This document shows positions 1-64,000 of a stretch of DNA of 64,000 nucleotides, piece after piece. Position 1 is the stretch's first letter; each line of letters begins with the position of its first letter. Source of the DNA: Streptomyces odonnellii (GTDB lineage: Bacteria > Actinomycetota > Actinomycetes > Streptomycetales > Streptomycetaceae); assembly GCF_000981895.1 (NCBI RefSeq), contig NZ_LATD01000006.1:1-64000 (forward strand), in the 5' to 3' direction. Position numbers and translations under genes: made by a program. The notes beneath the pieces are model-generated. The model ran no database searches. It was not told the DNA's origin and worked only from the letters and a program-made list of their open reading frames with translations.

Positions 1-1673
1 CCCACGCCCCGCCCCGGACCCGTCTCGCCCTCCGACCGCCCCCGCAGCGCGATCACACGGTCCGCCACCGCGAGCAGCGCCGGCCGATGGACGACGAGCA
101 GTACCGTACGGCCCCGGGCCAGCCGCCGTACCGCCTCGACGATGCCCGCCTCCGTCTCACCGTCGAGCGCCGCCGTGGGTTCGTCCAGCAGCACCAGCGG
201 CCGGTCGGCGAGAAACGCCCTGGCCAACGCGAGCCGCTGCCGCTGACCGGCCGAGAGCCCGGCACCGTCCTCGCCGAGCACGGTCCGCACCCCCTGGGGG
301 AGCACCGCCACGAACTCGTACGCCCCCGCCTCCCGCAGCGCTTCCCGTACCGCCGCGTCGTCCGCCTCCGGCCGGGCCAGCCGTACGTTCTCCGCGATCG
401 TCCCGGCGAAGAGGTACGGCCGCTGCGGCACCCAGGCGATCCGCTCCCGCCAGCGGTACGGATCGAGCGAGGCCAGATCGCGGCCGTCCACCCGTACCCG
501 CCCTTCGTCCGGCGCGGTGAATCCCAGTACGACATCGAGCAGCGTGGACTTCCCCGCCCCGCTCGGCCCGACCAGGGCGACCGTCTCCTCCGGTTCGACC
601 GTCAGCAAGGCCGCGTCCAACGAGGGTTCCTTACGGCCCTGATGGCGTACGGTCACCGCCTCCAGCTCCAGCCGTGGCGCACCGGAGCCGGGGATCACCT
701 CCGTACCGCTCGCCGGAGGCCCGGTCTCCAGGACCGTAAAAATCTCCTCGGCGGCCGACAGCCCCTCGGCCGCCGCGTGATACTGCGCGCCCACCTGGCG
801 GATCGGCAGATAGGCCTCGGGCGCGAGGACCAGCACCACCAAGCCGGTGTACAGATCGAGATCGCCGTGCACCAGCCGCATCCCGATACCGACCGCGACC
901 AGCGCCACCGACAGCGTCGACAGCAACTCCAGCGCGAAGGACGAGAGGAAGGCGATCCGCAGGGTACGGAGGGTGGCCTGCCGGTACTCGGAGGTGATCG
1001 TACGGATCGACTGGGCCTGTGCCTTGGCCCGGCCGAAGACCTTGAGGGTCGGCAGCCCGGCGACCACATCCAGGAAGTGGCCCGACAACCGGGACAGCAG
1101 CCGCCACTGACGGTCCATCCGTGCCTGGGTGGCCCAGCCGATCAGCACCATGAACAGCGGGATCAGCGGCAGGGTCACCACAATGATCGCCGCCGAGACC
1201 CAGTCCTCGGTGACGATCCTCGCCAGGACCGCCACCGGCACCACCACGGCGAGTCCGAGCTGAGGCAGATAGCGCGCGAAGTAGTCGTCCAGGGCATCGA
1301 CCCCGCGCGTGGCGAGCGCGACCAGCGAACCGGTGCGCTGCCCGCTCAGCCAGCCCGGACCGAGTTCCGCCGCCCGTTCCAGCAACCGCCCACGCAGCTC
1401 GGACTTGACCGCGGCGCTCGCCCGGTTGGCCGCCAGCTCGGTCAGCCAGGCAACCAGAGCGCGCCCGACGGCGACCGCGGCCAGCAGAAGCAGGGGAGTA
1501 CGCAGCCCTGAACCATCGAGCCCGCGCTGGAACCCGCCCACCACCACCTCGGCGATCAGCATCGCCTGAGCGACCACCAGCCCTGCGCCGACCAGCCCCA
1601 GACCCACCACGGCAGCCAGAAAAAAGCGGGTCGCGCGGGCATATCGCAACAGGCGCGGATCGATTGGTTTCAC
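1..1673 (-). CDS. cydD: CydDC-type ABC exporter, N-terminal (CydD) half, cut by window edge
   Basis: This is the first gene product after CydA and CydB; such ABC exporters are needed to assemble cytochrome bd and export thiols such as cysteine or glutathione. About 557 N-terminal residues are present. They hold a six-helix membrane domain, then an ATPase domain with Walker A GPSGAGKS near residue 374, the signature LSAGQRQRLALAR near 473 and Walker B LLDEPT near 495. Streptomyces usually fuses CydD and CydC into one long chain of about 1100 residues; the second half would lie off the left edge, so the fusion is inferred. The start is the GTG at 1673 (V-K-P-I-D), which lies inside a perfect parS site, with GGAG a few bases upstream. 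It is co-directional with cydB, 84 bases downstream of it. Confidence 0.9.
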   Translation of the reverse strand, partial: MKPIDPRLLRYARATRFFLAAVVGLGLVGAGLVVAQAMLIAEVVVGGFQRGLDGSGLRTPLLLLAAVAVGRALVAWLTELAANRASAAVKSELRGRLLERAAELGPGWLSGQRTGSLVALATRGVDALDDYFARYLPQLGLAVVVPVAVLARIVTEDWVSAAIIVVTLPLIPLFMVLIGWATQARMDRQWRLLSRLSGHFLDVVAGLPTLKVFGRAKAQAQSIRTITSEYRQATLRTLRIAFLSSFALELLSTLSVALVAVGIGMRLVHGDLDLYTGLVVLVLAPEAYLPIRQVGAQYHAAAEGLSAAEEIFTVLETGPPASGTEVIPGSGAPRLELEAVTVRHQGRKEPSLDAALLTVEPEETVALVGPSGAGKSTLLDVVLGFTAPDEGRVRVDGRDLASLDPYRWRERIAWVPQRPYLFAGTIAENVRLARPEADDAAVREALREAGAYEFVAVLPQGVRTVLGEDGAGLSAGQRQRLALARAFLADRPLVLLDEPTAALDGETEAGIVEAVRRLARGRTVLLVVHRPALLAVADRVIALRGRSEGETGPGRGV

Positions 1674-1680
1674 GTGAAAC
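1667..1680. promoter_or_regulatory. parS: parS centromere site overlapping the cydD start codon
   Basis: A perfect GTTTCACGTGAAAC, the ParB-binding site of Streptomyces. The GTG in its middle, read on the minus strand, is the likely start codon of cydD, so ParB loading and translation start share the same bases. It sits in the short gap between cydB and cydD. Confidence 0.95.
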
Positions 1681-1757
1681 ACCTACTCCCGATGCCGGCC
1701 GACACTCATGACTCCGGTGACCCTGGGCGCATCACCCAGCGAATCCCCCATAGCTGC

Positions 1758-2756
1758 TCACGCGTCCGCTATGTGCTGTGTCCCGATCCGCTTGCGGAAC
1801 ACCCAGTACGTCCACCCCTGGTAGAGCAGCACCACCGGAGTCGCGATCCCGGCGCACCAAGTCATGATCTTCAGCGTGTACGGGGTGGACGAGGCGTTCG
1901 TCACCGTCAGGCTCCAGGCCGGATCCAGCGACGACGGCATGACATTCGGGAAGAGCGTCAGGAAAAGCATCGCCACGACGGCCACGATCGTGACGCCGGA
2001 GAGGGCGAACGACCAGCCCTCGCGCCCCATCGCGACAGCCCCGACCGCACCGGCCAGCGCCGCCACGGCCACGATCAGCGCGACCAGACTCGTACCGTCA
2101 CCGTTGTCCGCCTGGGTCCAGAGCAGAAAACCGAGCGCCAGCAGGGCGGTGAGCAGCCCCAGCCCGACGGCCAGCTTCCTGGCCCGGACCCGTATGCCCC
2201 CCACCGTTTTGAGCGCGGCGAACACCGTGCCGTGGAAGGTGAAGAGGGTCAGCGTGACCAGTCCGCCCAGCAGCGCATACGGATTGAGCAGGTCCCCGAA
2301 GCTGCCGACGTACTCCTTGTGCGCGTCGATCTCGACGCCCCGCACGATATTGCCGAAGGCGACACCCCACAGCACCGCGGGCAGCAGCGAGGTCCAGAAG
2401 ATCGCGTGCTCCCAGTTGCGCTGCCAGTTCTCCTCGGGCCGCTTGGCCCGGTACTCGAAGGCGACACCGCGCACGATCAGACAGACCAGGATGAGCAGCA
2501 GCGGCAGATAGAAGCCGGAGAAAAGGGTGGCGTACCACTCGGGAAAGGCGGCGAAGGTCGCCCCGCCCGCGCTCAGCAGCCAGACCTCATTGCCGTCCCA
2601 GACGGGCCCGATGGTGTTGATGAGGACCCGCCGCTCCTTGCGGTCGCGGGCCAGTAGCTTGGTCAGGATGCCGATGCCGAAGTCAAAGCCTTCAAGGAAG
2701 AAGTAGCCGGTCCAGAGAACGGCGATCAGAACGAACCACACATCGTGGAGTTCCAT
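1758..2756 (-). CDS. cydB: Cytochrome bd oxidase subunit II
   Basis: Subunit II of the membrane quinol oxidase that reduces O2 at high affinity; it pairs with CydA to build the haem centre. It is 332 residues and highly hydrophobic, with about eight membrane spans. The family segments GFDFG (23-27) and WDGNEVW (53-59) are intact. It lies 27 bases downstream of cydA on the same strand and is followed by cydDC, which makes a cydABDC operon. The length is normal for the short actinobacterial form. Regulation is expected through the Rex-type operator ahead of cydA. Confidence 0.97.
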   Translation of the reverse strand: MELHDVWFVLIAVLWTGYFFLEGFDFGIGILTKLLARDRKERRVLINTIGPVWDGNEVWLLSAGGATFAAFPEWYATLFSGFYLPLLLILVCLIVRGVAFEYRAKRPEENWQRNWEHAIFWTSLLPAVLWGVAFGNIVRGVEIDAHKEYVGSFGDLLNPYALLGGLVTLTLFTFHGTVFAALKTVGGIRVRARKLAVGLGLLTALLALGFLLWTQADNGDGTSLVALIVAVAALAGAVGAVAMGREGWSFALSGVTIVAVVAMLFLTLFPNVMPSSLDPAWSLTVTNASSTPYTLKIMTWCAGIATPVVLLYQGWTYWVFRKRIGTQHIADA

Positions 2757-2783
2757 AGCTCCTCACGTCCCTCGGTCGAATCG

Positions 2784-4292
2784 TCAGTACGAGAAGGCCA
2801 TCGGCCGGTCGGCGTCCGCCGGATCGCCGCCGATCTTCGTGGGCGGATGAAGATCCGCGTCCGTCAGCTCCGGCGGCCCGGCCTTGACGTACTTGATCAG
2901 CAGCCTGACTTCGATGACCGCGAGGACGGCGTACAGCAGGGTGAAGACGATCATCGAGGTGAGCACCTCGGCCTGCGAGACACCGGGGGAGACCGCGTCG
3001 GCCGTGCGGAGCACCCCGTACACGACCCAGGGCTGGCGACCCGTCTCGGTGAAGATCCAGCCCCAGGAGTTGGCGATCAGCGGGAAGAGCAGGGTCCAGA
3101 GGGCGGTGATCCAGTACCACTTGGCGAGCTTCGGGCTCAACGCCTTCTTCCTGAAGAGGACAAGATGCGGCACCTCGTCCTCTCCGGTCCGCAGGGCGGG
3201 CGGCAGCAGAAACTTCTTCCGGGTCAGCCAGAGTCCGAGCAGGCCGATGGCGAACGACGCCATGCCGAAGCCGATCATCCAGCGGAAGCCCCAGTAGGCG
3301 ACCGGGATATTGGGCCGGTAGTCGCCGGGCCCGTACTTCTGCTGCTCGGACTTGTTGACGTCGTTGATGCCGGGGACATGCGAGCTGAAGTCGCTGTTGG
3401 CGAGGAAGGACAGCAGTCCGGGGACCTCGACGGCCACGGTGTTGTGGCCCTTCTCGACATCTCCGTACGCGAAGAGCGAGAAGGGCGCGGGCGCCTGGCC
3501 CTCCCAGAGGGCCTCGGCCGCGGCCATCTTCATCGGCTGCTGCTTGAACATGACCTTGGCGAGCGTGTCACCGCTCACGGCGGTGAGCAGTCCGGCGATC
3601 ACCACCGTGACCAAGCCGAGGCGGAGCGAGGTCCGCATCACCGGGATGTGCTTCCTGCGCGCGAGATGGAAGGCCGCGATTCCGACCATGAACGCGCCGC
3701 CGACCAGGAAGGCGGCCGTCAGGGTGTGGAAGAACTGGGTGAGCGCGGTGTCCTGGGTGAGGACTTTCCAGAAGTCGGTGAGTTCGGCGCGTCCGGCTTC
3801 CTCGTTTATACGGAAGCCGGTCGGATGCTGCATCCAGGAGTTGGCCGCCAGGATGAAGTAGGCGGAGAGGACCGTGCCGATCGAGACCATCCATATACAG
3901 GCGAGATGGATCTTCTTCGGCAGCTTGTCCCAGCCGAAGATCCACAGTCCGATGAAGGTGGACTCGAAGAAGAAGGCGATCAGCGCCTCGAAGGCGAGCG
4001 GGGCTCCGAAGATGTCACCGACGAAGCGCGAGTAGTCGGACCAGTTCATCCCGAACTGGAACTCCTGCACGATGCCGGTGACGACCCCCATCGCGATATT
4101 GATCAGAAAGAGCTTGCCCCAGAACTTGGTGGCTTTGAGGTACTTCGGATTCCCCGTGCGGACCCAGGCGGTCTCCAGGCCGGCGGTGAGCGCGGCGAGC
4201 GAGATCGTCAGGGGGACGAAGAGGAAGTGGTAGACGGTGGTGATGCCGAACTGCCATCGGGCCAGGGTCTCCGGCGCCAGAGCCAGGTACAC
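2784..4292 (-). CDS. cydA: Cytochrome bd oxidase subunit I
   Basis: Catalytic haem-bearing subunit of cytochrome bd quinol oxidase, used when oxygen is scarce. It is 502 residues with about nine membrane spans. His22 and His189 align with the haem b595 and b558 ligands of the family, and the GRQPW segment is at 418-422. The periplasmic quinol-binding loop is short, as is usual in actinobacteria. The start is the ATG at 4292, preceded by AAGGAGAAGG. It is the first gene of the cyd operon, and the 340-base leader upstream carries a Rex-like operator. Confidence 0.97.
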   Translation of the reverse strand: MYLALAPETLARWQFGITTVYHFLFVPLTISLAALTAGLETAWVRTGNPKYLKATKFWGKLFLINIAMGVVTGIVQEFQFGMNWSDYSRFVGDIFGAPLAFEALIAFFFESTFIGLWIFGWDKLPKKIHLACIWMVSIGTVLSAYFILAANSWMQHPTGFRINEEAGRAELTDFWKVLTQDTALTQFFHTLTAAFLVGGAFMVGIAAFHLARRKHIPVMRTSLRLGLVTVVIAGLLTAVSGDTLAKVMFKQQPMKMAAAEALWEGQAPAPFSLFAYGDVEKGHNTVAVEVPGLLSFLANSDFSSHVPGINDVNKSEQQKYGPGDYRPNIPVAYWGFRWMIGFGMASFAIGLLGLWLTRKKFLLPPALRTGEDEVPHLVLFRKKALSPKLAKWYWITALWTLLFPLIANSWGWIFTETGRQPWVVYGVLRTADAVSPGVSQAEVLTSMIVFTLLYAVLAVIEVRLLIKYVKAGPPELTDADLHPPTKIGGDPADADRPMAFSY

Positions 4293-4404
4293 GTCGCCTT
4301 CTCCTTAATCGCCTTGCACAACCGCCTTGTGCGCCTTCACCGCGGTGGTGACGGCGACGGCTTGCCCCTTTCACCCCGGACATACCGCAACGAACAAGGC
4401 GAGC

Positions 4405-4422
4405 TTGTGAACGCGTTCACAT
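4405..4422. promoter_or_regulatory. Rex-type redox operator upstream of cydA
   Basis: TTGTGAACGCGTTCACAT is an almost perfect palindrome and contains TGTGAAC-N2-GTTCACA, the operator form described for the NADH/NAD+-sensing repressor Rex in Streptomyces, whose known targets include cydA. It lies about 113 bases ahead of the cydA start, which fits promoter-overlapping repression. The rex gene is not in this window. Confidence 0.85.
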
Positions 4423-4527
4423 TCACAAGCATTATGTCGCACACGCTTCCGGACCGGCGCAGGGGGGGTCGAAGACAAGCCACCAGCCATCCCCGGTCGG
4501 CCACCGGCCGCCCCCGGACATGCGGAA

Positions 4528-4552
4528 GGGGCGGCCCCGAAGGGACCGCCCC
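4528..4552 (-). terminator. Hairpin after the aminotransferase gene
   Basis: The arms GGGGCGG (4528-4534) and CCGCCCC (4546-4552) pair, with a further CCC/GGG across one mismatch. It sits between the stop of the HisC-like gene and the cyd promoter and would keep that transcript out of cydA. There is no clear U tract, as is common in Streptomyces. Confidence 0.55.
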
Positions 4553-4634
4553 GCCCGGCATCGCCCGGCACTCCCGGCCACGACAGGCCCGGCTAGGGTC
4601 TTTCGTTTGGGCCTGGCTGGATCAGGAACAGGCC

Positions 4635-5741
4635 CTACATCTCCTTGCGGAACGTCTCGGCCGCCTGAAGGAACAGGTCATTGGCCTCGTGCTCGCCGAT
4701 CGTGACCCGTACCCCCTCGCCCGGGAAGGGCCGTACGACCACGCCGGCCGCCTCGCAGGCCGCCGCGAACGCGACCGTACGCTCGCCGAGCCGCAGCCAG
4801 ACGAAATTGGCCTGGGTCTCCGGCACGGTCCAGCCCTGGCCGACCAGCCCCGCGTGCACCCGCTCGCGCTCGGCGACCAGCGCGCCCACCCGCCCCAGCA
4901 GCTCGTCCTCGGCACGCAGCGAGGCGATCGCCGCCTCCTGCGCGATCTGGCTCACGCCGAACGGGACCGCGGTCTTCCGCAGCGCGGCGGCCACCGGCTC
5001 ATGGGCGATCGCGAAGCCCACCCGCAGCCCGGCCAGACCGTACGCCTTGGAGAACGTACGCAGCACCGCCACATTCGGGCGGTCGCGGTAGATCTCCACC
5101 CCGTCCGGCACCTCGCCGCCCTCCGCACCCCGCCCGGGCCGGATGAACTCCCGGTACGCCTCGTCGAGCACCACCAGCACATCGCCGGGCACCCGGTCGA
5201 GGAACCGTTCCAGCTCGGCCCGGCGCACCACCGTGCCGGTCGGGTTGTTGGGGTTGCAGACGAAGATCAGCCGGGTCCGCTCGGTGATCGCCTCGGCCAT
5301 CGCGTCCAGGTCGTGCGCGTCGCCCGGGGTCAGCGGCACCTTTATGGAGGCCGCGCCCGCGATCTGGGTGATGATCGGGTACGCCTCGAAGGAGCGCCAG
5401 GCGTAGATGACCTCGTCACCGGGGCCCGAGGTGGCCTGGAGCAACTGCTGGGCGACCCCCACCGACCCCGTACCGGTCGCGAGGTGCGAGACGGGCACCC
5501 CGAAGCGGTCGGCCAGTTCCTCCATCAGCCCGCTGCATGCCAGGTCCGGGTAGCGGTTGAAGGCGCCCGCGGCCTCGATGGCCCGCTCCATCACGCCCGA
5601 CAGCGGCGGGTAGGGGTTCTCGTTCGAGGACAGCTTGTACGCGGCGGGGCCGCCGGACGCCGTCGGCTTGCCAGGTTTGCCCGGCTTGTACGTGGGGATG
5701 CCGTCCAGCTCGGCACGCAGCTTGGGGCTCGTCTCGCTCAC
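4635..5741 (-). CDS. hisC: Histidinol-phosphate/aromatic aminotransferase (HisC-like)
   Basis: Fold-type I PLP aminotransferase that would interconvert imidazole-acetol phosphate and histidinol phosphate, or aromatic 2-oxo acids and amino acids. From the GTG at 5741 (GGAGGA 7 bases ahead) it is 368 residues. It shows SSNENPYPP (38-46), NPNNPTG (163-169), the PLP lysine in [10 protein letters not shown] (Lys232) and a C-terminal arginine cluster. A longer frame upstream lacks family sequence. Because it stands outside any his operon, it is more likely a second copy (HisC2/Pat type) than the main histidine enzyme. That role is inferred. Confidence 0.9.
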
Positions 5742-6364
5742 CGCAGGTCCTCCTCGGCCGTTCACGGGTCCGTACGACTTCGACTCCGGCATCACCGTCA
5801 TGGGTACCGGCGTCGGCGCCGGCATCGATGACGACTTCAATGCTGCACACCTTATGAGGATTCGTGTCCGCTGCGAATGGCCACTGAGGGAGGCCCGCCC
5901 CACACCAGCCCCCACACCGGCCGCGCGCCCGCCGCACTCCCGTCACACCCCGGCCGCGCGCCCGCCGTGCACCAGCCACACTCCCGTCACCCCCTGGCCT
6001 GCGGCCGCAGGACACGCGCCGCGCGGCTGCCGGCCCCGCCCCGACAGCCGCAGGACGTCCTGCGGGAGGCCGGCGGATGGCCTTCGGGAAGCCCGCCCGG
6101 GGAGGGGCGCACGCGCTTCACTGGCGCGCGCCGGTGGCACACGCCGTGGCGCGCGTCCCCCGTAGAGGTGAGTTGAGACCTCTTCGAAACATGGCCCCTT
6201 CGCCAGGTCCATGCCGCTCGTTGCATGGCAGAACATAGCTACACGTGTTAACTCCCTTGCCTTCCAAGGCCATTTACCGCCTTCAACCATGCAAAAACGT
6301 GCCTGCCCATAGGTGATTGTGCGACCGGACCCACCGCCCGCCCGAGCCCTACTATCGGCTCGCC
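5742..6364. other. Divergent intergenic region with an imperfect direct repeat
   Basis: 623 bases between the divergent aminotransferase and LacI-type genes. I see no convincing gene. An 18-base stretch, CCGGCCGCGCGCCCGCCG, occurs at 5917-5934 and again at 5950-5967, and each copy is followed by CACTCCCGTCAC (5935-5946 and 5979-5990). This points to a local duplication. The part nearest the regulator, about 6180-6360, is less GC-rich and probably carries its promoter. Confidence 0.5.
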
Positions 6365-7477
6365 ATGACAGCAGCAGGGAAACACCAGGTGAGCCGGACG
6401 GACACATCCCGCCGGGGCAGCCGGCAAGGTCGGGCGGGCATCCGGGACGTGGCCGCCGCAGCCGGTGTCTCCATCACGACTGTCTCGGACGCGCTCAACG
6501 GCAAGGGCCGGTTACCCGACGCCACCCGACGCCATGTCCGAGAAGTCGCCGAACGCCTCGGCTACCGGCCGTCCGCCGCCGCCAGAACCCTCCGTACCGG
6601 CAAGTCCGGCCTCATCGGCCTGACGGTGACGACGTACGGGGATGAACCTTTCACCTTCACCGAGTTCGCCTACTTCGCCGAGATGGCCAGGGCCGCCACC
6701 TCCGCCGCACTCGCCCGCGGATACGCCCTCGTCATCCTCCCCGCCACCTCCCGCCATGACGTCTGGGCCAATGTCGCGCTCGACGGCACCGTCGTCATCG
6801 ACCCCTCCGACCACGATCCCGTGGTCACCGAACTCGTCCGCCAGGGTCTTCCCGTCGTCTCCGACGGCCGGCCCGCGGGCACCCTTCCCGTCACCGCCTG
6901 GGTCGACAACGACCACGAAGCGGCCGTCCTCGATCTGCTCGACCATCTCGCCGCGGCCGGCGCACGCCGGATCGGCCTGCTCACCGGCACCACCACGGAC
7001 ACCTACACCCGGCTCTCCACCACCGCCTATCTGCACTGGTGCGAACGAGTCGGCCAGGACCCGGTCTACGAGTCCTATCCCGCCCACGACCCGTGCGCGG
7101 GGGCCGTCGCCGCCGACCGGCTGCTGGCCCGCCCGGACCGGCCCGACGCCGTCTACGGGCTCTTCGACCCCAACGGCACCGATCTGCTCGCCGCCGCACG
7201 GCGGTACGGACTGCGCGTACCGGACGACCTTCTGCTCGTCTGCTGCAGCGAGTCCACCGTGTACGCCTCGACGGAGCCGCCGATCACCACGCTCTCGCTC
7301 AAGCCGCGCCGTATCGGCACCGCGGTCATCCAGCTCCTCATCGACGCCATCGAGGGGCTGGAGACCGACCGGCCGGTCGAGCAGGTGATACCGACCGAAC
7401 TGATCGTCCGGACCTCCTCCCAGCGCCGCCCTCCGCGCACCACGGTCAGCGCGCCCCGGTCCCCCGCGGGTGACTGA
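6365..7477 (+). CDS. LacI/GalR-family transcriptional regulator
   Basis: A DNA-binding repressor with an effector-binding domain related to periplasmic sugar-binding proteins. From the ATG at 6365 it is 370 residues; the GTG at 6389 is also possible. The N-terminal helix-turn-helix reads IRDVAAAAGVSITTVSDALN, followed by the hinge helix region AERLGYRPSAAARTL, then a full ligand domain ending in the usual ITTLSLKPRRIG stretch. No sugar transport or catabolic gene lies next to it, so its ligand and targets cannot be read from context. It may control itself or the divergent aminotransferase gene. Confidence 0.9.
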   Translation: MTAAGKHQVSRTDTSRRGSRQGRAGIRDVAAAAGVSITTVSDALNGKGRLPDATRRHVREVAERLGYRPSAAARTLRTGKSGLIGLTVTTYGDEPFTFTEFAYFAEMARAATSAALARGYALVILPATSRHDVWANVALDGTVVIDPSDHDPVVTELVRQGLPVVSDGRPAGTLPVTAWVDNDHEAAVLDLLDHLAAAGARRIGLLTGTTTDTYTRLSTTAYLHWCERVGQDPVYESYPAHDPCAGAVAADRLLARPDRPDAVYGLFDPNGTDLLAAARRYGLRVPDDLLLVCCSESTVYASTEPPITTLSLKPRRIGTAVIQLLIDAIEGLETDRPVEQVIPTELIVRTSSQRRPPRTTVSAPRSPAGD

Positions 7478-7507
7478 CCATCAGTACGGCGGACCATCAG
7501 TACGGCG
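7476..7507. repeat. Tandem 16-base duplication
   Basis: GACCATCAGTACGGCG occurs twice head to tail (7476-7491 and 7492-7507), starting at the stop codon of the LacI-type gene. It is probably a slippage duplication; no function is evident. Confidence 0.8.
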
Positions 7508-7859
7508 GACCCCGGGCCGCGCGAGGCACAGCACGCGGCCAGGGGCTGCCGAGAGCCCCGGAACACATCGGGAACAGGTGGTACGGGCGGGACGGACAGG
7601 GCCGGTGGAGAACTGGTTGAGCCGGTGCAATGACCGGTGAAGACCCAGACCTTTGACATTTCGGGCGATCGGCCAGAAAACAGCCGGTGAACCAGAGGTG
7701 CAATCGGATTCACCACCCCTGGTGCGTCACACGGGAGGACCCGCATTCCTATGATGGGCGCACGACACCACGGACCTTCGCTCACCGCCGACGGGCTCAC
7801 CCCCACCGGCCGGGCGGGCCCCACGGGTGTACGGCGGCACGACGGCGGTGGAGGGGTCG
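7478..7859. other. Intergenic region, no gene seen
   Basis: 382 bases between the LacI-type gene and the phosphoesterase. Apart from the duplication at its left end it shows no strong hairpin or operator. It should contain the phosphoesterase promoter. Confidence 0.5.
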
Positions 7860-8963
7860 ATGACACAGGGGGCCGGCCAGGGACCCGTGGTGCGGACGGC
7901 GACGTTGCGCGACTTCCGCGTACCGCCGTACGCGCTGGTTCCCGTGCAGTCCGGAGAACCCGGCCCGTCAGGCCCCACGGCCGCCGGCCCGTCCGGGCAC
8001 CCCGGCAACGCGGTCCCCGATGACGAGTTGCCGGAGGGCTACACCCCCACCGAACGCGATCTCCCGGTGATCAACCGGGGGGACACGGTCCAGGTGCACG
8101 TCGGCCCCGCGGCGGAGTCGTCGGTGCCCGACGGTCTCGGCCCGCTCTATGTCGTCGGCGATGTCCACGGTTATCTCGACGAACTCCTCGCCGCGCTGGC
8201 CGAACAGGGGCTGATCGACGCCGACGGCCACTGGACCGCGGGCACCGCGCGTCTCTGGTTCCTCGGCGACTTCACCGACCGCGGTCCCGACGGCATCGGT
8301 GTCATCGACCTCGTGATGCGGCTCTCCGCGGAAGCGGCGGCGGCGGGCGGCTACTGCAAGGCCCTGATGGGCAATCACGAACTTCTGCTGATCGGCGCCA
8401 GACGCTTCGGCGACACCCATGTCAACTCCGGTGCGGGTACGGCCACTTTCCAGGCGGCCTGGCTGCTCAACGGCGGTCAGCGCACCGATATGGAGCGCCT
8501 CCAGGACGTCCATCTCCAGTGGATGTCCCGGCTCGACGCGGTGGTCGAGGCGGACGGACATCTCCTCCTGCACTCCGACACGACGGCCTATCTGGACTAC
8601 GGATCCACGATCGAGGACGTCAACGACACGATTCATCAGATCCTCACCCGCAATGACGCGGACGAATGCTGGGATCTGTTCCGCAAACTCACCAAGCGCT
8701 TCGCCTTCCGCGACGAAGGCGGCCCCGAGGCCGTACGGGAACTGCTCTCCCGGTACGGCGGAGAGCGCATCGTCCATGGTCACAGCCCGATTCCCTATCT
8801 GCTGGGCGAAGTCGGCACCGAAGACGCCTCGGACGGCGAAGCCGACACGGGTCCGCTGGTGGAAGGGCCACACGTATATGCCGACGGACTTGCCATCGCG
8901 ATGGACGGCGGAGTGACGATGGCAGGAAAGCTGCTGGTCGTCCGGCTTCCCCTGGAGAACTGA
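7860..8963 (+). CDS. Calcineurin-like metallophosphoesterase (PPP-type)
   Basis: Predicted two-metal phosphoesterase or protein phosphatase. It is 367 residues from the ATG at 7860, which has GGAGGGG just ahead; an in-frame GTG at 7827 is less likely. The metal-binding motifs are all present: GDVHG, GDFTDRGPDG, GNHE, and the late HGHSP. The first 90 residues are poorly ordered and Pro/Gly-rich. It lies between unrelated genes on the same strand, so its substrate cannot be inferred. Confidence 0.85.
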   Translation: MTQGAGQGPVVRTATLRDFRVPPYALVPVQSGEPGPSGPTAAGPSGHPGNAVPDDELPEGYTPTERDLPVINRGDTVQVHVGPAAESSVPDGLGPLYVVGDVHGYLDELLAALAEQGLIDADGHWTAGTARLWFLGDFTDRGPDGIGVIDLVMRLSAEAAAAGGYCKALMGNHELLLIGARRFGDTHVNSGAGTATFQAAWLLNGGQRTDMERLQDVHLQWMSRLDAVVEADGHLLLHSDTTAYLDYGSTIEDVNDTIHQILTRNDADECWDLFRKLTKRFAFRDEGGPEAVRELLSRYGGERIVHGHSPIPYLLGEVGTEDASDGEADTGPLVEGPHVYADGLAIAMDGGVTMAGKLLVVRLPLEN

Positions 8964-9110
8964 GACAACAGGGTCCAGCCGATTTATGTAAACCCCCTGT
9001 CACCCCACGCCGAAACAGCTCTACCATCGGCTTATCCGTAGCAGGCTCTCCTCCGTTTCCGCCAACTGCCCGTACCACGCGGGCGAGCCGGCCCTACGGA
9101 GCATCGGGGG

Positions 9111-10046
9111 ATGCACATGAACAGCGCTCCGCACCTGCTGAGCGAGGATCGCGCGGAATTCGAGCGGATCCTCGATGACGTGCTGCACAACGCGCACGAG
9201 CGCCCTGATCTCGCCGCGATCGGGGAGCGGCTCAACAGCGAGCAGCTACGCACCATGGCCCTGAAGTCCACGGCGCGGATCACCACGGCCGCGGCCGCCG
9301 AGTACGAGCACTACAGAAAGATCCGCGAGGAGTTCCGCTCACCGAGCCTTTCCGCTTCGACCGGCTCGGACTCCGTACGGGCCGACTCCGTACGGGCCGA
9401 CTCGGCGCGTCCCGACTCGGTCCGCTCCGGTTCAGCTCGCTCCGACACGGCTCGCCACGACTCGGCGCGCGATTCCGTGCCGACCCCGGCCGACGCCGAA
9501 GTGCCGGTGTCCGGCGCGGGGTTCACGGCGATCATCACGGTGCTGGTCCCGGTCCTCGGCGGCATCGCCGCGATGATCTTCCTGCTTGTCGGCTATCTCC
9601 TCAAAGCGCTCAGCCGACCGCCCGCGTTCGCCGACAGCCTGCTCGCCGTGGGCTGGTTCTTCGGTGCCATCACGGCGCTGGGCATCCTGGCCGCCGCGAT
9701 CGGTCTGCTGGTCACGGCTCTGCGCAACCGCAAGACCCAGCTCCCGGCCGAGGAGTCGCCGAGCGGTGAGCTGCCCGACGAGGTGGCCAGGGCCCGGGAG
9801 GCCTGGCGCCACGCACTGCTGGAGCGGGGTGTTCTGCCCTTCCTGCGCGACGTTCTGGCCGACCCGAGCGCGGACCCGGCCGCCCCGGGACCGGCCCGGC
9901 CGGCCAAGCACCTGCCCAAGATCGGCTACAGCCGGCCGGACTTCACCAGCCCGGACGAGGGTGCCGCCACCGACCGGCGCCCGAGCTTCACCAGCCCGGA
10001 CTTCACCAGTCCCGATTTCGGCGGCCCGGACCACCGACCGGAGTGA
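9111..10046 (+). CDS. Two-span membrane protein with DSxR repeats
   Basis: A 311-residue protein I cannot assign to a function. Residues 1-85 are a charged, probably helical, cytoplasmic head. Residues about 87-122 are a low-complexity tract of repeated D-S-(V/A)-R units. Two hydrophobic spans follow (about 143-173 and 184-210). The C-terminus is an acidic/Pro tail with repeated FTSPDF. GGAG nine bases ahead supports the ATG at 9111; GGGGG six bases before the ATG at 9117 makes that start equally possible. Similar proteins occur in other Streptomyces as anonymous transmembrane proteins. Confidence 0.75.
   Translation: MHMNSAPHLLSEDRAEFERILDDVLHNAHERPDLAAIGERLNSEQLRTMALKSTARITTAAAAEYEHYRKIREEFRSPSLSASTGSDSVRADSVRADSARPDSVRSGSARSDTARHDSARDSVPTPADAEVPVSGAGFTAIITVLVPVLGGIAAMIFLLVGYLLKALSRPPAFADSLLAVGWFFGAITALGILAAAIGLLVTALRNRKTQLPAEESPSGELPDEVARAREAWRHALLERGVLPFLRDVLADPSADPAAPGPARPAKHLPKIGYSRPDFTSPDEGAATDRRPSFTSPDFTSPDFGGPDHRPE
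9369..9476 (+). repeat. Degenerate tandem repeat coding for D-S-x-R units
   Basis: GACTCCGTACGGGCC-like 15-base units, then more degenerate copies, encode successive DSVRA / DSARP / SDTAR segments inside the membrane-protein gene. Such coding repeats are prone to length change. Confidence 0.75.
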
Positions 10047-10259
10047 CCCCGGCCGGGACCAACATCCCGGGTGCCCCCGGACCGGCCGAGATCCCCGGGG
10101 ACCTCGGGGGCCTCGGCTTGGCCGACCACCAGCCGGAGTGACCTCCGGCCGGTGCCTGGCTGCGATCGCCCGCCGTTCCACAGGCCTGCCCTGCAAAGCT
10201 CAGCGCGGTGTTCAAGGCCCGGCGCCGGGCCCTGTCCGGTCAGGGCCGTGTCGGTCGGT

Positions 10260-10302
10260 GCCCGGGCCGTGTCCGACACATCCCGTCCGGCACGGCCCGG
10301 GC
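10260..10302 (-). terminator. Terminator hairpin downstream of thiC
   Basis: The 12-base arms GCCCGGGCCGTG (10260-10271) and CACGGCCCGGGC (10291-10302) are perfectly complementary with a 19-base loop. The hairpin lies just past the thiC stop and also faces the convergent membrane-protein gene. Confidence 0.7.
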
Positions 10303-10334
10303 CCGGCGCGCTGCCGGTCCTCAATCCGCTGCGC

Positions 10335-12335
<2,001 letters not shown>

Positions 12336-12412
12336 GCAAAAGGTGCCCCCACGCTAGCGTCATGTCCGGCGTGCTGAACAGAGGGCCTCAGGCTTCTTGC
12401 GATGATCGGTCG

Positions 12413-13849
12413 GTGACCTCATCCCAGCAGACCCACGAATCGCACGGGCACACGCACAGTCATGGCCCCGCCGCACCGGTCTCCCTGCACCTTCGCAGGG
12501 TCATCGCGGCGGTTCTGATCCCGTTCGCGGCCGCCGTGGCGGTCGGTCTGGTGGTGCTCTGGCCGGGCGGCGCTCCGGCGCATGAGCGTACGGGTGTGGG
12601 CTTCGACCGGCAGACCGAGCAGGGCCGGGTCGTGCAGATCCAGCAGGTCGACTGCAAGTCCGTGAACGCCGCCCAGGTGCCGTCCACCGGTGACACCTCG
12701 AAGCCCCAGGGGCGCGAGGCGGACCGGGAGCAGACCGGTGACTGCAAGAAGGCCACGATCGAGGTCACCACGGGCAAGGAGAAGGGCCGGACCTTCGTCG
12801 AGATCGTCCAGCCGGACGCGCCACGGCAGTTTCACGTGAAACAAGGCGTTGTGGTGGCATACGCACCCGACGCTCCGCGTGATCTCCAGTACTCGGTGAC
12901 GGATGTCAACCGGAAGCTCCCCATGGCCCTGCTGGCCGGGATCTTCGCGCTCGCGGTGGTCGTGGTGGGGCGGCTGCGCGGGGTCATGGCACTGGTCGCG
13001 CTGGCCGTCTCGTTCGCCGTGCTGACGCTGTTCATCCTGCCCGCGATACTTCAGGGCTCGAATCCGCTGGTCGTGGCGGTGGTCGGGGCCAGCGCGATCA
13101 TGCTGATCGCGCTCTATATGTGCCATGGACTGACGGCCCGTACCTCGGTCGCGGTCCTTGGCACCCTGGTCTCCCTGCTGCTGATCGGGCTGCTGGGGTC
13201 GGTCTTCATCGGCTGGGCGAGCCTGACCGGCAACACCGATGACAACACCGGTCTGATCCACGGTCTCTATCCCGGGATCGATATGAGCGGTCTGTTGCTC
13301 GCGGGGGTCATCATCGGTTCGCTGGGTGTCCTCGACGATGTGACCGTCACGCAGACCTCGGCGGTCTGGGAACTGCATCAGGCGGATCCGTCGATGGGTC
13401 CCCGTGCCCTCTACCGGGCGGGTATCCGGATCGGCCGGGACCATATCGCCTCGGTGGTCAATACGCTGGTCCTGGCCTACGCGGGCGCCGCCCTGCCACT
13501 GCTGCTGCTCTTCTCGATCGCGCAGTCGGGTGTGGGTACGGTCGCCAACAGTGAACTGGTGGCGGAGGAGATCGTACGGACCCTGGTGGGCTCGATCGGT
13601 CTGGTCGCGTCGGTGCCTGTGACCACGGCGCTGGCGGCTCTGGTGGTCTCCGCCGACCGGGCGGGACACAGGGCGCCTCCCGTGCCTCCCGTACCACCGG
13701 CCCAGGCTCCTGGGACCACGAATCCCTGGCCCACGGGCCCGGCGGGTCCAGCAAGCCCGACAGGCCCCCAGGCAGGGCCCGCGCTGCCGGTACAGAGCAC
13801 ACCGGCGCGCGGGCTGGGCGGCGGCAAGGGCCGGCGCCGCAGGAAGTAG
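12413..13849 (+). CDS. YibE/F family membrane protein
   Basis: A polytopic membrane protein of the YibE/F family, whose function is unknown. It is 478 residues from the GTG at 12413; no strong Shine-Dalgarno is visible and an ATG at 12362 is possible. A His-rich head (HESHGHTHSHG) is followed by one span (about 25-45), an extracytoplasmic domain of about 110 residues, then seven or so further spans with the family segment SLGVLDDVTVTQ, and a Pro/Gly tail. The His-rich head could bind metal, which is inference only. A perfect parS site lies within the gene at 12829-12842. Confidence 0.85.
   Translation: MTSSQQTHESHGHTHSHGPAAPVSLHLRRVIAAVLIPFAAAVAVGLVVLWPGGAPAHERTGVGFDRQTEQGRVVQIQQVDCKSVNAAQVPSTGDTSKPQGREADREQTGDCKKATIEVTTGKEKGRTFVEIVQPDAPRQFHVKQGVVVAYAPDAPRDLQYSVTDVNRKLPMALLAGIFALAVVVVGRLRGVMALVALAVSFAVLTLFILPAILQGSNPLVVAVVGASAIMLIALYMCHGLTARTSVAVLGTLVSLLLIGLLGSVFIGWASLTGNTDDNTGLIHGLYPGIDMSGLLLAGVIIGSLGVLDDVTVTQTSAVWELHQADPSMGPRALYRAGIRIGRDHIASVVNTLVLAYAGAALPLLLLFSIAQSGVGTVANSELVAEEIVRTLVGSIGLVASVPVTTALAALVVSADRAGHRAPPVPPVPPAQAPGTTNPWPTGPAGPASPTGPQAGPALPVQSTPARGLGGGKGRRRRK
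12829..12842. promoter_or_regulatory. parS: parS site inside the YibE/F gene
   Basis: Perfect GTTTCACGTGAAAC within the coding sequence, read in frame as F-H-V-K. The protein sequence here tolerates the site, so it is a centromere element kept inside a gene. Confidence 0.95.
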
Positions 13850-13986
13850 GCCGGCAAGAGTGGATACGTTCAGCGCCGACCGGGGCCCTCAGTACCGACC
13901 GGGGCCGCGCAACGGCCGCGGCCGGAGCCCGGGACCGCGAAACGGCCGCCGGGAAGGATCACCCGTACGGCCCCGTCCAGCCGGGC

Positions 13987-14421
13987 TCAGCCGGCGTTCT
14001 CCCCGGCCAGGATGCGGCCCAGCGCCTGCTCCAGATTGACCTCGAAGTCACCGAGCGTGCGCTCCTGGCCGAGCGGCACCAGCCGGTCCGTACGGTCGAG
14101 GAAGGCCACCAGCGGTGCGGCACTGACCCGGAAGAGCGCCTGATCGTCCCCGACCTGGAGCCGGATATGGACATCGGAGAGGTCCTCGGGCTCCGTCGGC
14201 GCGATGTGCACATCGCCGTCACCGCTCGGCGTATTGATGCCGTCGAGCAGTAGCTCACGGCCAAAAGTCCAGGTCACAGGAGCATCGCCGGGCAGATGGA
14301 ATGTCATGCGCACGGCATAGGGATCCCGCACCTCGTAATGGAGTTCCACCGGGATCCGGAACGCCAGCTCCTCGGAGACGAGGAAGCTCATCAGGACCTC
14401 GGCCTGCACCGACTCGCGCAT
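13987..14421 (-). CDS. ssgA: SsgA, sporulation and cell-division activator
   Basis: Founder of the SsgA-like family, which localises septum assembly in sporulating aerial hyphae of Streptomyces. It is 144 residues, single-domain and cytoplasmic, and is recognised from FRIPVELHYEVRDPYA, TFHLPGDAPVTW and GDGDVHI. GGAG nine bases ahead supports the ATG at 14421 (M-R-E-S-V-Q-A-E-V); an internal M-S-F-L at 14391 is the alternative. In S. coelicolor and S. griseus, ssgA is preceded by the IclR-type activator gene ssgR. Here the 551 bases upstream contain no such gene. Confidence 0.95.
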   Translation of the reverse strand: MRESVQAEVLMSFLVSEELAFRIPVELHYEVRDPYAVRMTFHLPGDAPVTWTFGRELLLDGINTPSGDGDVHIAPTEPEDLSDVHIRLQVGDDQALFRVSAAPLVAFLDRTDRLVPLGQERTLGDFEVNLEQALGRILAGENAG

Positions 14422-14972
14422 CGCTGTACTCCGGAGTAGATGAAACAGTGGCTGGGAATGATCCCCGTTGACCCTCTTGACGCAATCGTCCTGTAAGCGC
14501 TAGCAGATCACAAGGAGTAATTTTCCAGATACGGAAAGAGAAGGCGAGCGGGCTGACCAGCGATGCGATCCCGTTGCGTAATCGTTCCACCTCCGGGAGC
14601 GGTCGCTCCCGTTGACGGTGGGACATGGAAAGACCCACGGCCCGCGCTCTACATCGCGGGGCCGTGGATCGCGAAACCGTGGATCGGAAAGCAGACAATC
14701 GCCGCGCTTCAAGCCGACGATCTTGCCGCGACGATTCTGCACAGCGTGTTGACGAAGCCGCACGTCGCGTTGTGGGGCCGTGGCCACGGTCTCACCCCCG
14801 GGATGCCGACGGGCGAGGGCCCGCCCGCGGGGGCCGCCCCCGCGTGCCCGCCGCACCCCTGAGGGGGACTGGGGGACGGAGAGATATGTCACTCTAAGGG
14901 TAGGTCCGCGGCCGAGATGGTTTCTGGTTCACCTTTCCCTCGCGCGGGCTAACGGGCACGCGGCCCGCTGAC
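14422..14972. other. ssgA upstream region lacking ssgR
   Basis: 551 bases between ssgA and the next gene. Short open frames cross it on both strands, but none resembles an IclR regulator or any protein I know. The part next to ssgA (14440-14600) is relatively AT-rich and is a fair place for its promoter. The rest is very GC-rich with no obvious hairpin. Confidence 0.6.
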
Positions 14973-15191
14973 CTACCAGTCGCCCCGCGAGGACGACGAG
15001 GACATGAACTTCCGTACGACGTAGATGAGTCCGCCGACAAGTGCCACAAAGATCAGCACCTTGAAGAGCAGGCCGATCACAAACGCGACCACGCTCATGA
15101 TCAGCCCGCCGAAGACCACGATGGCGATGACGGGCACCGCGATCCACTTCACCCACCAGGGCAGCCCCGTGAGTATCTCCCGAACCGCCAT
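14973..15191 (-). CDS. Small DUF5326-type membrane protein
   Basis: 72 residues: a short amphipathic head (REILTGLPWWVKWIA), two hydrophobic spans (about 17-38 and 41-60), and the tail VRKFMSSSSSRGDW typical of the DUF5326 family of Streptomyces. Its function is unknown. It is separated by about 160 bases from the cupin gene on the same strand. Confidence 0.85.
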   Translation of the reverse strand: MAVREILTGLPWWVKWIAVPVIAIVVFGGLIMSVVAFVIGLLFKVLIFVALVGGLIYVVRKFMSSSSSRGDW

Positions 15192-15353
15192 CGTCCTTAC
15201 CTCGCTTCACCGAGTGGCACACGAATCCCCTTGCACCATCGATGCTAGAGGCGCCACGGTGCCCATGGAGGCCGCGCGGCCCCCCGCTCTCCCCTGATCC
15301 GACCCTGAGCCACCCCTGAGAAACGGAATCCCGAGTGCGCCTGGAAGACACGG

Positions 15354-15671
15354 TCAGCTCTCGGGCGGCGAGAACACGACCATCACCCGCAGATCCTCCG
15401 TGATGTGGTGGAACTTGTGCGCGACTCCGGCCGACACGTAGACCACGCTGCCCCGGCCGACCTGTGTCGTCTCCATCCCCACCGTGATCGAAGCCCGGCC
15501 GCTCACGACGAAGTACACCTCGTCCTGCCGGTGCGGCAGCTGCGGGTCGATCTCCCCGGCGTCCAGCGCGTACAGGCCCACTGACATGTTGCGTTCCCGC
15601 AGAAACTGCAGATACGCCCCGTCGTTGGCGGCACGCTCCGCCTCCAGCTCATCAAGTCGGAATGCCTTCAT
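15354..15671 (-). CDS. Cupin-domain protein
   Basis: A 105-residue single-domain cupin (double-stranded beta-helix). The first motif holds the presumed metal ligands in PHRQDEVYFVVSG and the second in GVAHKFHHI. Such proteins are small metal-dependent enzymes or sensors; the substrate is unknown. Its start codon is only 14 bases from that of the divergent holin-like gene, leaving almost no space for two promoters. Confidence 0.88.
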   Translation of the reverse strand: MKAFRLDELEAERAANDGAYLQFLRERNMSVGLYALDAGEIDPQLPHRQDEVYFVVSGRASITVGMETTQVGRGSVVYVSAGVAHKFHHITEDLRVMVVFSPPES

Positions 15672-15685
15672 GCCACGATCAGACC

Positions 15686-16063
15686 ATGAAGAATTTCGTA
15701 GTCAAGACGATCGCCAACGCGGGCGCTCTGGCAGTGGCCATCTGGCTGGTCCCGGACATCACGCTCACTGGTGACAACACCGCGAATCAGGCCTTGACGC
15801 TGGTGCTCGTGGCACTGGTCTTCGGCCTGGTGAACTTCATAGTCAAGCCGGTGGTGAAGCTCCTGACGCTGCCACTGTTCATCCTCACGCTCGGCCTGAT
15901 CACCCTGGTGGTCAACGCCCTGATGCTGCTGCTGACCTCATGGCTCGCGGACAAGCTCGACCTGAGCTTCCACGTCGACGGCTTCTGGACCGCCGTCCTC
16001 GGCGGACTGGTCATCTCGATCGTCTCGTGGGCACTCCATGTCGTACTCCCCGACAATGACTGA
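15686..16063 (+). CDS. Phage-holin-family (PF04020-like) membrane protein
   Basis: 125 residues with four hydrophobic spans and the family segments VFGLVNFIVKPVVKLLTLP and TLGLITLVVNALMLLL. Despite the family name, most bacterial members are chromosomal membrane proteins of unknown role. The start is the ATG at 15686. No Shine-Dalgarno is present in the 14 bases before the divergent gene, so translation may be leaderless. It overlaps the next gene by eight bases (stop at 16061-16063, next ATG at 16056). Confidence 0.85.
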   Translation: MKNFVVKTIANAGALAVAIWLVPDITLTGDNTANQALTLVLVALVFGLVNFIVKPVVKLLTLPLFILTLGLITLVVNALMLLLTSWLADKLDLSFHVDGFWTAVLGGLVISIVSWALHVVLPDND

Positions 16064-17207
16064 CCACCCCATGAGCGGCGACAGCACGGGCATCGGGGAC
16101 GGTACGCGGGCGGTACGCGCCGGGCTCCCGGACCCCGTGACCTACGAACCGACCCTGCCGGGGCCGGTCTTCGCCGCCCACTACCACCTCCCGGGCGAGC
16201 CGACGGGCCCGTACACCTACGGGCGGGACGAGAACCCGACCTGGACCCATCTCGAACGGGCCATCGGCGAGCTGGAGGCACCGGGGGAGTCCGTCGAGAC
16301 CGTCGTCTTCGCCTCCGGCATGGCCGCGATCTCGGCGGTGCTCTTCTCGCAGCTCCGCGCCGGAGAGATCGTCGTACTGCCGGACGACGGCTATCAGGCC
16401 CTGCCGCTGTTGCGGGAGCGCCTGGAGGCGTACGGCGTGACGGTACGGACGGCGCCGACCGGCGGCGACGCCCAGCTCACCGCCCTCGACGGCGCCAGAC
16501 TGCTCTGGATCGAGACTCCGTCCAACCCGGGTCTCGATGTCTGCGACATCCGGCGGCTGGTGGACGAGGCGCATGCCGCGGGTGCTCTCGTCGCCGTGGA
16601 CAACACCCTCGCCACTCCGCTCGGCCAGCGGCCCCTGGAACTGGGCGCGGACTTCTCCGTGGCCAGCGACACCAAGGGCATGACGGGCCACGGCGATGTC
16701 CTGCTCGGCCATGTGACCAGCGCGGATCCCGCGCTCGCGGCGGGGGTACGGCGCTGGCGCAAGGTCGTCGGGGCGATCCCGGGGCCCATGGAGGCCTGGC
16801 TCGCGCACCGTTCGCTGGCAACGCTCCAACTCCGCCTCGACCGGCAGTGCGCGAGCGCGCTGACGCTGGCCCGGGCACTGGAGGGGCGCGAAGAGGTGAC
16901 CGGGCTGCGCTACCCCGGGCTGCCGGGCGATCCCTCGCACCCCGTCGCCTCGCGGCAGATGCGGCGGTTCGGCTCCGTGGTCTCGTTCGTACTGCCGGAC
17001 CGGGAGCGGGCCGAGCGTTTTCTCGCCGGACTGCGGCTGGTGGACGACGCGACAAGCTTCGGCGGCGTACGGTCGACCGCCGAGCGCCGCGGGCGGTGGG
17101 GCGGCGACGCCGTACCGGAAGGTTTCATCCGCTTCTCCGTCGGGGCCGAGGATCCCGAGGACCTGGTGGCGGATGTGCTGCGCGCGCTGGCCGAGGCGGC
17201 TCGCTGA
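16056..17207 (+). CDS. Cystathionine gamma-lyase/synthase-type PLP enzyme
   Basis: Member of the Cys/Met-metabolism PLP family, likely a gamma-lyase or gamma-synthase of the transsulfuration pathways. It is 383 residues from the ATG at 16056, which overlaps the stop of the preceding gene; ATGs at 16038 and 16071 are possible. Visible features are YGRDENPTW near 55, FASGMAAISA near 87, ETPSNPGLDV near 153, AVDNTLATP near 180 and the PLP lysine in SDTKGMTGHGDV (Lys207). Tight coupling to the holin-like gene suggests co-transcription. A strong terminator follows. Confidence 0.9.
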   Translation: MTDHPMSGDSTGIGDGTRAVRAGLPDPVTYEPTLPGPVFAAHYHLPGEPTGPYTYGRDENPTWTHLERAIGELEAPGESVETVVFASGMAAISAVLFSQLRAGEIVVLPDDGYQALPLLRERLEAYGVTVRTAPTGGDAQLTALDGARLLWIETPSNPGLDVCDIRRLVDEAHAAGALVAVDNTLATPLGQRPLELGADFSVASDTKGMTGHGDVLLGHVTSADPALAAGVRRWRKVVGAIPGPMEAWLAHRSLATLQLRLDRQCASALTLARALEGREEVTGLRYPGLPGDPSHPVASRQMRRFGSVVSFVLPDRERAERFLAGLRLVDDATSFGGVRSTAERRGRWGGDAVPEGFIRFSVGAEDPEDLVADVLRALAEAAR

Positions 17208-17247
17208 GCGGCGCGTCCGCCGGGCAGCGCGTTCACCGCGGAAACAC

Positions 17248-17286
17248 GGACGGTCCGAGCCTCCCCCCTCATGGCTCGGACCGTCC
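17248..17286 (+). terminator. Terminator after the PLP lyase gene
   Basis: 14-base perfect arms, GGACGGTCCGAGCC (17248-17261) and GGCTCGGACCGTCC (17273-17286), with an 11-base pyrimidine-rich loop, start 41 bases past the stop codon. Confidence 0.85.
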
Positions 17287-17450
17287 CAGGTCCCGTGCGT
17301 TCCACGCGCGGAGAACCATTTGCACAAGGCTAGTTGACTCTGCGTCAGTGTCCAATCACAGTAGCGACAGCAAGCTATCGACTTATTTATAGTTGACGGC
17401 CCGAAGATGCCGCGGGGGGTGCTACGAGACAGGAGAGCAGGACACGGGAC

Positions 17451-18344
17451 ATGGACCTCGCTCTGCTGCGTACCTTCGTCACCGTCCACCGCGCCGGCTC
17501 CTTCACCCGTGCCGCGGCGCTGCTAGGACTCTCCCAGCCCGCCGTGACCAGCCAGATCAGAACCCTGGAGCGGCAGCTCGGCCGCCCGCTCTTCCTGCGC
17601 CAGGCGCGTGGCGTGACCCCCACGACGATCGGCGACGAACTCGCGCAGCGGGCGGCGCCCCATCTCGACGCGCTCGTCGAGATCGCCGAGAGCGGGCTCG
17701 ACGAGGAGTACGGCGTACGGACGCTCCATCTCGCCGGGCCGCCGGAGTTCATCTCCCTGCGCGCGCTCCCCGCGCTCACGCCGCTCACCACCCAGGGCCT
17801 CGCACTGCGCACCTCGTTCTCCGGCAATGCCGAGGAGGCCCTGGAGGGGCTGGCGGCCGGACACCACGATCTGGTCATCACCACGGCGCGGCCCCGCGGC
17901 GGACTGCTCACCGCCACTCCCCTCTGCGACGAGGAACATGTGCTGGTGGCCGCGCCCCGCTGGGCCGCGCGGCTGGGACACACGGTGCTGCGCGAGGGGC
18001 ATGTGGTGCTGGAGCGGCTGCCGGTGGTGGAGGTGCACGAGTCCCTGCCGCTCGTCTCGCGCTACTGGACGGCCGTCTTCGACTCGCGACCGGCCACCGC
18101 GGGCACGGTGATCGCGCCCGATCTGCGGGCCGTACTGGAATGCGCGGTGGCGGGCGCGGGCCTCGCCGTACTGCCCCGCTACCTCTGCCAGGGGGCACTG
18201 GAACGGGGAGAGGTGGTCGCGCTCCTCGATCCGCCGGTCCCTCCGCTGCGCACCTACTTCATGGTCGTACGCACCGGCACCCTCGCCCTGCCGCCGGTCG
18301 CGCGGGCGCACGAGTGGCTGCTGCGCGCCGCGGCGGACTGGTGA
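17451..18344 (+). CDS. LysR-family transcriptional regulator
   Basis: 297 residues with the N-terminal winged helix-turn-helix (LLRTFVTVHRAGSFTRAAAL, then LSQPAVTSQIRTLERQLG) and a two-lobed effector domain. LysR proteins bind T-N11-A motifs. The short AT-rich stretch directly upstream (about 17380-17400), with CTAT and ATAG halves, is a possible self-regulation site. There is no divergent partner, so the target is unclear. The following NUDIX gene is co-directional after 52 bases. Confidence 0.92.
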   Translation: MDLALLRTFVTVHRAGSFTRAAALLGLSQPAVTSQIRTLERQLGRPLFLRQARGVTPTTIGDELAQRAAPHLDALVEIAESGLDEEYGVRTLHLAGPPEFISLRALPALTPLTTQGLALRTSFSGNAEEALEGLAAGHHDLVITTARPRGGLLTATPLCDEEHVLVAAPRWAARLGHTVLREGHVVLERLPVVEVHESLPLVSRYWTAVFDSRPATAGTVIAPDLRAVLECAVAGAGLAVLPRYLCQGALERGEVVALLDPPVPPLRTYFMVVRTGTLALPPVARAHEWLLRAAADW

Positions 18345-18396
18345 CCGGGCGCCCAGCCGGAGTTTCAGAACGGGTGGTACGGGCGAACCTCTTCCC

Positions 18397-18876
18397 ATGA
18401 CCGAACGGCCCGTGGTCAAGCGCACCGCACGCGCCATCCTGCTCGACGGGGACGATCTGATCCTCATCAAACGCACCAAGCCGGGGGTGGACCCGTACTG
18501 GATCACTCCGGGCGGCGGGGTCGAGACGGCGGACACCACCGTTGTCGACGCGCTCCACCGCGAAGTCCACGAAGAACTGGGCGCCAAGATCGTCGATGTG
18601 GTGCCGTGCTTCGTCGACACCGTGGAGCACATCGCCGGCGGCGGAGTGACCGGCGTCAAGGTGCAGCACTTCTTCGTCTGCCGGCTGGAGTCGATGGACA
18701 CCTCGCTGCGGCACGGCCCCGAGATGGACGAGCCCTGCGGGGAGTACGAGATCGTCCGGGTGCCGTTCAGCCGGGTCGGGATCGCCGCCGTCCATCTCGT
18801 ACCGCTGTCGCTGCGGCACTATCTGGACGGCAATATCGAGGGCGTGCGCGCGATGCACGCCCCCGACCTGGGCTGA
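18397..18876 (+). CDS. NUDIX hydrolase
   Basis: A 159-residue hydrolase of nucleoside diphosphate-type substrates. The core REVHEELG of the Nudix box, which binds the catalytic metal, is complete. In the front half (GGGVETADTTVVDALH) the first conserved glutamate is threonine. That residue is less critical than those of the REVHEELG core. The substrate is unknown. It is co-directional with the LysR gene and convergent with the flavohaemoprotein gene. Confidence 0.88.
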   Translation: MTERPVVKRTARAILLDGDDLILIKRTKPGVDPYWITPGGGVETADTTVVDALHREVHEELGAKIVDVVPCFVDTVEHIAGGGVTGVKVQHFFVCRLESMDTSLRHGPEMDEPCGEYEIVRVPFSRVGIAAVHLVPLSLRHYLDGNIEGVRAMHAPDLG

Positions 18877-18933
18877 TGGCCGCCATTGACATGGTGTCCT
18901 TCCGTGTGGCCGTCCGTGAGTCCGGGCACACGG

Positions 18934-20931
18934 TCAGTTGGCGCCGGCTGCCACCAGCTCTTCGAGTGAGTCGTGGCGTATCCGCTCGGAGGGGATCCCC
19001 GCGCCCTTGAGCGCGTCCAGCCCGCTGCGGATCATCCCGGGCGGCCCCGACAGATACGCGTCGTACTCGTGCCAGGGACCGTGCTCGCGCACCGCCTCCG
19101 GCAGCTGTCCCTTCAGGCCCAGGCTGGGCCCCTCGGCGACCACCGGGCGTACGGAGAGCCAGGGGTGCTCGCTCTGGAGCCGCAGCATCGTCTCGATGTC
19201 GTACAGGTCCTGGTCGCTGCGCGCGCCGTAGAAGACCTCGACCGGGCGCCGGTGGCCGTGCTCGGCTACATCCTCGACGAGCGCCTTGATCGGGGCGATG
19301 CCTGTGCCGCCGCCCAGACAGAGCAGCCCGTTCCGGCTGCTGTGGTCGACGGTCATCGAACCGGCCGGCGGACCGAGGCGCAGTACGTCGCCCGGACTGG
19401 CGTGATGGACAAGGGCGTTGGACACCCAGCCAGCCGGGACTGCCTTGATGTGGAAGGACAGCAGCCCGTCCGGGCGCGGCGCCGAGGCGAAGGAGTAGTG
19501 CCGCCAGACCCGGGGCCACCTCGGTGTCTCCAGGCTGGTGTACTGCCCGGCCAGGAAGGGGTACGGCTTGTCGGGCCGGACCGTGACGACGGCTATGTCC
19601 GGGGTGCGCAGTTCGTGCGAGACCACTTCGGCCTGCCACCAGGCCGGGGCGTACAGCTCGTTCTCGGCGGCGGCGTCGATCATGATCTGCGAGATGGTCG
19701 TGTACGTCCTGACCCAGGCGGCCTCGGTCTCGTCGTCCCAGGTAAGGAGCGCGTAGCGGGTCAGGGCGCCGATGAGGGCCTCGCCCACGGCGGGGTAGTG
19801 CGTGGCCTGGGTGCCGTACTTCCGGTGGCCACGCCCGAGCTGGCGGAGATAGCCGGTCAGGATGTCCGGGGTGTCCATGTGCTCGGCGGCGGTGAGCAGC
19901 GCCTTGAGGAGCCGGTCGCGCTGGGCGTCCATGGCCGCGGGGAACAGACTGCGCAGATCGGGGTGGCGGACGAAGAGCAGCGCGTAGAAGTACGAGGTGA
20001 GCTGGTCTGCGACGGGTGCGACCTCGTCCAGCGTGCGGCGGATGAGGACCGCGTCGGGGGACGCGTTCGCGTCCTCGGCGAAGAGCGAGCCGGAGGACTC
20101 GGGCGCGGTGGTGGACGGCTGCGAGGCCGGCACCTCGGGCGGCAGCGCGGCGGACACCGAAGCCGCTCGCGGCGCCGGAGCCTCCTGGGGCAGCGGTGCC
20201 GCCTGGGGAGGCAGCGGACCGGCGCCCTTGACCTCATCGGCGCGCGGCTCGGACGAGCGCGGCTCAGCGACGCGCGGTTCGGAGGCGCGCGGTTCGGAGG
20301 CGCCGGTATCCGTTGCTCGCGGCATGGCCCCGGGCTGTGCCGCGGCGGGCTGCGCGGCCGGGGGGCGCGCTTCGAACGGCTGTTGTACGGGGCCGGGCCG
20401 GACGGGCGCCTGCATGGGGGCCTGCACGGAGGCCTGCTGTACGGGCTCCTGCCGCGCGCCGGCAGATCGTACGGCCGCTTCCCCCGGGGCCGCGGGAGAG
20501 GCCGGCCGCGGCGCTCCACCGGGCGCGGCCGTCGTGCCGGGACCCTCGTGGACCGGCGGATGCACGGCCGGTACATCCCCGCCGCGGGGCCCCTTGGTGC
20601 GAGGCCGGAAGGCGTCGGGTACGTCATTCACGGGCGCGGGAGGCCGGGAGGCGGCATCCGGCCGGCTGTCATGCCCCGCGGGGCCCTCGCGCGGAGGCCG
20701 TCCAGGACGCGCCGCTCCGGAACCGACCGGGCGTATGGACGCAAGTGACCGGCTCGGCACGGCTATTCGCTCCCGGCCTGCCGCCTCCGGCGTACCGGTC
20801 GCGGTCCCCTCCGCCGTACCGGAGTCCGTGCGGCCGTCGCCGCTCGGCGCTCTGCGGGGAGCGAACCAACCGCCCCTTCCGTTCCCTCCGGAAGTGCCGT
20901 TGTCGGCCGACGTGGTGGTCGGAGCGTCCAT
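18934..20931 (-). CDS. Flavohaemoprotein-like protein with long disordered N-terminus
   Basis: A globin fused to an FAD/NAD(P)H reductase, the architecture of NO dioxygenases (Hmp). It is 665 residues from the ATG at 20931, which has GAGG ahead. Residues 1-285 are low complexity, rich in Pro/Ala, with a run of S-E-P-R units (about 212-230). The globin domain covers about 287-430, with the probable proximal His369 in GRGHRKYG. The FAD-binding RHYSFAS is at 477-483 and the NAD-binding GGGTGIAP at 541-548. Classical Hmp is about 400 residues and has no such head. NO or oxygen chemistry is inferred from the family. Confidence 0.88.
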   Translation of the reverse strand: MDAPTTTSADNGTSGGNGRGGWFAPRRAPSGDGRTDSGTAEGTATGTPEAAGRERIAVPSRSLASIRPVGSGAARPGRPPREGPAGHDSRPDAASRPPAPVNDVPDAFRPRTKGPRGGDVPAVHPPVHEGPGTTAAPGGAPRPASPAAPGEAAVRSAGARQEPVQQASVQAPMQAPVRPGPVQQPFEARPPAAQPAAAQPGAMPRATDTGASEPRASEPRVAEPRSSEPRADEVKGAGPLPPQAAPLPQEAPAPRAASVSAALPPEVPASQPSTTAPESSGSLFAEDANASPDAVLIRRTLDEVAPVADQLTSYFYALLFVRHPDLRSLFPAAMDAQRDRLLKALLTAAEHMDTPDILTGYLRQLGRGHRKYGTQATHYPAVGEALIGALTRYALLTWDDETEAAWVRTYTTISQIMIDAAAENELYAPAWWQAEVVSHELRTPDIAVVTVRPDKPYPFLAGQYTSLETPRWPRVWRHYSFASAPRPDGLLSFHIKAVPAGWVSNALVHHASPGDVLRLGPPAGSMTVDHSSRNGLLCLGGGTGIAPIKALVEDVAEHGHRRPVEVFYGARSDQDLYDIETMLRLQSEHPWLSVRPVVAEGPSLGLKGQLPEAVREHGPWHEYDAYLSGPPGMIRSGLDALKGAGIPSERIRHDSLEELVAAGAN

Positions 20932-21269
20932 GGTGTGCCTCGCCTCGAACATCTTTCGGTCGGTCTGCGCACTTCCGCTGGCCCGGAATGCGCTAGCAAT
21001 TCCCCGCTCTGACTAGGACTGTTGGCAGCCCACATTAGCCGCCGCCATACCTCTCACCGGGGTCGGAACCGGCAGAGTGTGAGATTGACCGCTATCCCTG
21101 CCGTCGCAGCATGGCAGGAAGCGTCAGCGCATGGGACAAAGAGCGCGAAGTCCGGCCATCCACACCGGATTTACCGTTAGGCTCCATTGCTCCCGTGCCC
21201 ATTCGCGGTTTCCAGCCGCGTTTCCCGCAGCACCTGCGGGCCAGGGTATTACTGTCGCGGGCGCCCCAC
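20932..21269. other. Intergenic region, no gene seen
   Basis: 338 bases between the flavohaemoprotein start and the end of the HAD gene. The part at 20940-21010 should hold the flavohaemoprotein promoter. I see no supported gene and no clear NsrR- or Rex-type palindrome. Confidence 0.5.
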
Positions 21270-21911
21270 TTACCGTACGGGACAGACGAGTTGGTACGCC
21301 TCGCGCAGATCGCCTCCGCTGTACGTGTGGGTGGCCAGCCCGGACAGATGGTGGTCCGCATTCACCGCCACCGCCCTGGGCACCACCGCGAAGATCTCGG
21401 CGTCCGACATCGAATCACCGTATGCAACGCAGTCGTCCAGCCTTACCCCGAACTCTGCACACAGCCGGTTCGCGACCTTCACTTTCGCCGCCGGGCTCAG
21501 AATGCCCGCCCGGTCGACCGGCTCGGTGAAAGGCACCAGCGGCCAGCGTGAACCATGGGCCGCATGGGCGCCCCAGTCCAGCAGCCGCGTAACAAAGAAG
21601 TCGGGCGAGAGGGAAATAACGGCACAGTAATCACCTTGGCTCCGGATATCCGCCCAGACCTCACGGATTCCGGCCAGCCAGGGCGCCCCTTCGAAGGCCG
21701 CCGACACCTGCGCAACAGTCAGATCGGCCCACAGCTCCCGCGCCCGGACCGCGAACTCGTCCGGCGCCATCCCCCGGGAGAGGAAGTCGGCCTCCAGCGC
21801 GGCGATCTCGGTGCTCAGCCCGAGCTGCCGGGAGATCTCCACAGCGGCGGCCGATCCACGGATGAGCGTTCCATCGAGGTCAAAGAGATGCAGTCTGCGT
21901 ACGCTCGCCAT
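21270..21911 (-). CDS. HAD-superfamily hydrolase (HAD-IB, SerB-like)
   Basis: 213 residues of a phosphatase-type HAD protein. Motif I is FDLDGTL (9-15), motif II is the serine in AVISLSPDF, motif III is the lysine in SPAAKVKV, and motif IV is AYGDSMSDAEIF. The pattern resembles phosphoserine-phosphatase-like family IB. The substrate is unknown. It is divergent from the DUF2269 gene, with a parS site between or at the start of the latter. Confidence 0.88.
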   Translation of the reverse strand: MASVRRLHLFDLDGTLIRGSAAAVEISRQLGLSTEIAALEADFLSRGMAPDEFAVRARELWADLTVAQVSAAFEGAPWLAGIREVWADIRSQGDYCAVISLSPDFFVTRLLDWGAHAAHGSRWPLVPFTEPVDRAGILSPAAKVKVANRLCAEFGVRLDDCVAYGDSMSDAEIFAVVPRAVAVNADHHLSGLATHTYSGGDLREAYQLVCPVR

Positions 21912-21980
21912 GTACGCCGAGGTTAGTACGTACGGTTACTCCCGTCGTCAGACGCCCTTCCACCGGCCGGACGGCACCGT

Positions 21981-21994
21981 GTTTCACGTGAAAC
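21981..21994. promoter_or_regulatory. parS: parS site at the start of the DUF2269 gene
   Basis: Perfect GTTTCACGTGAAAC. The GTG at 21988 inside it is the most likely start codon of the following membrane-protein gene (V-K-P-L-T); a GTG at 21979 in the same frame overlaps its left edge. Confidence 0.95.
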
Positions 21995-22539
21995 CACTCA
22001 CTCGGTCCGTCCGTCGGGCGCTCCTCGTTGTCCATGTCGCCACCTCTGTGAGCTGGCTGGGGCTCACCCTCGGCCTGCTGACGCTTGGCGTGACCGCCTA
22101 CACCACCGACGCCCCCGCCACCACCCAGGCCAGCTATGACGCCATGAAGATCCTCGCCAACTGGCTGATCGTCCCAGTGGCACTGCTCGCTCTGGTCAGC
22201 GGACTGGTGCTCTCACTCGGTACGCCCTGGGGCCTGGCCCGCCACTGGTGGGTCTCGATCAAGCTCTGGCTCACCCTGATCACCTTCGTGGCGACGGTCT
22301 TTGCACTGCGGCCGACCATCAATCAGGCCGCGGTCCTCGGGATACCCAACACCAGCCTGATCGCCGCCCCCACGGTGGCGAGTTCCGCGTATTTCTTTAT
22401 GACCGCGATCTCGGTACTCAAGCCCTGGGGGCCGACCCGGCGCGGCCGACGCCATCGGATCACGACCACTTCCCGCGCCGCTTCTCGCACCACTTCCCGC
22501 AAACTGGTGGACGAACGATCATCGACTCCGACAGCCTGA
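21988..22539 (+). CDS. DUF2269-like integral membrane protein
   Basis: A 183-residue membrane protein with four spans; the segment VHVATSVSWLGLTLGLL near the start and WWVSIKLWLTL in the middle fit the DUF2269 family, whose function is unknown. The C-terminal 40 residues are basic and Thr/Ser-rich. The start is taken as the GTG inside the parS site. No good Shine-Dalgarno is visible, and the start at 21979 would add three residues. It ends 5 bases before the acetyltransferase gene, so the two are probably co-transcribed. Confidence 0.75.
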   Translation: MKPLTRSVRRALLVVHVATSVSWLGLTLGLLTLGVTAYTTDAPATTQASYDAMKILANWLIVPVALLALVSGLVLSLGTPWGLARHWWVSIKLWLTLITFVATVFALRPTINQAAVLGIPNTSLIAAPTVASSAYFFMTAISVLKPWGPTRRGRRHRITTTSRAASRTTSRKLVDERSSTPTA

Positions 22540-22544
22540 TCCCC

Positions 22545-23582
22545 ATGCCGACAGCGACACCACTCTCCGCTTTGCCGATCCGCCGTCTGACCATGAACGA
22601 CCTCATGTCCTGTGCGGACCTCGCCGAGGACCGCGGTTGGGCGCGAGAGGAGCGCAGGTGGGGTCTGCTGCTGACGGCGGGCACCGGATACGGCATCGAC
22701 GATCCGGAGGGCAGAGGGCTGGCCGCCGTCTGTGTGATCACGTCGTACGGTTCCGCATACAGCGCCTCGTACCGGTCGTACGGGTCCCCTGGGTCCCCGA
22801 GGTCCCCTGGGTCCCCGAGCGGCTCCTCTGGGTCCCCGAGCGGCTCCTCGTACGGCTCCCGCTCCGGGAGCGAGACCCCGCGCCTCGGGGCGTACGGCGT
22901 CTCGGGCGACCGGGGTCTCGCCACGGTCGGCATGATGCTGGTCGCCGGACGGCATGCCCGGCAGGGCCTCGGCCGCCGGATGATGACGCATGTGCTGCGC
23001 GAAGCGGGGGACACTCCGCTCATCCTGAACGCCACGGAGTACGGCCTGCCGCTCTATCAGCAGCTCGGCTTCACCAGCATCGGCCTGACCCAGACGGTTC
23101 TCGGGCACTTCAAGACCCCGGAGTCGATGCCGTCGCAGGCCCGGGTGACGACCCGGCCCGCGACCGCCGATGATCTGTCGGCCATCGTCCGCCTGGACAG
23201 TCAGATCTTCGGTGCCGACCGTACCCATTTGATCGTGCGCCTCCCTGCCTTCGCGGACCACCTCAGGGTCGCGGAGGACAGCTCGGGGCTCATCGGTTAC
23301 GCGGCCGCCTGGCCCACACCCGCGGCGGATGTGATCGGCCCGCTGATCGCCAAGGACACCGATACGGCGAAGGCCCTTGTCAGCTCCCTGACGGCCGGGA
23401 TCGCCGATTCCGGTCGGCCGCTGCGTACGGTGATCGACATACGCCACGAAGAGCTGCTGGCCTGGGTGAAGGACCATGGTCTGGAGCCGACCACCCGGAC
23501 CACCACGATGATCCATGGCATCCCCGACCAACCGGGTGACTGGACCAGGCGGTTCGCACCGCTGAATCTGGCGACGGGCTGA
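22545..23582 (+). CDS. Double GNAT-type acetyltransferase with a Ser/Gly/Pro insert
   Basis: 345 residues. The N-terminal GNAT domain has its acetyl-CoA loop at RHARQGLGRRMM (about 136-147) and YQQLGFTSIG later. A second, weaker acetyltransferase-like half spans about 205-340. Between two core strands of the first domain, residues 67-113 are a low-complexity run of Ser, Gly, Pro and Tyr encoded by short DNA repeats. Normal family members have a short loop there. The substrate is unknown. The gene begins 5 bases after the DUF2269 gene. Confidence 0.8.
   Translation: MPTATPLSALPIRRLTMNDLMSCADLAEDRGWAREERRWGLLLTAGTGYGIDDPEGRGLAAVCVITSYGSAYSASYRSYGSPGSPRSPGSPSGSSGSPSGSSYGSRSGSETPRLGAYGVSGDRGLATVGMMLVAGRHARQGLGRRMMTHVLREAGDTPLILNATEYGLPLYQQLGFTSIGLTQTVLGHFKTPESMPSQARVTTRPATADDLSAIVRLDSQIFGADRTHLIVRLPAFADHLRVAEDSSGLIGYAAAWPTPAADVIGPLIAKDTDTAKALVSSLTAGIADSGRPLRTVIDIRHEELLAWVKDHGLEPTTRTTTMIHGIPDQPGDWTRRFAPLNLATG
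22743..22881 (+). repeat. Coding low-complexity repeat in the GNAT gene
   Basis: Tandem variants of GGGTCCCCGAG and GCGGCTCCTC encode SPGSPRSPGSPSGSS-type sequence. Near-identical neighbouring copies suggest recent expansion by slippage. Confidence 0.8.
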
Positions 23583-23738
23583 ACCGGACGGCGGACCGTC
23601 GCGGTACGAGCCACCGGCCGGGATCGCCCCTGAGCCGTGCCGACCGCCGCGCGCCAGACGGGATGCGGCAGACACGGCCCAGGTCCTGGCCGGCGCCCTT
23701 GGATCCCCCCGCCGGGGTCCCGGCGTACCCTGCGGATC

Positions 23739-24191
23739 ATGAGCGATCCGGAGATACGGCGTGCGGCCCCCGACGACATCCCCGCCATTGTGGCGATGCT
23801 CGCGGACGATCCGCTGGGCGCCCAGCGCGAGTCCCCCGACGACCTCACGCCGTACACCGCGGCCTTTCAGCGCCTCGCGAGCGACCCGAACCAGCATCTG
23901 ATGGTGGCCGTACGCGACGGCCGGGTGGTCGGTACGCTCCAGCTCACCATCGTCCCCGGACTCTCCCGGCGAGGTGCCCTGCGCTCAGTCATCGAGGGAG
24001 TACGCGTCCATCGCGATGAGCGTGGCAGCGGGCTCGGCACCCGGTTCATCGAGTGGGCGGTCGATGAATCCCGGCGCCAGGGCTGCCAGTTGGTCCAGCT
24101 CACCTCCGATGCGAGCCGTACCGACGCGCATCGCTTCTATGAGCGGCTGGGCTTCACCGCCTCCCATCTGGGCTTCAAACTCCAGCTCTGA
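23739..24191 (+). CDS. GNAT-family N-acetyltransferase
   Basis: 150 residues, a complete single GNAT domain. The beta4-alpha3 acetyl-CoA loop is VHRDERGSGLGTRFIEWA and the C-terminal part is HRFYERLGFTASHLG. The ATG at 23739 is the natural start for a domain beginning I-R-R-A-A-P-D-D. It is preceded by a 156-base gap on the same strand with no hairpin I can support. The substrate is unknown. Confidence 0.88.
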   Translation: MSDPEIRRAAPDDIPAIVAMLADDPLGAQRESPDDLTPYTAAFQRLASDPNQHLMVAVRDGRVVGTLQLTIVPGLSRRGALRSVIEGVRVHRDERGSGLGTRFIEWAVDESRRQGCQLVQLTSDASRTDAHRFYERLGFTASHLGFKLQL

Positions 24192-24299
24192 CCCCCAGGG
24201 CTCGGGCCCTGCCCCCCTCACCCCCGAGCACCGAATCCTGCCCCCGAGCACCGAGCACCGAGCACCGAAGAGCCTGTCGGAGATCAACCAGCTATGCCT

Positions 24300-24313
24300 G
24301 TTTCACGTGAAAC
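24300..24313. promoter_or_regulatory. parS: parS site downstream of the serine hydrolase gene
   Basis: Perfect GTTTCACGTGAAAC in the gap between convergent genes. It is followed eight bases later by a half copy, GTTTCACGT (24322-24330). Confidence 0.95.
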
Positions 24314-24324
24314 ATCCGCTTGTT

Positions 24325-25734
24325 TCACGTTGCCAAACCGCGCCAGCCGCCCTCGTCCACCCCGCCGGGCACATCCGCCTCTGGGTCATAGGGATGGCGG
24401 GTAAAGGCGAACGAGCCAAGGTCGAGATGGTCCACCGAGCCGTCCGGCCTGCGCACCACTCGCAAGGTCTCCCCCGCGTAGTAGCCGTCGAGCCCCGTCC
24501 AGGTGCCATCCGGCTCCGCGGCAAAGCGCGAGCCACGCCCGCCGCCGCGTAGTGGGTGCAGATCCACCCCGCGGTCCGCCGCCAGCTTCAGGGCGAAGGC
24601 ATGGGTGCCCCAGTACCACGGTCCGGTGAGGTCCAGCACCTTCTGATCGACCTCGGGCAGCGGGCGCCAGGGCTCGGGGATCCGAGGCTCGGCATCCGCC
24701 ACAATCCCGATGAGATCGACGGCGACAGCCCCGACCGCCGGCCCCGAGGTGGCATTGGCGAGCACCACCGCCCCCACCCCGTCCGCCACGCTCACCCACA
24801 GGGAGGCGACAAAGCCCGGCAGCGACCCGCCATGGCCGAGCAGGCTCCGGCCGCCCCGGCGGGCAAGCTGGACACCGAGCCCATAGCCGCCGTCCCACTG
24901 CCCGGCCTCGGGCGGAGCGGACGGGGTTCGCATCTCCCGTACGGACTCGGCACTCAGCACCGTGTCGTCGCCCTCGGCGAGGAAGACCGCGAAGCGGCAC
25001 AGATCGGCGGCGGTCGACCAGAGCTGTCCTGCCGGGGCCATCAACCCGAGGTCCATGGCGGGCTCGGGCAGCATCACATCGGCCCAGGGATGCACGGCCC
25101 AGCCTCCGGCATGCGGGGCGACGGGCCGAGCGGTCGTACGGTTCATGCCCAGCGGCTCCAGGATCTCCCGCCGCAGCGCCTCCTCCCAGGACACCCCCCG
25201 TACCGCCTCGATCAGCGAACCCAGCAGGGTGTAGCCGGGATTGGAGTAGTGGTGCCGGCGCCCGGACGGATGGAGTACGGGCCGCTCGCCGAGGACATCG
25301 GAGAGTTCCGGGCGTGAGGTGCCCGGTGTCCGTTCCCACCAGGGTGCCGGAGTCTCGGCAGCCAGTCCCGCGGTGTGGTCGAGAAGCTGGGCGACGGTGA
25401 TCTCGCCCACCCCGGTGCCCGGAAGGTGCTTCTCCAGCGGGTCGCTGAGATCGAGCAGTCCTTCGTCGCGCAGCCGCAGCACCAGTACGGCGGTGAAGGT
25501 CTTGGTGATCGACCCGATGCGGTACTGGGTGTCGGCGTCCGGGGCATGCCCGTCCACACAGGTACGGGAACCCGTCCAGACCATCCGTCCCTCCCGGGCC
25601 ACCGCCGCGACCAGCGAGGGGGCGCGGCCCTCGGACTGGGCGAGGGCGATGCGGTGCAGCAGGGCCCGTCGGGTGCCGGGCAGCAGCTCTTCAAAAGGCG
25701 ATGCGGGCGATGTGGACAATGCAGGCGATGTCAT
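24325..25734 (-). CDS. Serine hydrolase (class C beta-lactamase/esterase family)
   Basis: 469 residues related to penicillin-binding-protein-like hydrolases. The acylation motif is SITK (Ser75, Lys78), the second motif is Y-S-N in HHYSNPGY near 161, and the third is HGG near 290. A C-terminal domain of about 110 residues follows. There is no clear signal peptide, so it probably acts in the cytoplasm, perhaps as an esterase, amidase or peptidase rather than a true beta-lactamase. It is divergent from the decarboxylase operon. The start at ATG 25734 is preferred over 25743; neither has a strong Shine-Dalgarno. Confidence 0.85.
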   Translation of the reverse strand: MTSPALSTSPASPFEELLPGTRRALLHRIALAQSEGRAPSLVAAVAREGRMVWTGSRTCVDGHAPDADTQYRIGSITKTFTAVLVLRLRDEGLLDLSDPLEKHLPGTGVGEITVAQLLDHTAGLAAETPAPWWERTPGTSRPELSDVLGERPVLHPSGRRHHYSNPGYTLLGSLIEAVRGVSWEEALRREILEPLGMNRTTARPVAPHAGGWAVHPWADVMLPEPAMDLGLMAPAGQLWSTAADLCRFAVFLAEGDDTVLSAESVREMRTPSAPPEAGQWDGGYGLGVQLARRGGRSLLGHGGSLPGFVASLWVSVADGVGAVVLANATSGPAVGAVAVDLIGIVADAEPRIPEPWRPLPEVDQKVLDLTGPWYWGTHAFALKLAADRGVDLHPLRGGGRGSRFAAEPDGTWTGLDGYYAGETLRVVRRPDGSVDHLDLGSFAFTRHPYDPEADVPGGVDEGGWRGLAT

Positions 25735-25859
25735 GAGCCACATCTACCGGTGCCGCCCTGCCGAGTCGACTCCATTTCGCAAGCCGCGGAACGGCTGGCA
25801 CGGGCGGGTCGACGCGCGTTGCGCGCCGCTTGCGGTCCGGCCCGTATACGTATTCCCGC

Positions 25860-25913
25860 GTACATCCGAGTCGTACATCCGAGCTGTATGCCCGTATCCG
25901 AGTCGTATGCCCG
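25860..25913. repeat. Short direct repeats between divergent hydrolase and decarboxylase genes
   Basis: ATCCGAGTCGTA occurs at 25864-25875 and 25896-25907, 32 bases apart (about three helical turns). GTACATCCGAG occurs at 25860-25870 and 25873-25883, and GTATGCCCG at 25886-25894 and 25905-25913. The cluster ends about a dozen bases before the decarboxylase start, so it may be an operator, or simply repeat decay. Confidence 0.6.
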
Positions 25914-25925
25914 GGAAGGCTGACC

Positions 25926-27302
25926 GTGGATCTTCGCTACTGGCTGCCGCGCGCGGTGGATGTGGCCGAGCAATGGGGCGAGCGGTTCGGCCCCTACGAG
26001 CCGCATATGGCGCACCGGGTGAGCGACGAGGCGTTCGCCGACGCCTTCAGCCGCTTCGCCAAGCGGATGGAGGACAACTACCCCTTCTTCCATCCGCGTT
26101 ACGCGGGGCAGATGGTGAAGCCGCCGCATCCGGCCGCCGTCGTCGGCTATCTCACGGCGATGCTGTTCAACCCCAACAACCACGCGGCGGAGGGCGGTCC
26201 CGCGACCACCGAGATGGAGCGGGAGTGCGTCGCGGCCCTGGCGGAGATGTTCGGCCTGCCCGCGCATGTCGGACATCTCACGACCAGCGGCACGATGGCG
26301 AACCTCGAAGCGCTGTATGTGGCCCGGCGGCTGCACCCGGACCGCGGCGTGGCGTACAGCTCGGAGTGCCACTACACGCATGAGCGGATGTGCGAGGTGC
26401 TGGGCGTCGAGGGCCACCGGGTCGCGGTCGACTCGTACGGGCGGATCGACCTGGACGCGCTGGAGAGCCTGCTCAAGACGGGACGGATCGGCACGGTGGT
26501 GGTGACCACGGGCACCACGGGTCTGGGGGCCGTGGACCCGGTGCACGAGGTGCTGCCGCTGGCCCGGCGGTACGGGGCGCGGGTACATGTGGACGCGGCG
26601 TACGGCGGTTTCTACGCGCTCCTCGGGCGGGCCGACGCCACCGAGGGGATCGACCCGAGGCCGTGGCAGGCGGTCGCCGAGTGCGACTCGGTCGTGGTGG
26701 ATCCGCACAAGCACGGCCTTCAGCCCTATGGCTGCGGGGCGGTGCTCTTCCCGGATCCGCGCGCGGGCCGGCACTTCGCGCACGACTCGCCGTACACCTA
26801 TTTCACCGATGCCGAGCTGCATTTGGGCGAGATCAGCCTGGAGTGCTCGCGGGCGGGTGCCGCGGCGGCCGGGCTGTGGCTGACTCTCCAGCTCCTGCCG
26901 CTGACCCCGGACGGGTTCGGGGCGATCCTCGCGGCCAACCGCCGCGCGGCGCTGCGCTGGGCGGATCTGCTGGCGGCCTCGGACGCCCTGGAGCTGTACC
27001 AGCGGCCCGATCTCGACATCGTCAACTACTTCCCGGTGACCCGGCCGGCCTCGCTGTCCGCCGTCGACGCGGCGTCGGGACGTCTGCTGCAGGACGGCAT
27101 GACCGCTCATCAGGAGCCGGTCTTTCTGAGTGTGCTGCGTACGGACGCCGAGGCGTTCGTACGCCGGCATCCGCGGATCGTCCGCGACGCCGATGCGGCA
27201 CGGGTAATGCGCAGTGTCCTGATCAAGCCGGAGGCCGAGCACTATCTCGACCGCCTGCACGCCCGGGTGGAGCAACTCGCCGTACGCGGCGAGGAGCGGT
27301 AG
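25926..27302 (+). CDS. Group II PLP-dependent decarboxylase
   Basis: Fold-type I PLP enzyme of the aromatic-L-amino-acid/glutamate decarboxylase group, expected to turn an amino acid into an amine. It is 458 residues from the GTG at 25926, which has GGAAGG eight bases ahead. Visible features are TTSGTMANLEAL near 119, HVDAAYGG (221-228, the Asp contacting the pyridine nitrogen) and the PLP lysine in DPHKHGLQPYG (Lys262). It is the first of three tightly packed genes with a GNAT protein and a DUF6875-like protein. That suggests the amine is then acylated or otherwise modified. The substrate cannot be read from sequence. Confidence 0.88.
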   Translation: MDLRYWLPRAVDVAEQWGERFGPYEPHMAHRVSDEAFADAFSRFAKRMEDNYPFFHPRYAGQMVKPPHPAAVVGYLTAMLFNPNNHAAEGGPATTEMERECVAALAEMFGLPAHVGHLTTSGTMANLEALYVARRLHPDRGVAYSSECHYTHERMCEVLGVEGHRVAVDSYGRIDLDALESLLKTGRIGTVVVTTGTTGLGAVDPVHEVLPLARRYGARVHVDAAYGGFYALLGRADATEGIDPRPWQAVAECDSVVVDPHKHGLQPYGCGAVLFPDPRAGRHFAHDSPYTYFTDAELHLGEISLECSRAGAAAAGLWLTLQLLPLTPDGFGAILAANRRAALRWADLLAASDALELYQRPDLDIVNYFPVTRPASLSAVDAASGRLLQDGMTAHQEPVFLSVLRTDAEAFVRRHPRIVRDADAARVMRSVLIKPEAEHYLDRLHARVEQLAVRGEER

Positions 27303-27337
27303 CGCACGGCCCCCGCACCGCCTTCCGGAGGGAACCG

Positions 27338-27958
27338 TTGTCCACGATCGAAAGTCCGCCGCGTGGTGTCCCGCGCCGTCCTGCCAGGCCGGACACCGAT
27401 GATCTGGCCGCGCTGCTGGCCGCGGCCTTCCACGACGATCCGCTGACCCGCTGGATCATTCCGGACGGCCGACGCCGGGCCGAGCTGCTGCCCGGCCTGT
27501 TCCGGATCTTCGTCGAGGTCTCGCACGACTACGACGGGGTGTCCGTCTCGCCCTGCGGCGACGCGGTGATGCTGTTCCTGCCGCCGGGCGCCTCGAAGCA
27601 GGTGGACGAGCGCGGAGAGGAGCTGGAGCGGCGGTTCGCCGAAGCGCTCGGTGAGTACGCCGAGCCGCTCGGGACCATCGTCAGGCTCCAGGCCGAGCGC
27701 CATCCGGCCGAACCCGACCACTACTACGCGTCGTTCGGCGCGGTCCGCCCCTCGCGGCAGCGGAACGGTCTGCTCTCGGTACTGCTCCAGGAGCTGCTCG
27801 ACCGTGCCGACCGGGACGGCTGCCCGGCGTACACGGAGGCCAGTTCACCCGGTGGTGAGGCACTCTGCCTGCGGCAGAACTTCGTACGGCTGGGCGACGA
27901 CATCGTGCTGCCGGACGGCGGCCCTTCGCTCCGGCCCATGTGGCGGGACCCGCGATGA
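27338..27958 (+). CDS. GNAT-family acetyltransferase of the decarboxylase operon
   Basis: 206 residues with a GNAT-like fold: the N-terminal DLAALLAAAFHDDPLTRWIIPD, a central strand HYYASFGAVRPSRQRNGLLSVLL where the acetyl-CoA loop sits, and the late segment YTEASSPGGEALCLRQNFVRLGD. The start is a TTG at 27338 with a strong GGAGG six bases ahead; no ATG or GTG fits as well. It begins 35 bases after the decarboxylase stop and its stop overlaps the next start (ATGA). Acylation of the amine made by the decarboxylase is a plausible but unproven role. Confidence 0.8.
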   Translation: MSTIESPPRGVPRRPARPDTDDLAALLAAAFHDDPLTRWIIPDGRRRAELLPGLFRIFVEVSHDYDGVSVSPCGDAVMLFLPPGASKQVDERGEELERRFAEALGEYAEPLGTIVRLQAERHPAEPDHYYASFGAVRPSRQRNGLLSVLLQELLDRADRDGCPAYTEASSPGGEALCLRQNFVRLGDDIVLPDGGPSLRPMWRDPR

Positions 27959-28590
27959 GGGGCGACGAGCAGATCCGGTTCTGGACGGCGGCCGAAGTGG
28001 CCGCGGGTGAGGTGCCGCGGCTCCATCTCGGCCACCTCCGCGAGGTCCTGGAGTGGAGCGGCGACTTCCTGGTGTCCGGCCATCCCGAACTGGGCCGCAG
28101 CGGCCCGGTGTGCCCGTACACCCAGCCCTCGCTGCGCAAGCAGCTCTTCCACCTGGCCGTCCTGGCCGACGCGGGGAGCACGGACCTGTCCGCGGCCGTC
28201 GGCTCCCTGCGGGCCTGGTACGAGCGGCTCTCGGCCGACCTCGACGAGGAGGACCAGGAGCTGCTGACCCTGCTGCTGGTCCTGCCGCACTTCGACCGTA
28301 CGGACTCGGGCGAGCTGGACGAGCTTCAGCGCAAGGCCAAGGACGAGTTCGTGGCCGACGGCCTGATGATCGGCCAGTTCCACCCGGTCTGCGAGGAGCC
28401 GGGCCTGTGGAACTCCGGCTTCCGCCCGCTGCGCGCTCCCCTGCCGCTGCTGGCGGTCCGTAAGCTCCTCGTCTTCGACCTGCCGTTCCTGCTGGGCGAC
28501 GACACACACATGGACCACTACCTACGCCGCTTCGCCCCAGCCATCCCGGCCCGCGTCCGCGGCCAGTTGGTCAGCCGAGTCGTCTCCTAG
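27955..28590 (+). CDS. DUF6875-like protein of the decarboxylase operon
   Basis: 211 residues with no catalytic motif I can name. The stretch HPELGRSGPVCPYTQPSLRK near residue 42, the conserved-looking FHPVCEEPGLWNS near 140 and the late PLPLLAVRKLLVFDLPFLLGD resemble DUF6875 proteins, which often sit with biosynthetic genes. I recall this family only roughly. Translation is coupled to the GNAT gene by an ATGA overlap at 27955-27958, so it almost certainly works in the same pathway. A terminator follows. Confidence 0.65.
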   Translation: MRGDEQIRFWTAAEVAAGEVPRLHLGHLREVLEWSGDFLVSGHPELGRSGPVCPYTQPSLRKQLFHLAVLADAGSTDLSAAVGSLRAWYERLSADLDEEDQELLTLLLVLPHFDRTDSGELDELQRKAKDEFVADGLMIGQFHPVCEEPGLWNSGFRPLRAPLPLLAVRKLLVFDLPFLLGDDTHMDHYLRRFAPAIPARVRGQLVSRVVS

Positions 28591-28604
28591 AGACCCGCCA
28601 AGCC

Positions 28605-28642
28605 CCGGTGCCCCGCCCCCTGCCGACGGAGCGGGGCACCGG
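28605..28642 (+). terminator. Terminator closing the decarboxylase operon
   Basis: The 12-base arms CCGGTGCCCCGC (28605-28616) and GCGGGGCACCGG (28631-28642) are perfect complements, with a TTGTT tract a few bases later. It marks the end of the three-gene operon. Confidence 0.85.
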
Positions 28643-28727
28643 CCATTGTTACGTCTGTCGTGTCCGGCCCACGGCCCAACGCCTCCCGGACACAGCCCGC
28701 GCTGGCCCGTCACAGCCCGGAGGTGCT

Positions 28728-29096
28728 ATGTCCTCACGGATGAAGTTGACCGCGATAACGCTCGACTGCCCTGATCCGCCGACTCTCGCGGCGTTCTATC
28801 AGCAGGCCACCGGCCTCGAGCCCCACCCGAAATCCGACGCCGACTTCGCCGGTCTCAGCCGTGGGGACGGGCTCGTCATCGGCTTTCAACGAGTCGACGA
28901 CTACCAGGCACCACGCTGGCCCGACCAGACCGTCCCCCAGCAGTTCCACCTCGACTTCGCGGTCGACGACCTGGACGAGGCCGAGACCCGGCTCCTGGAA
29001 CTGGGTGCGGTCAAGCCGGATCACCAGCCGGGAGGAGACAGATGGCGCGTCTTCACCGATCCGGCCGGCCACCCCTTCTGCGTGGTCAAGGTTTAG
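28728..29096 (+). CDS. VOC-family (glyoxalase-fold) protein
   Basis: 122 residues with one complete vicinal-oxygen-chelate fold: ITLDCPDPPTLAAFYQQATG at the start, FHLDFAVDDLDEAETRLLELGA in the middle and FTDPAGHPFCVVK at the end. Members include glyoxalases, dioxygenases and resistance proteins; the substrate here is unknown. The ATG at 28728 has GGAGGT five bases ahead. It is convergent with dnaB with only 19 bases between the stops. Confidence 0.87.
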   Translation: MSSRMKLTAITLDCPDPPTLAAFYQQATGLEPHPKSDADFAGLSRGDGLVIGFQRVDDYQAPRWPDQTVPQQFHLDFAVDDLDEAETRLLELGAVKPDHQPGGDRWRVFTDPAGHPFCVVKV

Positions 29097-29115
29097 CACC
29101 CCTCCCGACAACGGC

Positions 29116-30603
29116 TCACGTCTGCGCCATGTCCACGAAGCGCGAGTAGTGGCCCTGGAAGGCCACTGTGATCGTTGCCGTCGGGCCGTTGCGGTGTTTG
29201 GCGACGATCAGGTCGGCTTCGCCGGCGCGGGGGGATTCCTTTTCGTACGCGTCCTCGCGGTGGAGCAGGATCACCATGTCCGCGTCCTGCTCGATGGAGC
29301 CCGATTCGCGGAGGTCGGAGACCATCGGCTTCTTGTCCGTACGCTGCTCGGGGCCTCGGTTGAGCTGGGAGAGGGCGATGACCGGCAGTTCCAGTTCCTT
29401 GGCGAGGAGCTTGAGGTTTCGCGACATGTCCGAGACCTCCTGCTGGCGGCTCTCGGCGCGTTTCGAGCCGCCGGACTGCATGAGCTGGAGGTAGTCGATG
29501 ACCACCAGCTTGAGGTCGTTGCGCTGCTTGAGGCGGCGGCACTTGGCCCGGATCTCCATCATCGAGAGGTTCGGCGAATCGTCGATGTAGAGCGGCGCCT
29601 GGGAGACATCGGGCATCCGGCGGGCCAGCCGGGTCCAGTCCTCGTCCGTCATCGTGCCGGAGCGCATATGGTGCAGCGCCACCCGCGCCTCCGCGGACAG
29701 CAGACGCATCGCGATCTCGTTCCGGCCCATTTCGAGCGAGAAGATCACGCTGGGCAGATTGTTCTTGATGGACGCGGCCCGGGCGAAGTCCAGGGCGAGC
29801 GTCGACTTTCCCATCGCGGGGCGGGCGGCGATGACGATCATCTGGCCGGGATGCAGACCGTTGGTGAGGGAGTCGAAGTCCGTGAAACCCGTCGGCACCC
29901 CGGTCATCTCCCCGCTGCGCGAACCGATCGCCTCGATCTCGTCGAGCGCGCCCTCCATGATGTCGCCCAGCGGCAGATAGTCCTCGCTGGTCCGCTGCTC
30001 GGTGACCGCGTAGATCTCCGCCTGCGCCGAGTTGACGATCTCGTCGACATCGCCGTCGGCGGCGTACCCCATCTGCGTGATCTTCGTGCCTGCCTCGACG
30101 AGCCGCCGCAGCACCGCCCGCTCATGCACGATCTCCGCGTAGTACGACGCGTTGGCCGCGGTCGGCACCATCTGGACGAGCGTGTGGAGGACCGAGGCAC
30201 CGCCGATACGGTTGATCTCCCCGCGTCTGGTCAGCTCCGCCGCGACCGTGATCGGGTCGGCCGGCTCCCCCTTCGCGTACAGGTCGAGAATCGCCTGGAA
30301 GACGGTCTCGTGCGCGGGGCGGTAGAAGTCGTGCCCCTTGATGATCTCGACGACATCGGCGATGGCGTCCTTGGACAGCAGCATGCCGCCCAGGACCGAC
30401 TGCTCGGCGTCCAGGTCCTGCGGGGGAACCCGCTCGAAACCGGTGGCCCCGGGGGATCCACCGTCCCAGACCCCGGTGTCCCGGCCACGCTCATGCTGCT
30501 CGTCGCGACCCCGGCCCTCGCCGCGGCGCTGCCGCGAGACAGGCAGTCGGTCGCTGGGACCGGCGTCGGTCCAGGGATCGTCCAATGGCTCGGGAATGCT
30601 CAC
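29116..30603 (-). CDS. dnaB: Replicative DNA helicase DnaB
   Basis: Hexameric helicase that unwinds the fork ahead of DNA polymerase III. It is 495 residues. A Gly/Arg-rich head covers 1-55, the N-terminal collar domain about 58-165, and the RecA-like motor has Walker A in ARPAMGKST (261-268) and the Walker B region LVVIDYLQLM near 370. There is no intein, although this family often carries one in actinobacteria. It is transcribed alone, and its upstream gap is rich in DnaA boxes. Confidence 0.98.
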   Translation of the reverse strand: MSIPEPLDDPWTDAGPSDRLPVSRQRRGEGRGRDEQHERGRDTGVWDGGSPGATGFERVPPQDLDAEQSVLGGMLLSKDAIADVVEIIKGHDFYRPAHETVFQAILDLYAKGEPADPITVAAELTRRGEINRIGGASVLHTLVQMVPTAANASYYAEIVHERAVLRRLVEAGTKITQMGYAADGDVDEIVNSAQAEIYAVTEQRTSEDYLPLGDIMEGALDEIEAIGSRSGEMTGVPTGFTDFDSLTNGLHPGQMIVIAARPAMGKSTLALDFARAASIKNNLPSVIFSLEMGRNEIAMRLLSAEARVALHHMRSGTMTDEDWTRLARRMPDVSQAPLYIDDSPNLSMMEIRAKCRRLKQRNDLKLVVIDYLQLMQSGGSKRAESRQQEVSDMSRNLKLLAKELELPVIALSQLNRGPEQRTDKKPMVSDLRESGSIEQDADMVILLHREDAYEKESPRAGEADLIVAKHRNGPTATITVAFQGHYSRFVDMAQT

Positions 30604-31026
30604 CGGCCACCTCCTCCCGTCCGCCCTGCGGACCTCGCCGTGCCACTCTTTCTACGGCACGACACTGACAAAACGAGAGGGCCTGAACCCGGTTCCGGCG
30701 CGTCGGACGCCGGTCCACGTTAGGCCTGCGGGCACCGTCAGCCAATCTGGTTATCCACAGGCCATGTGGACGACGGACCAGATGCTGTGGAGAACCCCGG
30801 TGAACCTGTGCACGGAGCGGGGGACAGCACTGTGGACAAAGTCGGAGCGCCCCCGCCGCACCCACCATGAGCTGGCCTTTTTCCATCCACCGGCTGTGGG
30901 GGAGAAAAACTTTCCCAACTGGGCCAAGATCACGGAAAACAGCGTGCGGCGGAGCCCTCACTCACACACCGGGTAAGGACTCAAAGCCCATTGCGTCGCT
31001 TACCTGTGGAAGATTAGATTGAGCCC
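30604..31026. promoter_or_regulatory. dnaB/MATE divergent region with a DnaA-box cluster
   Basis: 423 bases between divergent genes. It contains TTATCCACA at 30751-30759, TTGTCCACA on the minus strand at 30831-30839, and one-mismatch boxes on the minus strand at 30765-30773 (TCGTCCACA) and 30786-30794 (TTCTCCACA). Weaker forms lie at about 30896 and 31005. TTGTCCACA is the preferred Streptomyces DnaA box. The cluster could let DnaA control dnaB, or could bind DnaA away from oriC. No gene is seen here. Confidence 0.7.
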
Positions 31027-32364
31027 ATGACAGAGGCGCCCGCGGCACCCAGAACCCTCCGGCGACGGCACGACCGCGAGATCGTCGCACTCGCCGTCCC
31101 CGCCTTCGGTGCCCTGATCGCCGAGCCGCTCTTCGTCATGGTGGACAGCGCGATCGTGGGACACCTCGGCACCCCGCAGCTCGCGGGACTGAGCATCGCG
31201 GCAGCCCTGCTCACCTCCGCGGTGAGCATCTTCGTCTTCCTCGCCTACGCCACCACCGCGGCCGTCGCCCGCCGCGTCGGCGCGGGCGATCTCCCGGGCG
31301 CCATCCGCCAGGGCATGGACGGCATCTGGCTCGCGCTCCTCCTCGGTGCCGCCGTTGTCGCCGTCACCCTCCCCACCGCGCCCGCGCTCATCGGACTCTT
31401 CGGCGCGTCCGACACCGCGGCCCCTTACGCCATCACCTATTTGCGGATCTCCAGCCTGGGCATCCCCGCCATGCTGGTCGTACTCGCCGCGACCGGCGTA
31501 CTGCGCGGGCTCCAGGACACCCGTACCCCGCTCTATGTCGCCATCGGCGGCTTCGGCGCCAACGCCGCACTCAACGCCGCTCTCGTCTACGGTGCCGGTC
31601 TCGGTATCGCGGGCTCCGCCTGGGGCACGGTCGTCGCCCAGTGGGCCATGGCCGCCGTCTATCTGGTGGTCGTCGTACGGGGAGCGCGCCGGCATGGCGC
31701 GTCGCTGCGCCCCGACCCCGCCGGGATACGGGCTGGCGCGCATGCCGGTGTCCCGCTGCTCGTCCGTACGCTCTCGTTGCGCGCGGTCCTGATGATCGCC
31801 ACGGCGGTCGCCGCGCGTCTGGGCGACGCGGATGTGGCCGCCCACCAGATCATCCTGTCGCTGTGGAGCCTGATGGCCTTCGCGCTCGATGCGATAGCCA
31901 TAGCGGGGCAGGCGATCATAGGCCGCTATCTCGGGGCCGGAGACACCGAGAGCGCCCGGGCCGCCTGCCGTCGCATGGTGCAGTGGGGGATCGTGTCCGG
32001 GGTGCTGCTCGGCGCCCTCATCGTGCTCGCGCGTCCGCTGTTCATTCCGCTCTTCACCGGCGATCAGGAGGTACGGGACACCCTGCTGCCGGCCCTGCTG
32101 GTGGTGGCCGTCTCACAGCCAATCGCCGGCATCGTCTTCATACTCGACGGCGTCCTGATGGGCGCCGGGGACGGCCCGTATCTTGCCGGAGCCATGCTCG
32201 TGACCCTGGCGGTCTTCGCGCCCGTCGCGCTGCTCGTCCCCGTCCTCGGGGGCGGGCTGACGGCCCTCTGGTGGGCGATGGGGCTGATGATGGCGGTCCG
32301 TATGCTGACCCTCTGGCTGCGCACCCGCTCCGGCCGCTGGCTGGTCACCGGCGCGACTCGCTGA
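31027..32364 (+). CDS. MATE-family efflux transporter (DinF-like)
   Basis: 445 residues, twelve hydrophobic spans and the two-bundle layout of MATE cation/drug antiporters. It begins ALAVPAFGALIAEPLFVMVDSAIVGHLG, a stretch typical of the DinF branch. The substrate is unknown. It is divergent from dnaB, which is its usual neighbour in Streptomyces, and convergent with the signal peptidase gene. Confidence 0.92.
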   Translation: MTEAPAAPRTLRRRHDREIVALAVPAFGALIAEPLFVMVDSAIVGHLGTPQLAGLSIAAALLTSAVSIFVFLAYATTAAVARRVGAGDLPGAIRQGMDGIWLALLLGAAVVAVTLPTAPALIGLFGASDTAAPYAITYLRISSLGIPAMLVVLAATGVLRGLQDTRTPLYVAIGGFGANAALNAALVYGAGLGIAGSAWGTVVAQWAMAAVYLVVVVRGARRHGASLRPDPAGIRAGAHAGVPLLVRTLSLRAVLMIATAVAARLGDADVAAHQIILSLWSLMAFALDAIAIAGQAIIGRYLGAGDTESARAACRRMVQWGIVSGVLLGALIVLARPLFIPLFTGDQEVRDTLLPALLVVAVSQPIAGIVFILDGVLMGAGDGPYLAGAMLVTLAVFAPVALLVPVLGGGLTALWWAMGLMMAVRMLTLWLRTRSGRWLVTGATR

Positions 32365-32375
32365 TACGGAACGGC

Positions 32376-32945
32376 TCACTGCTTCTGCGGGCTGCGGCTG
32401 CGCAGGGGCAGAACGGCAAACGTGAGCAGAGTGGCAAGTCCGAGCAGCACGATCGCCACGGGCACGGGCTGCCTTGCGCGCCAGAGCTGGACCGGCAGCC
32501 CGATCCAGGGCACGCGCAACCGCGCTACGCCTTGGAGTGCCGCGGGCCGTACCGGGGTCGAGTCCGGTGCGGAGTTGGCGTCGCCTTTGGTGATCAGGGA
32601 CTTGTTGGGAAGTACGTGATGGACCCGATGGGTGAGCAGACGGTTCGGTCGGGTGGGGTCCTCGGTCAGCACGATGTGGCCCACCGCCGGTGCGCTGTCG
32701 CGCGGTGGTGGCTGGTAGAGAACGACATCGCCCGGCACAAGGGCGGGACGCATGGAGCCGGACTGGACCACGCCCGCTGTCCAGCCCAGCACCGCCACGG
32801 GCAACTGCGCCCACACCAGCAGCCCGGCCATCGAGCCGAGCACGGTACGTGAGATGACCGAGGTGACCACGCGCATCGGGTGCGGGGCGCCCTCAGTCGC
32901 GGGCCGGCGGAGCACTCCGATGGCCAGGTCATTCGGGAGAGTCAC
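32376..32945 (-). CDS. SipW-type signal peptidase I (S26B)
   Basis: A membrane protease of 189 residues that would remove the signal peptide of the protein encoded directly upstream. The catalytic serine is in SGSMRPALVPGD (Ser64), and the second catalytic residue is histidine in LLTHRVHHV (His106) instead of the lysine of common bacterial LepB. This is the SipW/eukaryotic-type variant. Hydrophobic spans lie at about 36-57 and 155-178. The GTG start at 32945 overlaps the stop of the upstream gene (GTGA), so the pair is translationally coupled. Ordinary Sip proteases are not expected here, which suggests an inserted dedicated pair. Confidence 0.87.
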   Translation of the reverse strand: MTLPNDLAIGVLRRPATEGAPHPMRVVTSVISRTVLGSMAGLLVWAQLPVAVLGWTAGVVQSGSMRPALVPGDVVLYQPPPRDSAPAVGHIVLTEDPTRPNRLLTHRVHHVLPNKSLITKGDANSAPDSTPVRPAALQGVARLRVPWIGLPVQLWRARQPVPVAIVLLGLATLLTFAVLPLRSRSPQKQ

Positions 32946-33529
32946 TCGTGATCCCGCGCTTCCCATGTGAAGGTCACCTCGTTGGTGTCCTCGTTCTGCG
33001 CGGTGTCGGGTGCGCTCGGGCTGAACTGCCACGCGAAGCGAAACGTCAGCGAGTTGGGAGGCTTGCCGGGCAGGGTCCAGGGTCCCAGGCCGGTGCGGAA
33101 GTCGGTGTTCAAGGAGACGAAGGTGTCCAGGGTGCCGTCGAACGCGGACCTGTGCGGAGTGAAGCCTTTGCAGTTTCCTGAGCTGCCGCCGCTGCCCACG
33201 TCGATTTTGAGGTTGATGAAGGACTGGAAGTTGCTGGGCCAGTTCGTTGCCACGCTGTACAGCTTGAGCGCGGTGGGAAAGTCGGCGTTCGACTTGATCC
33301 TGATGCAGTTGGAGCCCGTATCGCCGGGGTGCATGTCCTTGACGCGGAACATGGACACCTTGCTGTCGTTGGCCAGCCCCAGCGAGCTGGCGGTCCACCT
33401 GTTGCCGTCGTTGCTGGTGGTCCCGCTCCAGTCGGCATTGGTGGCACCCCAGACCAGAGCACCGCTGAGCAGTAACCCGAGCGGAATGGGCACCACCTGT
33501 GCCGCCACCGTCAGCCAGGGACGCGCCAT
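32942..33529 (-). CDS. TasA/camelysin-like secreted protein
   Basis: 195 residues beginning with a hydrophobic SipW-dependent signal segment (LGLLLSGALVWGATNADWSG), then TTSNDGNRWTASSLGL, which matches the start of the TasA/CalY family. The rest is a beta-rich domain of about 155 residues with two cysteines, which could form a disulfide. In Bacillus these proteins form biofilm fibres or are surface proteases; the role here is unknown. It is the first gene of a two-gene operon with its signal peptidase. Confidence 0.8.
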   Translation of the reverse strand: MARPWLTVAAQVVPIPLGLLLSGALVWGATNADWSGTTSNDGNRWTASSLGLANDSKVSMFRVKDMHPGDTGSNCIRIKSNADFPTALKLYSVATNWPSNFQSFINLKIDVGSGGSSGNCKGFTPHRSAFDGTLDTFVSLNTDFRTGLGPWTLPGKPPNSLTFRFAWQFSPSAPDTAQNEDTNEVTFTWEARDHE

Positions 33530-33801
33530 CGCCCACTCCGTTCAATTCCGTCGCTTATGCAGAATATTGTCCCCTCTTGTCTCACCTGTGGCGGTGCCGC
33601 TCCGTGTCGCGATGCGGGTCTGATGGAGGCTCGATTTCCTGAGGAGGGTCGCGAACCGGATCCGCTCCGAGCGCGGGTCGCACTGTCATGACATCGCGGC
33701 TGATGACCACCAGCGACCGCTGTCGGCCGAACGATGTAACGCACTCCACGCCGACCGACATCGACGCGCATCTGTTCGGCCGTCAGACACGCGACTGACG
33801 T

Positions 33802-33815
33802 GTTTCACGTGAAAC
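33802..33815. promoter_or_regulatory. parS: parS site downstream of rplI
   Basis: Perfect GTTTCACGTGAAAC, intergenic, about 60 bases beyond the rplI terminator. Confidence 0.95.
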
Positions 33816-33874
33816 ATCACCGGACAACAGCAGCCGGACAACGGCAGCGGGAGAACGGCAGCCCGATCACGGCA

Positions 33875-33908
33875 AGAGGGCCGCACCCCACGCGGGATGC
33901 GGCCCTCT
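33875..33908 (-). terminator. Terminator of the rpsF-ssb-rpsR-rplI operon
   Basis: Arms AGAGGGCCGCACCCC (33875-33889) and GGGATGCGGCCCTCT (33894-33908) pair almost fully around a 4-base loop, 24 bases past the rplI stop. Confidence 0.88.
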
Positions 33909-33931
33909 CCATGCTCTACCGAGCGCAACGC

Positions 33932-34378
33932 TTACGCGGCGACAACCTCGATGCCGAGCTTCGCGGCGACCTCGGGGTGCAGACGTACGGACACCTGGTG
34001 CGAGCCCAGGGTCTTGATCGGCGCGCCCAGCTCGATACGGCGCTTGTCGACCTCCGGACCACCAGCGGACTTGATCGCCGAAGCGAGGTCGGCCGGGGTG
34101 ACGGAGCCGAAGAGACGGCCGGCGTCGCCGGAGCGAACAGCCAGACGCACCTTGACGGCTTCAAGGCGGGCCTTGACCTCGTTGGCCTGCTCGATGGTCG
34201 CGATCTCGTGGATCTTGCGGGCGCGGCGGATCTGCGCCACGTCCTTCTCGCCGCCCTTGGTCCAGCGGATCGCGAAACCGCGCGGGACCAGGTAGTTGCG
34301 AGCGTAGCCGTCCTTGACGTCGACGACGTCGCCGGCGGCACCGAGGCCGGAGACCTCGTGGGTGAGGATGATCTTCAT
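33932..34378 (-). CDS. rplI: 50S ribosomal protein L9
   Basis: 148 residues, the usual size. The N-terminal rRNA-binding domain ([21 protein letters not shown]) is joined by a long helix (about 40-75) to the C-terminal domain. It is last in the rpsF-ssb-rpsR-rplI operon, 18 bases after rpsR, and is followed by a strong terminator. Confidence 0.98.
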
Positions 34379-34396
34379 CAGTCGGTCACCCTTCCC

Positions 34397-34633
34397 TTAT
34401 CGCGCGGTGGACGTGTAGGGCAGCAGCGCCATCTCACGGCTGTTCTTGACGGCCGTGGCGACATCACGCTGGTGCTGAGTGCAGTTGCCGGTGACGCGGC
34501 GGGCACGGATCTTGCCGCGGTCGGAAATGAACTTCCGCAGCATGTTCGTGTCCTTGTAGTCCACGTACTGGGTCTTGTCCTTGCAGAACGCGCAGACCTT
34601 CTTCTTAGGCTTGCGCACAGGCGGCTTCGCCAT
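34397..34633 (-). CDS. rpsR: 30S ribosomal protein S18
   Basis: 78 residues. It keeps the zinc-type cysteines (CAFC near 14 and GNC near 50), so it is the C+ form that needs zinc, as opposed to the Zur-controlled C- paralogue that many Streptomyces also carry elsewhere. It sits between ssb and rplI on the same strand. Confidence 0.98.
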
Positions 34634-34677
34634 GGTGTTTCTCCTGTGTGATCAAGAAGTGGGGGTACGGGCCCGCC

Positions 34678-35262
34678 CTAGAAGGGGGGCTCGTCCGAGT
34701 AGCCACCGCCGGAGCTTCCGCCCCAGCCGCCTCCATTGCCCCCGCCGCCCTGCGACTGCTGGCCGCCGGCCGGTGCACTGGTCGCCCACGGGTCGTCGGC
34801 GGGAGCCCCGCCGCCGCCCTGCTGGCCGCCGCCACCGGGGCCGCCGCCCCAGTTGCCGCCGCCCTGGCCGCCGCCGTAGCCACCCTGGCCACCGCGGCCG
34901 GTGGTCTTGGTGACCTTGGCCGTGGCGTTCTTGAGGCTGGGGCCGACTTCCTCGACATCCAGCTCGTAGACCGTGCGCTTGACGCCCTCGCGGTCCTCGT
35001 ACGACCGCTGCTTCAGCCGGCCCTGCACGACGACGCGCATGCCTCGCTGGAGCGACTCGGCGACGTTCTCCGCCGCCTGGCGCCAGACCGAGCAGGTCAG
35101 GAACAGGCTCTCGCCGTCCTTCCACTCATTGGTCTGCCGGTCGAAGGTACGAGGAGTGGACGCGACGCGGAACTTCGCGACCGCCGCACCGGACGGGGTG
35201 AAGCGCAGCTCGGGGTCGTCGACGAGATTGCCGACGACCGTGATGACGGTCTCGCCTGCCAT
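34678..35262 (-). CDS. ssb: Single-stranded DNA-binding protein
   Basis: 194 residues. The OB-fold covers 1-110 ([20 protein letters not shown] at the start), followed by a very Gly-rich linker and the acidic tip S-D-E-P-P-F that recruits replication and repair partners. The tail is long, as in actinobacteria. It is second in the rpsF operon. It covers single-stranded DNA at forks and probably also serves DnaB, encoded 4 kb away. Confidence 0.98.
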
Positions 35263-35356
35263 GGGTGAACCTCTCGGCGGGGATTGCTTCTGGCTGCTGT
35301 GCTACTCGAAGAACTACTCGGAGCCGTTCGGCCCCGATGACCGCTGAGCCGGATGC

Positions 35357-35647
35357 TCAGTGGGTCTCGGGACGGAGGACCTTGGTCCGGAGGACCGACT
35401 CGTTCAGATTCATCTGCCGGTCGAGCTCCTTGACGACGGCCGGCTCGGCCTGGAGGTCGATGACCGAGTAGATGCCCTCGGGCTTCTTCTTGATCTCGTA
35501 GGAGAGACGACGACGGCCCCAGGTGTCGACCTTCTCGACCTTTCCGTTGCCCTCACGGACGACGGAGAGGAAGTTCTCGATCAGCGGGGAGACAGCGCGC
35601 TCCTCGAGATCGGGGTCGAGGATGACCATCACTTCGTAGTGACGCAT
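35357..35647 (-). CDS. rpsF: 30S ribosomal protein S6
   Basis: 96 residues with the family start [16 protein letters not shown] and the RNA-contacting [18 protein letters not shown]. The start is the ATG at 35647, which has a near-perfect AAAGGAGGT ahead. It is the first gene of rpsF-ssb-rpsR-rplI; the promoter should lie in the 264 bases up to the divergent small membrane-protein gene. Confidence 0.98.
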
Positions 35648-35911
35648 GTGGAACCCACCTCCTTTGGACTCAGCGGCCACGGTCGTTCCGTGGCAGGAGG
35701 GTCGTGATGCGTACGCAACGGTATCGGCCGCCTCTGACAAGCTCGGCGGTACGAGGGGCACACGCCTGGGCAGACACCGGTGCAGAACGTACAGACTACC
35801 CGCACCCCGCCTTCCGCTTGAAATCCGGCCGCAGGCGGACGCAATCTGTATACATCGGGTGTGTGCGACGCTACGATGCGCCGCCTTCCGGCTATGGCCA
35901 GGAGGTGCCAC

Positions 35912-36226
35912 ATGGCACAGGCAATGCGACCGAACTCCGCCACCTCTCTCTTCTCCACGGACGGCAAGCGTCATCCCCGCCAGGACATCCTGATGGGCGT
36001 GACGCTGGCGCTGGGACTGCTCGCCTTCTTCTCCGCCTTCTTCTACAACCTGCATCTGCTCAGTTCATGGGCCGGACTGATCGGAATCCTCACCGGCGCG
36101 TACGGGCAGTTTGTCTCCGTGACCACACGTGAACGCTTTCTGACCATCATCGGTCTGGGCGCCTCAGCGGTCGGCTTCTTCCTCGGAATGGCGCACGGCG
36201 GACTCTTCGGCGGAGTGATCGGCTGA
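35912..36226 (+). CDS. Small membrane protein, function unknown
   Basis: 104 residues from the ATG at 35912 (AGGAGGT six bases ahead). A polar head of about 30 residues precedes three hydrophobic spans (about 33-52, 55-72 and 80-100). I do not recognise a named family. It is divergent from rpsF and 110 bases upstream of the FemX-like gene on the same strand. Confidence 0.8.
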
Positions 36227-36336
36227 GGTCCACTGTCCACAGGGCCAGACGGGGTGCTCCATCGGCGCAGTAGGCTTCGGCGCGAGAGCCGGAGCCCCTG
36301 TATCCATGGGGACACACCTGCCGAGGAGCGCCCCGC

Positions 36337-37455
36337 ATGAGCCTTACCCTGAGGACCATCAGCCGAGAGCAGCATCTGGCGTACATCCAGAGCCTGCCCG
36401 CGGCGAGTCACTGCCAGGTCCCGGCATGGGCTGACGTCAAGACGGAGTGGCGCTCCGAGAATCTGGGCTGGTTCGACAAGAACGACCAGCTCGTCGGGGC
36501 CGGCCTGGTCCTCTACCGTCAGCTCCCCAAGATCAAGCGGTACTTGGCGTATCTGCCCGAGGGCCCCGTGATCAACTGGTACGCCCCCAACCTCGACGAG
36601 TGGCTCCAGCCGATGCTGGCGCACCTCAAGCAGCAGGGCGCCTTCTCCGTGAAGATGGGGCCGCCCGTCGTCATCCGCCGCTGGGACGCGAACGCCATCA
36701 AGTCCGGTATCCAGGACCCGGACGTCAAGCGGCTGCGCGATGTCGAGGCCACGCACATCGAGCCGCGCGCCTTCGAAGTGTCCGACCGGCTGCGCAAGAT
36801 GGGCTGGCAGCAGGGCGAGGACGGCGGCGCCGGCTTCGGTGACGTACAGCCGCGCTATGTCTTCCAGGTGCCCCTCGCCAACCGCTCGCTGGACGACGTG
36901 CTCAAGGGCTTCAACCAGCTCTGGCGCCGCAACATCAAGAAGGCCGAGAAGGCCGGCGTCGATGTCGTCCAGGGCGGCTACGACGATCTCGCCGAGTGGC
37001 AGCGCCTGTACGAGATCACCGCGGTGCGCGACCACTTCCGCCCGCGCCCGCTCTCGTACTTCCAGCGCATGTGGTCCGTCCTGAACGCCGAGGACCCCAA
37101 CCGTATGCGCCTCTACTTCGCCCGTCACGAGGGCGAGAACGTCGCGGCGGCGACGATGCTGATCGTCGGCGGCCATGTCTGGTACTCGTACGGCGCGTCC
37201 GCCAACCACAAGCGCGAGGTCAGGCCCTCGAACGCGATGCAGTGGCGGATGCTGCGCGACGCCTACGCCATGGGCGCCACCGTCTACGACCTGCGCGGCA
37301 TCTCCGACTCGCTCGACGAGACCGACCATCTCTTCGGTCTGATCCAGTTCAAGGTGGGCACCGGCGGCGAGGCCGTGGAGTACGTGGGCGAGTGGGACTT
37401 CCCGCTCAACAAACTGCTCCACAAGGCGCTCGACATCTACATGTCGCGTCGTTGA
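36337..37455 (+). CDS. femX: FemX-like lipid II glycyl/aminoacyl transferase
   Basis: FemABX-family enzyme that uses aminoacyl-tRNA to add the first bridge residue (glycine in Streptomyces) to lipid II at the inner membrane face. It is 372 residues with two GNAT-like folds: GLVLYRQLPKIKRYLAYLPEGP in the first, LWRRNIKKAEKAGVDV in the linker, and VYDLRGISDSLDETDHLFGL in the second. The coiled-coil arm of staphylococcal FemA is absent, which fits FemX. The next gene, 129 bases on, is an alanine-racemase-like protein. MurJ and a bifunctional PBP, which act later in the same pathway, lie nearby. Confidence 0.9.
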   Translation: MSLTLRTISREQHLAYIQSLPAASHCQVPAWADVKTEWRSENLGWFDKNDQLVGAGLVLYRQLPKIKRYLAYLPEGPVINWYAPNLDEWLQPMLAHLKQQGAFSVKMGPPVVIRRWDANAIKSGIQDPDVKRLRDVEATHIEPRAFEVSDRLRKMGWQQGEDGGAGFGDVQPRYVFQVPLANRSLDDVLKGFNQLWRRNIKKAEKAGVDVVQGGYDDLAEWQRLYEITAVRDHFRPRPLSYFQRMWSVLNAEDPNRMRLYFARHEGENVAAATMLIVGGHVWYSYGASANHKREVRPSNAMQWRMLRDAYAMGATVYDLRGISDSLDETDHLFGLIQFKVGTGGEAVEYVGEWDFPLNKLLHKALDIYMSRR

Positions 37456-37584
37456 CCGGCGGCACGGCATGCCGTTAACCGCGATGATGGGCCCCGGACA
37501 CTTCCGCGAGGCACCCAGAATCCCCTATATCCCCCATAATCTTCATTCCTCATACCGCAGCCAAGAGAAAGGTTCCGGACCGGC

Positions 37585-38616
37585 ATGGCGCTCTCCCTCT
37601 ACGTCGACACCGCGCGCTGGCGGGCGCACCAGAAGTCGGTCATCGAGCAGTTCCCCGGGCTCGTCCCGGTCTGCAAGGGCAATGGCTACGGCTTCGGGCA
37701 TGAGCGTCTCGCCGACGAGACGACCCGCTTCGGCTCCGACACGCTCGCGGTCGGCACGATCTACGAGGCGGCCCGGATCAAGGACTGGTTCAGCGGTGAC
37801 CTGCTCGTACTGACCCCCTTCAGGCGCGGCGAGGAGCCGGTGCCGCTGCCCGACCGGGTGATCCGCTCCGTCTCGTCCGTCGACGGGGTGTTCGCGCTGG
37901 TGGGCGCCCGTGTCGTCATCGAGTGCATGTCCTCCATGAAGCGCCATGGCGTCAAGGAGGAGGAGCTGGGCCAGTTGCACGCGGCCATCGAGGACGTACG
38001 GCTGGAGGGCTTCGCCCTGCACCTCCCGCTCGACCGTACGGACGGTTCCGACGCGGTCGAGGAGGTCATCGGCTGGATGGACCGGCTGCGGGCGGCGCGG
38101 CTCCCGCTGCACACCATGTTCGTCAGCCATCTCCGCTCCAGCGAGCTGGCGCGGTTGCAGCAGCAGTTCCCGCAGACCCGTTTCCGCGCCCGTATCGGCA
38201 CGCGGCTCTGGCTCGGCGACCATGAGGCCACGGAGTACCGCGGCTCCGTCCTGGATGTCACCAGGGTCATCAAGGGGGACCGGTTCGGCTACCGCCAGCA
38301 GAAGGTGGCCTCCGACGGCTGGCTGGTGGTCGTCGCGGGCGGTACGTCCCATGGCGTCGGCCTGGAGGCTCCCAAGGCCCTGCACGGTGTGATGCCGCGT
38401 GCCAAGGGCGTCGCCCGGGCCGGGCTGGCCACGGTCAACCGCAATCTGTCGCCGTTCGTCTGGGCCGGCAAGCAGCGCTGGTTCGCGGAGCCGCCGCACA
38501 TGCAGGTGTCGATCCTGTTCGTACCGTCGGAGGCCGACGAGCCCAAGGTCGGCGACGAACTGGTGGCCCATCTGCGCCACACGACGACCCAGTTCGACCG
38601 CCTGGTCGACCGCTGA
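37585..38616 (+). CDS. Alanine-racemase-like PLP protein
   Basis: 343 residues with the N-terminal barrel of fold-type III PLP enzymes. The PLP lysine is Lys31 in PVCKGNGYGFGH, then come HTMFVSHLRSSEL and RARIGTRLWLGD. The C-terminal beta domain is short and lacks the usual catalytic tyrosine context of true alanine racemase, so the activity may differ. Its place after the FemX-like gene suggests an envelope role. The start ATG at 37585 has GAAAGG ahead. Confidence 0.83.
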   Translation: MALSLYVDTARWRAHQKSVIEQFPGLVPVCKGNGYGFGHERLADETTRFGSDTLAVGTIYEAARIKDWFSGDLLVLTPFRRGEEPVPLPDRVIRSVSSVDGVFALVGARVVIECMSSMKRHGVKEEELGQLHAAIEDVRLEGFALHLPLDRTDGSDAVEEVIGWMDRLRAARLPLHTMFVSHLRSSELARLQQQFPQTRFRARIGTRLWLGDHEATEYRGSVLDVTRVIKGDRFGYRQQKVASDGWLVVVAGGTSHGVGLEAPKALHGVMPRAKGVARAGLATVNRNLSPFVWAGKQRWFAEPPHMQVSILFVPSEADEPKVGDELVAHLRHTTTQFDRLVDR

Positions 38617-38710
38617 GACCGCTCAGTCCGCCGCAGTGGACCCCCGCTCGGCCCCTCCAAACCGTACGTTCACGCCTCGGAGCGCCCTCAAAAGCGCTCT
38701 GAGCGCCTGA

Positions 38711-38757
38711 GAGCAGTTTCGGAGGCCCCGGGAACCCCGAGGCCTCCGAAACTGCTC
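38711..38757. terminator. Bidirectional terminator between convergent genes
   Basis: The 17-base perfect arms GAGCAGTTTCGGAGGCC (38711-38727) and GGCCTCCGAAACTGCTC (38741-38757) enclose a 13-base loop. The right arm includes two bases of the glycosyltransferase stop codon, so the hairpin serves the racemase-like gene from the left and the glycosyltransferase from the right. Confidence 0.88.
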
Positions 38758-40246
38758 AGCCGGCCTCGGGCGGGCGCGTTCCCCACTCGACGCGTGGCGC
38801 CTCCGCCGTCTGGGCCTGGTACTCCGCCAGGCGGTACGACTGTCCGAGTACGAACCTGTCCTCCGCGCCGTCCAGCACCCCGCCCGAGGGGTCGTCCGTA
38901 CCGTCCGTCCGTACGCCGTCCCGCTCGGGCAGCAGGGCGTCCCGTACGACCATCGCGCACAGGTAGAGCGTCCCGGCCAGGTGCACGGCGATCGCGAGCT
39001 GGTAGCCCTCCGTGGGCAGCCCCTTGTGGGCGTCGCCGCTGGTCGTGTACGCGAGGTACATCCAGATGCCCAGGAAGTACATGACCTCGCAGGCCTGCCA
39101 GATCAGGAAATCGCGCCAGCGCGGCCGGGCCAGCGCGGCCAGCGGGACCAGCCACAGGACGTACTGCGGCGAGTAGACCTTGTTGGTCAGGATGAACGCG
39201 GCCACGACCAGGAAGGCGAGCTGCGCGAACCGCGGCCTGCGCGGAGCCATCAGGGCCAGCGCGCCGATCCCCGCGCACGCCAGCACCATCAGCACCATCG
39301 CATAGGTGTTGACGGTGCCGACCTCCAGGGACTTGCCCGTGCGCTGGGTGATGATCAGCCAGAACGAGCCGAAGTCGACCTGCCGCTCCTGGCTGAAGGT
39401 GTAGAACTTCTTCCAACCCTCGGGCGCGAGCACCATCACCGGCAGATTCACCACCAGCCACGCGCCCGCCGTGCCCAGCAGGGCCGTCCCGAACTCCCGG
39501 AACCTCCCGGCCCGCCAGCACAGCACGAACAGCGGTCCCAGCAGCAGTACGGGATAGAGCTTGGCGGCGGTCGCGAGCCCGATGAGGATGCCGAAGGCCA
39601 GATTCCGGCCGCGCGACCACATCAGCATCGCCGCGGCGGTCAGCGCCACGGCCAGCAGATCCCAGTTGATGGTGGCGGTCAGCGCGAAGGCGGGAGCGAG
39701 GGCGACCAGCAGCGCGTCCCAGGGGCGCCGCCGGTGGGTACGGGCGACACAGACCGCGATGACCACGGCGCAGATCATCAGCATCCCCGCGTTGACCATC
39801 CAGTACATCTGCTCGCGGTACTGGATGGAGCCGCCCGGGGTGAGCCAGGAGGCGACCTCCATGAAGAGGCCGGTGAGTACGGGGTACTCCAGGTACTGCA
39901 TGTCGCCGTTCAGCCGGTCGAAGTACGGCACGAGGTTGTCGGCGAAGCCGCGCCCCAGGAAGAGATGCGGAATGTCCGAGTAGCAGGCATGGGTGTACTG
40001 GGAGCTGGCGCCCCGGAACCACGCCCAGTCGTAACAGGGCATCTTCTGCACCATGCCCAGCGCGAACATGCCGATCGCGACCAGAGCGACCACGCGCACG
40101 GGTGTGAGCCGACTGCTGCCGAGCCAGGCCCAGCGCCCGATCGGGCCGCCGATCAGCTCGCTGCCGGCCGCGGCGATCTCGTCCCGCCGGGTGGGGGCCA
40201 CGACCGGCGGGTCCTGGTGCACGGTTGTCTCTTCTGCGCTCGGCAT
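38756..40246 (-). CDS. GT87-type polyprenyl-phosphate mannosyltransferase-like membrane protein
   Basis: 496 residues with about ten to eleven hydrophobic spans and the periplasmic-side acidic motif region SDIPHLFLGRGFADNLVPYFD early on, followed by YLEYPVLTGLFMEVASWLTP. This is the layout of DUF2029/GT87 glycosyltransferases that use lipid-linked sugars. In mycobacteria these build mannosylated lipids; the acceptor here is unknown. The ATG at 40246 is preferred; ATGs at 40255 and 40273 are possible. It lies downstream of the PBP gene on the same strand. Confidence 0.82.
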   Translation of the reverse strand: MPSAEETTVHQDPPVVAPTRRDEIAAAGSELIGGPIGRWAWLGSSRLTPVRVVALVAIGMFALGMVQKMPCYDWAWFRGASSQYTHACYSDIPHLFLGRGFADNLVPYFDRLNGDMQYLEYPVLTGLFMEVASWLTPGGSIQYREQMYWMVNAGMLMICAVVIAVCVARTHRRRPWDALLVALAPAFALTATINWDLLAVALTAAAMLMWSRGRNLAFGILIGLATAAKLYPVLLLGPLFVLCWRAGRFREFGTALLGTAGAWLVVNLPVMVLAPEGWKKFYTFSQERQVDFGSFWLIITQRTGKSLEVGTVNTYAMVLMVLACAGIGALALMAPRRPRFAQLAFLVVAAFILTNKVYSPQYVLWLVPLAALARPRWRDFLIWQACEVMYFLGIWMYLAYTTSGDAHKGLPTEGYQLAIAVHLAGTLYLCAMVVRDALLPERDGVRTDGTDDPSGGVLDGAEDRFVLGQSYRLAEYQAQTAEAPRVEWGTRPPEAG

Positions 40247-40299
40247 GGCGCCCATCCTGCCGTACGCGCCCATGAACGCGACGAGGGCCGCCGCACCGT

Positions 40300-40320
40300 A
40301 CGTACAGAGAGTCTGTACGT
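40300..40320. repeat. Inverted repeat between PBP and glycosyltransferase genes
   Basis: The arms ACGTACAGA (40300-40308) and TCTGTACGT (40312-40320) are perfect around GAG. It lies 54 bases ahead of the glycosyltransferase start and could be an operator or a minor hairpin. Confidence 0.5.
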
Positions 40321-40329
40321 GACCGGTGC

Positions 40330-40368
40330 GACGGCCCTCGTGTCGGCCGTCAATCAGGGTTTGACGGG
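40330..40368 (-). terminator. Hairpins downstream of the PBP gene
   Basis: Two overlapping hairpins. GACGGCC (40330-40336) pairs with GGCCGTC (40345-40351), and CCGTCAA pairs with TTGACGG close by (about 40348-40368). They lie directly past the PBP stop and are likely its terminator, ahead of the co-directional glycosyltransferase gene. Confidence 0.6.
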
Positions 40369-40378
40369 GCGGACGGTC

Positions 40379-43039
40379 CTACCCTCCGGTGCCCCCGAAG
40401 AAGCCTCCGTCGGAGCCGCCGTTCTGGCCGCCGCCCGGATCGGTATTGGTCGCCGACGGGGAGTTGGTGACTCCGCCGCCGCTGCCACCGCCGTTGTTGC
40501 CACCGCCGTTGTTGCCGCCTCCGTTGTTGCCACCGCCCTGATTGCCACCGCCGTTGTCACCGCAGCCGAAGAGCTGCGTGCAACTGTCGCTCGGCGTGGG
40601 CGGTTCCTCCTTGGACGGAGTCTCCGACGGCGTCTCGGACGGGGTCTCCGAAGGCGTCTCGGAGGGCGTCTCGGTCGGCGTCGGGGTCGGGCTCTCGGCG
40701 CCGCCGCCCCACCAGGCCTCGCCGATGGGCTCGGGCTTGGGGAACGTCTCGGTCGGCTGGCCCTTCAGCGCCTGCTCCATGTAGTCGTGCCAGATCTCGG
40801 ACGGGAACGACGCACCGTGGATCTTCTCCTGGCCACCGGTGCCGAACATCTCAAGGAACTCGCGGTGCTTGTTGTTCGCGTCGTCGTCCAGCCGGTACAT
40901 GTCGATGGCGGTCGAGAGCTGCGGGGTGTAGCCCACGAACCAGGCCGACTTGTTGCCGTCGGTGGTACCGGTCTTGCCCGCCACCTCACGCCCTTCGAGC
41001 TGGGCGTTCGTACCGGTGCCGTCCTCCACCACGGTCTTCAGGACGTCCGTGACATTGTCCGCGACCGCGGCCGGGAACGCCGTCTCCGTCTTCACCTCGT
41101 GCTTGAAGACGGACTTGCCGTTCTTCTTCACCTCGGTGACCGAGTACGGGTCGCGCTGCTTGCCGCTGGACGCGAACGTCGCGTACGCGCCCGCCATACG
41201 GATGGCGCTGGGGTCGGAGATGCCGATCGAGAACGACGGCACATCGGACTTGCTGAGGGAACTGTCCAGCAGGCCGGAGCGGATCGCGTAGTCCCGCACC
41301 ACCGGGATACCCACGTCCATACCGAGCTGGACGAAGGGGGAGTTGGCGGATTCACGCATGGCCTCGCGCAGATCGATGTCGCCGTACGACTCGTCGCCGT
41401 CGTTCCGCTGGAGCCACTCCTTGTCCTCTTCGTTGGTCCAGATCGACCCGTCGTAGTTCTTGATCTTCAGCTTGTTGTCGCCGTTGTACTTCGTCTTGTC
41501 CGGCGAGATCTGGGTGCGCTCGCCCTGGCCCTGTTCCGGCGGTCCGCTGGGGTCGCGCACGCCCTTGTCCATCGCCGCGGCCAGCACGAACGGCTTGAAG
41601 GTCGATCCGACCTGCGCACCCGTCTGATCGGCGTTGTTGGTGAAGTGCTTGGTGGCGTCCGCGCCGCCGTAGATGGCGACGATCTTCCCCGTCGCGGGCT
41701 CGACGGAGGCGCCGCCGAACTGGACGTGCGTATCGGTCTTGGGACGCTTCTTGGGATCGATATTGGCGTCGTAGACCGTCTCGACGGCTTTTCTGAGCTG
41801 CTCGACCTTCTTCTTGTTGAAGGTCGTGTGGATCTCATAGCCGCCGGTGGTGAGCATGTCGGCCGTGATGCCTTGGTCGTTGTTGTTCACGAAGTACGCC
41901 TTGGCGAGGTCGACCAGATAGCCGATCTGCCCACCGAGCTGCGCGTTCTTCTTCGGCGGGTCGGGCATCGGGAACTCGGTGTACTTGGCGCGCTCGGCGG
42001 CGTCGAGGCGGTTGTCCTTGACCATCTCGTCGAGAATCCAGGCCCAGCGCTCAGTGGCCCGCTCGGTGTTGGCCGCGGGGGTGGCGATCGAGTTGATCTC
42101 GGTGGCCCCGGCGGGGTCGTACAGCGTCGCGCCCTTGAGGAGCGCGGCCAGGAAGGCGCACTCGCTCGGGTTCAGCTTCGACGCGTCCTTGCCGTAGTAC
42201 GTACGGGCCGCCGCCTGGATGCCATACGCGCCGCGACCGTAGTACGAGGTGTTCAGATAGCCCGCCAGAATTTCGGGCTTGTCCATGTCCGTGCCGACCT
42301 TCATGGAGATGAACATCTCCTTGAACTTACGGCTGAGGGTCTGGCTCTGGTCACCGAGGCGGGCGTTCTTGACGTACTGCTGGGTGATGGTCGAGCCACC
42401 CTGCGTGTCGCCGCCCCTGGCCATGTTGAACAGCGCCCGGCCGATGCCCATGAAGTCGACACCGGGGTCCTCGTAGAAGGACTTGTTCTCCGCGGAGATC
42501 ACCGCGAACTGCATCGCCTTCGGGATGCTCTCGATCCCGACGATCTGCCGGTTGACCTCACCACCGGTGGCGACCATCTGGGTGCCGTCGTCCCAGTAGT
42601 AGACATTGTTCTCCGCCTGCGACGCCTGGCTGTCCTTGGGCACCGAGACCACGGCGTACGCGATCGTGCCCGCGGCCAGGATGGAGCCGAGGAAGCCGAT
42701 CGACAGAGCGGTGGTCTGTCTCCAGGACGGCACCCAGCGCCGCCAGCCGTACTTGCCGTACCGCGGATAGTCGATCAGCCGCTTCTTGCCGGGGCCCGCG
42801 CCACGGCCGGGCCCTTCGGGGCCGCCTCCTCCGCGCCGACGGCCGCCCCGCTGGGCGGCACGCCTGGCTGCGGCGCGTCCTCCGTAGGGGGGCTCCTCGT
42901 CGTAGGAATCAGAGTGGGAGACCGAAGGGGTCCCGTGGGAAGGGGCAGCGCGGCGGCCTGGGGGCTGCTGGGCCGCGCGCCTGGCCGCGGCACGTCCGCC
43001 ACCTTGCGGCTGCGGCTGTTTGCGACGGTGCTCACTCAT
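40379..43039 (-). CDS. Bifunctional penicillin-binding protein (class A PBP)
   Basis: Polymerises glycan strands from lipid II and cross-links them on the outer membrane face. It is 886 residues. A basic Arg/Gly head covers 1-105 and the single span about 108-133. The glycosyltransferase domain (about 160-340) has the catalytic-type glutamate in SAENKSFYEDPG (Glu184) and GGSTITQQYVKN (214-225). The transpeptidase has STFK (Ser479), S-A-N (564-566) and KTGT (689-692). The C-terminal 115 residues are disordered T-E-T-P-S repeats and a Gly/Asn tract. It belongs with MurJ and FemX in the same region. The start is the ATG at 43039. Confidence 0.95.
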   Translation of the reverse strand: MSEHRRKQPQPQGGGRAAARRAAQQPPGRRAAPSHGTPSVSHSDSYDEEPPYGGRAAARRAAQRGGRRRGGGGPEGPGRGAGPGKKRLIDYPRYGKYGWRRWVPSWRQTTALSIGFLGSILAAGTIAYAVVSVPKDSQASQAENNVYYWDDGTQMVATGGEVNRQIVGIESIPKAMQFAVISAENKSFYEDPGVDFMGIGRALFNMARGGDTQGGSTITQQYVKNARLGDQSQTLSRKFKEMFISMKVGTDMDKPEILAGYLNTSYYGRGAYGIQAAARTYYGKDASKLNPSECAFLAALLKGATLYDPAGATEINSIATPAANTERATERWAWILDEMVKDNRLDAAERAKYTEFPMPDPPKKNAQLGGQIGYLVDLAKAYFVNNNDQGITADMLTTGGYEIHTTFNKKKVEQLRKAVETVYDANIDPKKRPKTDTHVQFGGASVEPATGKIVAIYGGADATKHFTNNADQTGAQVGSTFKPFVLAAAMDKGVRDPSGPPEQGQGERTQISPDKTKYNGDNKLKIKNYDGSIWTNEEDKEWLQRNDGDESYGDIDLREAMRESANSPFVQLGMDVGIPVVRDYAIRSGLLDSSLSKSDVPSFSIGISDPSAIRMAGAYATFASSGKQRDPYSVTEVKKNGKSVFKHEVKTETAFPAAVADNVTDVLKTVVEDGTGTNAQLEGREVAGKTGTTDGNKSAWFVGYTPQLSTAIDMYRLDDDANNKHREFLEMFGTGGQEKIHGASFPSEIWHDYMEQALKGQPTETFPKPEPIGEAWWGGGAESPTPTPTETPSETPSETPSETPSETPSKEEPPTPSDSCTQLFGCGDNGGGNQGGGNNGGGNNGGGNNGGGSGGGVTNSPSATNTDPGGGQNGGSDGGFFGGTGG

Positions 43040-43409
43040 CGAACGACTACTCCTCGGGCAGGCGCGGACGCCTGGAAGCGGCAGTTGAGTTCCGGTCCCC
43101 CCGAAATGAATACGGACCATCCCGGCATGGGGCTCATCCGGCAGACAGCCGGTAACCCGACAGTCTTGACGCTCAGTCGCGTCACTCGGTTCCCGGTGGT
43201 CTCCATGCCGCACAGACTACGCACGGCCAAAACCCTCCGAGTACTGAAGTTCATCTCAAATCAGGCAAGTTACTTCCTGAGAATTGTCAATGTGATGCCG
43301 TTCACGATGGCCCCGCTTGTCCCCTCAGCCTCTCCGTTCTATCGTCGGGATGTATCGAGTCGATACATCAGAACGAAATAAGGTTCCCGGACAGTGGAGG
43401 AGGCGCAGG
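43040..43409. other. Divergent PBP / padR promoter region
   Basis: 370 bases between divergent genes. The middle (43225-43300) is AT-richer and likely holds the promoters. A near-perfect palindrome lies at 43349-43369 next to padR. There is no supported gene. Confidence 0.6.
43349..43369. promoter_or_regulatory. Palindromic operator upstream of padR
   Basis: GATGTATCGA and TCGATACATC, separated by one G, form a perfect 10-1-10 inverted repeat 40 bases ahead of the padR start. It contains ATGT-N11-ACAT, in line with the ATGT...ACAT operators of PadR proteins, so self-regulation of padR (and perhaps ino1) is likely. Confidence 0.75.
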
Positions 43410-44117
43410 GTGAGCCGACGCTCGGGCATCCTCGAGTTCGCTGTCCTCGGTCTGCTCCGCGAGTCCCCCATGCACGGGTATGAGCTGCGGAAACGGCTCA
43501 ACACCTCGCTGGGGATCTTCCGGGCCTTCAGCTACGGAACGCTCTACCCCTGCCTCAAGACGCTGGTCGCCAACGGCTGGTTGATCGAGGAGCCCGGGAG
43601 CGCTCTGGAGGACGCGCTCGCCGCCTCGCTCGCGGGGCGGCGAGCCAAGATCGTCTACCGGCTGACGGCGGAAGGTAAGGAGCACTTCGAGGAGCTCCTG
43701 TCGCACACCGGGCCCGACGCGTGGGAGGACGAGCACTTCGCTGCCCGGTTCGCCTTCTTCGGGCAGACGGAGCGCGAGGTGCGGATGCGGGTGCTGGAGG
43801 GCCGGCGCAGCCGGCTGGAGGAGCGTCTGGAGAAGATGCGCGCCTCTCTGGCCCGTACACGCGAGCGCCTCGACGACTACACGCTTGAGCTGCAGCGCCA
43901 CGGAATGGAGTCCGTGGAGCGCGAAGTGCGCTGGCTGAACGAGCTCATCGAGAGCGAGCGGGCGGGACGGGACCAGCGACGGTCCAGTCCCGAGGTGCCC
44001 GCCGAGCAGGGAGACACATCGGGGGAAGCGGATGGCCTGCCCCGGCGCCGGGACGTTCCCGGGGGTACGCCCCCGGGACGTGCCGGACCGGATCCGTCCG
44101 CGGACACCACCAAGTGA
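43410..44117 (+). CDS. PadR-family transcriptional regulator
   Basis: 235 residues. A winged helix domain, LEFAVLGLLRESPMHGYELRKRL, then AFSYGTLYPCLKTLVANGWL, covers about 5-90. A long helical dimerisation region (about 110-195) and a disordered Pro/Gly tail follow. The GTG at 43410 has GGAGGAGG six bases ahead. It lies 56 bases before ino1 on the same strand, so it probably controls inositol synthesis, and it is preceded by its own likely operator. Confidence 0.92.
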   Translation: MSRRSGILEFAVLGLLRESPMHGYELRKRLNTSLGIFRAFSYGTLYPCLKTLVANGWLIEEPGSALEDALAASLAGRRAKIVYRLTAEGKEHFEELLSHTGPDAWEDEHFAARFAFFGQTEREVRMRVLEGRRSRLEERLEKMRASLARTRERLDDYTLELQRHGMESVEREVRWLNELIESERAGRDQRRSSPEVPAEQGDTSGEADGLPRRRDVPGGTPPGRAGPDPSADTTK

Positions 44118-44173
44118 GGTCCTGCATCTCCGCAGGGTCTCATCACGCACACTGATCACAGGGAGCAACCGGA

Positions 44174-45256
44174 ATGGGTTCGGTTCGCGTAGCCATCGTC
44201 GGCGTGGGGAACTGCGCCGCCTCGCTGGTGCAAGGCGTCGAGTACTACAAGGACGCCGACCCGGCGGGCAAGGTACCGGGTCTGATGCACGTCCAGTTCG
44301 GCGAGTACCACGTGCGGGACATCGAGTTCGTCGCCGCCTTCGACGTCGACGCGAAGAAGGTCGGTCTCGACCTCGCGAACGCCATCGGCGCCAGCGAGAA
44401 CAACACCATCAAGATCTGCGACGTGCCGGCCACGGGCGTCACCGTCCAGCGCGGCCACACCCTCGACGGTCTGGGCAAGTACTACCGCCAGACGATCGAG
44501 GAGTCCTCCGAGGCGCCGGTGGACATCGTCCAGACTCTCAAGGACAGGCAGGTGGACGTGCTCGTCTGCTATCTGCCCGTGGGATCCGAGGCCGCCGCGA
44601 AGTACTACGCGCAGTGCGCCATCGACGCCAAGGTCGCCTTCGTCAACGCCCTTCCCGTCTTTATCGCCGGTACGAAGGAGTGGGCGGACAAGTTCACCGA
44701 GGCCGGGGTCCCGATCGTCGGCGACGACATCAAGTCCCAGGTCGGCGCCACCATCACACACCGCGTCATGGCGAAGCTCTTCGAGGACCGGGGTGTCGTC
44801 CTGGACCGTACGATGCAGCTCAACGTCGGCGGCAACATGGACTTCAAGAACATGCTGGAGCGCGAGCGCCTGGAGTCCAAGAAGATCTCCAAGACCCAGG
44901 CCGTCACCTCCCAGATCCCCGACCGCGATCTGGGCGCGGACAATGTCCACATCGGCCCGTCGGACTATGTCGCCTGGCTCGACGACCGCAAGTGGGCGTA
45001 CGTCCGTCTGGAGGGCCGCGCCTTCGGTGATGTCCCGCTGAACCTGGAGTACAAGCTGGAGGTCTGGGACTCCCCGAACTCCGCAGGGGTCATCATCGAC
45101 GCGGTGCGCGCCGCGAAGATCGCCAAGGACCGCGGCATCGGCGGCCCTGTCCTGTCGGCGTCCTCGTACTTCATGAAGTCCCCGCCGGTGCAGTACTTCG
45201 ACGATCAGGCGCGGGAGAACGTCGAGAAGTTCATCAAGGGCGAGGTCGAGCGCTAG
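44174..45256 (+). CDS. ino1: Inositol-3-phosphate synthase
   Basis: NAD-dependent cyclisation of glucose 6-phosphate to myo-inositol 3-phosphate, the source of inositol for phosphatidylinositol and mycothiol. It is 360 residues, the short actinobacterial form. The NAD loop is [13 protein letters not shown] (8-20), and the later [15 protein letters not shown] and GGNMDFKNM segments are typical. AGGGAGC lies ahead of the ATG. It follows padR and ends at two strong terminators. Confidence 0.96.
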
Positions 45257-45280
45257 GTCCTGTCCGGTCGGACAGGACCT
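45255..45280 (+). terminator. First terminator after ino1
   Basis: The arms AGGTCCTGTCC (45255-45265) and GGACAGGACCT (45270-45280) are perfect. The left arm begins in the ino1 stop codon. Confidence 0.85.
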
Positions 45281-45303
45281 GGGGCCCGCTTGCCCCAGAT
45301 GAG

Positions 45304-45353
45304 CCATACGAGAAGGGTCACCGGGCAGCCGTCCGGTGACCCTTCTCGTATGG
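45304..45353 (+). terminator. Second, 21-base-pair terminator after ino1
   Basis: A perfect 21-base stem (45304-45324 with 45333-45353; arms begin CCATACGAGAAGG and end CCTTCTCGTATGG) encloses an 8-base loop. With the hairpin just before it, it isolates ino1 from the MFS gene that starts 30 bases later. Confidence 0.9.
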
Positions 45354-45383
45354 TCCGCCGGTGCGTGTGTGACGCTGGCTCAC

Positions 45384-46667
45384 ATGCCTGTCGTACGTGA
45401 TCTGCGCGTACTCCTGCGCCTCGGCCCCTTCCGCCGGCTGCTGTCGGTCCGCCTGCTGTCCCAGGCGGCCGACGGGGTCTTCCAGGTCGCGCTCGCCGCG
45501 TACGTCGTCTTCTCCCCCGAGAAGCAGACCTCGCCCGCCGCGATCGCGTCCGCCATGGCCGTACTACTGCTGCCGTACTCGCTGCTCGGCCCGTTCGCCG
45601 GTGTGCTGCTCGACCGCTGGCAGCGCCGCCAGGTCTTTCTGTACGGCAATCTGCTGCGGGCCGTTCTGGCGAGCGCCACGGCGGTGCTGATCCTGGTGTC
45701 CGTACCCGACTGGCTCTTCTATGTCTCGGCGCTGTCCGTGACCGCCGTCAACCGGTTCGTCCTCGCCGGGCTCTCCGCCGCCCTGCCACATGTCGTCGAC
45801 GACGAGCGGCTCGTCCTCGCAAACTCGATCTCCCCGACCGCGGGCACGCTCGCCGCGACCGCGGGCGGCGGTCTCGCCCTTGGCGTACGGCTGGCGATCT
45901 CGGACTCGGACGCCGCCGTGATGCTGCTGGGCGCCGCCCTCTATCTGACCGCGGCGCTCACCTCGCTTCTGCTGGCACGCGAACTGCTCGGCCCCGACAA
46001 GGCACTCGTCCAGCCACGGCTCGGTGCCGCCCTGGCCTCCACCGCACGAGGGCTCGTGGGAGGACTGCGGCATCTACGGGAACGACGGAGGGCGGCCCGC
46101 GCACTGGCCGCCATGACGGTGATGCGCTTCTGCTACGGGGCACTCACCGTGATGGTGCTGATGCTCTCCCGGTACGCCTGGACCGACCGGGACTCCGAAG
46201 GGCTGGCGCTGCTCGGGCTCGCTCTCGGCGTCTCCGGGGCGGGATTCTTCGCCGCAGCGGTACTGACTCCCTGGGCGGCCGGCCGACTCGGTCCATTCGG
46301 TTGGATGACGGCGTGCGCGGGGGCGGCGGCCATCCTTGAACCCGCCCTGGGACTGCCGTTCGCCCCCGTACCCATACTGACCGCCGCGTTCGTTCTCGGT
46401 CTGATCACTCAGGGCGCGAAGATCGCCACGGACACCGTGGTGCAGACGGCGGTGGACGATGCGTTCCGGGGCCGGATCTTCTCCCTATATGACGTCCTCT
46501 TCAATGTCGCCTTCGTCGGGGCTGCGGCGGTCGCCGCGCTGATGCTTCCGCCGGATGGCCGGTCGGTTCCACTCGTGGCGACAGTCGCTGTTCTCTATGC
46601 GGCCGTCACCGTGGCGCTGATGCGCTGCTGTGGCGGCACTAGCCCTCGGCGGCCCACCACTCCCTGA
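45384..46667 (+). CDS. MFS transporter
   Basis: 427 residues from the ATG at 45384; a longer in-frame extension would run back into the terminator hairpin. It has twelve hydrophobic spans and the motif-A-like loop LLDRWQRRQVFLYGNLLRA after the second span. The family exports drugs or metabolites; the substrate is unknown. Its end overlaps the convergent cca gene by 29 bases. Confidence 0.88.
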   Translation: MPVVRDLRVLLRLGPFRRLLSVRLLSQAADGVFQVALAAYVVFSPEKQTSPAAIASAMAVLLLPYSLLGPFAGVLLDRWQRRQVFLYGNLLRAVLASATAVLILVSVPDWLFYVSALSVTAVNRFVLAGLSAALPHVVDDERLVLANSISPTAGTLAATAGGGLALGVRLAISDSDAAVMLLGAALYLTAALTSLLLARELLGPDKALVQPRLGAALASTARGLVGGLRHLRERRRAARALAAMTVMRFCYGALTVMVLMLSRYAWTDRDSEGLALLGLALGVSGAGFFAAAVLTPWAAGRLGPFGWMTACAGAAAILEPALGLPFAPVPILTAAFVLGLITQGAKIATDTVVQTAVDDAFRGRIFSLYDVLFNVAFVGAAAVAALMLPPDGRSVPLVATVAVLYAAVTVALMRCCGGTSPRRPTTP

Positions 46668-48105
46668 GAGCGGCGACAGCCGCATCGTGCTCCATCGGCC
46701 CGTTCTCCAGCCGCAGCTCCAGCAGGAACGAGTACGCCTTGCCGATCACCGGCCCGGGGCCCACGCTCAGGATCTCCATGATCTGGTTGCCGTCCAGATC
46801 GGGCCTGATGGCGTCCAGCTCCTCCTGCTCCTGAAGCTGCGCGATGCGCTCCTCCAGCCCGTCGTACGCGCTGGAGAGCGCGGCCGCCTTCCGCTTATTA
46901 CGGGTGGTGCAGTCCGAGCGGGTCAGCTTGTGGAGTCTGTTCAGCAACGGCCCGGCGTCTCGTACATACCGGCGCACCGCGGAATCGGTCCACTCACCCG
47001 CCCCATAGCCATGGAAGCGCAGATGCAGCTCCACCAGCCGCGAGATGTCCTTCACCAGGTCGTTGGAGTACTTGAGCGCGGTCAGCCGCTTCTTGGTCAT
47101 CTTCGCGCCCACCATCTCGTGGTGGTGGAAGGAGACCCGGCCGTCCTTCTCGAAGCGTCGTGTTCTGGGCTTGCCGATGTCATGCAGCAGAGCGGCCAGG
47201 CGCAGCACCAGGTCCGGCCCGTCCTCCTCCAGATCGATGGCCTGCTCCAGCACGGTCAGCGAGTGCTCGTACACATCCTTGTGCCGGTGGTGCTCATCGC
47301 TCTCCAGCCGCAGGGCCGGCAGCTCCGGCAGTACCCGGTCGGCGAGCCCGGTGTCGACGAGCAGTGCCAGCCCCTTGCGCGGGTACGCGGAGAGCACCAG
47401 CTTGTTCAGCTCGTCCCGCACCCGCTCGGCGGAGACGATCTCGATCCGGCCGGACATGGCCTTCATGGCCGCGACCACCTCCGGAGCGACCTCGAAGTCG
47501 AGCTGCGCGGCGAACCGCGCGGCCCGGAGCATCCGCAGAGGATCGTCGGAGAACGACTCCTCGGGGGTGCTGGGTGTGCGCAGCACCCGGGCGGAGAGGT
47601 CCTCCAGCCCGCCATGAGGATCGATGAACTCCTTCTGCGGCAGCGCGACGGCCATCGCGTTCACCGTGAAGTCCCGGCGTACCAGGTCCTCCTCGATGGA
47701 GTCCCCGTACGACACCTCGGGTTTGCGCGACGTCCGGTCGTACGCTTCCGAGCGGTACGTCGTCACCTCGATCTGGAAGCGCTGAACGGTGTCCCCGGTA
47801 CGGGCGTCCTTCTGGACCCCGACCGTGCCGAAGGCGATCCCGACCTCCCAGACCGCGTCCGCCCAGGGCCTGACGATCTTCAGAACGTCCTCGGGGCGGG
47901 CATCGGTGGTGAAGTCCAGGTCATTGCCGAGCCGGCCCAGCAGGGCGTCCCTGACCGAGCCGCCGACCAGAGCGAGGCCGAATCCGGCATCCTGGAACCG
48001 GCGCGCCAGTTCATCGGCGACGGGGGACACCCGCAGCAGTTCACTGACCGCGCGGCGCTGCACCTGGCTCAGTGCGCTGGGACTGACTTCATTGGCATTC
48101 GGCAC
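46639..48105 (-). CDS. cca: CCA tRNA nucleotidyltransferase
   Basis: Adds or repairs the 3' CCA of tRNAs. It is 488 residues. The polymerase-beta-type head shows LVGGSVRDALLG (46-57) and the metal-binding DLDFTTDA (62-69); DFTVNAMA and RMLRAARF follow. An HD domain (ALLHDIGKPRT) follows, as in the mycobacterial and Streptomyces enzymes. It overlaps the convergent MFS gene by 29 bases and is divergent from the DUF6049 gene. Confidence 0.94.
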   Translation of the reverse strand: MPNANEVSPSALSQVQRRAVSELLRVSPVADELARRFQDAGFGLALVGGSVRDALLGRLGNDLDFTTDARPEDVLKIVRPWADAVWEVGIAFGTVGVQKDARTGDTVQRFQIEVTTYRSEAYDRTSRKPEVSYGDSIEEDLVRRDFTVNAMAVALPQKEFIDPHGGLEDLSARVLRTPSTPEESFSDDPLRMLRAARFAAQLDFEVAPEVVAAMKAMSGRIEIVSAERVRDELNKLVLSAYPRKGLALLVDTGLADRVLPELPALRLESDEHHRHKDVYEHSLTVLEQAIDLEEDGPDLVLRLAALLHDIGKPRTRRFEKDGRVSFHHHEMVGAKMTKKRLTALKYSNDLVKDISRLVELHLRFHGYGAGEWTDSAVRRYVRDAGPLLNRLHKLTRSDCTTRNKRKAAALSSAYDGLEERIAQLQEQEELDAIRPDLDGNQIMEILSVGPGPVIGKAYSFLLELRLENGPMEHDAAVAALREWWAAEG

Positions 48106-48317
48106 AACAGAAAAGGGTACGTGCCGCGGCTGGTGCTGGCGTCCCGGTTTCGGGCCCCCAGCCTCCGATGCACGGGTTTCCGGCGGCGCATGAGATTCTT
48201 CCGATCATGTGGAGCAGTCCCCAGCACTTCGCCACAGCGCACATCGTTACCATGCGTGGACGCAGGAACAGACAGACCACCGACGGCAGCAAACGATGAC
48301 GAGGGACGGGCGAGCGC

Positions 48318-50645
48318 GTGGCGGAGGCGGCAGACTTCCAGGGGATGGGTCACTCTCCTGCCCGTCGGCGGCTACGGCGCAGAGCCTGCCTGATCGCGGG
48401 AGCGCCGCTGCTGGCCGGTCTCCTGGCCGGCACAGCGGCGGTGCCCATGGCCCATGCCACGCCCTCGGTCACGACAGGGACCCCCACGGCGGCCCCCACC
48501 GGCTCCCGCACGGTCGCCGTGGCGCTGGACACGCTGTCCCCCGGGGCTCCCGTGCAGGGCGACACACTCACCATCTCCGGCACGGTGACCAACAAGGGCA
48601 AGAAGACCGTCACCGACGCCCAGGTGGATCTGCGGGTGGGCCCGCGGCTGTACGGCAGGACCGCCATCGATGACGCCGCGGCACGCTCCGGCAGCTCCTC
48701 GTCCGACGCGGCTCCGCTCGGCGGCAAGTACAAGGTCACCTTCCCGAAGCTCGCTTCCGGGATCCCCCAGGACTTCACCCTCGCCGTACCCGTCAACAAG
48801 CTCGGGCTCGACGACGAGGGCGTCTACCAGCTCGCCGTCTCACTGACCGGCCAGACCTCGTCCGCCCCGTACCCACAGACGCTGGGCATCCAGCGGACCT
48901 TCCTGCCCTGGCAGCCGGAGGCCACCGAGAAGCGGACCGAACTCACCTATCTCTGGCCGCTGATCTCGTCGACGCACCTCTCCGCGGAGACCGGCTCGGA
49001 CGACCAGCAGACACCGGTCTTCGAGAACGACGGTCTCGCTGAGGAGCTGGCCCCCGGCGGGCGGCTGGAGCAGATGGTCTCGCTGGGCAACCAGCTTCCC
49101 GTCACCTGGGTCATCGACCCCGATCTGCTCGCGACCGCCGACGCGATGACCCGTAGCTACCGCGTCAGGAGCGGAACCACCACCGTCGCGGGCACCAACC
49201 AGGCGCTGGCCATCAAGTGGCTCAACGCCCTGGAGAAGGCCGTACAGGGCCGCAAGGTCGTCGCCCTGCCGTTCGCCGACCCGGATCTGGCGGCGCTGGC
49301 CCACCGCGGCAAGGACGTCTCCGGCGCGCTCAGCCACCTTCAGCCCGCCACGGACGTGGCGGGGAAGACGGTGGAGACCGTGCTCCACGTGAAACCGTCC
49401 GTCGACTTCGCCTGGCCCGTCGACGGCGCGATCGACCCCTCGATCGTCGATGTCGCGACCTCGGCGGGCGCCCACAACGTCATCACCCGCAGCGACAGCC
49501 TCCAGGACAACCTCTCGTACACCCCCAGCGCCGCACGGCCGATCGGCGGCGGTACGACGGCCGTGGTCGCGGACACCCGCCTCTCCACCGCCTTCCAGGG
49601 CGATATGACGGCCGCGGGCAGCTCCACCCTCGCCGTACAGAAGTTCCTCGCGCAGTCGCTGGCCCTGACGCTCCAGGAACCCGACAACCAGCGCAGCATC
49701 GTCGTCGCCCCGCAACGGATGCCGACCGCGGCGCAGGCGCAGTCGATGGCACGCGCGCTGCGCGGTCTGGACGCGGAGCGCTGGACCGAGCCGTCCGATC
49801 TGCTCACCGCGGCGGCGGCCACGCCCGACACCGAGGCCAGCACCAAGATCCCGGGCGCCTCGCGGTACCCGAAGAAGCTGCGCGACCGGGAACTGCCCAC
49901 CCAGGCGTTCCTCGACATCAAGAGGACCCAGAACCGGCTCGACAACTTCAAGGCCATCCTCAGCTCGCCGGACCGGGTGGCCGCGCCCTTCGGCAACGCG
50001 GTCGGCCGGGCGATGTCGACCTCGTGGCGCGGCGACCAGGGCTCGTCCCAGCAGTACCGCGACACCGTCGACAACTACCTGCTGGGCCTCACCACCGAGG
50101 TGCAGCTCATCCCGAAGTCCGTCCTCACCCTGTCGGGACGCAGCGCCACCATCCCGGTGACCGTGCAGAACAAGCTGGTGCAGGGCGTCCAGAACCTGGT
50201 GCTGCGCCTCACGTCCGACAAGCCGACCCGCCTCAAGCTCGACGACGGCGCGGCCGTCGCGGAGCGGCCCATCAAGATCGACGGCGGGCACAGCCAGTCC
50301 GTGAAGTTCACCGGCGCGGGCAACGCCAACGGCCCGGTCCAGGTGACCGCGCAGCTCTACACGCAGGACGGCAAGCCGTACGGCAGCTCCATGACCTTCC
50401 AGGTGAAGGTCTCCGAGATCACGCCCACCGTGATGCTCGTCATCGCCGGCGGTGTGCTGCTGCTCGTGCTGGCCGGTGTCAAGATGTACAGCCAGCGGAA
50501 GCGGGCGGTGGCCCGCAAGGCGGCCGCTGAGCGGACGGAAACCGGGCAGGAGCAGACGGAACCCGAGCAGCCGAGTGACCCGACACCGGACACCGCACCG
50601 GAAAGCGCGGACGCGTCGGGCCCGGGTGAGAAAGTGGACCGTTGA
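48318..50645 (+). CDS. DUF6049-type secreted membrane-anchored protein
   Basis: 775 residues. A basic N-terminus (ARRRLRRRACLIAG) and hydrophobic segment ending in AHA form a signal peptide with a likely cut near residue 48. A large extracytoplasmic region and one C-terminal span (PTVMLVIAGGVLLLVLAGVKMY, about 705-727) with a short basic/acidic tail follow. It matches the DUF6049 proteins encoded just upstream of MurJ across Streptomyces; the function is unknown but probably envelope assembly. It ends 45 bases before murJ. Confidence 0.85.
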   Translation: MAEAADFQGMGHSPARRRLRRRACLIAGAPLLAGLLAGTAAVPMAHATPSVTTGTPTAAPTGSRTVAVALDTLSPGAPVQGDTLTISGTVTNKGKKTVTDAQVDLRVGPRLYGRTAIDDAAARSGSSSSDAAPLGGKYKVTFPKLASGIPQDFTLAVPVNKLGLDDEGVYQLAVSLTGQTSSAPYPQTLGIQRTFLPWQPEATEKRTELTYLWPLISSTHLSAETGSDDQQTPVFENDGLAEELAPGGRLEQMVSLGNQLPVTWVIDPDLLATADAMTRSYRVRSGTTTVAGTNQALAIKWLNALEKAVQGRKVVALPFADPDLAALAHRGKDVSGALSHLQPATDVAGKTVETVLHVKPSVDFAWPVDGAIDPSIVDVATSAGAHNVITRSDSLQDNLSYTPSAARPIGGGTTAVVADTRLSTAFQGDMTAAGSSTLAVQKFLAQSLALTLQEPDNQRSIVVAPQRMPTAAQAQSMARALRGLDAERWTEPSDLLTAAAATPDTEASTKIPGASRYPKKLRDRELPTQAFLDIKRTQNRLDNFKAILSSPDRVAAPFGNAVGRAMSTSWRGDQGSSQQYRDTVDNYLLGLTTEVQLIPKSVLTLSGRSATIPVTVQNKLVQGVQNLVLRLTSDKPTRLKLDDGAAVAERPIKIDGGHSQSVKFTGAGNANGPVQVTAQLYTQDGKPYGSSMTFQVKVSEITPTVMLVIAGGVLLLVLAGVKMYSQRKRAVARKAAAERTETGQEQTEPEQPSDPTPDTAPESADASGPGEKVDR

Positions 50646-50690
50646 GCGATGTCGTGGCCGGTCGGCCGGGGACGATGAGGTGGGGTAACC

Positions 50691-52856
50691 ATGAACGCGC
50701 CGTACGACGGTGACCGCGGACAGAGCGCGGGCGGCGATCCGGCGGGCCAGGTTCCGCCTTCCGCGCCGCCCGCCCAGGATCCCTATGCCCAGTCGCCCGC
50801 ACAGGATCCCTATGTCCAGGAGGCCTACAACCGGGACCCCTACTGGTCCCAGGACCTCTCCGCACAGGACCCGGTGACCGAGGCGCTGTACGACCGCGCC
50901 TCGCACCCGCCGCCTCCGCCGGGCGCCTATCCGGATCCGCAGCGGCTGTACGAGCAGCCGCCAGCGCAGCAGTACGCCCCCGACCCCCGTGTCTGGGCCC
51001 AGACCCCGGCGCCCGAGCCCTCGGGACCGTCCCGCCGCCTCCCCTACGGTGACGACCCGAGGACCACCCAGTACACGGGCGTCGACGATCTCGTCTCCTG
51101 GGCCGGCGACGAGGCCCCGCAGCAGGACGCGTTCGCCCACCTCTACCGCGACCAGCAGGGCACAGGACAGATGCTCACCGACCCGGAGCCGAAGGCCGCC
51201 CCCGCGCCGCCCGCCCCGAAGAAGCAGAGCAAGGCCGCGGGTCTGCTCAAGTCGAGCGCGGTGATGGCCGCGGGCACCCTGGTGTCCCGGCTCACCGGCT
51301 TCGTACGGAGCCTGGTGATCACCGCCGCTCTGGGCGCCGCACTGCTCGGTGACTCCTTCACCGTCGCCTACACCCTGCCGACCATGATCTACATCCTCAC
51401 CGTCGGCGGCGGCCTCAACTCGGTCTTCGTACCGCAGCTCGTGCGGGCGATGAAGAACGACGAGGACGGCGGCGTCGCGTACGCCAACCGGCTGCTGACC
51501 CTCGTCATGGTGGCGCTCGGCGCGATCGTGGCACTCGCCGTGTTCGGGGCGCCGCTGCTCGTACGCCTGATGTCGGACACGATCGCCGGCGATCCCGCCG
51601 CCAACAACGTCGCCGTCACCTTCGCCCGCTACTGCCTGCCCACGATCTTCTTCATGGGCGTGCATGTGGTGATGGGTCAGATCCTCAACGCCCGCGGCAG
51701 GTTCGGCGCGATGATGTGGACGCCGGTCCTCAACAACATCGTGATGATCTGCACGTTCGGCCTGTTCATCTGGGTGTACGGCACGGCCGCCGACTCGGAC
51801 ATGACCGTACGGACGATCCCGCCGGACGGTGTGCGGCTGCTGGGCATCGGCACCCTGCTCGGCCTTGCCGTCCAGGCCCTGGCGATGATCCCATACCTCC
51901 GCGACACCGGCTTCCGGTTCCGCCCGCGGTTCGACTGGAAGGGCCACGGCCTCGGCAAGACGGTCAAGCTGGCCAAGTGGACCGTCCTGTTCGTCCTCGC
52001 CAACCAGGCCGGTGTACTGGTCGTCACCCAGCTCGCCACCGCCGCCGGTGAGGCCTCCGGAAAGGACGGCACCGGCATCCTGGCCTACAGCAACGCCCAG
52101 CTCATCTGGGGCATGCCGCAGGCCATCATCACCGTCTCGGTCATGGCCGCGCTGCTGCCCCGGATCTCCCGGGCGGCCCACGACGGCGACCCGGGCGCGG
52201 TGCGCGACGACATCTCCCAGGGGCTGCGCAACTCGGCGGTCGCCATCGTCCCGGTCGCCTTCGCGTTCCTGTCGCTCGGCGTCCCGATGTCGATCCTGAT
52301 GTTCTCGTCCAGCGGTCTGGAATCGGCGCGGTCCATGGGCTTCATCCTGATGGCGTTCGCCCTCGGGCTGATCCCGTACTCCGTGCAGTACGTCGTGCTC
52401 CGCGGCTTCTACGCGTACGAGGACACCCGGACGCCCTTCTACAACACCGTCATCGTCGCCGTGGTCAACGCCGCGGCATCGGCGGGCTGCTACGTGGTCC
52501 TGCCGGCCCGCTGGGCCGTGGTCGGCATGGCCGCCTCGTACGGTCTGGCCTACGCGGTCGGTGTCGGTATCGCCTGGCGCAGGCTGCGGAAGCGGCTGGG
52601 CGGGGACCTGGACGGCGGCCGCGTCATGCGGACCTACGCCAGGCTCTGTCTGGCGTCCGTCCCTGGGGCCCTTGTGGCCGGCGGCATCGCGTATCTGGTC
52701 CTCCAGGGCCTCGGCGGCGGCGCCCTCGCCTCCCTGGTGGCACTGGTCGGCGGCGGTATCGCCCTGCTCGGCCTTTTCTTCGTCGCGGCGAAGAAGATGC
52801 GGATCGAAGAGCTGAACTCCATGGTCGGTATGGTGCGCGGGCGTCTCGGCCGATAG
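50691..52856 (+). CDS. murJ: Lipid II flippase MurJ (MviN)
   Basis: Moves lipid II across the membrane for wall synthesis. It is 721 residues. Residues 1-180 are a cytoplasmic Pro/Gln/Tyr/Asp-rich head with repeated AQDPY units, absent from E. coli MurJ. From about 185 there are fourteen spans, beginning SSAVMAAGTLVSRLTGFVRS, and the basic residues expected in the cavity. GGTGGGG lies ahead of the ATG. In mycobacteria the same protein carries a pseudokinase domain at its C-terminus; here that domain is the next gene. Confidence 0.95.
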   Translation: MNAPYDGDRGQSAGGDPAGQVPPSAPPAQDPYAQSPAQDPYVQEAYNRDPYWSQDLSAQDPVTEALYDRASHPPPPPGAYPDPQRLYEQPPAQQYAPDPRVWAQTPAPEPSGPSRRLPYGDDPRTTQYTGVDDLVSWAGDEAPQQDAFAHLYRDQQGTGQMLTDPEPKAAPAPPAPKKQSKAAGLLKSSAVMAAGTLVSRLTGFVRSLVITAALGAALLGDSFTVAYTLPTMIYILTVGGGLNSVFVPQLVRAMKNDEDGGVAYANRLLTLVMVALGAIVALAVFGAPLLVRLMSDTIAGDPAANNVAVTFARYCLPTIFFMGVHVVMGQILNARGRFGAMMWTPVLNNIVMICTFGLFIWVYGTAADSDMTVRTIPPDGVRLLGIGTLLGLAVQALAMIPYLRDTGFRFRPRFDWKGHGLGKTVKLAKWTVLFVLANQAGVLVVTQLATAAGEASGKDGTGILAYSNAQLIWGMPQAIITVSVMAALLPRISRAAHDGDPGAVRDDISQGLRNSAVAIVPVAFAFLSLGVPMSILMFSSSGLESARSMGFILMAFALGLIPYSVQYVVLRGFYAYEDTRTPFYNTVIVAVVNAAASAGCYVVLPARWAVVGMAASYGLAYAVGVGIAWRRLRKRLGGDLDGGRVMRTYARLCLASVPGALVAGGIAYLVLQGLGGGALASLVALVGGGIALLGLFFVAAKKMRIEELNSMVGMVRGRLGR

Positions 52857-52975
52857 ACGGGCCCGGCCGAGCGCAACCATCGTCGGCTGCCGCGTGTCGT
52901 GCATAGCGTCCGACTGTGGGCACAATTGGCTTGGCTGTTGGATAGCGCGCAACGGATGGGGAGGCAGGAGCGACG

Positions 52976-54688
52976 GTGGCGGAACGTAGCACGGCTGCCG
53001 TCGACGTGGCTGACAACAGCGGTGACGAACCGCTGGCCGCCAAGGCGGACAAGGCCACGGCCGACGGGTTGGCGAAAGCCCAGAACACGGCGGACGCGTC
53101 CGCACCGGGCACGGGCGGCGAACGGCAGGGCACCGTGCCGCCCATCGTGACGCCCGAACTGCACAGCGGCCACAAACTCGCAAGACGCTACCGGCTGGAA
53201 GAGTGCGTCACCCGTCTGGACGGTTTCAGTAGCTGGCGTGCCGTGGACGAGAAACTGCGCCGCGCTGTCGGCGTCCATCTCCTGCCCGCCGACCATCCAC
53301 GGGCCCGCTCCGTCCTGGCCGCGGCCCGCTCCGCCGCCCTCCTCGGCGACCCGCGCTTCGTACAGGTCCTGGACGCCGTCGAGGAGAACGACCTCGTCTA
53401 TGTCGTCCATGAATGGCTGCCGGACGCCGTGGAACTCACCGCGCTGCTCGCGTCGGGCCCGCTGGAGGCCCATGACGCGTATCAGCTCGTGAGCCAGGTC
53501 TCCCAGGCCATGGCGGCGGCCCACCGGGAAGGGCTCGCCCATCTGCGGCTGACCCCCGGGGCCGTGCTGCGCACCTCCACCGGCCAGTACCGGATCCGCG
53601 GTCTCGCCGTGAACGCCGCGCTGCGCGGAATCCGCGCCGACCGGCCCCAGCGCACCGATACGGAAGCGATCGGCGCGCTTCTCTACGCCGCGCTGACTCA
53701 GCGCTGGCCCTACGAGACCGATGCCTATGGGCTGTCCGGCCTGCCCAGGGGAGTGGGGCTGATCGCCCCGGACCAGGTGCGCGCGGGAGTGCACCGCGGT
53801 CTGTCGGAACTCGCCATGCGGGCCCTGATCAATGACGGCGCCACCGCGTCCCGCCAGGAGCCTCCCTGCACCACCCCGGACGAGCTGGCCGCGGCGGTCG
53901 CCGCGATGCCCCGTATCCGGCGCCCCGAGCCCACCTTCACGGCTCCGCCCGAGTATCAGCGCACCACCTACCAGCAGGGCACGTACGGGCGCGCGCAGTC
54001 GGGCCTCGGCACGGTTCCCGTCCCGCAGGTGACGCCCCCGCCGCCACCGCTCCAGAGCCGTACGGGCAAGGCCCTCAAGTGGACCGTCGCCGCACTCCTG
54101 ATCGCCGCCCTGGGCCTGGGGAGCTGGCAGGTCGCCGACCGGCTGCTGGACCAGGGCAACGAGAGCGACCCCACGCCCGTCCAGCCGGTCACCGGCGACG
54201 ACAACAAGGCGACCGCGCCCGCCAAGCCGCTCCGGATCGCCGACGCGAGCGAGTTCATGCCCACCGGGAAGGGGATAAAGCCACAGCTCGCGCCGAACGC
54301 GGTCGACGGCAAGCGCGACACCTCCTGGATCACACTCCAGTACCAGGGCTACGCCAACTTCGGCAATCTCCCGAACCGCAGGCAGGGCAGCGGGATAGTC
54401 GTTGATCTCGGCAGTGTGAAGGAGGTCTCCGGCTTCGACATCGCCATGTACCGCGCCGGGCACACGGCGGAAGTGCTCGCCGCCGGTCCGGACGCGTCCG
54501 ATCCCACGGATCTTTCGGATTTCCCGCAGCGCCTCACCAAGCTGGAATCAGTGGGTAAGAGCCTCAAAACCACGCTCGACAAGCCCGTGCGAACCCGGTA
54601 CGTATTGATCCACATCACCGAACTGCCCGAGGACGGATCTTCCGAACTTTTCCGGGGCGGTATCTCGGAGATCAAGATCACCGGCTGA
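52976..54688 (+). CDS. Membrane pseudokinase, separate counterpart of the MviN kinase-like domain
   Basis: 570 residues. A disordered head (1-60) precedes a kinase-like domain (about 65-320), one span (about 362-387) and an extracytoplasmic beta domain (about 410-570) resembling a discoidin/CBM fold. It is a pseudokinase. The catalytic HRD loop reads HLRLTPG (189-195), the DFG position reads RGL near 208, and the ATP-lysine strand (RAVGVHLL) has no lysine. In M. tuberculosis the equivalent domains are fused to MurJ/MviN and bind FhaA when phosphorylated; a regulatory role for this gene on MurJ is inferred. The GTG start has AGGAG ahead. Confidence 0.85.
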   Translation: MAERSTAAVDVADNSGDEPLAAKADKATADGLAKAQNTADASAPGTGGERQGTVPPIVTPELHSGHKLARRYRLEECVTRLDGFSSWRAVDEKLRRAVGVHLLPADHPRARSVLAAARSAALLGDPRFVQVLDAVEENDLVYVVHEWLPDAVELTALLASGPLEAHDAYQLVSQVSQAMAAAHREGLAHLRLTPGAVLRTSTGQYRIRGLAVNAALRGIRADRPQRTDTEAIGALLYAALTQRWPYETDAYGLSGLPRGVGLIAPDQVRAGVHRGLSELAMRALINDGATASRQEPPCTTPDELAAAVAAMPRIRRPEPTFTAPPEYQRTTYQQGTYGRAQSGLGTVPVPQVTPPPPPLQSRTGKALKWTVAALLIAALGLGSWQVADRLLDQGNESDPTPVQPVTGDDNKATAPAKPLRIADASEFMPTGKGIKPQLAPNAVDGKRDTSWITLQYQGYANFGNLPNRRQGSGIVVDLGSVKEVSGFDIAMYRAGHTAEVLAAGPDASDPTDLSDFPQRLTKLESVGKSLKTTLDKPVRTRYVLIHITELPEDGSSELFRGGISEIKITG

Positions 54689-54713
54689 CCGGACCAGGGG
54701 AGGGGGCTCACCG

Positions 54714-55418
54714 TTGGACGACGTCGCACTCGGCGACACCAGTGACCAGGATCTGCTGAGCGCTCATGTCTCGGGGCACCCTCATGCCTTCGGTGAGCTC
54801 GTACGGCGCCACCGCGACCGGCTCTGGGCCGTCGCCCTGCGGACGCTCGGTGACCGCGAGGAGGCGGCGGACGCGGTGCAGGACGCGCTGGTCTCCGCCT
54901 TCCGTGCCGCCCATACCTTCCGTGGCCAGTCCGCGGTGACCACCTGGCTGCACCGGATCACCGTCAACGCCTGTCTTGACCGGGCCCGGAAAGCGGCCTC
55001 CCGCAAGACCTCGCCCGTGGACGACACGGAACGGCTGGAGCAGCTTCTGGAGCCGCACGAGTCGGCGGAGGCGCCTGCCGAGCGCCAGGACCTCCATCGC
55101 GAGCTGCTGGCCGCCCTGGCCAAGCTTCCCGTCGACCAGCGGGCAGCCCTGGTGCTCGTCGATATGCAGGGCTACCCCGTCGCCGAGGCCGCCGCAATCC
55201 TGGGCGTACCCACCGGCACGGTGAAGAGCCGCTGTGCGCGCGGCCGGGCCAGACTGCTCCCCATGCTCACCCACCTACGTGGGGACGGCGGGGATAACAG
55301 CGGACTCGGCAGGGGAAGGAACCGGACGCCAGGGGTATCCGTCCCACCGGCATCAGGACCTAGGGATTCAGGACCAAGTGATCCTGCTGGAGTGAAGGGC
55401 GGAGGTGGGCGCGCATGA
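54714..55418 (+). CDS. sigM: ECF RNA polymerase sigma factor, SigM-like
   Basis: 234 residues with sigma-2 (FGELVRRHRDRLWAVALRTLGDREEAADAVQDA) and sigma-4 (LPVDQRAALVLVDMQGYPVAEAAAILGVPTGTVKSR) regions. A Gly/Pro-rich tail of about 50 residues is unusual for the family and lies after the DNA-binding part. The start is a TTG at 54714 with GGGGAGGGGG ahead. It overlaps the next gene, its presumed anti-sigma factor, by ATGA. Its place before trxB-trxA matches mycobacterial sigM and suggests an oxidative or envelope-stress regulon. Confidence 0.92.
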   Translation: MDDVALGDTSDQDLLSAHVSGHPHAFGELVRRHRDRLWAVALRTLGDREEAADAVQDALVSAFRAAHTFRGQSAVTTWLHRITVNACLDRARKAASRKTSPVDDTERLEQLLEPHESAEAPAERQDLHRELLAALAKLPVDQRAALVLVDMQGYPVAEAAAILGVPTGTVKSRCARGRARLLPMLTHLRGDGGDNSGLGRGRNRTPGVSVPPASGPRDSGPSDPAGVKGGGGRA

Positions 55419-56383
55419 CATCGACGACCGACATGGCTCAGCACCCGGATGTCTCGGAGATCTCCGATCTGACAGAAGGCCTGCTCCCGCCGCCCCGCGC
55501 CACTGAGATAAGGGCCCATCTCAACGGCTGTGCGCTCTGCGCTGATGTCCGTGACTCGCTCGAAGAGATCAGGGGACTGCTCGGTACTCTGCCGGGTCCG
55601 CAGCGGATGCCGTCCGATGTGGCCGAGCGTATCGATGCCGCTCTGGCCGCAGAGGCGCTCCTGAACGCGACCGCGCCGGCCGAGGCCACGTATGTTTCAC
55701 GTGAAACAACGCCTGCCTCTGCGGTGTCCTCCGAGCCGGACGTCTCCCCCGTACCACTGTCACCGGAATCGTCAGGGCCGGACACCCCCCGTACGACCGA
55801 CCGCCCCGCCGGCCGGCCAAGGGCAGCCACCGGCCCCGGCCGCAGCAACCCTCAGGCGCGCCGTCGCCGCCGTACCGCCGTCCTCGGAGCTGTCTTCGGC
55901 ACAGCAGCCGTGGGTGTCAGCGTTCTGCTGCTCCAGTCGCTCAACGCGGGCAGCGGCAGCTCCGAGAACCAGGCCGACGCGACTGTCAACTCCACGACAG
56001 GCGGCGTCGAAGAATTCTCGGAGGCACGGCTCCAGAGCAGTGTGGACGCACTGCTGGCCTCCGGCACCACTGCCAAAGAGCCCGGGACCAAGCAGGACGG
56101 GGAGCTCGATGCCGGGCCCAGGGACCGGAGCGGCTCCAATACTCCCCTGATCCGCCCGCTCTCCCAGGTACCGCCCTGTATCGAGGAGGGCATCGGCCGC
56201 ACCGAGCCCGTTCTCGCTTCCCAGCAGGGCATGTACGAGGGCAGCCGGGCCTTTCTTGTGGTGCTGTCGCACCCTGTGGACAGCAGCCGGGTCCAGGCCT
56301 ATGTGGTCGATGCGACCTGCGTCGACAGCCAGCCCCAGGACAAGGGGAAAGTCCTGCTGATGCACTCCTACCCGCGCCGCTGA
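55415..56383 (+). CDS. Membrane anti-sigma factor (zinc-finger type) for the SigM-like factor
   Basis: 322 residues. The cytoplasmic N-terminus has the anti-sigma zinc motif HLNGCALC (His35, Cys39, Cys42). A Pro/Ser linker, one span near 150-170 (AVLGAVFGTAAVGVSVLLL) and an extracytoplasmic domain ending in CVDSQPQDKGKVLLMHSYP follow. Its start overlaps the sigma gene stop (ATGA), which ensures paired synthesis. A parS site lies inside the linker coding region. Confidence 0.88.
   Translation: MTSTTDMAQHPDVSEISDLTEGLLPPPRATEIRAHLNGCALCADVRDSLEEIRGLLGTLPGPQRMPSDVAERIDAALAAEALLNATAPAEATYVSRETTPASAVSSEPDVSPVPLSPESSGPDTPRTTDRPAGRPRAATGPGRSNPQARRRRRTAVLGAVFGTAAVGVSVLLLQSLNAGSGSSENQADATVNSTTGGVEEFSEARLQSSVDALLASGTTAKEPGTKQDGELDAGPRDRSGSNTPLIRPLSQVPPCIEEGIGRTEPVLASQQGMYEGSRAFLVVLSHPVDSSRVQAYVVDATCVDSQPQDKGKVLLMHSYPRR
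55694..55707. promoter_or_regulatory. parS: parS site inside the anti-sigma gene
   Basis: Perfect GTTTCACGTGAAAC, read in frame as V-S-R-E-T in the disordered linker, where sequence constraint on the protein is low. Confidence 0.95.
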
Positions 56384-56501
56384 CGACACCTCCCGCGCCA
56401 TCGGGTCCCTCGGGAATGCGAGACCCTTAGGATCCGTTGGATGGGGTGACAGTCGATGATCCGGCCCCAGTAGTCAGTCTGCAGAGACGAGGAAGAAACC
56501 C

Positions 56502-57473
56502 GTGAGCGACGTCCGTAATGTGATCATTATCGGCTCCGGGCCCGCCGGCTATACGGCCGCGCTGTACACCGCGCGCGCATCGCTGAAGCCGCTGGTCTTC
56601 GAGGGCGCCGTCACCGCTGGTGGTGCCCTGATGAACACCACCGATGTGGAGAACTTCCCTGGGTTCCGCGACGGCATCATGGGTCCGGACCTGATGGACA
56701 ACATGCGGGCACAGGCGGAGCGCTTCGGCGCAGAGCTGGTCCCCGACGATGTCATCTCCGTCGACCTCTCCGGTGACATCAAGACGGTCACCGACACGGC
56801 GGGTACGGTGCACCGCGCCAAGGCTGTGATCGTCACGACCGGCTCCCAGCACCGCAAGCTGGGCCTGCCCAACGAGGACAAGCTCTCCGGCCGCGGTGTC
56901 TCCTGGTGTGCCACCTGTGACGGCTTCTTCTTCAAGGACCAGGACATCGCCGTGATCGGCGGCGGTGACACCGCGATGGAGGAGGCCACCTTCCTGTCGC
57001 GGTTCGCCAAGTCCGTCACGATCGTCCACCGCCGGGACACGCTGCGTGCCTCCAAGGCCATGCAGGACCGCGCCTTCGCCGACCCGAAGATCAAGTTCGC
57101 CTGGGACAGCGAGGTCGCGGAGATCCAGGGCGATCAGAAGCTCTCCGGTCTGACCCTGCGCAACACCAAGACCGGCGAGACCTCGGCTCTCCCGGTGACC
57201 GGTCTCTTTATCGCGGTGGGCCACGACCCGCGGACCGAGCTGTTCAAGGGCCAGCTCGATCTGGACAGCGAGGGCTACCTCACCGTCGACGCGCCGTCGA
57301 CCCGGACGAACCTCTCCGGTGTCTTCGCGGCCGGCGATGTCGTCGACCACACCTACCGCCAGGCGATCACCGCCGCGGGCACCGGATGCTCTGCGGCTCT
57401 CGACGCCGAGCGCTTCCTCTCGGCCCTCAGCGACCGGGAGAACGCCGAGGCGGAGAAGACCCTCACCGTCTGA
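56502..57473 (+). CDS. trxB: Thioredoxin reductase
   Basis: NADPH-dependent flavoenzyme that reduces thioredoxin. It is 323 residues: the FAD-binding [18 protein letters not shown] at the start, redox cysteines in WCATCDG near 136, the NADPH fold [12 protein letters not shown], and [19 protein letters not shown] near the end. The GTG start has GAGGAAG ahead. It lies 118 bases past the anti-sigma gene and 42 bases before trxA. Confidence 0.98.
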
Positions 57474-57515
57474 TCCGCTGACCGACCCACACCCCACAAA
57501 CCGAAGGAGGCCGCC

Positions 57516-57848
57516 GTGGCCGGCGACCTGAAGCATGTGACCGACGAGTCGTTCGAGCAGGATGTCCTCAAGAGCGACAAGCCCGTACTGGTGGACTTCT
57601 GGGCCGCCTGGTGCGGACCGTGCCGCCAGATCGCCCCGTCGCTCGAAGCCATCGCGGCCGAGCACGGCGACAAGATCGAGATCGTCAAGCTCAACATCGA
57701 CGAGAACCCGGCCACGGCAGCCAAGTACGGCGTCATGTCCATCCCGACGCTGAACGTCTACCAGAACGGCGAGGTCGCCAAGACCATCGTCGGTGCCAAG
57801 CCCAAGGCCGCGCTGGTGCGTGACCTGGAGAACTTTATCGGCGAGTAA
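57516..57848 (+). CDS. trxA: Thioredoxin
   Basis: 110 residues with the active site WCGPC in FWAAWCGPCRQIAPS near 31-35 and the cis-proline in MSIPTL. The GTG start has AAGGAGG ahead. It is co-transcribed with trxB and is the electron donor for ribonucleotide reductase and other disulfide enzymes. A parS site and an 18-base-pair terminator follow at once. Confidence 0.98.
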   Translation: MAGDLKHVTDESFEQDVLKSDKPVLVDFWAAWCGPCRQIAPSLEAIAAEHGDKIEIVKLNIDENPATAAKYGVMSIPTLNVYQNGEVAKTIVGAKPKAALVRDLENFIGE

Positions 57849-57870
57849 GGCGACGACTGTCGGCGCCAAT

Positions 57871-57884
57871 GTTTCACGTGAAAC
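57871..57884. promoter_or_regulatory. parS: parS site abutting the trxA terminator
   Basis: Perfect GTTTCACGTGAAAC; its last four bases (AAAC) are the first four of the terminator stem. Confidence 0.95.
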
Positions 57885-57920
57885 GGGCCCGTTCCCCCGA
57901 CTGGGGGAACGGGCCCGTTT
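57881..57920 (+). terminator. trxBA terminator
   Basis: The arms AAACGGGCCCGTTCCCCC (57881-57898) and GGGGGAACGGGCCCGTTT (57903-57920) form a perfect 18-base-pair stem with a 4-base loop and a short T run. It overlaps the parS site. Confidence 0.92.
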
Positions 57921-58016
57921 CCATATCGCTCAGTTCCATACGAGGGAGCCGACGGCCCGGGACCCCGGCCAGTCGGCCTGGGTCATGGGCCGGCCTGTGT
58001 CATGAGTCGGCCTGTG

Positions 58017-58634
58017 TCAGAGGGGGCGCAGGGCGGGTTCCTTCTTCACCGCGCCCAGCAGCCGGTCCAGCGCCAGCTCCACATCTTCCTTCCAGGAAAG
58101 CGTGGTGCGCAGCTCCAGCCTCAGCCTCGGGTGCCTGGGATGAGGACGTACGGTCTTGAAGCCCACCGCCAGCAGATGATCCGCGGGCAGCACACAGGCC
58201 GGCTCTCTCCAACGCGCGTCGCCGAATGCCTCAATGGCCTTGAACTCCCTCCGCAGCAGATCCTTGGCCACTGTCTGCACCATCACCCGCCCCAGCCCCT
58301 GCCCCCGATAGCCCGGCTTGATCCAGGCGGTCATCAACTGGACCGCGTCCGGGGAGACCGGGCTCGTCGGGAAGGCCAGGGAGCGCGGTACATACGCCGG
58401 AGGCGCGTAGAGCACAAAGCCCACCGGCAGATCGTCGACATAGACGACGCGGCCGCAGGATCCCCACTCCAGCAGAGCCGCCGAGATCCAGGCTTCCTTC
58501 TCCTCCTCGGCTCTGCCGGTCTTTACCGCAGCCTCCCCGCTGACCGGATCAAGCTCCCAGAAGACACACGCACGACAGCGCTTGGGGAGATCCGCAAGGT
58601 TGTCCAGCGTGAGCGGTACGAACCGACGCCCCAT
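58017..58634 (-). CDS. GNAT-family acetyltransferase next to parB
   Basis: 205 residues with a GNAT core: LPVGFVLYAPPAYVPRS, then the acetyl-CoA loop WIKPGYRGQGLGRVMVQ and a C-terminal basic region. An N-terminal segment RCRACVFWELDP is shared by related actinobacterial proteins. It is downstream of parB on the same strand but separated by a strong terminator. Whether it modifies a protein or a small molecule is unknown. Confidence 0.85.
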   Translation of the reverse strand: MGRRFVPLTLDNLADLPKRCRACVFWELDPVSGEAAVKTGRAEEEKEAWISAALLEWGSCGRVVYVDDLPVGFVLYAPPAYVPRSLAFPTSPVSPDAVQLMTAWIKPGYRGQGLGRVMVQTVAKDLLRREFKAIEAFGDARWREPACVLPADHLLAVGFKTVRPHPRHPRLRLELRTTLSWKEDVELALDRLLGAVKKEPALRPL

Positions 58635-58742
58635 GAAGGCTGTTCCCCACTTCCTTCTCCTCTGAGGTGATCAAGGTGGATGCGCCATACCAGAACGCAT
58701 CGTATCCACCCAGAGCTACCTGGCACACCGAGGGACAGCAAA

Positions 58743-58783
58743 GGGCGGGCTGTGTTCCGGTAAGCATGGAACACAGCCCGCCC
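58743..58783 (-). terminator. Terminator of the parAB operon
   Basis: The perfect 16-base arms GGGCGGGCTGTGTTCC (58743-58758) and GGAACACAGCCCGCCC (58768-58783) have a 9-base loop. The hairpin lies 15 bases past the parB stop on the minus strand. Confidence 0.9.
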
Positions 58784-58798
58784 GCCGACGCGAGAACA

Positions 58799-59902
58799 TC
58801 AGCTCTCGTCGTCGTCCTCTCCGGTGTCCCCCGAGAGCCCCTTGTCCAGGACCCGTCCCTCGCCGGGGGCAAGGGTGCCGAGGATCCGCTCCAGATCGTC
58901 CATCGAGGCGAACTCGACAACGATCTTTCCCTTCTTCTGCCCCAAGTCGACCTTCACCCGGGTCTCGAAACGGTCTGAGAGCCGCGACGCCAGATCGGTC
59001 AGCGCCGGGGACAGCCGGGCACCGGCCCGCGGCCCCTTCGCCTTGGCGGTGCTCTGAGGACGCGACCCCATCAGGGTCACGATCTCCTCGACGGCACGCA
59101 CCGAAAGACCCTCGGCCACAATGCGATGCGCCAGCCGGTCCTGCTCCTCGGAGTCGTCCACCGAGAGCAGCGCCCGCGCATGCCCCGCCGAGAGCACCCC
59201 GGCGGCGACCCTGCGCTGTACGGGGGGAGAGAGCCGCAGCAGCCGCAGGGTGTTGGAGACCTGTGGCCGGGAGCGCCCGATCCGGTCGGCGAGTTGGTCA
59301 TGGGTGCAGTTGAAGTCCTTGAGCAACTGGTCGTACGCCGCGGCCTCTTCCAGCGGGTTGAGCTGGGCGCGGTGCAGATTCTCCAGGAGCGCGTCGAGCA
59401 GGAGCTTCTCGTCGTCCGTCGCACGGACGATCGCCGGAATGCGCTCCAGACCGGCTTCCCGGCAGGCCCGCCAGCGCCGCTCGCCCATGATCAGCTCATA
59501 GCGCTCCGGCCCCACCTGCCGTACGACAACGGGCTGGAGCAGCCCCACCTCCTTGATGGAGGTGATCAGTTCGGCGAGGGCGTCCTCGTCGAACACCTCA
59601 CGCGGCTGGCGGGGGTTGGGAGTGATGGAGCCGATCGGCACTTCGGCGAAGTGCGCCCCGGCCAGTGGCGCCGGCTCCGGCGCCACCTCGGTCTCGGGTG
59701 CGACCGTCTCGGCGTCCGGTACGGCGGCGGCCTGTGGCAGCGAGGTCACCTTGGCGGCGGCCACACCGCGCTCCGCGGTCAGCACCGGAGCCGCTCCCGG
59801 GGCCCCCGGGGTCGCTCCGGGGGAGGGCACCTGCTGCTCCTGCGGAGCGGCAGGGATCAGCGCACCGAGCCCACGCCCCAGCCCTCTACGTCGCTCGCTC
59901 AC
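58799..59902 (-). CDS. parB: Chromosome partitioning protein ParB
   Basis: Loads on parS, spreads as a CTP-dependent clamp and builds the segregation complex that pairs with ParA. It is 367 residues. The CTPase box is [12 protein letters not shown], the helix-turn-helix that reads parS is [22 protein letters not shown], and the C-terminal dimerisation domain is near 300-350. The N-terminal 90 residues are disordered Ala/Pro-rich, longer than in Bacillus. The GTG start overlaps the parA stop by four bases. Confidence 0.98.
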
Positions 59903-60975
59903 TGGATCCCCTCCGACATACTCTGCTGACTGTTCTGGCTGCCCATATGGGCGTGCTGGGCGTCATAGTGCACCCCGACCCCCCTGAGCGCGATCTCGCG
60001 GGCAGCTTCGAGATAGGACAGGGATCCGCTGGATCCCGGATCGTACGTCAGCACCGTCTGCCCATAGCTCGGTGCCTCCGAGATACGTACGGACCGAGGG
60101 ATGCTCGTCCGCAGCACCTCCTTGCCGAAGTGGCTCCGCACCTCTTCGGCCACCTGCGAGGCAAGCCGTGTCCTGCCGTCGTACATGGTGAGCAGGATCG
60201 TCGACACATGGAGCGTGGGGTTGAGATGCCCCCGCACCAGATCGACATTGCGCAGCAACTGACCCAGCCCTTCCAGCGCGTAGTACTCGCACTGGATGGG
60301 GATCAGCACCTCTGCGCCGGCGACCATCGCATTGACGGTCAGCAGGCCGAGCGACGGCGGGCAGTCGATAAGGATGTAATCCAAAGGCTGCTCGTACGCT
60401 TCGATCGCCCGCTGCAGTCGGCTCTCCCGTGCCACCAGCGACACCAGCTCGATCTCCGCACCGGCGAGATCGATAGTGGCTGGGGCACAGAAGAGGCCTT
60501 CGACGTCCGGGACGGGCTGGACCACCTCAGAGAGGGGCTTGCTCTCCACCAGGACGTCATAAATCGAGGGAACTTCGGCGTGATGGTCGATACCGAGCGC
60601 CGTGGAGGCGTTGCCCTGCGGATCGAGGTCGATCACCAGCACGCGCGCGCCATGGAGCGCGAGCGAGGCGGCAAGGTTGACCGTGGTGGTCGTCTTCCCT
60701 ACGCCGCCCTTCTGGTTGGCAACGACAATGACACGCGTCTGCTCAGGGCGGGGCAGACCTTCTCCGGCTCGGCCCAGTGCCTCCACCGCCAGTTGGGCAG
60801 CACGGCCAATGGGGGTGTCGTCCATCGGGGGCGGTGTTTCACGTGAAACATCCTCCCCCGCCGACTCGGTGCGGGGACCGGGGACCGGATCGGTCATCGG
60901 TCCCGCGATGTTGGCGTCGGACCGCAAGGATTCACTCTCCTCGACTTCAGACTCGCAATGAACAGAGCCTGCCAT
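59899..60975 (-). CDS. parA: Chromosome partitioning ATPase ParA
   Basis: Walker-type ATPase that in Streptomyces forms filaments along sporogenic hyphae and positions ParB-parS complexes. It is 358 residues from the ATG at 60975; an in-frame GTG at 61140 and an ATG at 60825 (M-D-D-T-P) are alternatives, none with a strong Shine-Dalgarno. The deviant Walker [10 protein letters not shown] starts at 89, and [15 protein letters not shown] is the Walker B region. The first 75 residues are disordered. A parS site lies in the coding sequence (V-S-R-E-T) and another lies upstream. Confidence 0.96.
60836..60849. promoter_or_regulatory. parS: parS site inside parA
   Basis: Perfect GTTTCACGTGAAAC within the disordered head of parA, 11 bases upstream of the alternative start at 60825. 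It could also act as an autoregulatory ParB site. Confidence 0.95.
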
Positions 60976-61240
60976 GCTTTCGGGGTCATGAACCAGCGAG
61001 GCTGGTGGTTCTGTGGATGAATCCGCCTCTGTGGACAACCCCGTGCCCCTTACGAGGGGCTTTCGGCCGCGTGGGGTAGATGCCGCGCGGCCACGGCTGA
61101 TGATTCCTTGCAGCAGTGAGCGACGTTTCACGTGAAACACGATGCACGGGCCGCAGGGCTAGATCCTTACGACACTCCGCAATGCGTGGCCATGGCAGCT
61201 TGTATGGAGCACGACCCATAGGCAGCAGGGCCGCTACGGC
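60976..61240. promoter_or_regulatory. parAB upstream region with parS and DnaA boxes
   Basis: 265 bases between rsmG and parA. It contains a perfect minus-strand DnaA box, TTGTCCACA (61030-61038), a weaker one at 61012-61020 (TCATCCACA) and the parS at 61125-61138. It must hold the parAB promoters. If parA started at 61140, most of it would be coding; family conservation argues against that. Confidence 0.6.
61125..61138. promoter_or_regulatory. parS: parS site upstream of parA
   Basis: Perfect GTTTCACGTGAAAC about 150 bases before the chosen parA start. An upstream in-frame GTG (61140) abuts it, so it would be coding if parA began there. Confidence 0.95.
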
Positions 61241-61957
61241 TCAGCGACGGCGCCTCGCACGCCCAGCCCGGGCGGCCTTGGCTCTCTTCGCCGCAAACCG
61301 CACCCCGCCAGGGCTCTCCCCTGCCTCGACCCGCACCACGGTGGCCAGCGGATCGACGATGCCCTCCCCGACCTGGAGCACTGAGGTCTTCACCACACCG
61401 AGCTTGCTCAGTGCCGCCCGCGCCCCCTTGATCTCCTCCTCGGCGGTGTCGCCCTTGAGCGCCAGCATCTCGCCGTAAGGACGGAGCAGCGGCACTCCCC
61501 AGCCCGCCAGGCGGTCCAGCGGAGCCACCGCGCGAGCGGTCACCACATGGACCGACTGAAGCGTGCCAAGGACCTCCTCGGCCCGGCCTCGTACCACCGT
61601 GACATGGTCCAGCCCCAGCAGCTCGACCACTTCCTGGAGAAAGTTGGTCCGGCGCAGCAGCGGCTCCAGCAGCGTGATCTTCAGGTCCGGCCGTACCAGC
61701 GCCAGCGGAATCCCCGGAAGGCCCGCGCCCGAGCCGACATCGCAGACCATCACGTCCTCGGGCACAACCTCGGAGAGCACCGCGCAGTTCAGCAGATGCC
61801 GCTCCCACAGCCGCGGCACCTCACGCGGACCGATCAGCCCGCGCTTGACCCCCGCGTCCGCCAGCAGCTCCGCGTAGCGAACAGCCTCCGGAAAGAACTC
61901 ACCGAAGACAGCGCGTGCCTCGTCCGGTGCGGGGGGAAGCTCTGCTGCCTCCGTCAC
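61241..61957 (-). CDS. rsmG: 16S rRNA m7G527 methyltransferase RsmG (GidB)
   Basis: SAM-dependent methylation of G527 in 16S rRNA; loss of this gene gives low-level streptomycin resistance. It is 238 residues from the GTG at 61957 (GGAAGG ahead). The SAM loop is VCDVGSGAGLPGIPLAL near 70-86, and PLLRPYGEMLALKG is in the core. The tail is strongly basic (AKRAKAARAGRARRRR). It lies between jag and parA on the same strand. Confidence 0.96.
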   Translation of the reverse strand: MTEAAELPPAPDEARAVFGEFFPEAVRYAELLADAGVKRGLIGPREVPRLWERHLLNCAVLSEVVPEDVMVCDVGSGAGLPGIPLALVRPDLKITLLEPLLRRTNFLQEVVELLGLDHVTVVRGRAEEVLGTLQSVHVVTARAVAPLDRLAGWGVPLLRPYGEMLALKGDTAEEEIKGARAALSKLGVVKTSVLQVGEGIVDPLATVVRVEAGESPGGVRFAAKRAKAARAGRARRRR

Positions 61958-62018
61958 GGGAACCGTCCTTCCATACCGAGCCACCGCCCGGTGGCTGACT
62001 CACAGGCTGACAAAGATC

Positions 62019-62045
62019 GGCCCCGCCTGCGGAACAGACGGGGCC
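62019..62045 (-). terminator. Hairpin between jag and rsmG
   Basis: The arms GGCCCCG (62019-62025) and CGGGGCC (62039-62045) have a 13-base loop. It is a possible weak terminator or attenuator in the yidC-jag-rsmG run. Confidence 0.5.
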
Positions 62046-62062
62046 GGAAAGCGATGGACCGG

Positions 62063-62572
62063 TCAGGCCGGGAGCACCACGACAAAGCGCTGGGGCTCTT
62101 CACCCTCGGATTCGCTGCGCAGTCCCGCGGCGGCGACCGCGTCATGCACGACCTTCCGCTCAAAGGGTGTCATGGGATTCAGCTTGACCGGCTCGCCGGT
62201 GCTCTTCACCTCGTCCGCGGCCTTGGCCCCCAGCTCGGCCAGCTCGGTGCGCTTCTTGGCCCGGAACCCGGCGATGTCCAGCATCAGCCGGCTGCGGTCC
62301 CCGGTCTCCCGGTGCACCGCGAGCCTGGTCAGCTCCTGGAGCGCCTCCAGGACCTCGCCATCACGCCCCACCAGCTTCTGCAGATCCCGGGCACCGGAGT
62401 CACTGATGATCGAGACCGCAGCTCGGTCGGCCTCGACGTCCATGTCGATATCGCCGTCAAGATCGGCGATATCGAGCAGACCTTCGAGGTAGTCGGCCGC
62501 GATCTCCCCTTCCTGCTCCAGGCGGGTCAGGGTGTCGCCCCCCTCGGCGGCGGAGATGGTGCCTTCCGTCAC
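62063..62572 (-). CDS. jag: Jag/KhpB RNA-binding protein
   Basis: 169 residues with a KH domain (ARDLQKLVGRDGEVLEALQELT, with GRDGE in place of the usual GxxG loop) and a C-terminal R3H domain (LNPMTPFERKVVHDAVAAAG). KhpB proteins bind RNA and influence division and envelope growth. The first 40 residues are acidic. The GTG at 62572 has AAGGAG ahead and lies 15 bases after yidC. Confidence 0.94.
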   Translation of the reverse strand: MTEGTISAAEGGDTLTRLEQEGEIAADYLEGLLDIADLDGDIDMDVEADRAAVSIISDSGARDLQKLVGRDGEVLEALQELTRLAVHRETGDRSRLMLDIAGFRAKKRTELAELGAKAADEVKSTGEPVKLNPMTPFERKVVHDAVAAAGLRSESEGEEPQRFVVVLPA

Positions 62573-62586
62573 GGATGGACTCCTTC

Positions 62587-63867
62587 TTACTTCTTGGACG
62601 GGTGCTTAGGCCGCTGCTGGCCCTTACGCTGCCCCGGCTTGGCTTGGCGTGCGGAACCGGCGGCGGGCTTGCCCGCCGGCTTGGACTTGGTGTCCTGCGG
62701 CTCGTCCTTCTTCTGCAGCGAAGTCTTCGCCACGTCGGCGGTCTCGGAGTCCTTGGCCTCGGCCGACTTGTCCGTACCCGGGTGGGCGGCAGCGGCGGCC
62801 TGCCGCTGCGCCTTGGTCTGGCGCTTCGGCTGCTGCCTGCGTGCGGCGGCGCCGGACTCGGCCTCGGCGGCGGTGGTCTCGCTCTTGTTCACCGTGCCGT
62901 CGGCCTGCGCGGCCAGGCCCGCCTTGGCCAGGCCCGTCACGAACTTGCGCTCGTTGTCATTGCGGTCGGGCCCCTTGGCCACGATCGCCTTGACGACATT
63001 GCGTTTACGACGGGACCGGACCTCGCCATGGGCCGTGATGCTCTTCAGCAGACGCTCCAGGTAGTGGTCCTGCGCCTTGCTGCCCGGCGTCGGGTTCTGG
63101 TTGATCACATACATCTGCTGGCCCATGGTCCACACGTTGGTGGTCAGCCAGTAGACGAGAACACCGACGGGGAAGTTGATGCCGGTGACGGCGAAGATCA
63201 GCGGGAAGATGTACATGAGCATCTTCTGCTGCTGCATGTACGGCGTCTTGACCGTCAGGTCGACGTTCTTGGTCATGAGCTGGCGCTGGGTGTAGAACTG
63301 CGACGCCGACATCAGAACGATCATGATCGCGGTGACGACCCGTACATCGGTCAGCGAGGCGCTCAGGGACGCGACCTTGTCACTGCTGTCCGTGAACTTG
63401 GCGGCCAGCGGGGCACCGAAGATATGCGCCTGGCGCGCGCTGTCCAGCAGCGACTGGTTGATCACACCGATCGTCTTGCCGCTCGCGATGCTGGAGAGCA
63501 CGTGGTAGAGCGCGAAGAAGAAGGGGGACTGCGCCAGAATGGGAAGACATGAGGAGAGCGGGTTGGTACCCGTCTCCTTGTACAGCTTCATCATCTCTTC
63601 GGACTGGCGCTGTTTGTCGTTTTTGTAGCGCTCCTGGATCGCCTTCATCTTGGGCTGGAGCACCTGCATATTCCGGGTCGACTTGATCTGCTTCACAAAG
63701 AGCGGAATCAGACAGATCCGGATCAGCACCACCAGGGACACGATGGACAGTCCCCAGGCCCAGCCTGTGTCGGGGCCGAAGATCGTCCCGTACAGCGCGT
63801 GGAACTGGACGATGACCCAGGAAACAGGTGTGGTGATAAAACTGAAGAGACTGGCAATCGTGTCCAC
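62587..63867 (-). CDS. yidC: Membrane protein insertase YidC
   Basis: Inserts and folds membrane proteins with or without SecYEG. It is 426 residues, the Gram-positive form without a large periplasmic domain. The core spans include [21 protein letters not shown] and the hydrophilic-groove arginine in the latter. The C-terminal 140 residues are Lys/Ala/Gln-rich and probably touch the ribosome. The GTG start at 63867 is three bases after the yidD stop. Confidence 0.97.
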
Positions 63868-63870
63868 TAA

Positions 63871-64000
63871 TCAGGCTCCTTGAGCGTTGGGCGAGGTCTC
63901 TGCGGCTGGACTGGGAGTGTCGGGGGCCGATCCCCCTGAAGGCACGCCAGCGGCGGAGTGCCCGTCCTTACTGCCGCGCCACGCATTGCGCAGCAGTTCG
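63871..64000 (-). CDS. yidD: Membrane protein insertion efficiency factor YidD, C-terminal end only
   Basis: Only the last 43 residues are inside the window: ELLRNAWRGSKDG, then a Ser/Pro/Ala tail ending N-A-Q-G-A. This and its place directly before yidC fit YidD, whose conserved cysteine-containing core lies beyond the right edge. The next genes out should be rnpA and rpmH, then dnaA. Confidence 0.8.
   Translation of the reverse strand, partial: ELLRNAWRGSKDGHSAAGVPSGGSAPDTPSPAAETSPNAQGA

Follow-up and report, generated by a model that had tools for sequence, protein, structure and literature searches.

Three genes at positions 25926 to 28590 of the 64,000-nucleotide stretch of Streptomyces odonnellii DNA analysed here (the window) prove genuine and make up a conserved unit, which encodes a group II PLP decarboxylase (DEC), a GNAT-fold protein and a DUF6875 protein. 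In our judgement the unit is probably, with appreciable room for doubt, a tailoring module of a SARP-controlled biosynthetic cluster; it would have moved away from that cluster, whose counterpart in the same genome lies on another contig (C145), yet would still be under the cluster's switch and serve an oxidised indole-ethylamine chemistry.

Layout of the unit and its chromosomal setting

The region contains the following features:

24325-25743, minus strand: serine hydrolase (PF00144 + DUF7586), judged not to be a member of the unit; in 31/31 genomes, and in the same place without the unit in 6/6 fetched
25819-25834, plus strand: SARP-type operator, a direct repeat TTGCG-N6-TTGCG with an 11-base period; the only exact match within the window
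25845-25850, plus strand: TATACG, a possible -10 element, read from the sequence
25926-27302, plus strand: DEC, group II PLP-dependent amino acid decarboxylase with a GTG start; PF00282 E 8.4e-27, PDB phmmer matches, fold Z up to 30.7; H149, D223 and K262 kept
27338-27958, plus strand: GNAT-fold protein starting at TTG; puromycin N-acetyltransferase is its nearest solved relative; motif changes in 19/19 orthologues
27955-28590, plus strand: DUF6875 protein, a probable heme oxygenase with Cys53 as candidate ligand; PF21780 E 2.5e-60, AglA-like predicted fold, Cys in 38/38 rows
28591-28655, plus strand: hairpin, likely terminator without a T run; -34.8 kcal/mol, z -3.97

The close packing described in an earlier note on this DNA is present, with a 35-base gap between DEC and the GNAT-fold gene, whose TTG start at 27338 is preceded by GGAGG, followed by an ATGA overlap at 27955-27958. 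The most likely start of DEC is the GTG at 25926, in a frame running to 27302, and its orthologues share the start GTGGA. As for the terminator ascribed to the operon, a strong hairpin does lie past 28590, its energy being reached in 0 of 200 shuffles, but it has no T run and the terminator scan listed no terminator after 28590.

The divergent serine hydrolase gene is where it had been described. It was found in every one of the 31 genomes examined and is thus a neighbour only, not an operon partner; on the same ground, a role in self-protection was rejected. In all six fetched genomes that lack the unit, MATE is followed in turn by dnaB, by an interval of 0.09 to 4.8 kb, by the hydrolase and by GNAT. 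What had been seen as an interruption of conserved ori-region genes is therefore better described as placement in a gap of variable size between dnaB and the hydrolase. A defence system was considered and rejected as well: in PADLOC the decarboxylase matched SspA and DndA only weakly, and the other three proteins gave no match.

Association with a biosynthetic cluster and a common operator

The co-occurrence that the earlier note had proposed as its check was borne out. Of 18 Streptomyces loci, 14 have the three genes side by side, three are cut by a contig end and one is a truncated remnant, and among 392 Streptomyces genomes searched a matching DUF6875 accompanies DEC (at least 74% identity) in 13/13. 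A stand-alone operon, by contrast, is not what most loci show: in 11 of the 14 complete named ones the unit lies within a large biosynthetic cluster that has tryptophan-branch enzyme paralogues and the same promoter repeat. On two annotated plasmids, too, it is found among cluster genes. The cluster's ectoine-synthase-like gene (E <= 1e-55) occurs in 12/13 unit genomes vs 8/379 others (Fisher p 7e-17, which is overstated, the species being related). Unit and cluster are not mutually required, since one genome (G366) has the unit with no cluster gene at the cut-off and eight have the cluster gene with no unit; S. scopuliridis (L048) retains the cluster with only a DEC remnant and lacks DUF6875. 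Gene distances of the unit correlate with those of the cluster in Mantel tests (12 gene pairs, each with 0/2000 permutations; r 0.70-0.92), a result that carries little weight because common descent alone predicts the same.

A multicopper oxidase gene adjoins the unit in relatives. The S. odonnellii genome has only a 56% relative of it (C207), near which there is a weak DUF1772 match and no cluster gene.

The promoter had been called repeat-bearing, and three 18-nt near-repeats do lie at 25864-25913; the conserved repeat, however, is instead TTGCG-N6-TTGCG at 25819-25834. The triple repeat was rejected as a common regulator site: C145 has nothing matching it even when up to 4 mismatches are allowed. 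TTGCG-N6-TTGCG is kept in 19/19 orthologue upstream regions (2/5700 in generated controls), and precedes the BioF-like gene in 9/9 and the ACP gene in 7/7 loci tested, C145 included. The 8.28 Mb genome holds seven exact copies, of which one precedes the operon and two precede the pair of main operons on C145, and the chance that two of the other six fall on C145 is 2e-4. Genome-wide the motif is not enriched (seven sites vs eight for the backwards control), and two related clusters (L080, L081) showed no exact copy in the stretches examined. Genes of SARP regulons carry paired repeats 11 bases apart upstream; the operon has such an 11-base-period repeat at 25819-25834, and a SARP-family gene of the cluster lies at L069:10718-11647. 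The conserved repeat is a putative binding site for the cluster's activator. The TATAC of the possible -10 element is kept in only part of the orthologues, and a sigma-70 consensus scan of the promoter region gave no match.

A stand-alone amine pathway, unlinked to the C145 cluster, would attribute the co-occurrence to shared ancestry and the operator to a general SARP motif. It would be in keeping with the unit of G366 and with the correlated gene distances, which common descent alone would give, but we hold it to be improbable, as it sits badly with three of only seven exact operators in 8.28 Mb lying at unit and C145 promoters, with co-occurrence in 12/13 genomes and with the physical inclusion of the unit in 11 of the 14 complete named loci. 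The relocated module is the reading we prefer, and because the detached unit has retained the switch of the cluster, both probably continue to function together.

Predicted functions of the three proteins

The PLP decarboxylase had been correctly recognised (PF00282, 94.3 bits vs a cut-off of 27). H149, D223 and K262, which we take to be the PLP-binding residues of group II decarboxylases, are kept in 20/20 (H149) and in 19/19 rows with letters (D223 and K262). The fold matches to group II decarboxylases cannot tell substrates apart, because they tie over several of them, the best including diaminobutyrate and lysine decarboxylases. Nor did a second DEC clade (44 genomes, 62-70%) give a substrate clue, since gene calling, which can miss genes, found no DUF6875 or cassette GNAT nearby in 9 loci.

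The DUF6875 assignment likewise stands (204 bits vs a cut-off of 24.5, residues 28-202), whereas the label of unknown function does not: in the sections consulted of PMC13307353, proteins of this family are described as heme-binding and as oxidising L-Trp, and deletion of zigI yielded a demethoxylated product. The predicted model (mean pLDDT 69.6) has AglA as its top fold match (Z 9.1-9.6 vs 7.3 for the runner-up fold; 149-153 aligned, rmsd 3.5-4.0), with a Foldseek TM of only 0.44/0.39, and its low-confidence stretches, 38-52 and 145-159, adjoin Cys53 and H143. The heme ligand of AglA is Cys44, and its substrate, an arginine compound, is hydroxylated (PMC12866846, in part). Cys53, a candidate counterpart of Cys44 in AglA, is invariant in 38/38 DUF6875 rows, some strains being counted twice; H143 is kept in 15/18 distant DUF6875 proteins, so the ligand could also be a histidine. 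The YqcI/YcgG profile gave no Pfam match for the DUF6875 protein at E up to 10 (HMMER filters drop most weak matches), and a sequence-profile search of the PDB returned nothing meaningful. The protein is a probable heme oxygenase.

The likeness to AglA, whose substrate is an arginine compound, and the diaminobutyrate and lysine decarboxylases among the best DEC matches would also suit a substrate other than tryptophan, for example arginine or a diamino acid, from which a hydroxylating heme enzyme and a decarboxylase would supply an amine to the cluster. We regard this as rather unlikely, tryptophan being the reported DUF6875 substrate (PMC13307353, in part). The cluster, moreover, carries TrpD, TrpF, TrpC and TrpA paralogues. 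Read by eye, the residues known to be catalytic in IGPS and TrpA are mostly kept in the corresponding paralogues. Tryptophan or a related indole amino acid thus remains our preferred substrate.

GNAT acetyltransferases are marked by a (Q/R)xxGx(G/A) loop and an acceptor-loop Tyr. Of the acetyltransferase proposed earlier, the fold and the TTG start hold, but its identity as an ordinary acetyltransferase was not confirmed: PF00583 scores 20.6 bits, just below the cut-off of 20.7, and in 19/19 orthologues position 146, usually G/A in the loop, is L/M/I, while position 177, which aligns with a puromycin N-acetyltransferase Tyr, carries another residue. The first G of the loop (144) is kept in 19/19, and the fold itself is backed by the phmmer match to puromycin N-acetyltransferase (E 3.5e-11). 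With two usual acetyltransferase residues missing throughout, N-acylation is doubtful; of the small pathway to an acylated amine, the amine is plausible and the acylation is what comes into question. Two annotated plasmid records label the product of this gene "hypothetical protein".

N-acylation is, nevertheless, central to a start like that of physostigmine biosynthesis, in which the DUF6875 protein would hydroxylate Trp, DEC decarboxylate it and the GNAT-fold protein N-acetylate the amine, giving an N-acetyl-hydroxytryptamine either as the end product or as a protected intermediate. PsmH and PsmF convert 5-hydroxytryptophan to N-acetylserotonin (PMC8403405, in part), and the nearest solved relative of the GNAT-fold protein is an N-acetyltransferase. 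In view of the residues at 146 and 177, and of the plasmid annotation, we give this route only a modest chance.

Proposed role of the unit

We suggest that the operon is the three-gene tailoring module of the SARP-controlled cluster, represented here on C145, and that it was relocated, promoter included, into the gap of variable size that separates dnaB from the serine hydrolase, where the cluster's activator would still turn it on through TTGCG-N6-TTGCG. The DUF6875 protein, as a small heme oxygenase with probably a thiolate ligand, would first oxidise tryptophan or an indole amino acid resembling it; the decarboxylase would then convert the oxidised product to an (oxidised) indole-ethylamine, which the GNAT-fold protein may modify or hold. 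This amine would be used by the cluster product or made alongside it. The computation itself establishes the gene unit, its co-occurrence, the common promoter repeat and the predicted folds, whereas we infer the direction of the move, the binding of the activator, the heme, the substrate, the sequence of steps and what the GNAT-fold protein does. Perhaps, and here we are speculating, the small non-P450 heme DUF6875 protein and the decarboxylase run a bacterial hydroxy-indole-ethylamine branch that serves the cluster in trans, the cluster itself assembling an indole- or pyrrole-like ring of its own on a carrier protein through its TrpD, TrpF, TrpC and TrpA paralogues; the branch would travel as a promoter plus three genes and go on obeying the SARP after its move.

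Genome mining usually treats a cluster as contiguous, and a lone sub-operon beside dnaB would be missed or misread as a separate system; the operator common to unit and cluster offers a direct route to such detached parts. The unit also leads to a cluster combining tryptophan-branch paralogues with carrier proteins, and provides a set of close homologues in which the roles of DUF6875 heme enzymes can be tested alongside a decarboxylase.

Comparison with known systems

Titles and abstract beginnings of the open-licence papers listed contained no description of the unit, including under N-acetyltryptamine in Streptomyces and 7-hydroxytryptamine, nor of a cluster in which carrier proteins accompany paralogues of the tryptophan branch. 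SARP-controlled Streptomyces clusters have 11-base-period direct repeats before their main operons and a SARP gene inside the cluster; here, unlike in those, one sub-operon with the same repeat lies on a different contig. The physostigmine psm genes resemble the unit in joining hydroxytryptophan decarboxylation and N-acetylation as a set, the likeness being one of described function (PMC8403405, in part); the cassette GNAT has altered motifs. With the AglA and YqcI-YcgG heme hydroxylases, which are built as a four-stranded sandwich, the DUF6875 protein would share a sandwich-type fold, in its case predicted, and one invariant Cys early in the chain (PMC12866846, in part); it differs in giving no sequence-profile match, and their family is described for guanidine N-H hydroxylation. 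In the zigralone cluster of Micromonospora zingiberis (PMC13307353, in part), zigI is paired with a methyltransferase, its substrate is a prenylated indole, and the terms decarboxylase and acetyltransferase are both absent from the paper's main text; as here, however, a DUF6875 gene belongs to a biosynthetic cluster, with a proposed role as indole C-7 hydroxylase.

Decarboxylase operon and its insertion spot

The new and best-supported point of our analysis is that the small operon in the window belongs to a large biosynthetic gene cluster from which it has become detached, with the promoter repeat of that cluster retained. The operon (hereafter the unit) lies on contig C556 of the strain's own genome (G000), an assembly of 8.28 Mb in 648 contigs. 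The four genes described in the earlier note were borne out, with the 35-base gap, the ATGA overlap and a strong hairpin 3′ of the DUF6875 gene.

Genes of the unit and the divergent gene in the window
24325-25743, minus strand, serine hydrolase, divergent from the unit
25926-27302, plus strand, decarboxylase (DEC), first gene of the unit
27338-27958, plus strand, GNAT-fold protein, after a 35-base gap
27955-28590, plus strand, DUF6875 protein, ATGA overlap with the GNAT-fold gene

The observation was largely right and its interpretation right in part, yet the proposed partnership of the hydrolase with the unit did not hold, as the hydrolase was found in 31/31 Streptomyces genomes. Six fetched genomes lacking the unit have MATE, dnaB, hydrolase and GNAT in that order, with 0.09 to 4.8 kb between dnaB and the hydrolase; the gene caller gave other genes in this gap in three of them and none in three. 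The unit therefore occupies a gap of variable size, and the hydrolase belongs to the core genes beside it. Among the loci examined, the two adjoin only in the window, S. lushanensis (L028) and MnatMP-M17 (L029). The stretch from hydrolase to dnaB (25743-29115) is an insertion spot varying in length and content among Streptomyces. It also holds, between the unit and dnaB, a glyoxalase/VOC-type gene (28728-29096), to which the 20-kb stretches fetched from the six genomes lacking the unit gave no match.

Conservation of the unit

One scan of genome contigs returned 21 loci with DEC relatives, 18 of them from Streptomyces, where the three genes were consecutive in 14; L028, L038 and L040 stop at a contig edge, and in L048 (S. 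scopuliridis) DEC is cut down to its first 222 residues, with no unit gene behind. In S. lushanensis (G150) the contig breaks within the GNAT gene and DUF6875 was not found. The S. scopuliridis remnant (L048:7919-8696) retains the promoter repeat and the first half of DEC, GNAT and DUF6875 being absent behind it, and the cluster is still in that genome (L073). The three non-Streptomyces loci gave no GNAT or DUF6875 match within the fetched stretch.

DEC was detected at E <= 1e-120 in 57/392 Streptomyces genomes, 13 with at least 74% identity and 44 with 62-70%. A matching DUF6875 (62% or more) accompanied all 13, and in the second clade the gene caller gave the unit in none of the nine genomes inspected out of 44. 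These second-clade genes (L104-L112) lie in other genomic contexts, with a regulator-like family, MarR-like by reading, nearby in 5/9 loci. DUF6875 of any form occurred in 19/150 genomes, in five as the form found in the unit (at least 66%) and in 14 as forms of at most 48%. Another DUF6875 protein (44-45%) lies between monooxygenase-like and NRPS-like genes in three genomes (L137, L138, L141), these neighbours being labelled by eye and from weak AMP-ligase matches.

Relation to the large cluster

Of the 14 complete named loci, 11 have the unit flanked by genes of one conserved cluster; of the others, L041 shows only a multicopper oxidase before the contig end, and L029 and L030 carry the unit elsewhere. 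Pieced together from several loci, the cluster runs from a multicopper oxidase facing the unit to, on the other strand, alpha/beta hydrolase, IGPS, phosphoribosylanthranilate isomerase (PRAI), acyl-CoA dehydrogenase (PigA/RedW-like), ectoine-synthase-like, TrpA-like, TrpD-like, ACP, adenylating enzyme, MaoC, ketosynthase and BioF-like synthase genes, followed by SARP, SDR, FabH, ACP, methyltransferase and FMO genes. By gene calls, single genes are absent from some loci (e.g. TrpA in G129, PRAI in L036). Cluster and unit are annotated on linear plasmids of NBC_01351, which also carries gamma-butyrolactone genes, and NBC_00523; DUF6875 at 60-80% is found in six plasmid records, and in genome G129 the unit is found some 170 kb in from each chromosome end.

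The strain's own genome has one DEC copy at E <= 1e-120, and its ectoine-synthase-like gene (83% over 124 residues) lies with the other cluster genes on contig C145. The genomes of L028, L029, L030 and L048 have this cluster gene as well, on contigs other than the unit's. In MnatMP-M17 and S. scopuliridis (L072, L073), alpha/beta hydrolase, MTHFR and DUF1772 genes stand beside IGPS and the unit is absent there, a place not visible in G000 because C145 ends at IGPS. Across 392 genomes, 12 had both unit and cluster gene, one (G366) the unit only, eight the cluster gene only and 371 neither (Fisher p 7e-17 with kinship ignored, a value too small because the species are related).

The retained repeat, TTGCG-N6-TTGCG, has one exact match in the window (25819-25834). 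It was found at most 250 bases from the start in 19/19 DEC upstream regions against 2/5700 generated control sequences, and in three further ones (two plasmids and G129). G000 holds 7 exact matches, no more than the 8 of the backwards control pattern, which means that the motif as such is not enriched genome-wide. One of the seven precedes DEC, two precede the BioF-like and ACP-FabH-SDR operons on C145, and four lie elsewhere. Because the upstream regions of DEC supplied the motif, the fair test lies in the C145 sites (p 2e-4). Counting C145, it precedes the BioF-like gene in 9/9 and the ACP gene in 7/7 loci tested, these loci including clusters without the unit, L078 (BioF-like gene) and L143 (both genes). 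The 20-kb stretches L080, L081 and L142 gave no exact copy; the first two are different clusters sharing part of their genes with the unit's cluster, and L142 stops short of the BioF-like and ACP promoters.

Possible chemistry and comparison with known systems

SARP operators have an 11-base repeat period. The repeat has the same period, a SARP-family protein is encoded in the cluster, and the repeat is a candidate SARP site.

An indole-based pathway is the likeliest reading for the unit. A set of AMP-ligase, ACP, TrpD-like, TrpA-like, ectoine-synthase-like, acyl-CoA dehydrogenase, PRAI-like and IGPS-like genes recurs in different clusters and may assemble a ring of indole or pyrrole type.

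Recurring AMP-ligase-to-IGPS-like gene set
L069:73-5252, own genome, C145
L080:9714-17052
L081:5693-13367

In alignments to solved structures read by eye, both acidic residues are kept in the C145 TrpA and most of the catalytic residues in the IGPS; differences were noted in a late Ser/Gly stretch and at one Arg.

DEC belongs to the group II PLP decarboxylases and keeps the PLP residues; the substrate could not be read from the fold of its middling-confidence model (pLDDT 69.8). The nearest solved relative of the GNAT-fold protein is puromycin N-acetyltransferase, yet the Tyr of that enzyme is replaced in 19/19 sequences, and a loop position that is usually G/A is L/M/I in 19/19.

PMC13307353 reports that DUF6875 proteins bind heme and oxidise L-Trp, citing a preprint on ‘cytochrome P422’. 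Our model, built with 14 orthologues (pLDDT 69.6, pTM 0.70), best matched AglA, a YqcI/YcgG heme hydroxylase (Foldseek E 5e-4, TM 0.44/0.39; Z 9.1-9.6, next fold 7.3), and sequence profiles did not join the two families. H143 is kept in 15/18 distant forms, so this His may be an alternative candidate heme ligand. The Cys within GRxGxVCP is present in 38/38 rows, 18 of them distant forms, and invariant across the 21 rows of the DUF6875 alignment A5. Cys44 is the ligand of the heme iron in AglA (PMC12866846); the conserved candidate in DUF6875 is this Cys of GRxGxVCP.
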